Source: Rhodopseudomonas sp. AAP120
GTDB taxonomy: Bacteria > Pseudomonadota > Alphaproteobacteria > Rhizobiales > Xanthobacteraceae
DNA: 45,339 nt
Assembly (NCBI RefSeq): GCF_001295845.1
Contig: NZ_LJIC01000051.1
Coordinates: forward strand, 1 to 45,339
Reading direction: 5' to 3'
Shown: positions 1 to 45,339 of the stretch, piece by piece
Layout of the letters: the number at the start of each line of letters is the position of its first letter
Position numbering within the stretch: position 1 is the stretch's first letter
Notes under the pieces: model-generated
What the model saw: only the letters and a program-made list of their open reading frames with translations
Databases searched by the model: none
What the model was told of the DNA's origin: nothing
Position numbers and translations under genes: made by a program

Positions 1-30
1 GACGCGGGCACCGAGTCTTGTCTGCGTTGA

Positions 31-105
31 GACGCCCCCTCACCCGCCCCGGCTCCGCTGCGCTAGGCCGGGTCGACCTCTCCCCGCACGCGGGGAGAGG
101 TGAAG
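31..105. repeat. Intergenic palindromic repeat
   Basis: A GC-rich element between the window edge and the stop codon of the efflux gene at 110. It holds an inverted repeat, CCTCTCCCCG (77-86) pairing with CGGGGAGAGG (91-100) around CACG. A second imperfect GGC/GCC-rich stem lies at about 46-72. The layout (hairpin of CTCTCCCC type, GC-rich spacer, GGGTGAGGGGG on the other strand) is that of the small palindromic repeats scattered between genes in Bradyrhizobium and Rhodopseudomonas. It may also act as a transcription stop for the minus-strand efflux operon. Its left end may lie outside the window. Confidence 0.6.
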
Positions 106-109
106 TACC

Positions 110-1678
110 TCACTCCATCACGGCCGGATGGTCGTCGGCGCCGGGCTTCGTCGCCATCGCCTGCAGCGCCTTCTTGGACGAGCCGATAATCAGCGCCATT
201 GGCACCGCGCACAGCGTCACCATCATGATCAGTTGATAGTCGAGGCTGAAGGCGATGATCGAGGCCTGCAGCGTCACGATGGCGTCCATCATCGCCTTGC
301 CGGTGTCGGTGGCGAGATTGATCACGCTGGCGACGTTCGGCATCTGCAGCGCGTTGTTGAACGGCGTGACGTGCTCGACCAAGACGGCGTGCGCCATGGT
401 GGTGTTCGAGCTCAGCTTGGCGATGACGATCGAGATACCGACCGAGCTCGCCACGTTGCGCAGCAGCGTCAGCATCGCGGTGCCGTCGGTGCGCAGATGG
501 CCGGGCAGCGTCAGGAACGCCACCGTCGACAGCGGCACGAACACCAGGCCGAGGCCAAAGCCCTGGGCGACGCTGACGATAATGAACTCCGGAACGCCGG
601 TCTGATCGGTCCAGCGCGTAGTGAAATACATCGTCACGGTGAGCAGCGTCATGCCCGACATGATCAGCGTGCGCGCCTCGATAAACCGCATGATCCGCCC
701 GACCAGCATCATCGCCACGAACGTGCCCGAGCCGCGCGTGGCGAGCAGCAAGCCGGCCGTGAGGATCGGATAGCCGATGACGTTCTGCAGATAGGGCGAC
801 GACAGCGACATGGTCGAATACAGCACCAACCCCATCACGCACATGAAGATGGCACCGCCGATGAAGTTCTTGTCCTTGAAGATGGCAAATTGGATGAACG
901 GCCGCGGCGTGGTGAAGGAGTGCGCGAAGAAGTAGTAGAAGCCGACCACCGCCACGATCGCCTCGGTGATGATCTCCTTGGATTCGAACCAGTCGAGTTG
1001 TTCGCCGCGATCGAGCGCGAGCTGCATCGAGCCGATTCCGACGGCGAGCGCCGCGAAGCCGAACCAGTCGAACTTCATGTCGCTGTTGCGGTCGGTTTCG
1101 TCCATGAACAGCATCAGCCCGGCGACGGTGACGATGCCGAACGGCAGATTGACGAAGAACACCCAGTGCCACGAATAGGTCTCGGTCAGCCAGGCGCCGA
1201 GCGACGGGCCCATGATCGGGCCGAGCATCACGCCCATGCCCCAGATCGACATCGCCTTGGCGCGCTCGTGCAGCGCGTAGATGTCGAGCATCACGGTCTG
1301 CGACAGCGGCACCAGAGCGGCACCGAACACGCCCTGCAGCAGCCGGAACAGCACCATCTGGGTGATGTCCTGGGCGAGGCCGCACATCACCGAGGCGGCG
1401 GTGAAGCCGGCCGCGCAGATGATGAAGATGCGCTTGCGGCCGAACCGGCCGGCGATGAAGCCGACCGGCGCCGTCATGATGGCGGCGGCTACGATATAGG
1501 AGGTCAGGACCCAGTTGACCTGGTCCTGCGACGCCGACAGCGAGCCCTGCATATAAGGCAGCGCGACGTTGGCGATGGTCGTGTCGAGCGCCTGCATGAT
1601 CGTCGCCGTCATGGCGCAGATCGTCACCATGGTCCGGCGGAATCCCGGGACCGCAGCCGAAGAGGCAGCGCTCGACAT
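110..1678 (-). CDS. emrB: EmrB/QacA-type MFS drug efflux transporter (DHA2 family)
   Basis: A 522-residue inner-membrane proton antiporter, the expected length for 14-helix DHA2 transporters. The N-terminal motif LDTTIANVALPYMQGSLSAS, followed by a WVLTSYIVAAAI helix, is diagnostic of EmrB. The cytoplasmic loop motif GRFGRKR follows helix 2. It should export hydrophobic toxic compounds through a tripartite pump with the EmrA adaptor encoded 3 bases upstream and an outer-membrane TolC-like channel that is not in this window. It is the last gene of a marR-emrA-emrB operon and is probably derepressed when the MarR protein binds a ligand. The stop codon abuts a palindromic repeat. The substrate cannot be read from the sequence. 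Confidence 0.93.
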   Translation of the reverse strand: MSSAASSAAVPGFRRTMVTICAMTATIMQALDTTIANVALPYMQGSLSASQDQVNWVLTSYIVAAAIMTAPVGFIAGRFGRKRIFIICAAGFTAASVMCGLAQDITQMVLFRLLQGVFGAALVPLSQTVMLDIYALHERAKAMSIWGMGVMLGPIMGPSLGAWLTETYSWHWVFFVNLPFGIVTVAGLMLFMDETDRNSDMKFDWFGFAALAVGIGSMQLALDRGEQLDWFESKEIITEAIVAVVGFYYFFAHSFTTPRPFIQFAIFKDKNFIGGAIFMCVMGLVLYSTMSLSSPYLQNVIGYPILTAGLLLATRGSGTFVAMMLVGRIMRFIEARTLIMSGMTLLTVTMYFTTRWTDQTGVPEFIIVSVAQGFGLGLVFVPLSTVAFLTLPGHLRTDGTAMLTLLRNVASSVGISIVIAKLSSNTTMAHAVLVEHVTPFNNALQMPNVASVINLATDTGKAMMDAIVTLQASIIAFSLDYQLIMMVTLCAVPMALIIGSSKKALQAMATKPGADDHPAVME

Positions 1679-1681
1679 CGC

Positions 1682-2869
1682 TTACTTCGCCTCGTGGGCG
1701 TCGTCGTGCTCCGGCTGCGCCGCCTTGGCCGGGCCGAAGCCGAACAGGCCGGCGAGCGAACGGTGGTGATTGGTATCGATCGAGACGTTGACGCTCATGC
1801 CGGCTTTCAGCCTGCGCACCATCGCGTCATTGTTGTCGAACGCGATCCGCAGCGGCACGCGCTGCACCACCTTGACGAAATTGCCGGTGGCGTTCTGCGG
1901 CGGCAGCACGGCGAATTGCGCGCCGGTGCCGGGGCTCAGCGACGACACCGTGCCGACGAACTGATGATCCGGGAAGGCATCGACGTCGAGCGTCACCTTC
2001 TGGCCGACCGCGACGTAAGTGAAGTCGCTTTCCTTCGGGTTGGCGTCGACCCACGGCGCAGTGGTGTCGATAACGCTGAACACCGGCGTGCCGGCGGCGA
2101 CGAAGCGGCCGAGCTGGATGTTGTCGACCTGCGTGGCGGTGCCGTTCATCGGCGCCCGCACGGTCGAGAGATTGAGATTGCGCTGCGCGTCGTCGAGCGC
2201 CGCCTTGGCCTGCAGATAAGCGGGGAATTTGTCGAGCGGCAGTTCGGGATCGCCGAGCAGCTGGTTCAGCGCCGAGTCGCGCGCCTGCTTGGCCAGCTCG
2301 AGCTGCGCCTTGGCGGTGACGAGCGCCGAATTGGCGTTGTCGAGATCGAGCATCGAGCCGGACAGATTCTTCACCAGCGTCGACTTGCGTTCGACGTCGC
2401 GCAGCTTGAGCGCGATGCCGGCGTCCAGCAGGTCGATGGTGTCGCCGTAGATCTTATAGTTGGAGCGCAGATTGTTGTACGAGGTCCGGGCATCGGCGAG
2501 CTTGGCCTGCGCCTGCGCAACCGCGAGCCGGAACGGCACCGGATCGATCTGGAACAGCTCGTCACCCTGCTTGACGCGCTGGCCTTCCTTGACGGTGACT
2601 TCGACGATCTTGCCGGCGACGTCCGGCGTGATCAGCACCTTCTGGGCGCCCACATAGGCGTCGTCGGTGGTGACGTAGCGGCCGCCCGACAGATAGAACG
2701 CGATGCCGCCGATCAGCGCCACGATCGGCAGCACCACCAACAGCAGCGGCCGCCGATAGCGGCGCAGTGTGCCGCCGAGGCCGCGCTTCGGCCCCTGCCC
2801 GACCGGCACGGCGGCGTCGCCCGACGCCCCCTTCTGCTCGGCGGGGAATTTGAGGACGGGATCAGCCAT
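1682..2869 (-). CDS. emrA: EmrA/HlyD-family membrane fusion protein
   Basis: A 395-residue periplasmic adaptor of a tripartite efflux pump. A cytoplasmic N-terminus of about 35 residues precedes one membrane segment (about 38-60, LLLVVLPIVALIGGIAFYL). A biotinyl/lipoyl-like half-motif follows (YVTTDDAYVGAQKVLITPDV, then VKEGQRVKQGD). A long alpha-helical hairpin rich in Ala, Leu and Lys comes next, then the second lipoyl half (RAPMNGTATQVDNIQLGRFV) and a beta-barrel domain. This order is typical of EmrA. The start codon lies inside the marR gene (8-base overlap) and emrB begins 3 bases after the stop, so the three genes are probably one transcript. Confidence 0.93.
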   Translation of the reverse strand: MADPVLKFPAEQKGASGDAAVPVGQGPKRGLGGTLRRYRRPLLLVVLPIVALIGGIAFYLSGGRYVTTDDAYVGAQKVLITPDVAGKIVEVTVKEGQRVKQGDELFQIDPVPFRLAVAQAQAKLADARTSYNNLRSNYKIYGDTIDLLDAGIALKLRDVERKSTLVKNLSGSMLDLDNANSALVTAKAQLELAKQARDSALNQLLGDPELPLDKFPAYLQAKAALDDAQRNLNLSTVRAPMNGTATQVDNIQLGRFVAAGTPVFSVIDTTAPWVDANPKESDFTYVAVGQKVTLDVDAFPDHQFVGTVSSLSPGTGAQFAVLPPQNATGNFVKVVQRVPLRIAFDNNDAMVRRLKAGMSVNVSIDTNHHRSLAGLFGFGPAKAAQPEHDDAHEAK

Positions 2870-3347
2870 AGCGCTGTTCCTTTCGGGTCTGGTCCGTCTG
2901 ACAGGATTGTTGAATGGCGGCGCGAACGTTCTCTTTGACGGTTTCCAGCTGCGTCAGCAGGCGGTGCGCGTCCGACGGGCTGATGCCGGCGAGCGCCGTC
3001 GCGGTGATTTCGGAGCGCAGCCCGGCGAGCTTGGCGAGCAGCGGACGGGCGGCCTTGCGCAGATACAGCCGCTTGACGCGGCGGTCGCTGTCGTCGCTGC
3101 GGCGCTCCAGCCAGCCGTTGTCGCAGAGTTTGTCGATCAGCCGCGTCAGCGTAATCGGCTGCAGATCCATCTGCTCTGCGAGCTCGGACTGCTTCATGCC
3201 CTCGCAGCGCTCGACCTTGGCCAACACCGCCCATTGGGCACGGGTGATGCCGTGGCGTGCCGCCTGGCGGTCCGCGTAGGCACGCAGCACGCGCTGCACC
3301 TCCGCCAGCGTGAACAGGAAATGCTGATCGGCGGACCCGCGGGTCAT
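2862..3347 (-). CDS. MarR-family transcriptional regulator of the efflux operon
   Basis: A 161-residue winged helix-turn-helix protein. The recognition region runs KQSELAEQMDLQPITLTRLI and continues into a wing with SDDSDRRVKRLYL (residues about 55-105), the standard MarR core. The ATG at 3347 is supported by an AGGGAG ribosome-binding site about 11 bases upstream. MarR proteins are usually dimeric repressors released from DNA by small phenolic or hydrophobic ligands. Leading the emrA-emrB operon implies that it represses its own promoter and the pump. The operator candidate lies at 3364-3387. The ligand is unknown. Confidence 0.9.
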   Translation of the reverse strand: MTRGSADQHFLFTLAEVQRVLRAYADRQAARHGITRAQWAVLAKVERCEGMKQSELAEQMDLQPITLTRLIDKLCDNGWLERRSDDSDRRVKRLYLRKAARPLLAKLAGLRSEITATALAGISPSDAHRLLTQLETVKENVRAAIQQSCQTDQTRKEQRYG

Positions 3348-3363
3348 CGGACGTCTCGCTCCC

Positions 3364-3387
3364 TAAGCTTGCGATAAAGTAAGCTAG
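3364..3387 (-). promoter_or_regulatory. Candidate MarR operator/promoter of the efflux operon
   Basis: Two near-identical octamers, TAAGCTTG (3364-3371) and TAAGCTAG (3380-3387), repeat with a 16-base period. They contain the small palindromes AAGCTT and AGCTAGCT, 17-40 bases upstream of the marR start. This AT-rich patch stands out in GC-rich DNA and lies where an autoregulatory MarR site is expected. Read on the minus strand it includes TACTTTAT, a possible weak -10. The placement is inferred from position; no site of known consensus was matched. Confidence 0.4.
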
Positions 3388-3562
3388 CTCATGATTTCGG
3401 GCAGTATCATTGTCCGCATGAGGCGTTGTGACGCGCGCATGGCTCGCAACTAGCGCGGCTGCTGCCGCCCGCCAGCGAGACTTGTCGGCGCCGACCGCGT
3501 AGACTAACTCTGATTGCAGCCGCGCCGGGGACCGCGGCCTGCTGCAGCGTTGAGGTCCACGG

Positions 3563-4051
3563 ATGACAGCTTTGAAGCCGGCCTTCCCGGCCCCCGGTCA
3601 CGACCACGACCGGTGCACCACCGAAGGCCTCGAGCACGCCGAGCGGGTCTGCGCCGACCGGTCCCAGAACCTGACTCCGATCCGGCGACACGTGCTGCGC
3701 GCGCTGCTGTCGAGCCATCGTCCGCTCGGCGCCTACGAGGTGATCGAGGAACTGGCGCGGGTGATCCCGCGCCCGGCGCCGATCACGGTGTATCGGGCGC
3801 TCGACTTCCTGATGCAGAACGGGCTGGTGCACCGGATCGAAAGCCGCAACGCGTTTCTCGCCTGCGGCCGTGAGCATGACGACGCCTCTGCGGTTGCATT
3901 CCTGATCTGCGAAAGCTGCGGCTCGGTGGGCGAGATCCCGGCAGCCACTGTGGCGCAGAGCCTGAGCGAGGCGGCACGCCAGACCGGCTTCACGCCGAAG
4001 CTCTCGGTGGTGGAGATCACCGGCACCTGCGGGCATTGCCAATCAGACTGA
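3563..4051 (+). CDS. zur: Fur-superfamily regulator, probably Zur-type
   Basis: A 162-residue Fur-family metal-responsive repressor. The helix-turn-helix region contains the Fur-family phrase ITVYRALDFLMQNGLVHRIE (residues 74-93). Four cysteines in two CxxC pairs (C116/C119 and C156/C159) match the structural zinc site. LACGREHD (99-106) puts a Cys where Zur proteins carry a regulatory zinc ligand, which favours Zur over Fur or PerR. An unusual His/Cys-rich stretch at the N-terminus (GHDHDRC, 12-18) could also bind metal. No znu zinc-uptake genes lie nearby, so the name rests on residues alone. It is transcribed divergently from marR; about 215 bases separate the two starts. Confidence 0.75.
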   Translation: MTALKPAFPAPGHDHDRCTTEGLEHAERVCADRSQNLTPIRRHVLRALLSSHRPLGAYEVIEELARVIPRPAPITVYRALDFLMQNGLVHRIESRNAFLACGREHDDASAVAFLICESCGSVGEIPAATVAQSLSEAARQTGFTPKLSVVEITGTCGHCQSD

Positions 4052-4184
4052 CGCGGTCTACCCGTTAAACGATAGGGAGGAGCGCTGCTCGCCTCGCGAG
4101 TGCGCCCGAAGCAACACGGCGAAAAGCCGGAGGCGCGATGTCATCCTTGATCGTTGATGTGGTCCGCTCGCCGATGCTGGTCCG

Positions 4185-5096
4185 ATGGCGCAACCGGTAG
4201 GCGGGTCGGTCGCCCGGCCGCTGTCCGCGGGTGCGATCGCGTTGATGCTGGTGTGCTGCTTCAGCTGGGGCTTCAACCAGATCGCGGTGAAGCTGGTACT
4301 GCCGGAGATCCCGCCATTCCTGCAGGCGGCGATTCGCTCCGTGATCGGCATGGGGGTGCTGCTGATCATCGCCTGGGCGCGCGGCGTGAAGCTGTTCCAG
4401 CGCGACGGCACGCTGAAGGCCGGGCTGTTCGCCGGCCTGCTGTTCGGGCTCGAATTCGTCTTGATCTACCGTGGCCTGATGCTGACCACGGCGACCCGCG
4501 GCGTCGTTTTCCTCTACACCGCGCCGTTTATCGTGGCGCTCGGCTCCTACCATTTCCTGGGCGAGCGGCTGAGCGCCCTGCAATGGACCGGCCTGGGGCT
4601 GAGCTTCGCCGGCGTCGCCCTCGCGATCGGCGTGCCGCAGCCGGATGTCGACGCCAAGGTGTTGCTCGGCGACCTGATGCTGGTCGGCGGCGGCGCGCTG
4701 TGGGGCGCCACCACCCTGATCGTCAAGGCCAGCCGGCTGCAGAAAGCGCCAGCCGAGAAGGGGCTGGCCTACCAGATCGCTGTTTCGATCCCGATCCTGT
4801 TCGGGGCGGCGCTGCTTTCGGGCGAATCCATCGCCAAAATGCCCAGTCCCGGCGCCCTGACGCTGATGGCCTACCAGTCGGTCTGGGTGGTCGGCCTGAC
4901 GTTTTTGCTCTGGTTCAGCCTGGTGAAGGTCTATTCGGCCAGCAAATTGTCGGCTTTTTCATTCATTACCCCTTTATTCGGGGTGGTGGCAGGCTATGTC
5001 ATCATGCACGACCCGCTGACCCCGGCTTTCGGCTTCGCGGCGCTGCTGGTGATTGCCGGTCTGTATCTGGTCAACCGCCCGGCGAGGACCGCTTGA
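4185..5096 (+). CDS. EamA-family (DMT) transporter
   Basis: A 303-residue inner-membrane protein with about ten hydrophobic helices arranged as two repeated five-helix EamA halves, the usual length for drug/metabolite transporters. The first half contains LIYRGLMLTTATRGVVFLYT and GERLSALQWTGLGLSFAGV, both typical of the family. The gene starts about 130 bases after the zur stop and ends about 70 bases before ispG. The ATG at 4185 has only a weak ribosome-binding site. The substrate cannot be inferred; family members export amino acids, nucleosides or other metabolites. Confidence 0.85.
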   Translation: MAQPVGGSVARPLSAGAIALMLVCCFSWGFNQIAVKLVLPEIPPFLQAAIRSVIGMGVLLIIAWARGVKLFQRDGTLKAGLFAGLLFGLEFVLIYRGLMLTTATRGVVFLYTAPFIVALGSYHFLGERLSALQWTGLGLSFAGVALAIGVPQPDVDAKVLLGDLMLVGGGALWGATTLIVKASRLQKAPAEKGLAYQIAVSIPILFGAALLSGESIAKMPSPGALTLMAYQSVWVVGLTFLLWFSLVKVYSASKLSAFSFITPLFGVVAGYVIMHDPLTPAFGFAALLVIAGLYLVNRPARTA

Positions 5097-5156
5097 TGCC
5101 GCCGCCGCAGGGTTCCTGCGCCGATTGATCGATTGCTGAATGTCATCGAAACCTGA

Positions 5157-6464
<1,308 letters not shown>

Positions 6465-6486
6465 GCGCCAACACTTCAGAGTTCGT

Positions 6487-6518
6487 AAAGCGCGCCGCAT
6501 GCCGGCGCGCTTTTATTT
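6487..6518 (+). terminator. Intrinsic terminator after ispG
   Basis: A perfect 11-bp stem, AAAGCGCGCCG (6487-6497) with CGGCGCGCTTT (6503-6513), closes a five-base CATGC loop. It runs into TTTTATTTT on the plus strand. It sits 23 bases after the ispG stop and just before the end of the convergent antiporter gene. The minus-strand side lacks a T run, so it is mainly a plus-strand stop. Confidence 0.85.
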
Positions 6519-6527
6519 TGGGGCCGC

Positions 6528-8135
6528 CTAAGCCGCGCCCCCGCGCCATTCCCGGTTCGCCAGACTGGCCTCCTCCAGATCGAGATCGCGCTCGATCCTG
6601 CGCCGCGCCTCGTCGGTGATCTTGCCATCGCGGAGCTGCGCATGGATGAAATTGCGCTCCGCCGCGATCAGCTCGCGCACCAGCGCGCGGGCGTTGGCGG
6701 TCGCCGCATAGGCGTCGTCATCGAGCGAGGCCGGCAATTGGCGCGCGCGGATGTCGTGCCGCGCATTCAGCAGCTTCACCACCTCGGCCGATAGTTCGCG
6801 GTCGGTGGTCATGGCCCGGAGCGACTTGAGCGCGGCGGCCAGCGCCTCGCGCCGCGCCGCAATCTCGTTTTCATGCTCGACGACGTGCTCGCTCTCGCCG
6901 ACTTGCGAAATGCCGAGCGCATTGACGACGGCCGGCAGCGTCAGGCCGAGCCCGACCAGCGTGATCAGGATGACGCCGAACGCCACGAACAGGATCAGAT
7001 CGCGATCCGGAAAGCCGGAGCCGTCCGGCAGCGCGAACGGCAGCGCCAGCGCGGTCGCCAGCGACACCGCCCCGCGCACCCCCGTGAACGCCACCACGAA
7101 GGTCGCCCGCCAGGACGGCACGGTTTCACGCTCACGGACGCGCCCGCTCAGCAGATGCGGCAGGTAGGTCGCCGGATAGACCCAGACGAACCGCGCCGCG
7201 ATGACGATCGCGGCGACCAGCAACGTCGCCACCAGAAGCTCGTCGAACGGAACGCCTTTCGACCGCTCGACGATCGCCCGCACCTCGAAGCCGGTGAGCA
7301 GAAACAGCACGCCTTCGATCAGATAGATCACCAGGTCCCAGAAGAAGATGCCCTGCAGCCGGGTGGCGGCGGAGATCATCAAGGGGCCGTTCCACGAGAT
7401 GTAGAGCCCGCACGCCACCGTGGCGATCACGCCGGAGCCGCCGAGATGCTCCGGGATCCAGTAGGCGATGTACGGCGTCAGCAGCGACAGCGTGATCTCG
7501 ATCTGTGAATCGCGCGCCCAGCGCCGCAGCCGCAGGCTGAGCCAGCCGATCGCGACGCCGAAGGCGATCTCGCCGGCGAGAATTGCCACGAAGGTGCCGG
7601 ACGCCTTCGGCAGCGAGAACATTCCGGTCAGGATCGCCGCCAGCGCGAAGCGATACAGGATCAGCGCGGTGGCGTCGTTCGCCAGCCCCTCGCCTTCCAG
7701 CACCACGATGATCCGGCGCGGCAGCCCGAGCTTGCGGGCGATCGCCAGCGGGGCCACCACATCCGGCGGCGCCACGATGGCGCCGAGCAGGAAACCGACG
7801 CTCCAGTCCAGCCCCAGCAGATAGTGCGTCGCCGCCGCGACCGCGCAGGCCGTGAAGATCACACAGCCGATCGCCAGCAGGCCGATCGCGCGCAGATTGG
7901 CGCGAAACTCACGCCAGCTCATCGCGACGCTGGCCGAGTAGATCAGCGGCGGCAACACTACCAGCAGAATGAGCTCGGGCGGCAGTTCGATCCTGGGAAT
8001 GCCGGGAATGAAGGCCAGCGCGATCCCCGCGACCAGCAACAGGATCGCCGGCGCAACGTTGAACCGGCGCGCCAGCAGCGCAGTGACGGCCAGCACCGCC
8101 AGAAGCATCAGAAAGATCTGGAATTTTGCTTCCAC
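6528..8135 (-). CDS. CPA1-family Na+/H+ antiporter
   Basis: A 535-residue integral membrane cation/proton antiporter, probably used in pH and sodium homeostasis. About 12 hydrophobic helices occupy the first 400 residues. The ion-binding core shows LGAIVAPPDVVAPLAIARKL and EGLANDATALI, the signatures of bacterial NhaP/YjcE-type CPA1 proteins. A charged cytoplasmic C-terminal tail of about 130 residues (many Arg, Glu and Ala) is probably helical and regulatory. I chose the GTG at 8135 because the encoded VEAKFQIFLMLL matches where relatives begin. A TTG at 8189 would add 18 residues without hydrophobic or conserved content. Neither start has a clear ribosome-binding site. Confidence 0.88.
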   Translation of the reverse strand: MEAKFQIFLMLLAVLAVTALLARRFNVAPAILLLVAGIALAFIPGIPRIELPPELILLVVLPPLIYSASVAMSWREFRANLRAIGLLAIGCVIFTACAVAAATHYLLGLDWSVGFLLGAIVAPPDVVAPLAIARKLGLPRRIIVVLEGEGLANDATALILYRFALAAILTGMFSLPKASGTFVAILAGEIAFGVAIGWLSLRLRRWARDSQIEITLSLLTPYIAYWIPEHLGGSGVIATVACGLYISWNGPLMISAATRLQGIFFWDLVIYLIEGVLFLLTGFEVRAIVERSKGVPFDELLVATLLVAAIVIAARFVWVYPATYLPHLLSGRVRERETVPSWRATFVVAFTGVRGAVSLATALALPFALPDGSGFPDRDLILFVAFGVILITLVGLGLTLPAVVNALGISQVGESEHVVEHENEIAARREALAAALKSLRAMTTDRELSAEVVKLLNARHDIRARQLPASLDDDAYAATANARALVRELIAAERNFIHAQLRDGKITDEARRRIERDLDLEEASLANREWRGGAA

Positions 8136-8327
8136 GAGACCGCGATGTTGTTGGCGGGTGGCCGTGATGATCTGTCGCCCGGCCACCAAGGCTCGTCAAG
8201 TGATACCAGGCGGTGATCGAGGCCGCGAAGCGGACGGACGCGACGATCAGTTCCGCCGATTTAATTCAAGGATAAGTCAGGTCTGCAGCGCCCCGATAAC
8301 CCCAAATTCACTTTCGGCCGACGGGGA

Positions 8328-8341
8328 TATAACCAGTTATA
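8328..8341. promoter_or_regulatory. Inverted repeat upstream of papA
   Basis: TATAAC (8328-8333) and GTTATA (8336-8341) form a perfect 6-bp inverted repeat around CA. It lies 34-47 bases upstream of the papA ATG, in an AT-rich patch between divergent papA and the antiporter gene. The spacing suits an operator or a -10/-35 zone. The rest of 8136-8374 holds no recognisable gene. Confidence 0.35.
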
Positions 8342-8374
8342 CCTTTGGCAAGGTTCACGGCGCTTTGTTCCTGC

Positions 8375-10075
8375 ATGGGATCGGTGTACTCTATTACTCA
8401 GGCGGGAAAATCGCGTTCACGCAAGCGGAGTTCGACGCGTCAGGTGTCGTCGAAGCAGGCGGCTGAACTGGCGCTCTCGGTGTTTGCGACCTCCGATGCC
8501 GGCCTCGCGATGATCGCGCCGGACGACCGCGTGCTGATGACCAACCCGGCCTTCGAGCGGCTGTTCGGCGGCGCGCCGCCGAGCGAGCTGCTGGCACGGC
8601 TGCAGATCGCGAGCTGGGGCGAAGCGGCTCACCAAGAGCCGGTGCTGACGGTCAATGGCCGCACTCTGCGTATCAAAGTGATGGCGCTGCCGCCGGGCTA
8701 TTTCGTCAATTGCGAGGACATCACCGATCAGTTCGACCGTTCCGCCCGCGAGGCCAAGCTGGCGCGCACCGACCGTTTGACCGAACTCGGCAACCGCCAG
8801 CTGCTACGCGAACGCCTGCAGGCCCTGCTCCACGACTCCGGTCCGGGCCGCGACAGTCATGCCCTGCTGACCATCGATCTCGACCGCTTCAAGGCCGTGA
8901 ACGACGCGCTGGGTCGCAACATCGGCGACGCTCTGCTTTGTCTGGTGGCCCGGCGAATCCGCGCCACGGTGTCGGACCAGGACGTGATCGCCAGATTGTA
9001 CGGCGATCAGTTCGGCATCATCCAGTCGAACCGGCCCCAACCGGCCTCCGCGATCGCGCTGGCCCAGCGGCTGCGCGATCTGCTGAGCCGGCCCTACATG
9101 CTGGAAGGCCAGTTGATCGAGGTCAGCGCCCGCGTCGGCATCGCACCGCTCACGCAGGGTACGACCGACGCAGACCAGGTGATCAAGAACGCCGATCTGG
9201 CGCTCAATCGCGCCAAGCAGGACCGGGCCGCGGACTATTGCATCTTCGAGTCCAGCATGGATCAGACGATGCGGGCGCGCCGCGCGCTGGAAACCGATCT
9301 GCGCCGGGCGCTGGCGCTGCGCGAATTCGCGCTGGTGTATCAGCCGCAGTTCGATCTGCAGAGCGGCCGCGTCACCGGTCTCGAGGCGCTGCTGCGCTGG
9401 AACTCGCCGACCCGGAGCCCGGTGTCGCCAATGGAGTTCATTCCGCTCGCCGAAGAGACCGGCATGATCAGCCTGATCGGCGAATGGGTCCTACGTACGG
9501 CCTGCCGTGATGCCGCCGCCTGGCCCGACGACATCACCGTCGCGGTCAACGTCTCGGCGGTGCAGTTCGCCAATCGCGCGCTGTCGACTACGGTGCTGTC
9601 GGCGCTCGCCGACAGCGGGCTCGATCCGCGCCGGCTGGAGCTCGAGATCACCGAAAGCGTGATGCTCGACGCGCGCGGCACGGCGCTCGGCGTGCTGCAG
9701 CGGCTACGCGCCACCGGCGTGCGCGTCTCGCTCGACGATTTCGGCACCGGCTATTCGTCGCTCGGCTATCTGCGGAGCTTTCCGTTCGACAAGATCAAGA
9801 TCGACCAAAGCTTCGTGCGCGGCACCTCGGAAGATCCCGGCAACCGCGCCATCGTGCGGGCGATCGCGTCGCTCGGCCAGAATCTCGGCATGGCGACGGT
9901 GGCCGAAGGCGTCGAGACCACCGAGCACATGGAACGGATCAGCACGGCCGGCTGCACCCATGTGCAAGGCTACCTGATCAGCAGGCCGCTGCCGCCTGAG
10001 CAGGTCATCGCGTTTCTCGCCGTCAGCAAGACTGCGCCTCCGACCAGCGTCAGCGACCGTTCCAAGGTCGCCTGA
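8375..10075 (+). CDS. papA: c-di-GMP phosphodiesterase with degenerate GGDEF and intact EAL domain (PapA)
   Basis: A 566-residue cytoplasmic protein: a PAS-like N-terminal segment (about 35-125), a GGDEF domain (about 130-300) and an EAL domain (about 310-550). The GGDEF active site is replaced by YGDQF, so cyclase activity is unlikely. The EAL domain keeps its catalytic set: LEALLRW, VNVS, ITES, SLDDFGTGYSSL, KIKID, VAEGVET and VQGYL. It should hydrolyse c-di-GMP. A BLUF gene starts on the base after the stop codon. This matches the R. palustris PapA-PapB complex, in which blue light sensed by PapB increases PapA phosphodiesterase activity. A TTG at 8345 would add ten residues; ATG 8375 is preferred, although no clear ribosome-binding site is seen. 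Confidence 0.9.
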   Translation: MGSVYSITQAGKSRSRKRSSTRQVSSKQAAELALSVFATSDAGLAMIAPDDRVLMTNPAFERLFGGAPPSELLARLQIASWGEAAHQEPVLTVNGRTLRIKVMALPPGYFVNCEDITDQFDRSAREAKLARTDRLTELGNRQLLRERLQALLHDSGPGRDSHALLTIDLDRFKAVNDALGRNIGDALLCLVARRIRATVSDQDVIARLYGDQFGIIQSNRPQPASAIALAQRLRDLLSRPYMLEGQLIEVSARVGIAPLTQGTTDADQVIKNADLALNRAKQDRAADYCIFESSMDQTMRARRALETDLRRALALREFALVYQPQFDLQSGRVTGLEALLRWNSPTRSPVSPMEFIPLAEETGMISLIGEWVLRTACRDAAAWPDDITVAVNVSAVQFANRALSTTVLSALADSGLDPRRLELEITESVMLDARGTALGVLQRLRATGVRVSLDDFGTGYSSLGYLRSFPFDKIKIDQSFVRGTSEDPGNRAIVRAIASLGQNLGMATVAEGVETTEHMERISTAGCTHVQGYLISRPLPPEQVIAFLAVSKTAPPTSVSDRSKVA

Positions 10076-10519
10076 ATGCCGACCCGGCCGTATCGCTGCA
10101 TCTATTGGAGCAGGAACCGAGTCGACGGCACAGCCGAACAAGTGGCGCGGGCGCTCGAATCGATTCTGCTCTCGGCCCGGCGCGACAACCGACGGCTCGG
10201 AGTCACCGGCGCGCTGGCGTTCAATCGCGGGCTGTTCGCGCAGCTTCTTGAAGGCGAGATCCGCGCTGTGGAGATGGTGTTCGAGAAGATCCAGCGCGAC
10301 GAGCGGCATGGCGACATTCAGGTGCTGGTCTTCGGACCGGCAACCGAGCGGGCATTTCGCGCCTGGCCGATGGCGTTCCTCGGCCGCACGCCCGAGGAGC
10401 ATCGCCGCTTCGCCGAAGCCGGCGACGAAGACGCCGCCAGCGCCGACCGGCCCGAGGCGAAACGACTGCTCGACATCGTCCGCACGCTCGCCGTCGAGGA
10501 CCCGGGCCAGGACCGCTGA
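10076..10519 (+). CDS. papB: BLUF-domain blue-light photoreceptor (PapB)
   Basis: A 147-residue FAD-binding blue-light sensor, almost entirely one BLUF domain with a short C-terminal helix. The residues of the flavin photocycle are present: Tyr10 (CIYWSR), Asn38 (RRDNRRLGVTG), Gln56 (GLFAQLLEG), Trp97 and Met99 (RAWPMAF). The loop between the Tyr and Asn is about four residues longer than in AppA. The ATG follows the papA TGA directly, so the two are almost certainly translationally coupled. This is the split counterpart of BLUF-EAL fusion proteins such as BlrP1. The characterised partner is PapA, to which PapB binds. Confidence 0.93.
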   Translation: MPTRPYRCIYWSRNRVDGTAEQVARALESILLSARRDNRRLGVTGALAFNRGLFAQLLEGEIRAVEMVFEKIQRDERHGDIQVLVFGPATERAFRAWPMAFLGRTPEEHRRFAEAGDEDAASADRPEAKRLLDIVRTLAVEDPGQDR

Positions 10520-10527
10520 TCCCGGGC

Positions 10528-11214
10528 TTACAGCGCGCTGGCGGCGATATTGACCATCAGGGCGACCAGGGCGGTATTGAACACGAACGATGCCACACCA
10601 TGCGCCGTCGCCGTCCGGCGGATCGTCTTGTCGGTGATGCCGACATCGGACACCTGTGCGGTCATCCCGATCACGAACGAGAAGTACACGAAGTCCCAAT
10701 AATCGGCATCTTCTTCCTGATCACCGCCCGGAAAGGCCAGACCGCCGGCCCGGCTGCCGCGATAGTATTCGTGCGCGTAATGCAGCGCGAAGGTGGTGTG
10801 GACCGCCGCCCAGGACAACGCGATGGTGACGATCGCGAGTACCAGCTCGGCCGAGCCGCGATGGCCGGCGCCGAGTTCGAACACGATCGCCGCGATGCTG
10901 GCGAACGCGCCGGTCGCCGTCACCAGCAGGATCAGGAAGCGGCCGTCGTCCTGCAGCACCGCGTTGCGGCGGATGTAGTCGACGCCGCAGCGCGCCATCA
11001 TGGCGAAAGCCAGCGTCAGATACACCACGATCGAGACGTCCCAGGCGATCAGCGCCTGCGTCACCGGCCGCATCCACGCCGGCAGCAGCAGCGCCGAGAC
11101 GAGGCCGACCGCGATCGAGATGAACATCCGCGGCCGCGAATATACGACACGGACCGCGCGCGGCAGTTTGCGGAAGCGCAGGAGGCGGCTGTCCTCGGGC
11201 GCTTCGCGGCTCAT
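10528..11214 (-). CDS. DUF1345 family membrane protein
   Basis: A 228-residue protein with about five hydrophobic helices and the DUF1345 phrases [13 protein letters not shown] and [20 protein letters not shown]. The family has no established function. Its acidic DFVYFSF and DTG-like helix ends are conserved among relatives. The start at 11214 (MSREAPED) lies 4 bases after the ispA stop, so it is probably co-transcribed with ispA. An upstream in-frame start would lie inside ispA. It converges on papB with an 8-base gap. Confidence 0.82.
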
Positions 11215-11218
11215 GCGG

Positions 11219-12145
11219 TCAGTTCTTGCGCTCGGCGACGAACCGCGCGGCGGCGCGCAGCACGTCGCCCTTGGCACCGAACGGCGCCAGCGCCTCGTCG
11301 GCCCGCGCGATCAGGTCGCGCACCCGCTGCTTGGCGCCGTCGACACCGAGCTGCGTGACGAAGGTGGTCTTGCCGAGCGCGGCGTCGGCACCGGCCGGCT
11401 TGCCGAGCGCCGCGGCATCGCCTTCGACATCGAGCAGATCGTCGGCGATCTGGAATGCCTCGCCAAGCGCGCGGCCGTAATCGTCGAGCGCGCGGTACTG
11501 ATCGGCCGAAGCCTGGCCCAGAATTGCACCTGCGACGCAGCCGTAGCGCAGCAACGCGCCGGTTTTCATCTGCTGCAACTTTGCCACATCGACCGGCTCG
11601 CGGTCGCCGAACCGACCTTCGCCGGCGAGATCGAGCATCTGGCCGCCGACCATGCCGCCGAGCCCGGCGCAACGCGCCAGCACACGGTTGAGATCGAGCC
11701 GCACCTTGGCGTCGTGATGCACCTCGTCGCGGGTGATGATGTCGAACGCCAGCGTCAGCAGCGCGTCGCCGGCGAGGATCGCGGTGGCGTCGTCATAAGC
11801 CTTGTGCAGCGTCGGTCGGCCGCGGCGCAGATCGGAATTGTCCATCGCCGGCAGATCGTCGTGGATCAGCGAATAGCAATGGATGCATTCCAGCGCCGCG
11901 CCGACCAGCAGCGCGCCAGCGCGATCGGCCCCGAACACTGCGGCGCTCTCGACCGCCAGGAACGGACGCAGCCGCTTGCCGCCGCCGAGCGTCGAATAGC
12001 GGATCGCCTCCATCAGCCGGCGCGGACGGGCAATCTCGTCCGGCAGCAGGTCGTCGGACAGCAGCCGCCCGAGCAAGGCTTCGGTCTCCTCGGCGGTGGC
12101 GTCGAGACGTTTGGCGAAATCGATCGTGGACGTGCCGGTGGCCAT
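11219..12145 (-). CDS. ispA: Farnesyl diphosphate synthase (polyprenyl synthetase family)
   Basis: A 308-residue all-helical cytoplasmic enzyme that condenses IPP with DMAPP and GPP to give farnesyl diphosphate. The first aspartate-rich motif is [17 protein letters not shown] and the second is DDLLD (in [13 protein letters not shown]). GGGKRLRP binds IPP. The Pro-Ala insertion inside the first motif and the preceding HCYSLIH fit bacterial type II farnesyl synthases rather than geranylgeranyl synthases, though chain length needs assay. It supplies precursors for quinones, undecaprenyl phosphate and, in a phototroph, pigments. It probably leads an operon with the DUF1345 gene. Confidence 0.92.
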
Positions 12146-12304
12146 TCGAAAGTGCTCCAGATAAAATTCGGCCGGACCATTTCACCATGGCGCCGTCTTC
12201 GTCAATTCGGCGCAGGGCGGGGCGGCGCAGCAGGGAGCCGAACCGATGCCGGGCGATGCGACGATTGCTGCCCTTCGGAGTGGACCGGCGCGAGGCTGGA
12301 CCGG

Positions 12305-12985
12305 ATGAGACGCCTGGTGCGAACCGCATTCCTGGTGCTGCTTCTGCTGCTCGCGGCGCCTTACGTGCTGACGCTGGCCTACAGCACCGGCCATCCGGTC
12401 TCGACCCTGATGATCTGGCGCAGCCTGACCGGCGGGCCGGTGACACGCGATTGGATCGACATCGAGCGGATTTCGCCGGCGCTGCCGCGCAGCGTCGCCG
12501 CCGCCGAGGACGCAAAATTCTGCATCCATCACGGCATCGACTGGGATTCGGTGCGCGATGTGATCGACGACATGCAGGACGGCGAAGCCGCCCGCGGCGG
12601 TTCCACCATCACCCAGCAGGTCGCCAAGAACCTTTTCCTGTGGCCGGGTCGCAGCGTCGTCCGCAAGGCGCTGGAGTTTCCGCTGGCGCTGTGGATCGAC
12701 TTCGTGCTGTCGAAACAACGCATTCTCGAACTGTATCTGAACATTGCAGAATGGGGCCCGGACGGACAATTCGGCGCCGACGCAGGTGCGGCCTACGCGT
12801 TCGGCGGCTCGGCAGCCCGGCTCACGCCGCAGGAGGCGGCGCTGATGGCCGCCATTCTGCCCAATCCGCGGATCCGCAGCGCTAAAAAACCGGGACCGGG
12901 CGTCCGCCGACTGGCCGCCACCTATGTGGCGCGAGCCAGGTCGGCCGAATTGCAGGCGTGCTGGCGCGAAAATAGCGGCGTCTGA
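12305..12985 (+). CDS. mtgA: Monofunctional biosynthetic peptidoglycan transglycosylase (MtgA)
   Basis: A 226-residue GT51 enzyme that polymerises lipid II into glycan strands at the periplasmic face of the inner membrane. One N-terminal membrane anchor spans about residues 5-25. The three GT51 motifs are present: [14 protein letters not shown] with the catalytic Glu, [15 protein letters not shown], and [14 protein letters not shown] followed by [16 protein letters not shown]. There is no transpeptidase domain, and the length is that of MtgA. The reading frame stays open far upstream, but homology begins at ATG 12305. It is transcribed divergently from ispA. Confidence 0.93.
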
Positions 12986-13122
12986 GGCGATTTAGGCGCC
13001 CGGGCGCTCTAGCGTTCCTCCACAGCTTCCGTTATAAGCCCGGCCTTAGCTTTCCGCCTGCGCGCGAGTGCCGGGCCGTCCCGCCGTGGACGACGACATC
13101 AATCCCGTCAAGGATCAACGAT

Positions 13123-13305
13123 ATGGCCGTTCCGAGAAGAAAAACTTCGCCCTCGCGGCGTGGCATGCGCCGGTCGGCGGACGCGCTGAAGCGCCCGACC
13201 TACGCTGAAGACAAGGATTCCGGCGAACTGCGCCGCCCGCATCATCTCGACCTCAAGACCGGGATGTACAAGGGTCGCCAGGTTATCAAGAAGAAGGACG
13301 CCTGA
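13123..13305 (+). CDS. rpmF: 50S ribosomal protein L32
   Basis: A 60-residue ribosomal protein that begins [20 protein letters not shown], the invariant start of L32. It lacks the zinc-binding cysteines seen in some bacteria, as usual in alphaproteobacteria. An AAGGA ribosome-binding site lies 8 bases before the ATG. The upstream gap of 137 bases after mtgA includes GTTATAAGC at about 13031, which could be part of its own promoter. Two hairpins follow, the first overlapping the stop codon. Confidence 0.97.
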
Positions 13306-13345
13306 GCCTCGCTCAGGCGCGATCGGCGCGGCCTCGCCGCGCCGA
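13299..13345 (+). terminator. Tandem hairpins at the rpmF 3' end
   Basis: The first stem is CGCCTGAGC (13299-13307) with GCTCAGGCG (13311-13319) around CTC, and contains the rpmF stop codon. The second is TCGGCGCGGC (13323-13332) with GCCGCGCCGA (13336-13345), also around CTC. Neither has a T run, so they may stabilise the mRNA end or act as a Rho-assisted stop rather than a classical terminator. Confidence 0.6.
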
Positions 13346-13568
13346 CCTTGCGGGCTCACCGCGCACATGACTGCGCCGGTGCGGTTCTGGCGATGATACC
13401 GCTCAGGCGGACGTGATCGCGAAGCCGCGTTTGCCCGAACGGTGCGACTCTCGGCTGATCGCCGCCGGCGCCCGAATCTGCTCCAACTGTTGCGTTAGAG
13501 AAATGCCCTCCGGCCCGCCGGGCGGGTACGCCTCCGGTCATGGTCTTTCCGAACAACAGGCTCTGCGG

Positions 13569-14228
13569 ATGTCGATCATCGGTTTCCCGCTGCTGCTGAT
13601 CCCGATCGCGATCTGCAACATCGTCATTTTCCTGATGCCCGGCGTCGGCTTCGACGCAGCCCTGTATCAAATTCCGCTGCCGTCCGGAGCAGTCTGGTCG
13701 GTGACCGGCGGCGACGTGCTGGTCGCACTCGGCGCGCTGCTGCTGATGTTCGAAGTGATCAAGGCCGGCAAGCCCGGCGGCAAATACGTCACCGACCATC
13801 TGCTGTCGCTGCTGGTGCTCGGCGGCACGGTGGCCGAATTCGTGATGCTGCCGCAGTTCGCAAACACCACGGTGTTCCTGCTGGCGACGCTGATGCTCGT
13901 GGACGTCATCGCCGGCATCGCGCTGCGCCGTCGTCCGCAGCCGCGGGTCGTCCGCGAAGCTCCGGTGGCTCCGCCGGTGGAAGCCGAGGAGACGGTCCGC
14001 AAGGAGCCCTCCCTGACGCCGGCCGCCCCCGCACCATCGCAGCCGGCTGCCCCGGCGACAGCCTCATCGGCGTCGGCCGCCTCGACATCGGCGGCCTCGA
14101 TTGCGGAAGCGGTTCTGCTCGACCGGCCACAACCCGTCGCCGCGTCGGCCACCACTTCGTCGCCGAGCGTCCAGTCGCCGGCCCTGCAGCCGGCCGGCGA
14201 AGCAGCGGGCACTCAGCCCCAGCGCTGA
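13569..14228 (+). CDS. Uncharacterised membrane protein with Ala/Ser/Pro-rich tail
   Basis: A 219-residue protein I cannot assign to a characterised family. The first 120 residues hold four hydrophobic segments (starting SIIGFPLLLIPIAIC, VTGGDVLVALGALLL, LLSLLVLGGTVAEF and VFLLATLMLVDVIAG). The last 95 residues are a low-complexity tail of Ala, Pro, Ser, Thr and Glu, probably disordered and cytoplasmic. In-frame starts at GTG 13413 and ATG 13503 are possible. I prefer ATG 13569 because the membrane segment begins there and the upstream residues look non-coding. It stands alone between rpmF and a convergent small gene. Confidence 0.65.
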   Translation: MSIIGFPLLLIPIAICNIVIFLMPGVGFDAALYQIPLPSGAVWSVTGGDVLVALGALLLMFEVIKAGKPGGKYVTDHLLSLLVLGGTVAEFVMLPQFANTTVFLLATLMLVDVIAGIALRRRPQPRVVREAPVAPPVEAEETVRKEPSLTPAAPAPSQPAAPATASSASAASTSAASIAEAVLLDRPQPVAASATTSSPSVQSPALQPAGEAAGTQPQR

Positions 14229-14243
14229 ACTATCAGAATTGTC

Positions 14244-14537
14244 TCAGGACATTCGCCGGGTTCGTCCGGCCGCATAGGCCCGCGCCGACCGGTAGGCCGC
14301 CGAAGCCTGATCCGGCTCCGCCCGGAATACGCCGCGGGTCTGCGGATATCCGCCTTCGATAGCCATCAACTGGGCGACGAAGTTCGCCGAGGGCCGCACC
14401 GGCCGGTCATTGTAACGCATCCGCGGCTGCGACGGCGTCACGGGGGCCGGGACCGGCTCGATCAGCTCGGCCTCGACGGCGTCAGCCGGCTCGAAGCCGT
14501 GGCCCTCATCGTCTTGGTCGATCCGGATGCCTGCCAT
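14244..14537 (-). CDS. Conserved hypothetical small protein
   Basis: A 97-residue soluble protein with an acidic, proline-rich N-terminal half. The C-terminal region contains RPSANFVAQLMAIEGGYPQT and AEPDQASAAYRSARAYA. I recall similar FVAQL...QTR...RAEP...AYRSA proteins in other Bradyrhizobiaceae without known function. A GGTTGAAGA stretch precedes the ATG at 14537. Starting at 14594 would add 19 residues. It converges on the membrane-protein gene with a 15-base gap. Confidence 0.65.
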   Translation of the reverse strand: MAGIRIDQDDEGHGFEPADAVEAELIEPVPAPVTPSQPRMRYNDRPVRPSANFVAQLMAIEGGYPQTRGVFRAEPDQASAAYRSARAYAAGRTRRMS

Positions 14538-14696
14538 CGTCTTCAACCTGCACAGCTTCGGGACGCCAGCCTCGCTCGGAGAGAAGCTTCGCAAGGAATA
14601 TGCCGCATCGCCTAGTATCGTTCCGAGGTCGCGGGCCGATTAGGTTTCCAGATTGTTAACGATCTCGCCCTAGCCTGAACAGTATGCTGCGCCCTA

Positions 14697-16484
14697 TTGT
14701 GGGTGGAGAACCAACCGATTCTGTCCCGAAACGAGGCAGCTGTGCCGCCAGCCCGATCAGCCGCCGAGCTGCACGCCGGTTTGGCCGGACCCGATCCGGC
14801 TGCGATCCTGTCGGCGCTCGGGCATGCGGCCTTCTCGTGGGATCTGGCAAGCGACGCGCTGGTCTGGAGCGAACGCGCCGCCGAGCTGTTTCATGACGTC
14901 CCTCAGGAAACCCTGGCGACCGGAGCCGGCTTCGCCACGCTGCTCGAGCCGTCACGTGCGATCCGGACGGACGCGCTGCTGACCACCTCGGCCGCGGCAG
15001 GCGCCAATTGCGTGCCGTACCGAATCGAATACGGCGTGCGGGCGACGACATCGGCGCCCATCACCTGGATCGAGGAGAGCGGCTGCTGGTATCCGGGATC
15101 CGACGGCCGCCCGGCCCGGGTCGAGGGCATCGTTCGTGTCAATAACGAGCGCCACGCCCGCGACGAGCAGCTTCTCAAACTCTCGCAGTACGATCCGCTG
15201 ACCGGTGAGCTCAACCGCACCCATCTGGTGGCGGCGCTCGCCGAGGCGATCGAGGAAGCCTCGCGCTTCCGTAGCGGACTGAGCTTCCTGCTGATCGGCC
15301 TCGATCATCTGGCGCGGATCAACGATTCGTTCGGCTTCGACGTCGCCGATCAGGTGATCTGCACCATCGCGCAGCGGATCCGCGCGCGGCTCCGGGCCGG
15401 CGATCAGCTCGGCCGCTTCTCCGGCAACAAATTCGGCCTGATCCTGAAGAACTGCACGGCCGACGACGCCCAGATCGCGGCCGAGCGCTTCCTGGCCGCG
15501 GTGCGCGACGAGATCGTGCCGACGCGATCGGGCCCGGTGTCGATCACGGCGTCGATCGGCGCGGTGGCGTCGCCACGCCACGCCCGCACCGCAGATGAAG
15601 CGATCAATCGCGCCCAGGAGGCGCTTTCGGCCGCCAAGCATCGCCGCTGCGGCACGCTGTCGATGTGGCGACCGAACGTCGAGCGCGACGCCCAGCGCCG
15701 CGTCAACATTCGGGTCACCGACGAGATCGTCACCGCACTCAACGAGCGGCGGATCGTGCTGGCCTATGAGCCGGTGGTCGACGCCGCATCGCGCGCGCCG
15801 GGCTTTCACGAATGTCTGGTCCGCATGGTGCAGGACGACGGCCAGGTGCTGCTCGCGCCCGACATCGTCCCGGTCGCCGAGCGGCTCGGGCTGATCCGCC
15901 TGGTCGATCACCGCGTGCTCGAACTGGTGGTGGCCGAACTCGCCGCCGCGCCGCAGACGACGCTCAGCCTCAACATCTCGCCGGACACCACGATGGATGC
16001 CGACTGGTGGGCCGGGATCGAGTCGCTGATGCTGGCGCATCCCGGCGTCGCCGAGCGGCTAATCGTCGAGATCACCGAAACGGTGGCAATCCAGGACCTC
16101 AACGAGGTGCGCGGCTTCGTCACCAGGCTGAAGAAGTTCGGCGCCAGGATCGCGATCGACGATTTCGGTGCCGGCTACACCTCGTTCCGAAACCTGCGCA
16201 ACCTCGGCGTCGATATCGTCAAGATCGACGGCGCTTTCGTGCAGAACATCGCCCGCTCGGCGGACGACCGTGCGTTCGTGCAGACGCTGATCGATCTGGC
16301 GCGGCGGCTCGGCATCAAGACCGTGGCCGAATGGGTGCAGGACGAGGAATCCGCACTGCTGCTGCGCGACTGGGGCTGCGACTACATCCAGGGCCGGCTG
16401 ATCGGCCTCGCCTCCCAGCATCGTCCCTGGCACAGGCCGGCCGCGACGGAGGCCGCCGCGGTCGGTGGACGCGCGGCGCAATGA
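14697..16484 (+). CDS. PAS-like/GGDEF/EAL protein with degenerate active sites
   Basis: A protein of about 595 residues: a sensor-like N-terminal region (about 35-155, FSWDLASDALVWSERAAELF resembles a PAS core), a GGDEF domain (about 160-320) and an EAL domain (about 330-580). The GGDEF motif is replaced by SGNKF, so cyclase activity is unlikely. The EAL signature reads ECL. LNIS, ITET, AIDDFGAGYTSF, VKID and YIQG are kept, but the usual AEGVE reads AEWVQ, changing one conserved Glu to Gln. It may be a weak phosphodiesterase or a c-di-GMP-binding effector. The start is unsettled: TTG 14697, GTG 14703, or GTG 14742, which has GAGG just upstream. Confidence 0.85.
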   Translation: MWVENQPILSRNEAAVPPARSAAELHAGLAGPDPAAILSALGHAAFSWDLASDALVWSERAAELFHDVPQETLATGAGFATLLEPSRAIRTDALLTTSAAAGANCVPYRIEYGVRATTSAPITWIEESGCWYPGSDGRPARVEGIVRVNNERHARDEQLLKLSQYDPLTGELNRTHLVAALAEAIEEASRFRSGLSFLLIGLDHLARINDSFGFDVADQVICTIAQRIRARLRAGDQLGRFSGNKFGLILKNCTADDAQIAAERFLAAVRDEIVPTRSGPVSITASIGAVASPRHARTADEAINRAQEALSAAKHRRCGTLSMWRPNVERDAQRRVNIRVTDEIVTALNERRIVLAYEPVVDAASRAPGFHECLVRMVQDDGQVLLAPDIVPVAERLGLIRLVDHRVLELVVAELAAAPQTTLSLNISPDTTMDADWWAGIESLMLAHPGVAERLIVEITETVAIQDLNEVRGFVTRLKKFGARIAIDDFGAGYTSFRNLRNLGVDIVKIDGAFVQNIARSADDRAFVQTLIDLARRLGIKTVAEWVQDEESALLLRDWGCDYIQGRLIGLASQHRPWHRPAATEAAAVGGRAAQ

Positions 16485-16520
16485 CCCCGCCTGCCGGTCG
16501 CCCTCTCAAATAACCAGATC

Positions 16521-16555
16521 AGACGAGTGATCACTGATCGCGTGATCACTCGTCT
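16521..16555. terminator. Long perfect inverted repeat between convergent genes
   Basis: AGACGAGTGATCAC (16521-16534) pairs perfectly over 14 bp with GTGATCACTCGTCT (16542-16555) around a seven-base loop. It lies between the ends of the GGDEF-EAL gene and phaR, so it probably acts as a bidirectional stop. It lacks T runs on either side. Each arm itself contains the palindrome GTGATCAC. The rest of 16485-16603 shows nothing else. Confidence 0.6.
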
Positions 16556-16603
16556 CCAAACGACAGCCGACTTGTAGCTGACGCCGGCTTGCAGCGTAGC
16601 GAA

Positions 16604-17200
16604 CTACGCCTCGTCCTTCTTCGGGTGCTCGATCGACATCCGGTCGAGCCGCTCCTGCATGTCCTTCATCTGCCGGCGCAGGTCGTCGATATTGTCCGCC
16701 TCGCGCGCGGGTTCGGCGGGAGCTGCCTCGGCCTCAACCTCGTGGCTCGGCTTGCGCGGCACGAACATCGAGAACGTCTGCTGAAACAGCTCCATGTTGC
16801 GGCGGACGGTTTCCTCGAGCGGCGCGAACGGGGTCATGCTCAAGGTCGAGCTCATCTGCTTGCGGAATTTCTCCTGCTCGCGGGTCAACGAATCGATCGA
16901 CTGCTCGAGATATTTCGGTACCACCATCTGCATGCTGTCGCCGTAGAAGCGGATCAGCTGGCGCAGGAAGGTGGTCGGCAGCAGGTTCTGCCCTGCCTTG
17001 TTCTCTTGCTCGAAGATGATCTGGGCCAGCACCGAACGCGTGATGTCGTCGCCGGTCTTGGCGTCGTAGACGAGGAAGTCTTCGCCGTCTTTCACCATCG
17101 ACGCGAGGTCTTCGAGGGTGACGTAGGTACTGGTGCCGGTGTTGTAGAGCCGCCGGTTCGCGTATTTTTTGATTGTCGTTGGTTGGTCTGATTTCGCCAT
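16604..17200 (-). CDS. phaR: Polyhydroxyalkanoate synthesis repressor PhaR
   Basis: A 198-residue regulator that represses phasin and related genes and senses PHB granules. The N-terminal DNA-binding domain contains IKKYANRRLYNTGTSTYVTL, and the PHB-accumulation domain follows (LLPTTFLRQLIRFYGDSMQM). An acidic linker and a short C-terminal coiled coil (DDLRRQMKDMQERLDRM) end the protein. ATG 17200 (MAKSDQPT) is where homology begins; ATG 17215 would add five residues. It is divergent from phaA, the common alphaproteobacterial arrangement, and shares the 17201-17499 control region. Confidence 0.95.
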   Translation of the reverse strand: MAKSDQPTTIKKYANRRLYNTGTSTYVTLEDLASMVKDGEDFLVYDAKTGDDITRSVLAQIIFEQENKAGQNLLPTTFLRQLIRFYGDSMQMVVPKYLEQSIDSLTREQEKFRKQMSSTLSMTPFAPLEETVRRNMELFQQTFSMFVPRKPSHEVEAEAAPAEPAREADNIDDLRRQMKDMQERLDRMSIEHPKKDEA

Positions 17201-18678
<1,478 letters not shown>

Positions 18679-18751
18679 GGCAATGTCACGCCGCTGATGC
18701 GGCATGATGTTGCAACAGACGTAACAAGGTGCGGTGCATCAACGAATGTTC

Positions 18752-18780
18752 AAACGCCCGGCAGATTGCCGGGCGTTTTT
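18752..18780 (+). terminator. Intrinsic terminator between phaA and phaB
   Basis: A perfect 12-bp stem, AAACGCCCGGCA (18752-18763) with TGCCGGGCGTTT (18767-18778) around GAT, ends in TTTTT (18776-18780). It lies 73 bases after the phaA stop and 87 bases before phaB. The 18781-18867 stretch after it is AT-rich by local standards and probably holds the phaB promoter. Confidence 0.88.
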
Positions 18781-18867
18781 GCTTGATGTTCGTCGACGGG
18801 CGGATTTTAGTCGGGACGACACAATCGAATTCTAGAAAAGAAAGAGCATTGCGGGAGGGATTTTGAA

Positions 18868-19593
18868 ATGGCGCGTGTAGCGTTGGTGACTGGGGGGACG
18901 CGCGGAATCGGTGCAGCAATCAGCAAGGCGTTGAAGGCCGCAGGACATGCGGTGGCGGCGACTTATGCAGGCAATGATTCGGCGGCAGAACGATTCAAAG
19001 ATGAGACGGGTATCCCGGTATATAAGTGGGATGTAAGTTCATTCGACGCGTGCGCGGCGGGCGTGAAACAGGTCGAGGCCGATCTCGGTGCCATCGACAT
19101 TCTCGTCAACAACGCCGGCATCACGCGCGATACGGCGTTCCACAAAATGACGCTCGAGCAGTGGAACGCGGTGATCAACACCAATCTCGGTTCGCTGTTC
19201 AACATGACCCGGCAGGTGATCGAAGGCATGCGCGCGCGCAAGTTCGGCCGCATCGTCAACATCTCGTCGATCAATGGCCAGAAGGGACAGTTCGGTCAGG
19301 TCAACTACTCGGCCGCGAAGGCCGGCGACATCGGTTTCACCAAAGCGCTCGCGCTGGAGAATGCGCGCGGCGGCATCACGGTGAATGCCATCTGCCCGGG
19401 CTACATCAATACCGAGATGGTGCAGGCGGTACCGAAGGATGTGCTGGAGAAGGCGATCCTCCCGCTGATCCCGTGCAACCGCCTCGGCGAGGCCGACGAG
19501 ATCGCCCGCGCCGTCGTGTTCCTGGCGGGCGAGGACGCCGGCTTCATCACCGGCTCGACGCTGACCATCAATGGCGGCCAGTACATGACGTGA
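18868..19593 (+). CDS. phaB: Acetoacetyl-CoA reductase (PhaB)
   Basis: A 241-residue short-chain dehydrogenase that reduces acetoacetyl-CoA to (R)-3-hydroxybutyryl-CoA with NADPH for PHB synthesis. It shows TGGTRGIG (cofactor glycines, residues 8-15), NNAGITRD and the Ser-Tyr-Lys triad region ISSINGQKGQFGQVNYSAAK. The C-terminal PGYINTEMV and GSTLTINGGQYM are typical of PhaB. GGGAGGG about 10 bases upstream is a good ribosome-binding site. PHB synthase (phaC) is not in this window. Confidence 0.95.
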   Translation: MARVALVTGGTRGIGAAISKALKAAGHAVAATYAGNDSAAERFKDETGIPVYKWDVSSFDACAAGVKQVEADLGAIDILVNNAGITRDTAFHKMTLEQWNAVINTNLGSLFNMTRQVIEGMRARKFGRIVNISSINGQKGQFGQVNYSAAKAGDIGFTKALALENARGGITVNAICPGYINTEMVQAVPKDVLEKAILPLIPCNRLGEADEIARAVVFLAGEDAGFITGSTLTINGGQYMT

Positions 19594-19615
19594 GGCCGAG
19601 CGCTTCGCTTGGTTT

Positions 19616-19649
19616 CGGGGGGCGGACCGTCTGACGGTCCGCCCCCCCG
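19616..19649 (+). terminator. Terminator-like hairpin after phaB
   Basis: A very GC-rich inverted repeat, CGGGGGGCGGACCGT (19616-19630) against ACGGTCCGCCCCCCCG (19634-19649) around CTG, pairs over about 14 bp. It lies 23 bases after the phaB stop. It is followed by GTTTC rather than a long T run, so termination strength is uncertain. Confidence 0.7.
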
Positions 19650-19675
19650 TTTCAACACCGACAAACGAATCGACG

Positions 19676-20560
19676 ATGACGCCGCGGACCGCAACGCTGA
19701 TCGGGCTTTCCGCCATCCTGATGTGGTCGCTGCTCGCGGTGCTGACGGTGGGGACCGGCACGATTCCGCCGTTCCAGCTTGCCGCAATGACATTCGCGAT
19801 CGGCGCCATCGCGGCCGCGACCGGATGGATCGTGCGGCCCGGTGCGATCCAGGCGCTGCGGCAGCCGGCGCTGGTCTGGGCGGTCGGTGTCGGCGGATTG
19901 TTCGGCTATCACGCGCTGTATTTTCTCGCGCTGCGTCTTGCGCCGCCGGCCGAGGCGGGCCTGCTGAACTATCTGTGGCCGCTGCTGATCGTGTTGTTCT
20001 CAGCGGCCCTGCCGGGCGAACGGCTGAAGCTGCATCACCTCGCCGGAGCGCTGCTGGGTTTAGCCGGGACAGCGCTGCTGTTGCTTGGCAACGGCGCGGC
20101 CCTGGAGCGCGCACATTGGCCGGGACTTGCCGCCGCCTTTGTGGCGGCATTCGTGTGGGCGACCTATTCGGTGCTGTCGCGCCGGCTCAAGGCGGTGCCG
20201 ACCGATGCGGTCGCGGGCTTCTGCCTGGCGACCGCGCTGCTCGCGGCGCTCGTGCACGGCGCGATCGAAGCCACGGTGTGGCCGCAGAGCCCGTCGCAAT
20301 GGCTGGCGATCGTCGCGCTCGGGATCGGCCCGGTCGGCGCGGCATTCTATGCCTGGGATATCGGCATGAAGCGCGGCGACATCCGCGTGCTCGGCGCGGC
20401 GTCCTATGCGACGCCGCTGCTGTCGACCGGTTTCCTGATTCTCGCGGGCTATGCGCGGCCGACTGCGACGCTGGGGGTGGCGGCGCTGCTGATCGCCGGC
20501 GGCGGACTGCTCGCCGCCAAGGACATGCTGGGCGCAGCGCGGCCGGAACGGGCCGAATGA
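19676..20560 (+). CDS. EamA-family (DMT) transporter, YddG-like
   Basis: A 294-residue inner-membrane protein with ten predicted helices in two EamA repeats. Features include ILMWSLLAVLTVGTGTIPPF in helix 1, HALYFLALRLAPPAEAGLLN and YLWPLLIVLFSAALPGERL in the first half, and GPVGAAFYAWDIGMKRGDIR in the second. The YLWPLLIVLFSA and AWDIGMKRGDI phrases recall YddG-type aromatic amino acid exporters, though the substrate is not shown by sequence. It follows the phaB hairpin and converges on the protease gene with a 21-base gap. Confidence 0.85.
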   Translation: MTPRTATLIGLSAILMWSLLAVLTVGTGTIPPFQLAAMTFAIGAIAAATGWIVRPGAIQALRQPALVWAVGVGGLFGYHALYFLALRLAPPAEAGLLNYLWPLLIVLFSAALPGERLKLHHLAGALLGLAGTALLLLGNGAALERAHWPGLAAAFVAAFVWATYSVLSRRLKAVPTDAVAGFCLATALLAALVHGAIEATVWPQSPSQWLAIVALGIGPVGAAFYAWDIGMKRGDIRVLGAASYATPLLSTGFLILAGYARPTATLGVAALLIAGGGLLAAKDMLGAARPERAE

Positions 20561-20581
20561 ATCGACACGGCGCGCGGGCTT

Positions 20582-21094
20582 CTACTGCTCGAGCACCATC
20601 TGCCCATTCGCATATTCGAAGCGTTTGAGCTTCGACAGAAACGACAGCCCGAGCAGATTTTCCGACAGCGCTGCGTCCGGCAGCACCAGCGCATCGACGT
20701 CGCGCACCATCAGTCCGCCGACCTCGAGCAGCGCCAGCCGGGTTCGGGCGGCTTTGACGGTGCCGTTCGCCGTGATCACCGTCGCGGTGTAGTCGGAACG
20801 GCGCGGCCGCAATCCGAACTGCGCCGCCGACGTCTCGTTGAGTGCGACCACGGACGCGCCGGTATCGACCATGAATCCGAGCCGCTGCCCGTCGATCCGG
20901 CCCTCGGTCTGGAAATGGCCGCGCGCATCGCGCGGAATCGCAACGCTGCGGATCGCGGCGTTGGGCGACAGGCCGATGGTCGCCTTTGCGGCCACGCTGG
21001 CATGTGCCGGCGCCGGCATCATGCGGTCGGCCATCTCGGCCATTGCGGTACCGAGAATCGCCAGCACCGCCGCGATCATCAAGATGTTACGCAT
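20582..21094 (-). CDS. Retropepsin-like aspartic protease (TIGR02281 type)
   Basis: A 170-residue clan AA protein with an N-terminal hydrophobic segment (RNILMIAAVLAILGTAMA) that is a signal peptide or membrane anchor. The catalytic Asp lies in GFMVDTGASVVALN. The second conserved region is LLGLSFLSKLKRFEYANGQM, as in TIGR02281 proteins of alphaproteobacteria. It probably works as a dimer in the periplasm; substrates are unknown. The ATG at 21094 (MRNILM) is preferred to a GTG five codons upstream. It lies downstream of hrpB on the same strand with a 180-base gap that holds no recognisable gene. Confidence 0.85.
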   Translation of the reverse strand: MRNILMIAAVLAILGTAMAEMADRMMPAPAHASVAAKATIGLSPNAAIRSVAIPRDARGHFQTEGRIDGQRLGFMVDTGASVVALNETSAAQFGLRPRRSDYTATVITANGTVKAARTRLALLEVGGLMVRDVDALVLPDAALSENLLGLSFLSKLKRFEYANGQMVLEQ

Positions 21095-21274
21095 AACGCA
21101 TACCCACACCAGTCACAGGCCGCGCGGGATTGGATCACGCGCGCACGGCAGCTGCGACTGCTCCGGCCGCCGCCAGCAGCTATTTTGCCCAAAAGGGTGA
21201 GCGAAGACTTAATGGCGGGTGCGCAGCCCGGCCCCGTCGCGCAGTTCTGGCACGGCCGCAGGCAGCCGCAGGGG

Positions 21275-23995
21275 TCACGTCCCTCTCGGCTTGGCGCGAC
21301 GGGTCGGCGGCGCGCTCGCCGGGTCTTCCGGCCAGGGATGGCGCGGATAGCGGCCACGCAAATCGGCCCGCACGCCCGCATAGGAGCCGCGCCAAAATCC
21401 CGGCAGGTCGCGGGTGACCTGCACCGGGCGATGCGCCGGCGACAGCAGCTCCAGCACCAGCGGCACCGCGCCGCCGGCCACCGACGGATGCGTCGTCAGT
21501 CCGAACAGCTCCTGCAGCCGTACCGCGATGGTCGGTCCCTGCTCGGCCTCGTAGTCGATCGGCAGATGGCTGCCGGTCGGCGCCTCGAAATGCGTCGGCG
21601 CTTCGCGGTCGAGCCGCGTGCGCAGATCCCATGGCAAGAGGTTCATCACCGCATCCGACAGATCGGAGGCGGTGACGTCTTTCAGTCCCGTCTTGTCGAA
21701 CAGCGCCGGCACCAGCCACGCCTCGCACTGCGCCACGAGGCCGTCGTCCGACAGATCCGGCCACAGATCGCCTTCGGCCTTGCGCAGGAACATCACCCGG
21801 CCGCGCCATTGCTGCAGCGCCTTCGACCATGGCAGCCGATCGAGCCCGGCTGCGACAAGACCCTCGGCCAGTACACGGGCGGTTTCTTCCGACGGCTTCA
21901 GCGCAATCGGCGCTTCGGACAGCGTGATCGCGTGGAGTCCGCGTCGCCGCCGCGCCCGCAGCGCCATCGCGGCGCGATCGAAGCTGACCTCGTCGGCATC
22001 GCTGATCTGATCGCCGAAATGCCGCTCGATCTCGGCGAGCGTGATCGGCGCCGCCAGCAGAATCCGCCCCTGCGCCGCGGTGCCGGTGAGTTCGCCGACC
22101 GCCAGATACGGCGCCCGCGCCAGCGACGACGTCTGCTCGACCGCCGCGCCGCGGCCATTGGCCAGCACAAACGAGCCATTGCCACGGTTCTTGGCGATGC
22201 GGTCGGGGAACGCGAAAGCGAGGAGCACGCCGGTGCTTAACTCCCCTCCCCCTTGCGGGGAGGGAGCCTGCCCCGGACTTGATCCGGGGTCGGGGGTGGG
22301 GGTCCCCAAGGAAGGCCTCGCTTGTGGCCACCCCCCACCCCGACCCTCCCCCGCAAGGGGGGAGGGAGAAGAGGGCGCCGCACCGCGCTGCGAGGGTGAG
22401 GGCGAATTATCTGCTCTCGTCGAAGCCGCCTGCCTCGCCCACCGCTCCGCCATCTGCCGGGCGCTGCTCGCGCGTTGCGAGCGGTCGCGGCGGAAATTGT
22501 CGCGGCGGGCGTCGAGGTCGGCGCTGTCGCCGCCGAGACCGCGTTCGGTCAGGATCGCGGCGATTTCGGCGGCCTCTTCGGCATGATCGAAGCGCGCCGC
22601 ATCGACGATCATCCGCGCCAGCCGCGGCGGCAGCGCCATCGCCCGCAGCGCGCGGCCCTCGTCGGTGATGCGGCCGTCGGGATCGAGCGCGCCGAGCTCG
22701 CGCAGCAGCTCGCGCGCTTCCTTCAGCGCCGGCGCGGGCGGCGGATCGAGGAACGCCAGCGACGCCGGATCGGCGACGCCCCATTGCGCCAGATCGAGCA
22801 GCAGCGACGACAGATCGGCGCTGAGAATCTCCGGTTGGGTATAGGCCGGCAGCGACGCGGTCTGCGGTTCGTCCCAAAGCCGGTAGCAGACGCCCGGCTC
22901 GATACGGCCGGCGCGGCCGCGGCGCTGATCGACCGCGGCGCGCGAGGCCCGCACCGTCTCCAGCCGGGTCAGCCCCAGATCCGGCTCGTAACGCGGCACC
23001 CGCGCCAGCCCGCAATCGACCACGATGCGCACGCCCTCGATGGTCAGCGAGGTCTCGGCAATCGAGGTCGCCAGCACCACCTTGCGCTGCCCCTTCGGCG
23101 CCGGCTGGATGGCACGATCCTGCACGGCGGCATCGAGCGCGCCGAACAGCGGCACGATCTCCACGCCCGCGTCCTGCACCCGCTCGCGCAGCATCGTCTC
23201 GGTGCGGCGGATCTCGGCGGCGCCGGGCAGGAAAGCCAGCACCGAGCCGGCGTCGCTACGCAAGGCCGATGCGATCGCCTCGGCCATCTGCCGCTCCAGC
23301 GGCGCGTCGCTGCGGCGGCCGAGATAGCGGGTGTCGACCGGGAACGCCCGGCCGAGGCTTTCAACCACCGGCGCCTCGCCGAGCAGCTTTGCCACGCGCG
23401 CGCCGTCGATCGTCGCCGACATCACCAGGATGCGCAGGTCTTCGCGCAGCCCCTGCTGCGCGTCGCGGGCCAGCGCGAGGCCGAGATCGGCATCGAGCGA
23501 GCGCTCGTGAAACTCGTCGAACAGCACGGCGCCGACGCCGCTCAGTTCCGGATCGTCGAGGATCTGCCGGGTGAAGATGCCCTCGGTGACGACCTCGATG
23601 CGGGTCGCGCGCGACACTTTCGAGCCGAAGCGAACGCGATAGCCGACCGTTTCGCCGGCCTTCTCGTTCAGTGTCCGGGCCATCCGCTCCGCGGAGGCGC
23701 GGGCGGCGATGCGGCGCGGCTCCAGCACGATGATCTTCTGGCCCCGCAGCCAGGGCGCGTCGAGCAGCGCCAGCGGCACCCGCGTGGTCTTGCCGGCGCC
23801 CGGCGGCGCGACCAGCACGGCGGTGCTGCTCGCGTCGAGCGCGGATGTCAGATCGCCGAGGGCGTCGTCGATCGGAAGCGGCGTGTCGAAAGTTCGAGGC
23901 AAGGGCGGCTCGCGGCGGTGAAGGCGGCGATGGTTAACAGACTCGATCCGGCGCCGCAAAACCACCCGCCGCGAAGGTTGTGACGACCTCGGCAT
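21275..23995 (-). CDS. hrpB: ATP-dependent helicase HrpB
   Basis: A protein of about 906 residues (about 875 from TTG 23902) of the DEAH-box family, specifically HrpB. Motifs in order: APPGAGKTTRVPL (Walker A), DEFHE (motif II), MSATID (III), ETSLTIEGVRIVVDCGLAR (V) and QRRGRAGR (VI). The HrpB-specific C-terminal region follows. HrpB is a putative RNA helicase without a settled cellular role. The start is uncertain: TTG 23902 (LPRTFDTPLPIDDAL) fits homology, while ATG 23995 adds 31 basic residues. About 60 residues encoded by 22237-22415 come from a palindromic repeat inserted in frame between the helicase core and the C-terminal region; without them the length would be the usual 810-820. Confidence 0.92.
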   Translation of the reverse strand: MPRSSQPSRRVVLRRRIESVNHRRLHRREPPLPRTFDTPLPIDDALGDLTSALDASSTAVLVAPPGAGKTTRVPLALLDAPWLRGQKIIVLEPRRIAARASAERMARTLNEKAGETVGYRVRFGSKVSRATRIEVVTEGIFTRQILDDPELSGVGAVLFDEFHERSLDADLGLALARDAQQGLREDLRILVMSATIDGARVAKLLGEAPVVESLGRAFPVDTRYLGRRSDAPLERQMAEAIASALRSDAGSVLAFLPGAAEIRRTETMLRERVQDAGVEIVPLFGALDAAVQDRAIQPAPKGQRKVVLATSIAETSLTIEGVRIVVDCGLARVPRYEPDLGLTRLETVRASRAAVDQRRGRAGRIEPGVCYRLWDEPQTASLPAYTQPEILSADLSSLLLDLAQWGVADPASLAFLDPPPAPALKEARELLRELGALDPDGRITDEGRALRAMALPPRLARMIVDAARFDHAEEAAEIAAILTERGLGGDSADLDARRDNFRRDRSQRASSARQMAERWARQAASTRADNSPSPSQRGAAPSSPSPLAGEGRGGGWPQARPSLGTPTPDPGSSPGQAPSPQGGGELSTGVLLAFAFPDRIAKNRGNGSFVLANGRGAAVEQTSSLARAPYLAVGELTGTAAQGRILLAAPITLAEIERHFGDQISDADEVSFDRAAMALRARRRRGLHAITLSEAPIALKPSEETARVLAEGLVAAGLDRLPWSKALQQWRGRVMFLRKAEGDLWPDLSDDGLVAQCEAWLVPALFDKTGLKDVTASDLSDAVMNLLPWDLRTRLDREAPTHFEAPTGSHLPIDYEAEQGPTIAVRLQELFGLTTHPSVAGGAVPLVLELLSPAHRPVQVTRDLPGFWRGSYAGVRADLRGRYPRHPWPEDPASAPPTRRAKPRGT
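22237..22415. repeat. Palindromic repeat inserted in frame within hrpB
   Basis: About 180 bp of intergenic-type repeat inside the hrpB reading frame. It contains CTCCC/GGGAG arms (22241-22266), the hairpin CCCCGGA-CTTGA-TCCGGGG (22271-22289) and a second C/G-tract hairpin (22344-22366). The left and right halves are imperfect inverted copies of each other: GGGTCGGGGGTGGGG against CCCCACCCCGACCC. It encodes Pro/Gly/Ser-rich residues such as SPLAGEGRGGGWP with no stop codon, so the frame is kept. Confidence 0.8.
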
Positions 23996-24071
23996 ATTCC
24001 TTGATCGGCGCAACACTAACGCAACCGATACCGTCGATGATGCCGTCGGGCCGCACCAAGCAGGAACAATG

Positions 24072-25127
24072 ATGACCGACACCGGCACACACGTCCCGAT
24101 CCGGATGCATGGCGACCGCGTCGACTGGGTCGACTACGCCAAGGGGATCTGCATCATCATGGTGGTGATGATGCATTCGGTGCTGGGTGTGGAGGCCGCC
24201 GCCGGCCAGACCAGTTTCATGCACTACGTGGTCGAGTTCGCCAAGCCGTTCCGGATGCCGGACTTCTTCCTGATCTCCGGCCTGTTCCTGGCGGTGGTGA
24301 TCGATCGCGACTGGCGGACCTATCTGGACCGCAAGGTGGTGCACTTCGCTTACTTCTACGTGCTGTGGGTGACGATCCAGTTCGCCGTCAAGGCGCCCTC
24401 CTTCGCGGCCGAGATGGGCTGGGCCGGTGTCGCCAAGCTGTATGCGCTGTCGTTCATCGATCCGTTCGGCACGCTGTGGTTCATCTATCTGCTGCCGATC
24501 TTCTTCGTCGTCACCAAGGCGACGCGCAGCCTGCCGCCGTTGCTGATCTGGGGCATCGCGGCGTTGCTGGAGTCGTTGCATCTGCAGACCGGCTGGATGG
24601 TGCCGGACGAATTCTGCGCGCGGTTCTTCTATTTCTACACCGGCTATCTGTTCGCCCGGCACGTCTTCGCGTTCTCCGACGCGGCCCGCGCGCGGCCGGC
24701 GCTGGCCCTCGCGGGGCTCGCGACCTGGGCGGTGGTGAACGCCGCGCTGGTGCATGTCGGGTTGAGCGAATGGCCGCTGCTCTCGCTGGCGCTCGGCCTC
24801 GCCGGCGCCGGCGCGATCATCACGGTCGGCACGCTGCTGGCGGAGAAGCGCTGGCTCGACGGCCTGCGGTTCTGCGGCGAGCACTCGATCGTGATCTATC
24901 TGGCGTTCTTCCTGCCGATGGCGATCAGCCGGTCGCTGCTGCTGAAGTTCGGCGGCTTCCTCGATCTCGGCGTGATCGCCATTCTGGTCAACATCGCCGG
25001 CGTGGTCGGCGCGCTGCTGATCTGGTGGCTGGCGCTGAAGAGCGGCGCCCGTTTCCTGTTCGAGCGCCCCGACGCCTTCTGGATCGCGCCGAGGAAGAAG
25101 GCCGCGCGCTTGCAGCCGGCCGAGTAA
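24072..25127 (+). CDS. Acyltransferase 3 family membrane protein
   Basis: A 351-residue integral membrane protein with ten or so helices, of the OafA/OpgC/NodX type that O-acylates sugars at the membrane. The N-terminal signature is WVDYAKGICIIMVVMMHS with the conserved His, and the second motif is PFRMPDFFLISGLFL with the Arg. FGTLWFIYLLPIFF follows. ATG 24069 and ATG 24072 are adjacent; AGGA at 24062-24065 fits 24072 better. It is divergent from hrpB and convergent with the HAD/glycosyltransferase-like operon 111 bases away, so it may modify a surface glycan, but no direct link is shown. The 25128-25238 gap shows nothing recognisable. Confidence 0.85.
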   Translation: MTDTGTHVPIRMHGDRVDWVDYAKGICIIMVVMMHSVLGVEAAAGQTSFMHYVVEFAKPFRMPDFFLISGLFLAVVIDRDWRTYLDRKVVHFAYFYVLWVTIQFAVKAPSFAAEMGWAGVAKLYALSFIDPFGTLWFIYLLPIFFVVTKATRSLPPLLIWGIAALLESLHLQTGWMVPDEFCARFFYFYTGYLFARHVFAFSDAARARPALALAGLATWAVVNAALVHVGLSEWPLLSLALGLAGAGAIITVGTLLAEKRWLDGLRFCGEHSIVIYLAFFLPMAISRSLLLKFGGFLDLGVIAILVNIAGVVGALLIWWLALKSGARFLFERPDAFWIAPRKKAARLQPAE

Positions 25128-25238
25128 CCAGAACGCCCTCACTAAGCACTAAGCCGCACGCCTAGGCAATGCCGCCAGGAGCGTAGCAGCGGCGGAGCGC
25201 CGAAGCCGTCGCCGGTCGGACTGTGGCCGCAGGCGATG

Positions 25239-25754
25239 TCAGCACCACCGGCTCGGCGCGTGCCCGGCGTCCGCCAGCGTAGGCTCGCAGGCGAGCGCGT
25301 GCGACATCCGCCAGAACATATGCGCCAGGCGGGTGAAGGCGATCCGGTCGCGTTTGGCAGCTTCGTCGCTCGGCGGCAGCGTGAAGGTCTCGATGCCGAT
25401 GATATGGTCGAACGCGGGGTGTCGGCCGATCGCCTGCGCGATCACCGAGACGCAGGGCGCATCGTCGGCGGCCTCGGCCGCCGTCCGCGGCGGCAGGCCG
25501 GGATGTTGCAGCGGCGCCGCATAGAACTGGTAGGCGCCGTGGCCGAGCTGTTCCACGACGTGTTCGGCGAGCGGCAGCGTATCGCCGAAGCAGACCAGCC
25601 GTGAATGCTGCAACACCTCGGGTTCGAGCAGATCGAGGTCCTCGGCAGACACGTCGGTCCAGATCGACAGGCCAGGATTGTGTTCGCGCAGCAGCAGCGA
25701 GAGCGCGTGCTGATAGTCCGCGCGGCCGGCAAACAGGATGATGGTCTTGAGCAT
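25239..25754 (-). CDS. Formyltransferase-like protein (putative)
   Basis: A 171-residue cytoplasmic protein, last in a four-gene operon. Its N-terminal strand-helix (KTIILFAGRADYQHALSLLL) and AYQFYAAPLQHPGLPP (about 75-90) resemble the N-terminal fold and the fxPa-xyPG stretch of formyltransferases. The classical Asn-His-Asp catalytic set is not evident (YAAP stands where NxHP would be), so it may be inactive or use another reaction. A GAAGGA ribosome-binding site lies 8 bases upstream of ATG 25754, and 12 bases separate it from the gene before. The assignment is tentative. Confidence 0.6.
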   Translation of the reverse strand: MLKTIILFAGRADYQHALSLLLREHNPGLSIWTDVSAEDLDLLEPEVLQHSRLVCFGDTLPLAEHVVEQLGHGAYQFYAAPLQHPGLPPRTAAEAADDAPCVSVIAQAIGRHPAFDHIIGIETFTLPPSDEAAKRDRIAFTRLAHMFWRMSHALACEPTLADAGHAPSRWC

Positions 25755-25766
25755 CGGGCGGGTCCT

Positions 25767-27110
25767 TCAGATGCGCGGCACGGAGACGATGGCGGGGCGT
25801 CGCTTGGCGAGCGAGGCGAAGACGTCGGGCGGCACCGGCTGGCCGGGCACGATGTCGAGAACGCTGGCGCGGCCGGAGCGCGCGGCTCGGCGCGCGGCGT
25901 CGGCCTCGTCGCGCCAGGCACACAGCGTCAGTTCGAATCGGCCGAAGCCGCCGCATTCCGCCGCGAACGCGCTGGTCGCGGCGTCGATGGTGGCGGCGAC
26001 CGCGCGGGCGTCCGCCGTGCCGACATCGTGCAGGATCACCGCGACACTGTCGGTCGAGAGCGCCTGGGACTGCATCACCACCAGCGCATCGCGTGGCCCG
26101 GTTCGCCCGGCCCGCCTCGCCGCCCGTGCGATCGCCGCAAAGCTCGGGTCCGGACCGAGATCGGCCGTGGTGCTGCAGCAGTCGTGCACGACCGTCGCCT
26201 TGGCCTCCGCGAGATCGCCGACCAGCGCATGATAGGAGCGCGGCAGCCATACCGTGTCGAGCGAGCGCTGCGACGTCGCCAGGCACCATGCCTGATCGAG
26301 CAGCGCGCCCTCCCACACGGTGGGACACAGCTCGGCGAGCTGCCGCCAGACACCCAGCAATGCCTCGGCGGCAGCGGTCCGGCCGAGATAGATCGTCCGG
26401 GCCGACATCTCCCAGCGATTCCATTTGTGAACGGCGAAATCGCAGCCGAGCCCCGCCGGCAGCAGCGGCGCCTCGTGCAGGTCGGCGCCGGCTTCGACGA
26501 ACAACAGCGGCTCGGCGAAGCGATCCCACATCCGCGCGATGAAATCGGCCTTCTCGGCGCATCGCAGGCGATCGTCGAGCGCGCTGTCGATCGGTTCGAT
26601 ATGCGCCCTCAATTGGTAGCGTTCGGCGGCCTGCTGCAGCCGCAGCGCGCCCTGGGCGTCGCCCCTGCGCGGATAGCAGCTCACCACCCGCAGCCGCTCG
26701 ATCGCGGGACGCGGGATGAGCGCTTCGATCGCTCCGACGCCACCCCACCACATCTCGTGGGGACCATCGGCCCCATGCGTGCCGACGGTGCCGTATTCGG
26801 TCAGCTTCGACTTCAGGAAGTCGAACACCGGGTTCTCGCCGAACGGCACGACGACGATGCTGCCGGCCCGCAGGCTGCGATAGAACAGCTCTGCACCGGC
26901 GCTGTTGAGCGGATCGGTGACGATGATCAGCCGGTGTTCAGCGCTGAGTTTGTCGCCGCGTTGGTACAGCCGGGCTTCGCCGAGCCGGGCGGCGAGCCAG
27001 CCGAGGCGGCGACGCTGCGCTTCGTTGAGCCGGAGGCCGGCGGCGCGAAGTAAGCCGTCGAGGTGGGAGGCGCTGGCGTGGTCGAGAGCGTGCAAGGCGG
27101 AGATCCGCAA
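25767..27110 (-). CDS. Glycosyltransferase-like protein (putative GT-A fold domain)
   Basis: A 447-residue protein I cannot assign confidently to a family. Residues about 200-315 resemble GT-A nucleotide-sugar transferases: PLLFVEAGADLHEAPLLP, then FAVHKWNRWEMSARTIYL, a LLGVWRQLAE helix, DQAW (272-275), WLPRSYHAL and VVHDCCS. The usual DxD metal motif reads EAGAD instead. Residues 60-130 form another alpha/beta region. The C-terminal 100 residues look like a separate small domain. The start is the TTG at 27110; no ATG or clear ribosome-binding site is near. It lies 38 bases after the HAD gene and 12 before the formyltransferase-like gene, so co-transcription is likely. Confidence 0.6.
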   Translation of the reverse strand: MRISALHALDHASASHLDGLLRAAGLRLNEAQRRRLGWLAARLGEARLYQRGDKLSAEHRLIIVTDPLNSAGAELFYRSLRAGSIVVVPFGENPVFDFLKSKLTEYGTVGTHGADGPHEMWWGGVGAIEALIPRPAIERLRVVSCYPRRGDAQGALRLQQAAERYQLRAHIEPIDSALDDRLRCAEKADFIARMWDRFAEPLLFVEAGADLHEAPLLPAGLGCDFAVHKWNRWEMSARTIYLGRTAAAEALLGVWRQLAELCPTVWEGALLDQAWCLATSQRSLDTVWLPRSYHALVGDLAEAKATVVHDCCSTTADLGPDPSFAAIARAARRAGRTGPRDALVVMQSQALSTDSVAVILHDVGTADARAVAATIDAATSAFAAECGGFGRFELTLCAWRDEADAARRAARSGRASVLDIVPGQPVPPDVFASLAKRRPAIVSVPRI

Positions 27111-27148
27111 GAGAGATGACTAAGCCTTGAACGGCCGAGCACGCGCGA

Positions 27149-29620
27149 TCAGGCGCGGCCGTGCTCGCGGGCGCCGCGTGCCACGATCGCCGCCGGCTGC
27201 GTCGCCAGCGGCCGGCCCCTGCCGAGCGGCGTGACGGCCAGCGTGTAGACCGCGAATGGCGATCGCATCGGGCCGAGCTGGATCAGCAGACAGGCGTCGT
27301 CCTGCTCGGCCAGATAATGCCGACCGCTGCGGCGCAGCCCGGCATCGATCAGCAGGCCGGCGGGAACGCTTACGACCTCCTGGCTGTGCGCGGCCTCGGC
27401 GATGGTCTTGCCCTGCTGCAACACGACGCCATCGAGCAATCCCTCGCGGGTCAATTTGCCGAGCGGCAATGCGATCGTCGCCAGCCCCATCTGCCGTGAC
27501 ACCGGGACGCGCACCCGCAGATCGCCGAGCCCGGTGAGGAACACCGTGACGGTCTCCAGCGTCGCAGTGCCGTCGGTCCTGAACAGGCCGACCTGCAGCG
27601 AGCCGCAGGGCGTTTCACCGACCACATCTGCCGACAGCCGATTAGCGCCGAACAGCGCGTAGAAGTAGGCCAGCGCCGGCGACAGCGCCGCGAAACTGCC
27701 GGCGATCCACATTGGCGGCGGCGCGGTGGTACAGGCCGCGGAGAGGCCGCGCGCCACGATCTGGTTGCGGATGAAGCCGGCGTCGATCATCGGTGCCAGC
27801 GTGGCGGTGCCGAGATTGACGTCGTGCTGGAAGTCGCCGAACAGCGCGAGCTCCTCGTCGTCGGGCAGCAGCAGCAATCGCCCGATCGTGGCTGCACTCC
27901 AGGCGGCGGACCGCGCAAGGTCGGCGTACGGTGCCAAGCTGTAATCCGCCGCGACGGCGTCGGCCACAGCCATGAAGGCAAGTGCGCCGGCCTGGATCTC
28001 GGCGCATCGCGCGATCTGCGCCGGCGGCCGCGGATTGGGCTCGCGCACGACGCCGCTATCCTGATAGTCGCGGACCGAACCTTCCGGCGAGCAGCAGATC
28101 TGTTCGAGGATCAGCGCGTTGCGCACCAGCATCCGGTTGACGTGCGGCGTCACCGTCCGGTCGCAGATGAAGCCTTCGGCGCTGTCGCCCTCGGCAAGGT
28201 CTTCGAGCGCGTCGTCGAGAGCGAACAAATACAGCCCGTGGAGCCGAAGCCCGTTGGCCTCGAGTCGCAGCGCGCGGCTCAGCGCTTTCTGGACGTTGCC
28301 CGAATAGCCGATATCGATCAGCACGAGATCGGTCAGCGCATCGAAATCCGCGATGGTCTCGCGCAGATAGCAGACCAGCCGGGCCCGGAGCCCGGCCGCC
28401 AGGTCGGCGACATCCCGCGGCTGCATCAGCATCGGCAACGCGTCGGCGAGATCGGCTCCGGTGGCGATGCCGCCGGGGTGGTCGGCGAAAAAGCCGGCGA
28501 TCGGGGCAGGCACAACCTTCAGCATGTCGCCGAATGTCGCGGCATCGATCTTCGGGATCTTGCGAAACAGCTCGCACAGCGGCGCCATCGTATCGGCCGA
28601 GGCGATCAGGCTGACGCGGCGGTTGACCTCGAGATAGCAGGCCGGAGCTTCGCGCGTTCGTTGCCAGACTTGATACGACAGGAAGCCGTCGCGGCCGAGG
28701 AAGGCGACGCCGACGCGGCGGCCGTCCTGGTCGAGCTTGGCCACGCGGTCCGCCACGAAGGCGTCGAACGCTCGCATCACCGGCCCGACCACGGTGACGC
28801 CGAGATGATACGCGGGCGATTGCTCGGCGCTGCGTGCCGCCACCATCCGTCGCAGTGTGCGGGCGCCATGATCGAGCTGCCGCGGATGACCGTCGCACAG
28901 GAGGTCGAACAGCGAGGCCTCGCGCTGCAACCGCGACGCCAGCCGCGCGCCGGCCTGCGGATAGTGCCGTGCCCGGATGCCGAAGCGCCGCGCGCCCTCG
29001 ATGTCGGCTTGCGGATTGTCGCCGACATGCAGCGCGGAAGCGACGTCGACCTGCTGCTCCGCCACATAGGCGGCGAACAGCGCTTCGCTCTTGCTGCTGC
29101 GATGATCGCAGGAGGCGTAGAGGAAATCCCAGGCGAGCTCGGGGCAGCACGCCCGCAGGAGTTGCCCCAGCCGCGCTGCGTCCCAATACGTATCGGAGAT
29201 GAATCCGACGCGGTGGCCGGCGCGTTTGTTGTCGAGATATTGCGCGAGGATTTCCGGATTTGTCCGGCACAAATCGAGTTCGGCACCGAACTCCGCGTCG
29301 ACCAGTTGATCGACGGCGCTATCATCCAGGCCGAATAGTTTGAACGGAAAGCAGGAATAGATTTCGGCGATGTGCACTTCGGCCGAGCCGCGAGTTTGTT
29401 TCGCTTTCGCCCGGGCGCGCGATTCAGCAAGGATGCGATGCTGACAGAAATGATCGGACATGTTTCGATCATCTTCGGAAATGCCGGAAAGCTGATAAGT
29501 CCTTTCAAACACGCCGGTCGGCGTGGTGCAGGCGCGTAGCAGAAATGTATCGAAAACATCGAACGAGCAGGCGCGCCGCGTCTGCGCCCGGCGGAAGCCG
29601 CCGATCGATAGTGCCGTCAT
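27149..29620 (-). CDS. Large HAD-superfamily protein (COG5610-like)
   Basis: An 823-residue protein with an N-terminal HAD phosphatase-like domain (about 15-225). It has motif I SFDVFDT (Asp21, Asp24), motif II FISDTYW (Ser142), Lys177, and motif IV HVGDNPQADIEGAR (Asp201, Asp206), so the catalytic set is complete. A second region (about 280-480) has VAFLGRDGFLSYQVW and VLIDIGYSGNVQKALSRAL, phrases found in COG5610-type proteins of surface-polysaccharide loci. The C-terminal 200 residues are beta-rich and unassigned. The 46-residue gene ends 3 bases upstream, so translation is probably coupled. It may process a sugar-phosphate or glycan; the substrate is not known. Confidence 0.75.
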   Translation of the reverse strand: MTALSIGGFRRAQTRRACSFDVFDTFLLRACTTPTGVFERTYQLSGISEDDRNMSDHFCQHRILAESRARAKAKQTRGSAEVHIAEIYSCFPFKLFGLDDSAVDQLVDAEFGAELDLCRTNPEILAQYLDNKRAGHRVGFISDTYWDAARLGQLLRACCPELAWDFLYASCDHRSSKSEALFAAYVAEQQVDVASALHVGDNPQADIEGARRFGIRARHYPQAGARLASRLQREASLFDLLCDGHPRQLDHGARTLRRMVAARSAEQSPAYHLGVTVVGPVMRAFDAFVADRVAKLDQDGRRVGVAFLGRDGFLSYQVWQRTREAPACYLEVNRRVSLIASADTMAPLCELFRKIPKIDAATFGDMLKVVPAPIAGFFADHPGGIATGADLADALPMLMQPRDVADLAAGLRARLVCYLRETIADFDALTDLVLIDIGYSGNVQKALSRALRLEANGLRLHGLYLFALDDALEDLAEGDSAEGFICDRTVTPHVNRMLVRNALILEQICCSPEGSVRDYQDSGVVREPNPRPPAQIARCAEIQAGALAFMAVADAVAADYSLAPYADLARSAAWSAATIGRLLLLPDDEELALFGDFQHDVNLGTATLAPMIDAGFIRNQIVARGLSAACTTAPPPMWIAGSFAALSPALAYFYALFGANRLSADVVGETPCGSLQVGLFRTDGTATLETVTVFLTGLGDLRVRVPVSRQMGLATIALPLGKLTREGLLDGVVLQQGKTIAEAAHSQEVVSVPAGLLIDAGLRRSGRHYLAEQDDACLLIQLGPMRSPFAVYTLAVTPLGRGRPLATQPAAIVARGAREHGRA

Positions 29621-29623
29621 GAC

Positions 29624-29764
29624 TCATAGCCCGCTTGTTTGTCGCCGCTTCAACGCGTGGTAATCGATAAGCAGGCGCTCGATCGCCCGAAATGTTACTT
29701 CGTGATCGAAATGACGCGGATCGCCGACTGACAGCGCGATGATTTGCGCTAGTGTCGAGTGCAT
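29624..29764 (-). CDS. Small protein (46 aa) leading the HAD operon
   Basis: A short open frame with normal codon use that starts at ATG 29764 and ends at TGA 29624-29626, three bases before the HAD gene start. It begins MHSTLAQIIALSVGDPRHFD and continues with TFRAIERLLIDYHALKRRQ, an amphipathic helical pattern with a basic end. ATG 29785 would add seven residues. I do not recognise a family. Tight spacing with the next gene and well-ordered hydrophobic and charged residues support a real gene. Confidence 0.55.
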   Translation of the reverse strand: MHSTLAQIIALSVGDPRHFDHEVTFRAIERLLIDYHALKRRQTSGL

Positions 29765-29785
29765 GATTCGGAACTCACAGCTCAT

Positions 29786-30133
29786 CGCAGGATCACGACG
29801 ACGAACGTGCGATCACCCCGTCGGCGTTTCTGGTCCTCGCTCCCGAGTCTGGTCCACGGCCGCTCGCTCATTCGCCGCGCGTCCTATCCGCGCGCCGGGA
29901 GACGACATGCGAGCGGCCGGCCGTGCCTCCGCGTGGTGGTGGTCCGTTCTCTGCCGGAGTGACCCGGGGCGCGTCCAACGCCGGCAAAAAATGCCGCATG
30001 GTGGGCAAAACATTCCCACTAACTATTTGAAAAATAATCAAAATACCGCGCCTGATCGGGCACGGACGGACGTTCAACACGACGAGGCCAGACTGGTTCG
30101 GCGCCAGCGGCGTTGCGGGTTGGAGGATGGGGC
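29786..30133. other. Divergent intergenic region before the sigma-factor gene
   Basis: About 350 bases between the HAD operon and the ECF sigma gene. Short open frames on both strands lack ribosome-binding sites and protein-like composition. The stretch 30019-30046 (AACTATTTGAAAAATAATCA) is the most AT-rich patch of this part and probably holds promoters or operators for one or both directions. GGAGG at 30122-30126 is the sigma-gene ribosome-binding site. Confidence 0.4.
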
Positions 30134-30829
30134 ATGAGTTACGCGGTCGAAATCTCGGCGCCTGCCGAAGCCAACGTCGCAGCGCTCGCGCGAGACCACG
30201 ATGCGTCGCCCGAGATGGCGCCGCCCCTCGTACCCGACGCGCCGCGACCTGCTGCGGAAACTGTGTTCGACGAGGACGCGCCGCTGCTCGATCAGCTCGC
30301 GACCGGAGACGAAGGCGCATTCCGCGCGCTGGTCGAACGCCACATCGATCGCGGCTACGCGATCGCGCTGCGTATTCTCGGCAACGCCGCCGATGCCGAG
30401 GACGTGGTGCAGGACACCATGCTGAAGGTCTGGACGCATCGCGGCCGCTGGCAGCACGGCCGCGCCAAGTTCTCGACCTGGCTGTACCGCGTAATCAGCA
30501 ATCGCTGCATCGACCTGCGCCGCAAGCCGCGCACCGAGAACGTCGACGCCGTCCCCGAGGTCGCCGACTCGCAGCTCGACGCCAGCCGCGTGATCGAGCG
30601 CAACGAACTCAGCCGGATGCTGGAAACAGCGATGCAGAGGCTGCCGGATCAGCAGCGCCTCGCGCTGATCCTGTCGTATCACGAGAACATGAGTAACGGC
30701 GAGATCGCCGACGTCATGGAAAGCACCGTCTACGCGGTGGAATCCTTGTTGAAGCGGGGGCGGCAACAGCTTCGCGCCTTGCTGCGCGGACACGAGCGTG
30801 ACCTGCGCGGCGCGTTTACCGACTGTTGA
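30134..30829 (+). CDS. ECF-type RNA polymerase sigma factor
   Basis: A 231-residue group 4 sigma factor with regions 2 and 4 only. Region 2 shows YAIALRILGNAADAEDVVQD and KFSTWLYRVISNRCIDLRRK (about 75-135). Region 4 shows LPDQQRLALILSYHENMSNG and EIADVMESTVYAVESLLKRG (about 175-215). A 50-residue Ala/Pro-rich N-terminal extension precedes region 2. GGAGG 7 bases before ATG 30134 fixes the start. Flagellin begins 137 bases downstream, and a small WP-motif protein of a type that often accompanies ECF sigma genes is found only after the flagellar genes. The regulon is unknown; its own locus is a natural first guess. Confidence 0.9.
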   Translation: MSYAVEISAPAEANVAALARDHDASPEMAPPLVPDAPRPAAETVFDEDAPLLDQLATGDEGAFRALVERHIDRGYAIALRILGNAADAEDVVQDTMLKVWTHRGRWQHGRAKFSTWLYRVISNRCIDLRRKPRTENVDAVPEVADSQLDASRVIERNELSRMLETAMQRLPDQQRLALILSYHENMSNGEIADVMESTVYAVESLLKRGRQQLRALLRGHERDLRGAFTDC

Positions 30830-30966
30830 CCATAATTCGGCTGCCGCACGCATTCGCCGCCTGATCGAAGCGGCTCCTTCCGTTCGAACATCAGACGGGG
30901 ACGATCCGCGTCCGGTGTCATCGCCGCCACGCGGCTGGTCACGCCGATCAGCACAGGAGCCTTGCT

Positions 30967-31791
30967 ATGCCCGCGATCTCGACCAACACGGCGGCCAATT
31001 CGGCGGTCCGCTATCTCAATATCAACTCCGCGCAGGAAACCAGCTCGCTGTCCAAACTGGCGAGCGGCTCGCGCATCACCTCCGCGTCGGACGACGCGGC
31101 CGGCCTTGCGATTTCGACCCGGATCTCCTCGGACGTCACCACGCTGCAGCAGGCCGCCACCAATGCGTCGCAGGCCGTCGCGATCCTGCAGACCGCGGAC
31201 GGCGGCGCCTCCAACATCAGCGACATCCTGGCCCGCATGAAGTCGCTGGCGTCGGAATCGGCGTCCGGCACCACCACGGATTCGAGCCGCGCCTACATCA
31301 ATTCGGAATTCTCGCAGCTCTCCAGCCAGATCGACTCGATCGCCAGCGGCACCCGCTATTCCAGCCAGAGCCTGCTCGACGGCACCAGCGTGTTCGCCTC
31401 GGGCGTCTCGGTGCTGGTCGGCACGCAAGGCAGCGACACCATCACGATCACGCTGTCCAATCTCAAGTCGTCGACGCTCGGCGTCTCGACGCTCGACGTC
31501 AGTACGCAGTCCGGCGCCACCACGGCGTTGAGTTCGCTCGACACCGCAATCAACACGGTCTCGGCGGCGCGCGCCAGCATCGGCGCGCAGGAGTCGCGGT
31601 TCAATTTCAGCGCCGACTCGATCTCGACCCAGACGCAGAATCTGCAGTCGGCGAACTCGGCCATCAGGGACGTCGATATCGCCTCCGAGCAGGCCAAGCT
31701 GTCGTCCGCCGAGGTCAAGACCCAGGCGGCAGTTTCGGCCGAAGCTGCGGCGAACCAGATGCCGCAGTACCTGCTGAAGCTGCTCAGCTGA
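30967..31791 (+). CDS. fliC: Flagellin (short form)
   Basis: A 274-residue flagellin. The conserved N-terminal helix pair is recognisable (LASGSRITSASDDAAGLAIS, then TTLQQAATNASQAVAILQTA), as is the C-terminal helix pair (RASIGAQESRFNFSADSIS, ending in MPQYLLKLLS). The variable middle is only about 60-70 residues, so the surface-exposed domains are small. The composition is rich in Ser and Thr and holds no Cys or Trp. AGGAG (30955-30959) lies 7 bases before the ATG. It is the first gene of a flagellin-FliD-FliS cassette. Whether it is the main or an alternative filament protein cannot be told from this window. Confidence 0.95.
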   Translation: MPAISTNTAANSAVRYLNINSAQETSSLSKLASGSRITSASDDAAGLAISTRISSDVTTLQQAATNASQAVAILQTADGGASNISDILARMKSLASESASGTTTDSSRAYINSEFSQLSSQIDSIASGTRYSSQSLLDGTSVFASGVSVLVGTQGSDTITITLSNLKSSTLGVSTLDVSTQSGATTALSSLDTAINTVSAARASIGAQESRFNFSADSISTQTQNLQSANSAIRDVDIASEQAKLSSAEVKTQAAVSAEAAANQMPQYLLKLLS

Positions 31792-31802
31792 TGAAGCCCT
31801 CG

Positions 31803-31826
31803 CCGGGCCGGTCACGGCCGGCCCGG
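31803..31826 (+). other. Hairpin between flagellin and fliD
   Basis: CCGGGCCGG (31803-31811) pairs with CCGGCCCGG (31818-31826) around TCACGG, 11 bases after the flagellin stop. It has no T run. It could stabilise the flagellin mRNA or partly reduce transcription into fliD, so that far more flagellin than cap protein is made. The effect is inferred, not shown. Confidence 0.55.
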
Positions 31827-31852
31827 CATCACCATGAGATCGACCCGGGATC

Positions 31853-33562
31853 ATGACATCGGTCAGCAGCACGACCTCCGGCACCGCCGGAACCACGACG
31901 AGCAGTACGTCGTCGTCCGGCACATCGGTGACGACCTCCGGAACCTCGACCACGACCAGCGTCGACTGGGATTCGCTGATCGCCTCGGCGGTCAACGCCA
32001 AGCTCGCCGCGGCGACGTCGATCTCGACCAAAATCACCGCCAACGAAGCCAAGATCGCCGCCTATCAGACGCTGCAGACCAACCTCAGCACGTTGTCCTC
32101 GGGGCTGTCGTCGCTGGCGACCGCTGTGGTCAATTCGCTCGCCACCAACGTGTTCGCCACCCGGGCCGCGACGCTGAGTTCGACCGGCGACGTCAGCGCG
32201 TCGTCGGCGCTCTCGATGTCGGTGAAGAACGGCGCCGCGACCGGCGACCACACCCTGACGATCAGCCAGATCGCGACCGCCCATAAGGTGATGAGCGCGA
32301 CGCAATCGAGCGCCACCGACGCGCTCGGCAGCAGCGGCACGATTTCGCTCGGTCTCGCCGGCGGCAGCAGCACGGCGATTTCGATCACCAGCACGATGTC
32401 GCTGCAGGATGTCGTCGACGCCGTCAACGCCCAGAGCGCGACCACCAATGTCGAAGCCTCGATCGTGCAGGTGTCGAGCGGCTCGTACCGGATGGTGCTG
32501 ACGGCGACGCAGGATGCCGCCGACATTCAATACTCCAGCACGTCCGGCGACGATGTTCTCAACACGCTCGGCTTCACCGACGGCTCGGGCAGTTTCGCCA
32601 ACGTGCTGCAGACGGCGCAGCCCGCCGAATTCACGCTCGACGGCATCGCGATGACGCGCGACACCAACGACATCTCCGACGTGCTGACCGGCGTGACGTT
32701 CAACCTGCTGCAGGCGACGCCGAGCGGCTCCAGCATCAATATCAGCATCGGCACCGACACCAGCCAGATCAGCTCGGCGCTGCAGACCTTCGTCACCAAC
32801 TACAACGCCTATCGGGACGCTGTGATCGCCCAGCAGGCGACCAATTCGGACGGCACCGCCTCCGACGGCGCGGTGCTGTTCGGCGACAGCACGATGCGGG
32901 ACATCACCAGCCGGCTCGAAGCGGCGCTGAACACCACCGTCGGCGGCCTGTCGATGAGCGCGATCGGCCTGTCCTTCAACGAAAAGAACGAACTCGAGCT
33001 CGACACCAGCACGCTGTCGAGCATCCTGTCGACCAATCTCAGCGGTGTCACCAAGCTGTTGTCGGCGCAGACCACGACGTCGTCGAGTCAGCTTGCCGTG
33101 GTCAACACCGGCACCGCGCCGCAATCCTTCACGCTGGATCTGGCGGTCGATTCCAGCGGCAATCTCACCAGCGCCTCGGTCAATGGCGACTCGTCGCTGT
33201 TCACGGTGAGCGGCACCACCATCATCGGGGCGTCGGGCACCGCCTATGCGGGCATGGCCTTCACCTACAGCGGCACGACGGCGCAGTCGATCAGCGTGAC
33301 GTCGACCACCGGCATCGCGTCGCAGATCTACCAGATCGCGAACAGCACCTCGTCGACCAGCGGTTCGCTGCAGACGATGATCAGCGGGCTGCAGAGCCGC
33401 GACTCCGATCTGCAGCAGAAGGTCGACGACATCACGGCGGCGGCCGCCACCTACAAGAGCCAGTTGCAGACGCAATACGCCAACTATCAGGCGGCGATCG
33501 CCAGCGCCGACAACACGCTGACCTATCTGAAAGCCCTCCTCAACGCCAGTTCGAGTAATTGA
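31853..33562 (+). CDS. fliD: Flagellar hook-associated protein 2 (filament cap, FliD)
   Basis: A 569-residue secreted cap protein on which flagellin monomers assemble at the filament tip. After a Ser/Thr/Gly-only leader (residues 4-36) comes the FliD N-terminal domain VDWDSLIASAVNAKLAAATS with a coiled-coil stretch. The C-terminal coiled coil contains SRDSDLQQKVDDITAAAATY and ends with DNTLTYLKALLNASSS. The middle domains are Thr/Ser-rich, and the protein holds no cysteine. The leader is longer and lower in complexity than in model FliD proteins. The stop codon overlaps the fliS start by one base. Confidence 0.93.
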   Translation: MTSVSSTTSGTAGTTTSSTSSSGTSVTTSGTSTTTSVDWDSLIASAVNAKLAAATSISTKITANEAKIAAYQTLQTNLSTLSSGLSSLATAVVNSLATNVFATRAATLSSTGDVSASSALSMSVKNGAATGDHTLTISQIATAHKVMSATQSSATDALGSSGTISLGLAGGSSTAISITSTMSLQDVVDAVNAQSATTNVEASIVQVSSGSYRMVLTATQDAADIQYSSTSGDDVLNTLGFTDGSGSFANVLQTAQPAEFTLDGIAMTRDTNDISDVLTGVTFNLLQATPSGSSINISIGTDTSQISSALQTFVTNYNAYRDAVIAQQATNSDGTASDGAVLFGDSTMRDITSRLEAALNTTVGGLSMSAIGLSFNEKNELELDTSTLSSILSTNLSGVTKLLSAQTTTSSSQLAVVNTGTAPQSFTLDLAVDSSGNLTSASVNGDSSLFTVSGTTIIGASGTAYAGMAFTYSGTTAQSISVTSTTGIASQIYQIANSTSSTSGSLQTMISGLQSRDSDLQQKVDDITAAAATYKSQLQTQYANYQAAIASADNTLTYLKALLNASSSN

Positions 33563-33984
33563 TGACCCAGCATTCGATGGCCCAGCGGGCCAACCAGGCC
33601 TACCGCGGCGCCGCCGTGGCCGTGCCGCCGTTGAAGGCGGTGGTGATGCTCCACGCCGGCGCCATCACGCAGCTCCGCCGCGCGATCGAGGCGCAGGAGG
33701 CGCGGCGGTTCGAAGAGGGGCACGAATGCGTGGTGCGGGCGACCGCGATCCTGCGCGGGCTGAGCCACTATCTCGATTCCGGCCGGGGCGGCGCGCTGGC
33801 CGAGCGGCTGTTCAACACCTACAACGCGCTGGTGCTGGCGGCGTTGCGCGCCTCGGGCCGGCCTCACGCGGGCGCCAATCTGCAGCGCATCATCGACGGC
33901 ATCGCCGAACTGCGCGAGGCGTGGGAATACGTCGAGACCACGGCCCGGACGGCTGCGCCGACCGCTTCCCGCCGCGCCGAGTAA
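33562..33984 (+). CDS. fliS: Flagellar export chaperone FliS
   Basis: A 140-residue helical chaperone that binds the C-terminus of flagellin and prevents early polymerisation in the cytoplasm. The N-terminal ANQAYRGAAVAVPPLKAVVM corresponds to the FliS NxY region, followed by LHAGAITQLRRAIEAQEARR and a C-terminal helix with EAWEYVETTA. The ATG overlaps the fliD stop (TGATG), so translation is coupled. The GRGG loop sits where FliS contacts flagellin. Confidence 0.88.
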   Translation: MTQHSMAQRANQAYRGAAVAVPPLKAVVMLHAGAITQLRRAIEAQEARRFEEGHECVVRATAILRGLSHYLDSGRGGALAERLFNTYNALVLAALRASGRPHAGANLQRIIDGIAELREAWEYVETTARTAAPTASRRAE

Positions 33985-34160
33985 TGCCCCGAGGCCGGCG
34001 CGGGTGGAAAGCGATTTCCGGCGGCCCCCAAATGCTTTAAGACGGACATTGTAGCGCCGTGCCGATCGAATCGGCAGCGCTGCAACAGACCGACTGTTCC
34101 GTCACGTGGATCGATGATTCCAACGTGCGGGAACGCGCCAGCCCTCTCGTCGAGCATGCG

Positions 34161-34454
34161 ATGGACATTGCGGAGTTCGAGGATCTGATTGACCGGCTGG
34201 GGGATGATCCGTCCCGATGGCCCGATGATCAGCGTCGCGAAGCCGAGCGTCTGGTCGCGACCTCCGCGGAGGCGCAGCGGCTGCTCGCCGACGCCAAGGC
34301 GGTCCGCGAAGCCCTGGCTGCGCCGCCGGTCCGGGCTCCGGCCGGCCTTGCCGACCGCATCGTCACAGCCGCCAGGCAAGCTCAGGTGGAACCGCAGGGA
34401 TCTCCCGAGGGCGAGGCCGATCAGCCTGCCGCCGCGAAAGTCTTCGCCCGCTGA
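34161..34454 (+). CDS. Small WP-motif protein of the type found with ECF sigma factors
   Basis: A 97-residue acidic protein that begins MDIAEFEDLIDRLGDDPSRW and continues PDDQRREAERLVATS. The D...RLGDDPSRWP pattern followed by a helical Ala/Arg/Glu region recalls small proteins encoded beside ECF sigma factors in alphaproteobacteria, some of them anti-sigma-like. No membrane segment is seen. An inverted repeat, TGCCGAT (34060-34066) and ATCGGCA (34070-34076), lies in its 5' region and may be an operator. The longer start at GTG 34059 is possible but adds unconserved residues. The rest of 33985-34160 shows nothing clear. Confidence 0.65.
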   Translation: MDIAEFEDLIDRLGDDPSRWPDDQRREAERLVATSAEAQRLLADAKAVREALAAPPVRAPAGLADRIVTAARQAQVEPQGSPEGEADQPAAAKVFAR

Positions 34455-34506
34455 GCGCCCGCAGGTTTACGGCCGGACGGATCTGCTTCCCGGGCCAGAG
34501 CGGCCG

Positions 34507-35022
34507 TCAGCTGCTCGCCGGCAGGCTCACGGTCCACGGCTCGTCGAACACGTGCTCTTCGAGATTCAGCCCCGGCCCAGAGCGGTCGATCACCACGAAA
34601 TCCTGCGCAGCGCCGTATGGCGTCAGCACGCCGTGCCAGACGTTGCGCGCGTAGCAGACGCCCTGATGCGGGGCGGTGAAGAAAGCCTGCGGCCTGCCGG
34701 GTCCGCCCGCTTCATCCGGACACACGATCACCAGAAACGGCGCGGCGTTCAGCGGCACGAACGCCTGGGCGCCGAGCGGGTGGCGCTCGACCAGCGCCAG
34801 CCGCAGCGGCAGCCGATAAGGCTGCGCCTCGACCAGCCCGACCACGACCTGCGCGCCGTCACCGGTCACATCGATCGCGGCGAGGTCGTGGTAGCGCTGC
34901 GCCATGCCGGCGTTCATCGGCCGCGGCGCGACCTGTGCGGTGTCGATGACTTGGCCAAACGGCGCGAACGCCGCGGCGGTCAGCGGCTGCGCGATCAGTA
35001 CGCGGTCGCGCGCATCGCTCAT
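34507..35022 (-). CDS. allA: Ureidoglycolate lyase
   Basis: A 171-residue cytoplasmic enzyme that splits (S)-ureidoglycolate to glyoxylate and urea, the last ureide step of purine breakdown. The family shows FAPFGQVIDTAQVAPRPMNAG near the N-terminus and APHQGVCYARNVWHGVLTPY near the C-terminus, where metal and substrate ligands cluster. The ATG at 35022 overlaps the allE stop (ATGA), so the two are translationally coupled. An open frame continues upstream but is just the antisense of allE. It ends 52 bases from the convergent WP-motif gene. Confidence 0.9.
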   Translation of the reverse strand: MSDARDRVLIAQPLTAAAFAPFGQVIDTAQVAPRPMNAGMAQRYHDLAAIDVTGDGAQVVVGLVEAQPYRLPLRLALVERHPLGAQAFVPLNAAPFLVIVCPDEAGGPGRPQAFFTAPHQGVCYARNVWHGVLTPYGAAQDFVVIDRSGPGLNLEEHVFDEPWTVSLPASS

Positions 35023-35858
35023 CGGCCGAACCCGCGGCGGCCGAGCGCCGGATGGCGGTTGACGTCCTTGTACAGCAGATAGCGGAAGCGGCCGGGGCCG
35101 CCCGCGTAGCAGGCCTGCGGGCAGAACGCGCGCAGCCACATGAAGTCGCCGGCCTCGACCTCGACCCAGTCGCGGTTGAGCCGATACACCGCCTTGCCTT
35201 CGAGCACGAACAGGCCGTGCTCCATCACATGGGTTTCCTCGAACGGGATCGAGGCGCCGGGCTGCAGCGTCACGATGTTGACGTGCATGTCGTGGCGCAG
35301 ATCCTCCGGCGAGACGAACCGCGTCGTCGCCCAGGCGCCGCCTGTGCCGGTCATGCCGGCTGGTTCGATCTCGGCCTCGTGGGTGACGAAGGCATCCGGC
35401 ACGTCGAAGCCGCGTGCGAACTCATAGGCCTTGCGAATCCAGTGCAGGCGCGCTGGCGCGTCGCCGCGGTTGCGCAGCTTCCAGCCGGCGCCGGGTGGCA
35501 GATAGGCGTAGCTGCCGGGCCGCAGCGCGTAGTCCTGGCCGTCGAGGGTGAGGGCCGGGGTGCCGCCGACTACGAAAAGCACGCCTTCGGCCTGCGGATC
35601 GGGTTCGGGGCTGTCGCTGCCGCCGCCGGGTCCGATCTCCATCAGGTACTGCGAGAACGTCTCGGCAAAGCCCGACAGCGGCCGCGCCAGGATCCAGGCG
35701 CGGGTGCCGGTCCAGCCCGGCAGCAGGCTGGTGACGATGTCGCTCATCACGCCGTGCGGGATCACCGCATAGGCTTCGGTGAACACCGCGCGTCCGGTAT
35801 GCAGCGCGCCCTGGGGTGGCAGGCCCCCGCAGGGCGGGTTGTAGGTCGGAGCATCCAT
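35019..35858 (-). CDS. allE: (S)-ureidoglycine aminohydrolase
   Basis: A 279-residue bicupin enzyme that converts (S)-ureidoglycine to (S)-ureidoglycolate and ammonia; it was formerly YlbA. The C-terminal cupin has EETHVMEHGLFVLEGKAVYR and GDFMWLRAFCPQACYAGGPG, with the manganese-binding Glu/His residues and the typical CPQ. The N-terminal cupin contains PDPQAEGVLFVVGGTPALTL. I chose ATG 35858 because homology starts there (MDAPTYNPP) and GGGAGAGG precedes it. A start at 35897 would add MQETTQETT, a tandem repeat of the DNA itself. It feeds allA directly. Confidence 0.9.
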   Translation of the reverse strand: MDAPTYNPPCGGLPPQGALHTGRAVFTEAYAVIPHGVMSDIVTSLLPGWTGTRAWILARPLSGFAETFSQYLMEIGPGGGSDSPEPDPQAEGVLFVVGGTPALTLDGQDYALRPGSYAYLPPGAGWKLRNRGDAPARLHWIRKAYEFARGFDVPDAFVTHEAEIEPAGMTGTGGAWATTRFVSPEDLRHDMHVNIVTLQPGASIPFEETHVMEHGLFVLEGKAVYRLNRDWVEVEAGDFMWLRAFCPQACYAGGPGRFRYLLYKDVNRHPALGRRGFGR

Positions 35859-35920
35859 GGGGCCTCTCCCGGTCGTTTCTTGCGTCGTTTCTTGCATCGT
35901 TGCCTGCTCGTCCGCCCGCG

Positions 35921-37228
35921 TCAGGCGGGCGCTTTCGCCACCGGCGCATCGAGGATCGCGGCGGTGTCGGTGCTGACCTCGCCGTTCAGCACGCGCTTCG
36001 CCTGCGCGCGGTCGATATCACCCTCCCAGGCGGCGATCACCACGGTGGCCACGCAGTTGCCGACGAGGTTGCCGAGCGCGCGGGCGATGCCGACGAACCA
36101 GTCGACCGACAGCACCAGCACCAGGCCGATCAGCGGAATATCCGGCACCGCCGACAGCGTCGCGGCCAGCACCACGATTGCCGAGCCGGGCACGCCGTGG
36201 GCACCCTTGGAGGTGAGCAGCGCGATGCCGAGGATGACCAGCAGATGGCCGAACGACAGCGGCGTGTTGGTGGCCTGGGCGATGAACACCGTCGCCAGCG
36301 TCAGATACAGCGAGAACGCGTCGAGGTTGAAGGAGTAGCCGGTCGGGATCACCAGGCCGACGGTGGAGTCCTTGATGCCGAGCCGCTCCAGCTTGCGCAT
36401 CACCTGCGGCAGCACGCTGTCCGACGACGCGGTGCCGGCCACCACCATCAGCTCCTCGCGCAGATAGGCCAGCAGCTTGATCAGGCTGAAGCCCGCCAGC
36501 CGCATGATGCCGCCGAGGATCACGAACACGAACAGCGCGACGCCGACATAGAACAGCGCGACCAGGAGGCCGAGCTGCTTGAGCGAGCCGACGCCGTATT
36601 TGCCGACCGTGAACGCGACCGCACCGAGCACGCCGAGCGGCGCCAGCCGGACGATGATGCCGATGATCTTGAACAGCACGTCGGTGATCCGCTCGATGCT
36701 GTCGGCCAGTGACCGGCCACGTTCGCCGAGCATCGACAGGCCGGCGCCGAACAGAATGGCGATGATCAGCACCTGCAGCACGTCGCCCTTGGCGAAGGCG
36801 TCGATGAAGGTCGTCGGCACCAGCCGCATCAGGAAGTCGACGAAGCCGGTGACTTCCTTGACGTGGCTGGTGTAGCCGGCGAGCGCCGAGCCATCCAGCG
36901 TCGCGGTGTTGACGTTCATGCCGGCGCCGGGCTGGAACAGGTAGGCCAGCGCGATCCCCAGCGCGAGCGCGATCGTCGTCACCGCCTCGAAGTAGATCAG
37001 CGACTTCAGCCCGACGCGCCCGACCTTCTTGAGGTCGCCGGCGCCGACGATGCCGTTGACCACGACGCCGAACACCAGCGGCGCGATCGCGAATTTGATC
37101 AGCTTGATGAACAGGTCGCCGAGCGGCTTCAGCGCGACGCCGATCTCCGGCCACAGCGCACCGATGACGACACCAAGCACGAGGGCAGCAACCACCTGCC
37201 CGAACAGCGACGTGAAAAACTGCCTCAT
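35921..37228 (-). CDS. dctA: Dicarboxylate/amino acid:cation symporter (DctA-like, DAACS family)
   Basis: A 435-residue inner-membrane Na+ or H+ coupled symporter with eight helices and two re-entrant hairpins. Signature regions are VAGTASSDSVLPQVM (hairpin 1), VIPTGYSFNLDAFSLYLTLA (helix 7) and TSKGAHGVPGSAIVVLAATL (hairpin 2). The SKGAHGVPGSAIV loop differs from the canonical DctA SKGAAGVTGSGFIV, so the substrate need not be succinate or fumarate. The gene leads a likely operon with allE and allA, 62 bases on. Transport of a ureide-derived acid is possible but only inferred from position. A divergent LysR gene is the probable regulator. Confidence 0.87.
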   Translation of the reverse strand: MRQFFTSLFGQVVAALVLGVVIGALWPEIGVALKPLGDLFIKLIKFAIAPLVFGVVVNGIVGAGDLKKVGRVGLKSLIYFEAVTTIALALGIALAYLFQPGAGMNVNTATLDGSALAGYTSHVKEVTGFVDFLMRLVPTTFIDAFAKGDVLQVLIIAILFGAGLSMLGERGRSLADSIERITDVLFKIIGIIVRLAPLGVLGAVAFTVGKYGVGSLKQLGLLVALFYVGVALFVFVILGGIMRLAGFSLIKLLAYLREELMVVAGTASSDSVLPQVMRKLERLGIKDSTVGLVIPTGYSFNLDAFSLYLTLATVFIAQATNTPLSFGHLLVILGIALLTSKGAHGVPGSAIVVLAATLSAVPDIPLIGLVLVLSVDWFVGIARALGNLVGNCVATVVIAAWEGDIDRAQAKRVLNGEVSTDTAAILDAPVAKAPA

Positions 37229-37342
37229 CGGAATTGTCCCGGGTCTGGAGCGATCTGGAGCCTGCGGAACAATCACTGCTGTGTTTCTAGACGTCAAATA
37301 TTTCCTATGTCTTGATTGACACGATCGAAGTATGATTAAGGC
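37229..37342. promoter_or_regulatory. Divergent dctA/LysR control region
   Basis: A 114-bp region shared by two divergent starts. It contains an imperfect dyad around TTGAT-N7-ATCGAA (37312-37329) with the T-N11-A pattern typical of LysR sites. On the minus strand TTTGACG (about 37294-37300) could be a -35 for dctA. TTAAGG sits just before the LysR ATG. These are positional guesses without a consensus match. Confidence 0.35.
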
Positions 37343-38221
37343 ATGGAAATCCGGCATCTCCGCTACTTCGTGGCCGTTGCGCGGCATCTCAACTTCACGG
37401 CGGCCGCCGAGAGCCTCGGCGTCGCGCAGCCGCCGCTGAGTCAGCAGATCCGCGATCTCGAGGCGGAAATCGGCACAGCGCTGTTCGAGCGGACCACGCG
37501 CCAAGTCAGCCTGACGCGCGCCGGCGAGGATTTTCTCAAGCAGGCGCTCGCGATTTTGCAGCGGGCCGAAGACGCCGTGCAGCGGGCCCGCGCGATCGGC
37601 GCCGGCACCGCCGGCATCCTCAATGTCGGACTCACCGGCTCGGTGCTGACCGGACCGCTCGGGCGCGCGATCCAGCAATTCGCGCTGAACTATCCAGACG
37701 TCGATCTGCGCATTCACGAAATGTCGCCGGATCGGCAGGTCGCTGCGCTGAAATCCGGACAGACCGACGTGAGTTTCCTGCGCTGTCCGCCGCAGGACGT
37801 CGACATCGTCAGCACGCCGGCATGGACGGAGTCGGTGCGGGTGGTGCTGCCGAAGGGCCACAAGCTCGCGGCCAAAAAGGTGATGCTGGCGGATCTTCGC
37901 GACGAAAGCTTCGTGTTTCTGCGGCTCGACGATTCGCTGTTCGCCAAATATCTGTGGCAGTGCTGTTTCGAAGCCGGCTTCGCGCCCCGGATCACCCATC
38001 AGGCGATCGAATCGGCCTCGCTGATCAGCCTGGTCGCCGCCGGTCTCGGCGTCGCGATCATCCCGGAATTCGTCAGCAAGCTGGCGCATCAGGATGTCGT
38101 GTATCGGCCGGTCGGCGGCTCGCCGATCCGCGCCGACGTGCACGCGCTGCGAACCTCCGCGAGCAATCCGCTGGTCGATCAATTCGTCAGCCTGGTCCAG
38201 ACGCTCGGCCACACCGCCTGA
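37343..38221 (+). CDS. LysR-family transcriptional regulator
   Basis: A 292-residue regulator with an N-terminal winged helix-turn-helix (LRYFVAVARHLNFTAAAESL, then GVAQPPLSQQIRDLEAEIG) and a C-terminal effector-binding domain (about 90-290). FERTTRQVSLTRAGEDFL links the two. It is divergent from the dctA-allE-allA operon across 114 bp, the standard layout for a LysR activator and its target. The inducer is probably a ureide or dicarboxylate, but nothing in the sequence fixes it. Confidence 0.9.
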   Translation: MEIRHLRYFVAVARHLNFTAAAESLGVAQPPLSQQIRDLEAEIGTALFERTTRQVSLTRAGEDFLKQALAILQRAEDAVQRARAIGAGTAGILNVGLTGSVLTGPLGRAIQQFALNYPDVDLRIHEMSPDRQVAALKSGQTDVSFLRCPPQDVDIVSTPAWTESVRVVLPKGHKLAAKKVMLADLRDESFVFLRLDDSLFAKYLWQCCFEAGFAPRITHQAIESASLISLVAAGLGVAIIPEFVSKLAHQDVVYRPVGGSPIRADVHALRTSASNPLVDQFVSLVQTLGHTA

Positions 38222-38402
38222 GTGGCGTCACAGGGCCCCGTGCGGAGCGGGCAGGATGTCGCATGCGACGTCGCGCGCGGTCTCGGCGGCGGCCGCGATC
38301 GGAACGGTTGCCCATAGGCGAGCTTGAACCCTGCCGACGGGCGACGCCCGCTCGCCGCCTTTGCGCGATCCGCCACCCCGCAACATCCGGACGCCCGAAC
38401 CG

Positions 38403-40976
38403 ATGTCGTCACCTCAGCCTAAGCCGAGCACCAAGGCGAAGTCCGGACCCCGCCGTCCCACCGTTCTGATCACCGGCAGCAGCGGCTTTCTCGGCCAGGC
38501 GATCGCTAAGGGATTGTCGCAGCGCTATCGGGTGATCGGCCTCGACGTCATGCAGCCGCGCACGCCGCTCAAGGGCATGCAAACGCTGGAAGTCGACCTC
38601 ACCTCCGACGACAGCGTCGCGCGGGCAGTCAGGCAGGCCGCGGCGCTCGCGGGCGGCGAGATCGCGTCGGTGATCCATCTCGCCGCGTATTACGACACGA
38701 CCGGCGAGGACAATCCGAAGTACCAGACCGTCACGGTCGACGGAACGCGGCGCCTGCTGCGCGAACTGCGCGCGGTCGGTGCCGAACAGCTGGTGTTCTC
38801 CAGCACGCTGCTGGTGCATGCACCGAGCCCGCAACACGGCGCGCGTATCGACGAAACCTCGCCTGTCCGTCCGGCCTGGGCCTATCCGCAGTCGAAGGCC
38901 GAGACCGAGCAGCTGATCGCGCAGGAGCGCGGCGATGTGAACGCCGTCATCCTGCGGCTCGCCGGGGTCTATGACGAGGACTGTCGCGCCGCCTTCGTGG
39001 CGCAGCAGATCTCGCGCATCTACGAGCGGCTGCCGACGGCCTATCTGTTCACCGGCGATCTCAGCGCCGGGCAGCCCTATCTGCACAAGGACGATCTGGT
39101 CGACGCCATCGTCCGCACCGTCGATCGCCGCGGCGAATTGCCCGGCGAGACCACGCTGCTGATCGGCGAAGAGCACATGCCATCCTACGAGGAGATGCAG
39201 AAGCGCATCGGCCAGCTCGTCCACGACGAGGACTGGCCGACCTTCAGTCTGCCCAAGCCGTTCACCAAGGCCGGCGCCTGGATGCAGGCCGAGGTGCTCG
39301 ATCAGGACACCGACATCAAGCCGTGGATGGTGGAGAACTCGGACGATCACTACGAGATCGACATCGCGCGTGCCCGGGCGCTGCTCGGCTGGGAGCCGGC
39401 GCATCGGCTGATCGATACGCTGCCGGAGATGATCGGCAGGTTGAAGCAGGACCCGACGCGCTGGTACGCGATCAACAAGCGCGATCCGGAAGTCGTCGCC
39501 GCGTCCGAGCCGGAGCTGGCGCAGGCGCGCGAACGGCTGCGACAGCCGCTCGAACGCACCGAGCAGGAGGTCGAGCAGGAGCTCGAGCACCAGCGGTTTC
39601 GCACGCTGTGGGCGCCGCTCGCGGCCGCCGCGCTTGGGCTATGGCTGATCACGTCGCCGCTGACGCTCGGGCTGTTCGATCCGGTGATGCCGACCGTGCC
39701 GCCGGCGCTCGGTCACGAGCTCGCCGAGCCGCAGACCCGCAATACGCAGCTCGGCGTCAGCGAGATCGTCTCCGGCCTGCTGATCGCCGTGCTGGCGCTC
39801 GCCGGCATGGCGCGGCAGCGGCGCTGGATGCATTGGGCAGGCGCTGCGGTCGGCCTGTGGGTGATGATCGCGCCACTGTTGTTCTGGACCACCAACGCCG
39901 CCGCCTACGCCACCGACACGCTGGTCGGCATGCTGGTGATCACCTTCCTGGTGCTGATTCCGCCGCCGCCCGGCATCAGCCGCCGCGCGCTCGCGGCCGA
40001 CGACGATCGCCCGCTCGGCTGGACCTACTCACCGTCGTCGTTCTCGCAGCGGATTCCGATCATCACGCTGGCGTTCGTCGGCCTGTTCGTGTCGCGCTAT
40101 CTGGCGGCCTATCAGATGGGCCACACCGACAGCCTGTGGGAGCCGTTCTTTAGTGCCGGCGACGCACCGGTGATGAACGGCAGCGAGGCGGTGGTGACGT
40201 CGTGGGTGTCGAAGGGCTTTCCGATCGCCGATGCAGGGCTCGGTGCTTTCGCCTACGCACTCGACATCCTGGCCGGCACGATCGGCGATCGCCGCCGCTG
40301 GCGGACGATGCCTTGGATGGTGTTCCTGTTCGGCCTCCTGATCGTCCCGCTCGGTATCGTCAGCGTGTCGTTCATCATCATCCAGCCGCCGCTGATCGGT
40401 GCGCTGTGTACGCTGTGCATCCTGCAGGCGGTGGTGACGGTGATCCTGATTCCCTACTCGCTCGACGAGGTGCTGGCGAGCGCGCAGTATCTGTGGCGCG
40501 CCAAGCAGGCGGGCGAGCCATTCTGGCGCACCTTCTGGAAGGGCGGGCCCTCGCTCGACAAGGACCAGACGCCGCAGCCGGATCTCGAACGCCCGGTCGG
40601 CGAGATCCTCAAGGACTTCGTGGTCGGCGGCGTCACCTTCCCGTGGACGCTCGGCGCCAGCGCGGCGCTGGGTGTCGCGCTCGCGGCGTCACCCCTGCTG
40701 GTCGGCACTGTGCCGCCGCTGTCCTTCAGCGATCATATCGCCGGCTGCCTGGCGATCCTGATCGCCGTCACCGCGCTGGCCGAGGTGGCGCGTCCGGTGC
40801 GCTTCCTCAACATCGCGGTCGGCGCCTGGGTCGCCGCCTCGCCGTTCGTGCTCGGCGGCGCGCCGGCGGCAGGCGCCGTCCACGTGGTGCTGGGACTGGC
40901 TCTGATCGGCCTGAGCCTGCCGCGCGGCACGCGCAGCCGGCATCATTACGGCGCCTGGGACCGCGCCATCATCTGA
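38403..40976 (+). CDS. NAD-dependent epimerase / SPW-repeat / VKOR-like membrane fusion protein
   Basis: An 857-residue three-part protein. Residues about 20-370 form an SDR sugar epimerase/dehydratase-like domain with PTVLITGSSGFLGQAIAKGL for NAD(P) binding and WAYPQSKAETEQL (Tyr/Lys pair). The rest is membrane-embedded. SPW-type helix pairs lie at about 399-425 (LGLWLITSPLTLGLF), 470-495 (LWVMIAPLLF) and 810-830 (WVAASPFVLGG). Between them (about 550-700) is a VKOR-like segment with CTLCILQ, the CxxC expected of a thiol-quinone oxidoreductase. The loop cysteine pair of full VKORs is missing. A start 14 codons upstream is possible. A 10-base gap separates it from the convergent transporter gene. 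Confidence 0.82.
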   Translation: MSSPQPKPSTKAKSGPRRPTVLITGSSGFLGQAIAKGLSQRYRVIGLDVMQPRTPLKGMQTLEVDLTSDDSVARAVRQAAALAGGEIASVIHLAAYYDTTGEDNPKYQTVTVDGTRRLLRELRAVGAEQLVFSSTLLVHAPSPQHGARIDETSPVRPAWAYPQSKAETEQLIAQERGDVNAVILRLAGVYDEDCRAAFVAQQISRIYERLPTAYLFTGDLSAGQPYLHKDDLVDAIVRTVDRRGELPGETTLLIGEEHMPSYEEMQKRIGQLVHDEDWPTFSLPKPFTKAGAWMQAEVLDQDTDIKPWMVENSDDHYEIDIARARALLGWEPAHRLIDTLPEMIGRLKQDPTRWYAINKRDPEVVAASEPELAQARERLRQPLERTEQEVEQELEHQRFRTLWAPLAAAALGLWLITSPLTLGLFDPVMPTVPPALGHELAEPQTRNTQLGVSEIVSGLLIAVLALAGMARQRRWMHWAGAAVGLWVMIAPLLFWTTNAAAYATDTLVGMLVITFLVLIPPPPGISRRALAADDDRPLGWTYSPSSFSQRIPIITLAFVGLFVSRYLAAYQMGHTDSLWEPFFSAGDAPVMNGSEAVVTSWVSKGFPIADAGLGAFAYALDILAGTIGDRRRWRTMPWMVFLFGLLIVPLGIVSVSFIIIQPPLIGALCTLCILQAVVTVILIPYSLDEVLASAQYLWRAKQAGEPFWRTFWKGGPSLDKDQTPQPDLERPVGEILKDFVVGGVTFPWTLGASAALGVALAASPLLVGTVPPLSFSDHIAGCLAILIAVTALAEVARPVRFLNIAVGAWVAASPFVLGGAPAAGAVHVVLGLALIGLSLPRGTRSRHHYGAWDRAII

Positions 40977-40986
40977 GGCGCGAACG

Positions 40987-42111
40987 CTAGGCGTCGGCGC
41001 GGGCGGCGCTGTCGTTCGGAGTCGGCGGCGCAATCGCCGGCGTCCCGGCCGTCAGCGCCTGGGTTTCGGCCGGCTGACGCGCGATCGAATAGATGTCCCA
41101 GGTGGCGATGAACAGCGCCGCGATCACCGGGCCGACGATGAAACCGTTGAGGCCGAATACCTGCAGGCCGCCGAGCGTCGAGATCAGCACCACGTAGTCC
41201 GGCATCCGTGTATCCTTGCCGACCAGCACCGGACGCAGCACGTTGTCGACCATGCCGATCACCAGCGTGCCGAACGCGATCAGCACCACGCCCTGCCAAA
41301 CCGAACCGGTTGCCAGCATGTAGATCGCGACCGGCAGCCAGACCAGGCCGGCGCCGACCGCCGGCAGCAGCGACAGGAACGCCATCACCACGCCCCACAG
41401 CAGCGCGCCCTTGATGCCGAGCAGATAGAAGATCACGCCGCCGAGCGCGCCCTGGATCAGGGCGATCAGCATGTTGCCCTTCACCGTGGCGCGGATCACG
41501 ACGGCGAATTTGCGCAGCAGCTGGCTCTCCTGCTCGACCGGCAGCGGAATCGCGCGGCGAATGCGGCCGGCCAACAGATCGCCGTCGCGCAGCAGGAAGA
41601 ACAGCAGATACAGCATGACACCGAGATTGACGACCACCTCCAGGGTGCCTTGCCCGATGCCGATCGCCTGGCTGGCGATGTACTGGCTGCCCTGCATCAG
41701 CCCGCTCGTCAGCCGCTGCTGCAAATCGGCGAGGCTGCCGATGTTGAAACGATCGAGCACGCCGCTGATCCAGCCCGGCGGGTCGGCGATGATCTGCTTC
41801 AGATAGCGCAGCACGTCGAGGTCACCGGATTCCACCCGCCGATACATCTGGCCGGCTTCCTGCGCCAGCGCGGCGCCGATCAGCGACAACGGCAGCAGCA
41901 CCAGCATGATGATGATCGCCAGCGTGGTCAGCGCCGCGAGGTTGCGACGGCCGTCGAACAGCTGGGTGAGCCGCCGGTTGAGCGGCGCGAAGATGATCGC
42001 CATCACCATGCCCCACAGCACCGCGCTGTACAGCGGCAGCAGGATCCAGCCGAAGCCGATCGAAACCACCACCAGCAGCAGGATGAAGAACGGATTCTCC
42101 GACGCGCGCAT
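40987..42111 (-). CDS. AI-2E family transporter (PerM/YdiK type)
   Basis: A 374-residue inner-membrane protein with about eight helices. Characteristic stretches are ILLPLYSAVLWGMVMAIIFA near the N-terminus and PAVGAGLVWLPVAIYML and DYVVLISTLGGLQVFGLNG in the second half. The C-terminal 30 residues are Ala/Pro/Thr-rich. The family was named for a proposed autoinducer-2 exporter (TqsA), but many members transport other things or have no known role. There is no quorum-sensing gene nearby, so the function is open. Confidence 0.85.
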   Translation of the reverse strand: MRASENPFFILLLVVVSIGFGWILLPLYSAVLWGMVMAIIFAPLNRRLTQLFDGRRNLAALTTLAIIIMLVLLPLSLIGAALAQEAGQMYRRVESGDLDVLRYLKQIIADPPGWISGVLDRFNIGSLADLQQRLTSGLMQGSQYIASQAIGIGQGTLEVVVNLGVMLYLLFFLLRDGDLLAGRIRRAIPLPVEQESQLLRKFAVVIRATVKGNMLIALIQGALGGVIFYLLGIKGALLWGVVMAFLSLLPAVGAGLVWLPVAIYMLATGSVWQGVVLIAFGTLVIGMVDNVLRPVLVGKDTRMPDYVVLISTLGGLQVFGLNGFIVGPVIAALFIATWDIYSIARQPAETQALTAGTPAIAPPTPNDSAARADA

Positions 42112-42558
42112 TCCCGAACGATCTCCTCGGCCGTTGCGGACCTCAACGACTCACGTCGTCAATCGCTCCGCGACAGCTGTCACAATCTGCAGCCTCCGTG
42201 CCCCGCGCAGAGGAGTGTCGAGACAACGCCCCCTGCGCGACAGCCGGAACGGTCGCTTTCGTCCTCACGGTAAGTCATTGCATCGGGAATTGAAATGCCG
42301 GCGCCCCGGGCTACGGCGACGCGGGTCATCCTGCTGCCGCACGGCGGGCCGGCCGAGTCGCCCCGACACGAGTAACTCCGTAGAGATACGAGCAGGATTA
42401 TTAACCAAGCGAAAAGTTCCCCATCGCAACATTCCGGCGACCAACACCAGACGATCACGCGATCGGCGGACGGCGTTGATCGCGTCTCGTACCACGCGGG
42501 TCTCAGCTCTTAACTACACACCAGACGCCGGACGTCCCAGGACGGCAGGAAGACCACC
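42112..42558. other. Intergenic region upstream of the chemoreceptor gene
   Basis: About 447 bases between divergent genes, expected to hold both promoters. Short open frames here, such as ATG 42295 (26 codons), lack a ribosome-binding site and protein-like composition. The patch GCAGGATTATTAACCAAGCG (about 42392-42411) is relatively AT-rich and may belong to the chemoreceptor promoter. AGGAAG at 42547-42552 is the chemoreceptor ribosome-binding site. No repeat or RNA gene was seen. Confidence 0.4.
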
Positions 42559-44250
42559 ATGCTGGCAAAATTCTCCATCCGCGCAAAGATCACCACGCTC
42601 GTGGCTGCGCTGCTCATCGCCATGTCGGGATTGGGCGCGCTCGGGATTGTCAAACTGCAGGCGATGAATGCCGCCACGGTCGACATCGCCAAGAACTGGC
42701 TGCCGAGCGTCCGGGTCCTCGGTGAGCTGCGCTACAACGTGCTGAACTACCGGACCGGTCTCCGAAATCACCTGCTCGACCTGACGGCGGAGGGCAAGGC
42801 GGCGGTGGACAAGCGCATCGCCGAACTCGACGAGAGGATCCAGAAGACCCAGCAGACCTATGAGCCGCTGATTTCCACGCCCGAGGAGCGGCAGATCTAC
42901 GAGAGCTGGAAAACCCAATGGGCTGAATACAAGGCCGTTGCGGCAAAGATCATCGAAGCGTCGCGCAAGACGCCGGGGCAGATCTCGGCAGAGGGCACGG
43001 AGATCCTGTTCAAGCAGGCCAATCCGCTCGGCCTGAAGCTCGACGAATTCCTGCAGAAGGACGTCGCGCTGAACGACAAGGGGGCGGACGATTCGACGGT
43101 GGCGGCAGACGCCACCTACTCGTCGGCGTTCTACATCATCCTCACCATCCTGGCCGTCAGCATCCTGTTCGGTGTGGTCGCCAGCTTCCTGGTGATCCGC
43201 GACGTCATCGCCGGCATCGACGGCGTCATCAAGCCGATGCAGGCGCTCGGCCAGGGCGACCTGTCCGCCGACGTGCCGTATCGCGGCATCACCACCGAGA
43301 TCGGCGCGATGGCCGACGCGCTGCAGATCTTCAAGGAAGCGCTGATCGCCAAGAAGGCCGCCGACGAAGCGGCGGCGCGGGAAGCGGAGGCGAAGATCGC
43401 GCGCGGTCAGCGGGTGGATGCGGCGACCCGGCAGTTCGAAAGCGCGATCAGCGAGATCGTCGCCACCGTCACGTCGGCCTCGACCGAGCTCGAAGCCTCG
43501 GCCGGCACCCTCACCGCCACGGCCGGACATGCCCAGGAGCTGACCACCGCGGTCGCGGCGGCGTCGGAAGAAGCCTCGACCAACGTGCAGTCGGTGGCGT
43601 CGGCGACCGAAGAAATGTCGTCGTCGATCACCGAGATCAGCCGCCAGGTGCAGGAATCCGCCCGCATCGCCAGCGAGGCCGTCGAGCAGGCCCGCAACAC
43701 CAATGCCAGCGTCGGCGAACTGTCGACGGCGGCGGCGCGGATCGGCGATGTTGTCGAGCTGATCAACACCATCGCAGGCCAGACCAACCTGCTGGCGCTC
43801 AACGCCACGATCGAGGCGGCGAGGGCCGGCGAGGCGGGCCGCGGCTTCGCCGTGGTCGCCTCGGAGGTGAAGGCGCTCGCCGAGCAGACCGCCAAGGCGA
43901 CCGGCGAGATCAGCGCGCAGATCGGCGGCATCCAGAATGCGACCGGCTCGTCCGTCAAGGCGATCCGCGAGATCGGCGAAACCATCGCCAAGATGTCGGA
44001 GATCGCCTCGACCATCGCGTCCGCGGTCGAGGAACAGGGCGCCGCCACGCAGGAAATCTCGCGCAACGTCCAGCAGGCGGCGCAAGGCACCCAGCAGGTC
44101 TCGGCCAACATCACCGACGTGCAGCGCGGCGCCACCGAGACCGGCTCCGCCTCCGGCCAGGTGCTGTCGGCCGCCCGTTCGCTGTCGCAGGACAGCGACA
44201 AGCTCAAGAACGAAGTCGCGAAGTTCCTGGAGACCGTGCGGGCCGCCTGA
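42559..44250 (+). CDS. Methyl-accepting chemotaxis protein
   Basis: A 563-residue transmembrane chemoreceptor. TM1 spans about 10-32, followed by a four-helix-bundle periplasmic sensor (about 33-190, including [20 protein letters not shown]). TM2 is about 191-212, HAMP about 213-265, and the signalling domain about 290-560. The tip motif [20 protein letters not shown] and [20 protein letters not shown] are canonical. It signals through CheW/CheA to the flagellar motor. The ligand is unknown; 4HB domains often bind small organic acids. AGGAAG lies 7 bases upstream of the ATG. Confidence 0.95.
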
Positions 44251-44284
44251 GCGCGGCCGGTCGTTCCACCGTCTCATCCCGCCT

Positions 44285-44318
44285 GCGCCGCGCGATCCGT
44301 TTCGCGCGGCGCTTTTTT
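44285..44318 (+). terminator. Intrinsic terminator after the chemoreceptor gene
   Basis: A perfect 11-bp stem, GCGCCGCGCGA (44285-44295) with TCGCGCGGCGC (44302-44312) around TCCGTT, is followed by TTTTTT (44313-44318). It lies 35 bases after the stop codon. This is one of the clearest terminators in the window. Confidence 0.9.
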
Positions 44319-44427
44319 GTTCGCGCGCGGCAGCCTCCGATTTGCGGTTTGCTGGCAGGACTGACAGTGTTCTGCGCAGGCGCGCGATGCGGTGCGGCCA
44401 GCCGGATTCACCAGGGAAGGAAACGCG

Positions 44428-45339
44428 ATGAGCGACGCCGTCGTCGACGACATCGTGGCGTTGCTGCCGCCGCTGCTGCAGTCGATCGAGACGCTCGGCT
44501 TTGTCGCGCGCTATCTGCATCCGCCGGAGTTCGGCGAGGTGATGCAGATGGCGGGTGCCCCCGACGCGGAGCTGCGCGCCGAACTGCCGCGGCTGGCGAA
44601 CTGGCCCGACGCGTTCGCGCATCTGCGCGGACCGTTGCAGACCGCCGGCGATCACGTCATGGCGGCGTTCGATAGTTTGCACGCCGCCGAGTCCGGCCAA
44701 GGTGATCTCGTCACGGTGTTCCGCGCGCTGCGGCATCTGCCGCAGGCGATGGAAGCGCTGTATCCGCTGGCCGCGACGCTGCCGCCGGTGTCGGATCTGT
44801 TCCTCGACCACGACGCGCGCGCCGACGAGGATCTGCGCGCGCCTGGCACAACCGAAGCATCCGGACAGCGGCGTGTTTCACCACGACAACGAGCCCGGCA
44901 GCCGCGGCGGCTTCTCGTTCTATGTGCCCGAGACCTACACGCCGGATCGGCCCTGGCCGCTGGTGGTGGCGCTGCATGGCGGCAGCGGCCACGGCCGGCT
45001 GTTTCTGTGGAGCTGGCTGCGCGAGGCGCGCAGCCACGGCGCCATCGTCGTGGCGCCGACCGCGCTCGGTCCGACCTGGGCACTGATGGGCGAAGATGCC
45101 GACACGCCCAATCTCGACCGCATCGTCGCCTTCCTGCGGTCGCGCTGGTCGATTGATCCGCAGCGGCTGCTGCTCACCGGCCTGAGCGACGGCGGCACCT
45201 TCTGCTACGTCAGCGGGCTCGGCCCCGCCTCGCCGTTCACGCATCTGGCGCCGATCGCCGCCAGCTTTCATCCGATGATCGCCAGCATGGCCGATGCCGA
45301 TCGGCTGCGCGGCCTGCCGATTCAAATCGTGCACGGCCG
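44428..45339 (+). pseudogene. Phospholipase/carboxylesterase-type hydrolase, frameshifted and cut by the window edge
   Basis: The first frame (ATG 44428, AAGGA just upstream) encodes an N-terminal helical region of about 135 residues I do not recognise (MSDAVVDDIVALLPPLLQSI onward). At the (CG)3 run 44836-44841 the frame breaks. The sequence then continues one frame over as an alpha/beta hydrolase: GGFSFYVPETYTPDRPWPLV, ALHGGSGHGR (oxyanion region) and LTGLSDGGTFCYVSG, with the nucleophile Ser in GLSDGG. Adding one CG pair would restore DLRARLAQPKHP and a single open frame. It is thus either a true pseudogene or a sequencing or assembly error. The catalytic His and the 3' end lie outside the window. 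Confidence 0.75.

Follow-up and report, generated by a model that had tools for sequence, protein, structure and literature searches.

Gene content of the locus

What might a set of genes that points away from a flagellar filament cluster contribute to the filament? The question is raised by the stretch of DNA analysed here (the window; 45,339 nucleotides of Rhodopseudomonas sp. AAP120), in which the first-pass annotation had described a four-gene minus-strand operon that could build or attach an unusual sugar on the filament or cell surface. We put at about even the chance that the operon, under the control of a sigma factor, serves to O-glycosylate a minor flagellin of FliC2 type in the cytoplasm, with ribofuranose taken from PRPP as one of the sugars.

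The three larger genes, all on the minus strand, encode HAD823 (27149-29620; 823 aa, HAD phosphatase plus phosphoribosyltransferase-like), GT447 (25767-27110; 447 aa from a TTG start, GT-A fold) and FT171 (25239-25754; 171 aa, formyltransferase-family, short and without the catalytic N-x-H). With a 46-aa ORF (29624-29764, minus; 53 aa if started from 29785) they form a row with gaps of 3, 38 and 12 bases. The annotated divergent genes were confirmed on the plus strand: an ECF sigma factor (30134-30829) above the NF009190 cut-off of NCBIfam and RpoE6-like by position; a 274-aa FliC2-type flagellin (30967-31791; Flagellin_N and Flagellin_C in Pfam), the proposed acceptor; FliD (31853-33562); and FliS (33559-33984), the last two assigned by Pfam.

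We do not regard the 46-aa ORF as a gene, because it lacks relatives, because its differences from the G008 sequence are spread evenly over codon positions and because a promoter motif lies inside it. Neither blastp nor tblastn gave a match across 70 loci, of which 67 extend far enough to include the position. A 48% tblastn match in G008 has an in-frame TAA and lacks a stop codon where the ORF ends; the differences by codon position (18/14/16) have no bias. The motif upstream of HAD823 (29649-29677, minus) falls within the ORF. The annotated coordinates, gaps and three larger genes stand, and the 46-aa protein gene is rejected.

The plus-strand genes fit the RpoE6-FliC2 filament cluster of Azospirillum brasilense, where the order is likewise ECF sigma gene, 274-aa flagellin gene, fliD and fliS; this order has been described, as has the synteny of the cluster with regions of R. 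palustris BisA53 and Bradyrhizobium (PMC12826043). The parts of that account available to us do not mention the divergent HAD823-GT447-FT171 operon. In the open subset of PMC we found no paper on this operon and no flagellin with ribose, and for blr3695 only PMC12826043.

Distribution and linkage to flagellin

A scan of named genomes with the GT447 alignment confirmed 70 distinct loci (by label 60 Bradyrhizobium, 5 Rhodopseudomonas, 2 Tardiphaga and 3 other). The first-pass annotation had named a lack of conserved linkage with flagellin as evidence against its proposal; the sigma, flagellin, FliD and FliS genes are divergent neighbours of GT447 in all but three of the 70 loci (67), and those three (L040, L048, L094) are contig ends. 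One operon and flagellin cluster (L058), on a contig labelled Frankia sp. RB7, is Bradyrhizobium-like, and the label looks wrong.

FT171 matches occur in 64/70 loci and HAD823 matches in 62/70, the latter comprising 57 ORFs of at least 700 aa, three contig ends, a frame change in L073 (7398-9822) and a remnant in L103 (9386-9883). GT447 stands alone in five loci (3 Rhodopseudomonas, 2 Tardiphaga), is accompanied by FT171 without HAD823 in three Bradyrhizobium loci, and in G012 is accompanied by HAD823 without FT171. Because HAD823 and FT171 are each missing from some loci, we take GT447 as the constant gene of the module; the decay of HAD823 in L103 and L073 suggests repeated loss while GT447 stays.

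Among 16 genomes of the genus, the flagellin and GT447 were found in the same eight and HAD823 in five. Among 391 family genomes, 64 have GT447 and 68 have this FliD (61 both, three GT447 only, seven FliD only). Among 385 class genomes, GT447 matched in two (the window's own genome and, weakly, one other), and FliC2-type flagellin was present in 11 at 1e-50, the window's own genome included. The seven FliD-bearing family genomes and the ten other flagellin-bearing class genomes, all without GT447, count against the preferred reading. So do two genomes with the converse arrangement: G278 has HAD823-GT447-FT, with a motif before HAD823, and only two large flagellins, neither of FliC2 type, and no such FliD (L148); in G364, GT447 adjoins FlgK and FlgL without a FliC2-type flagellin.

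The weak class-level match, the only one outside the family (G600, 5.4e-11), was set aside: its neighbours are pyruvyl-transferase-like proteins, and the 14 kb of sequence read gave no flagellar match. We also rejected a general rule by which the site divergent from this sigma gene would always hold a glycosylation gene. A pyruvate:ferredoxin oxidoreductase gene is divergent from the same sigma gene in G091 and G024 (L143, L151; one genus), and G082 has a DIT1_PvcA-like and an EamA protein there. G024, whose FliC2 cluster is without GT447, also carries a lone HAD823 relative (L017, 7625-10117; 44% identity) with no adjacent GT447 and no upstream motif.

A shared promoter motif

Within the window, CGCCTGA-N12-18-CGTT occurs three times against 0.30 expected, and none of 100 shuffles had three. 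The looser form CGCCTG-N16-17-CGTTNRA gives four ECF-type sites in the motif search, upstream of GT447 (27127-27155, minus, overlapping the 3' end of HAD823), HAD823 (the site inside the 46-aa ORF), the sigma gene (30049-30077, plus) and the flagellin gene (30858-30887, plus). The same four sites, and one before FlgD (identified by Pfam), are present in G004 and G011. G340 and G325 have three cluster sites each, and G003 and G012 have none of this form and some of a looser one.

Counting CGCCTG-N16-17-CGTT, a motif picked after inspecting the flagellin upstream alignment, over the 250 bases before and the first 150 bases of each ORF of the named loci, we found it at 67/67 flagellin, 59/67 sigma, 52/57 HAD823 (long ORFs) and 47/70 GT447 genes. 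It was found at 0/67 FliD and 0/64 FT171 genes, and the backward control gave 0 throughout. Genome-wide enrichment over the backward control was modest or absent in seven genomes: 13/4 (the window's own), 9/2, 10/6, 7/5, 9/5, 12/12 and 10/7. Since this enrichment is weak, we base the regulon argument on where the motifs lie in the cluster. The layout is similar to that of the RpoE6-dependent fliC2 promoter of A. brasilense (CGCCAG, 16 bases, CGTGAG; PMC12826043). Outside the cluster, a motif-like 29-base site (G000:C140:14318-14346) is shared unchanged with G003, G004, G011 and G012, making five genomes of the genus.

HAD823: a phosphatase joined to a transferase-like domain

The first-pass annotation had noted a complete HAD motif set in the 823-aa protein, and D21, D24, T25, S142, K177, G200, D201 and D206 were indeed invariant in 29 aligned proteins. 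The HAD phosphatase domain (residues 15-218; 28967-29578, minus) has profile matches to Bcs3 (5.6e-16) and to 7shg. It is followed by a PRPP-transferase-like (CriT/gPRT) domain at residues about 250-614 (27779-28873, minus), recognised by fold alignment to 7shg and Bcs3 with a model of pLDDT 72.9. In the comparison with 7shg and Bcs3, Foldseek aligned 781 and 650 columns; VIA aligned residues 12-597 and 15-614 with large rmsd (18.4 and 8.6 Å), its match lists covering mainly residues 12-227. The same order of domains, over HAD823 residues 12-614, is found in T. composti 7shg, Hib Bcs3 (CriT-CrpP) and the Klebsiella O4/O7 gPRT-PRP proteins. By family and fold HAD823 is thus predicted to be a PRPP-dependent ribofuranosyltransferase with its own phosphatase domain, which sharpens the earlier label of a COG5610-type protein.

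The sugar could instead be something other than ribofuranose, with the flagellin still glycosylated by HAD823 and GT447, a different phosphosugar as the substrate of the HAD domain, and a second domain that is a divergent relative. In a search of the PDB set, the profile of the transferase region alone found no ribofuranosyltransferase and no relative; with the full profile the stretch against 7shg was weak (i-E 0.085), and the HAD part carried most of the signal. We nonetheless think this improbable: the fold alignment spans both domains, and the candidate PRPP-site residues D311, R334 and D436, invariant in the 29 proteins, are spaced from D21 much as D680, R708 and E818 are from the nucleophile D386 in the published description of Bcs3 that we could consult.

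The reported acceptors of the ribofuranosyltransferases above are, in the descriptions available to us, polysaccharides, whereas the HAD823 gene adjoins a flagellin gene. HAD823 also differs in an extra beta-rich C-terminal region of the model (residues 668-798; window about 27227-27619), beyond the part aligned with 7shg. The C-terminal end of Bcs3 is described as a polymer-binding SH3b domain.

GT447 and FT171

The GT-A-like region of the first-pass annotation, which had also proposed fold prediction for all four proteins, reappeared in the GT447 model (pLDDT 82.5), with structure matches of GT-A fold at residues about 137-315; the VIA match lists cover mainly residues 3-315. The fold resembles those of the PBCV-1 capsid-glycosylating enzyme (2p73), an alpha-1,3-galactosyltransferase (2jcj) and BoGT6a (4ayl), whereas identity to these is 7 to 13%, the DxD is degenerate and no family model matches. 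Pfam, NCBIfam (none over cut-off), PHROGs and PDB sequences gave no useful match; a distant relative in G116 has a weak Nucleotid_trans match below the cut-off. On its modelled fold, GT447 is a member of an undescribed GT-A-fold family. The DxD metal-binding motif is absent from the window protein, which reads E-A-G there; relatives have DPD (G012 and L103) or DAD or EAD. Some metal-independent GT-A members lack DxD.

The formyltransferase-like label was upheld through relatives: FT171 itself has no Pfam match, Formyl_trans_N (PF00551) included, and three of five relatives scanned (L087, L072, L093) exceed the cut-off for that family. The catalytic motif of formyltransferases is N-x-H. FT171 reads QFY at this place, where 7/17 aligned proteins and 20/64 loci have NFH, and it falls some 70 aa short of the intact forms. 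The Pfam matches mark the relatives as formyltransferases, and in the alignment the window-type members have lost the N and H; formylation is therefore unlikely in the window's lineage.

The loss of the FT catalytic residues goes together with loss of the D in GT447. Among the 20 FT-bearing loci with NFH, the third residue of the GT447 motif is D in 19, and one locus is unclassified; among the 44 without NFH it is G in 40, D in three and A in one. Because the loci are related, the joint loss may reflect one or few events. This association, together with the shortness of FT171, favours the view that HAD823 alone is catalytic in the lineage of the window, GT447 and FT171 being pseudoenzymes kept as partners with a structural or regulatory role. 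We consider this the least likely of the readings weighed here, because differences from G008 by codon position (45/24/69 in FT171; 110/76/211 in GT447) are concentrated at third positions, so that both genes are kept under selection, because metal-independent GT-A enzymes such as 4ayl exist, and because the related loci represent few independent events.

Flagellin as the proposed acceptor

To examine the flagellins, we compared 73 sequences (64 distinct) from GT447-bearing genomes with 25 distinct ones from GT447-less genomes (10 class and three family genomes), a comparison confounded by lineage, as it is largely one clade against others. In the GT447-associated set, Ser/Thr was commoner by at least 0.6 at 19 positions and rarer at one. 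The corresponding counts were 8/5 for Ala/Gly, 6/4 for Asp/Glu, 8/6 for Asn/Gln, 2/2 for Lys/Arg, 4/4 for Val/Ile/Leu and 7/2 for Ala alone. Ser107 is present in 73/73 GT447-associated flagellins against Glu or Gln in 25/25 others, and Ser132 in 72/73 against Asn or Ala in 25/25. Ser/Thr content is 27.7-32.8% with GT447 and 16.3-27.5% without, and the three GT447-less family flagellins group with the second set.

By Pfam, none of the operon genes encodes a transporter, flippase or polymerase. The lack of a transporter suits an acceptor still in the cytoplasm, and we infer that this acceptor is flagellin rather than another glycan. Modification before export is also proposed for Maf-dependent flagellin glycosylation (PMC4065374, as far as available to us), whereas the three operon proteins match neither Maf nor any other glycosyltransferase family in Pfam.

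The operon might instead make or decorate a ribofuranose-containing cell-surface or lipid-linked glycan, for example in attachment, that is merely co-regulated with the filament. The known HAD823 relatives act on capsule and O-antigen in the descriptions we could consult, and G278 keeps the operon without the flagellin. The missing transport and polymerization genes, the linkage to a single flagellin type and the Ser/Thr pattern seen in it argue the other way, and we rate this alternative as unlikely, if the strongest of those weighed.

The preferred reading, flagellin glycosylation, would proceed as follows. From matching promoters, of which the motifs are seen, the ECF sigma factor would direct transcription of the genes for itself and the flagellin and of the divergent HAD823-GT447-FT171 genes. 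GT447 would add the first sugar to Ser/Thr of flagellin before export; the phosphoribosyltransferase domain of HAD823, by family and fold, would add ribofuranose-5-phosphate from PRPP onto it; and the HAD domain would then take off the 5-phosphate. In lineages with an intact FT, an amino sugar would be formylated, and in the window's lineage FT171 would persist as a protein that no longer formylates but may work alongside GT447. Of the unusual-sugar proposal, the tie to the filament survives through linkage, shared motif and Ser/Thr-rich flagellins; the small gene does not, and formylation is unlikely here.

Besides the exceptional genomes above, several observations weigh against this reading: the Ser/Thr pattern is largely clade-bound, the transferase-region sequence match is weak, the rmsd is large and GT447 reads E-A-G. 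In addition, FliC2 of A. brasilense, a species without demonstrated GT447, appears glycosylated by PAS in the available parts of PMC12826043. The HAD823 remnant of L103 and the weak genome-wide motif controls are why we leave the main reading evenly balanced. For the same reasons we hold more tentatively, at somewhat under even, the fuller claim: that the minor flagellin is ribofuranosylated from PRPP, with the new GT-A family as its O-glycosyltransferase, the HAD823 fusion extending the glycan and one ECF sigma driving both.

If true, PRPP-dependent ribofuranosylation, described for capsule and O-antigen in the sources available to us, would extend to a filament protein, and a function would be given to an undescribed GT-A family found by one flagellin type throughout many Bradyrhizobium. 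The module makes a sigma-controlled minor flagellin testable in plant-symbiotic bacteria and their soil-dwelling or photosynthetic relatives, where flagellin meets plant immunity.

Two further features of these clusters were recorded. L145, L146 and L147 hold a hook-and-filament kit (sigma, FliC, FliD, FliS, FlgD, FlgE, FlgK and FlgL), with no basal-body genes within the stretches read; in the window's genome the FlgK of this kit is on a separate contig (G000:C224:18941-20704). Downstream of FliS, the window encodes a small protein (34161-34454) that is kept in such clusters, has no Pfam match and is 39-54% identical over 80-123 aa to relatives in L143, L146 and L147. The longer relatives seem to terminate in a membrane helix, and the protein is a possible candidate for an anti-sigma factor, compare Asf6 of Azospirillum.
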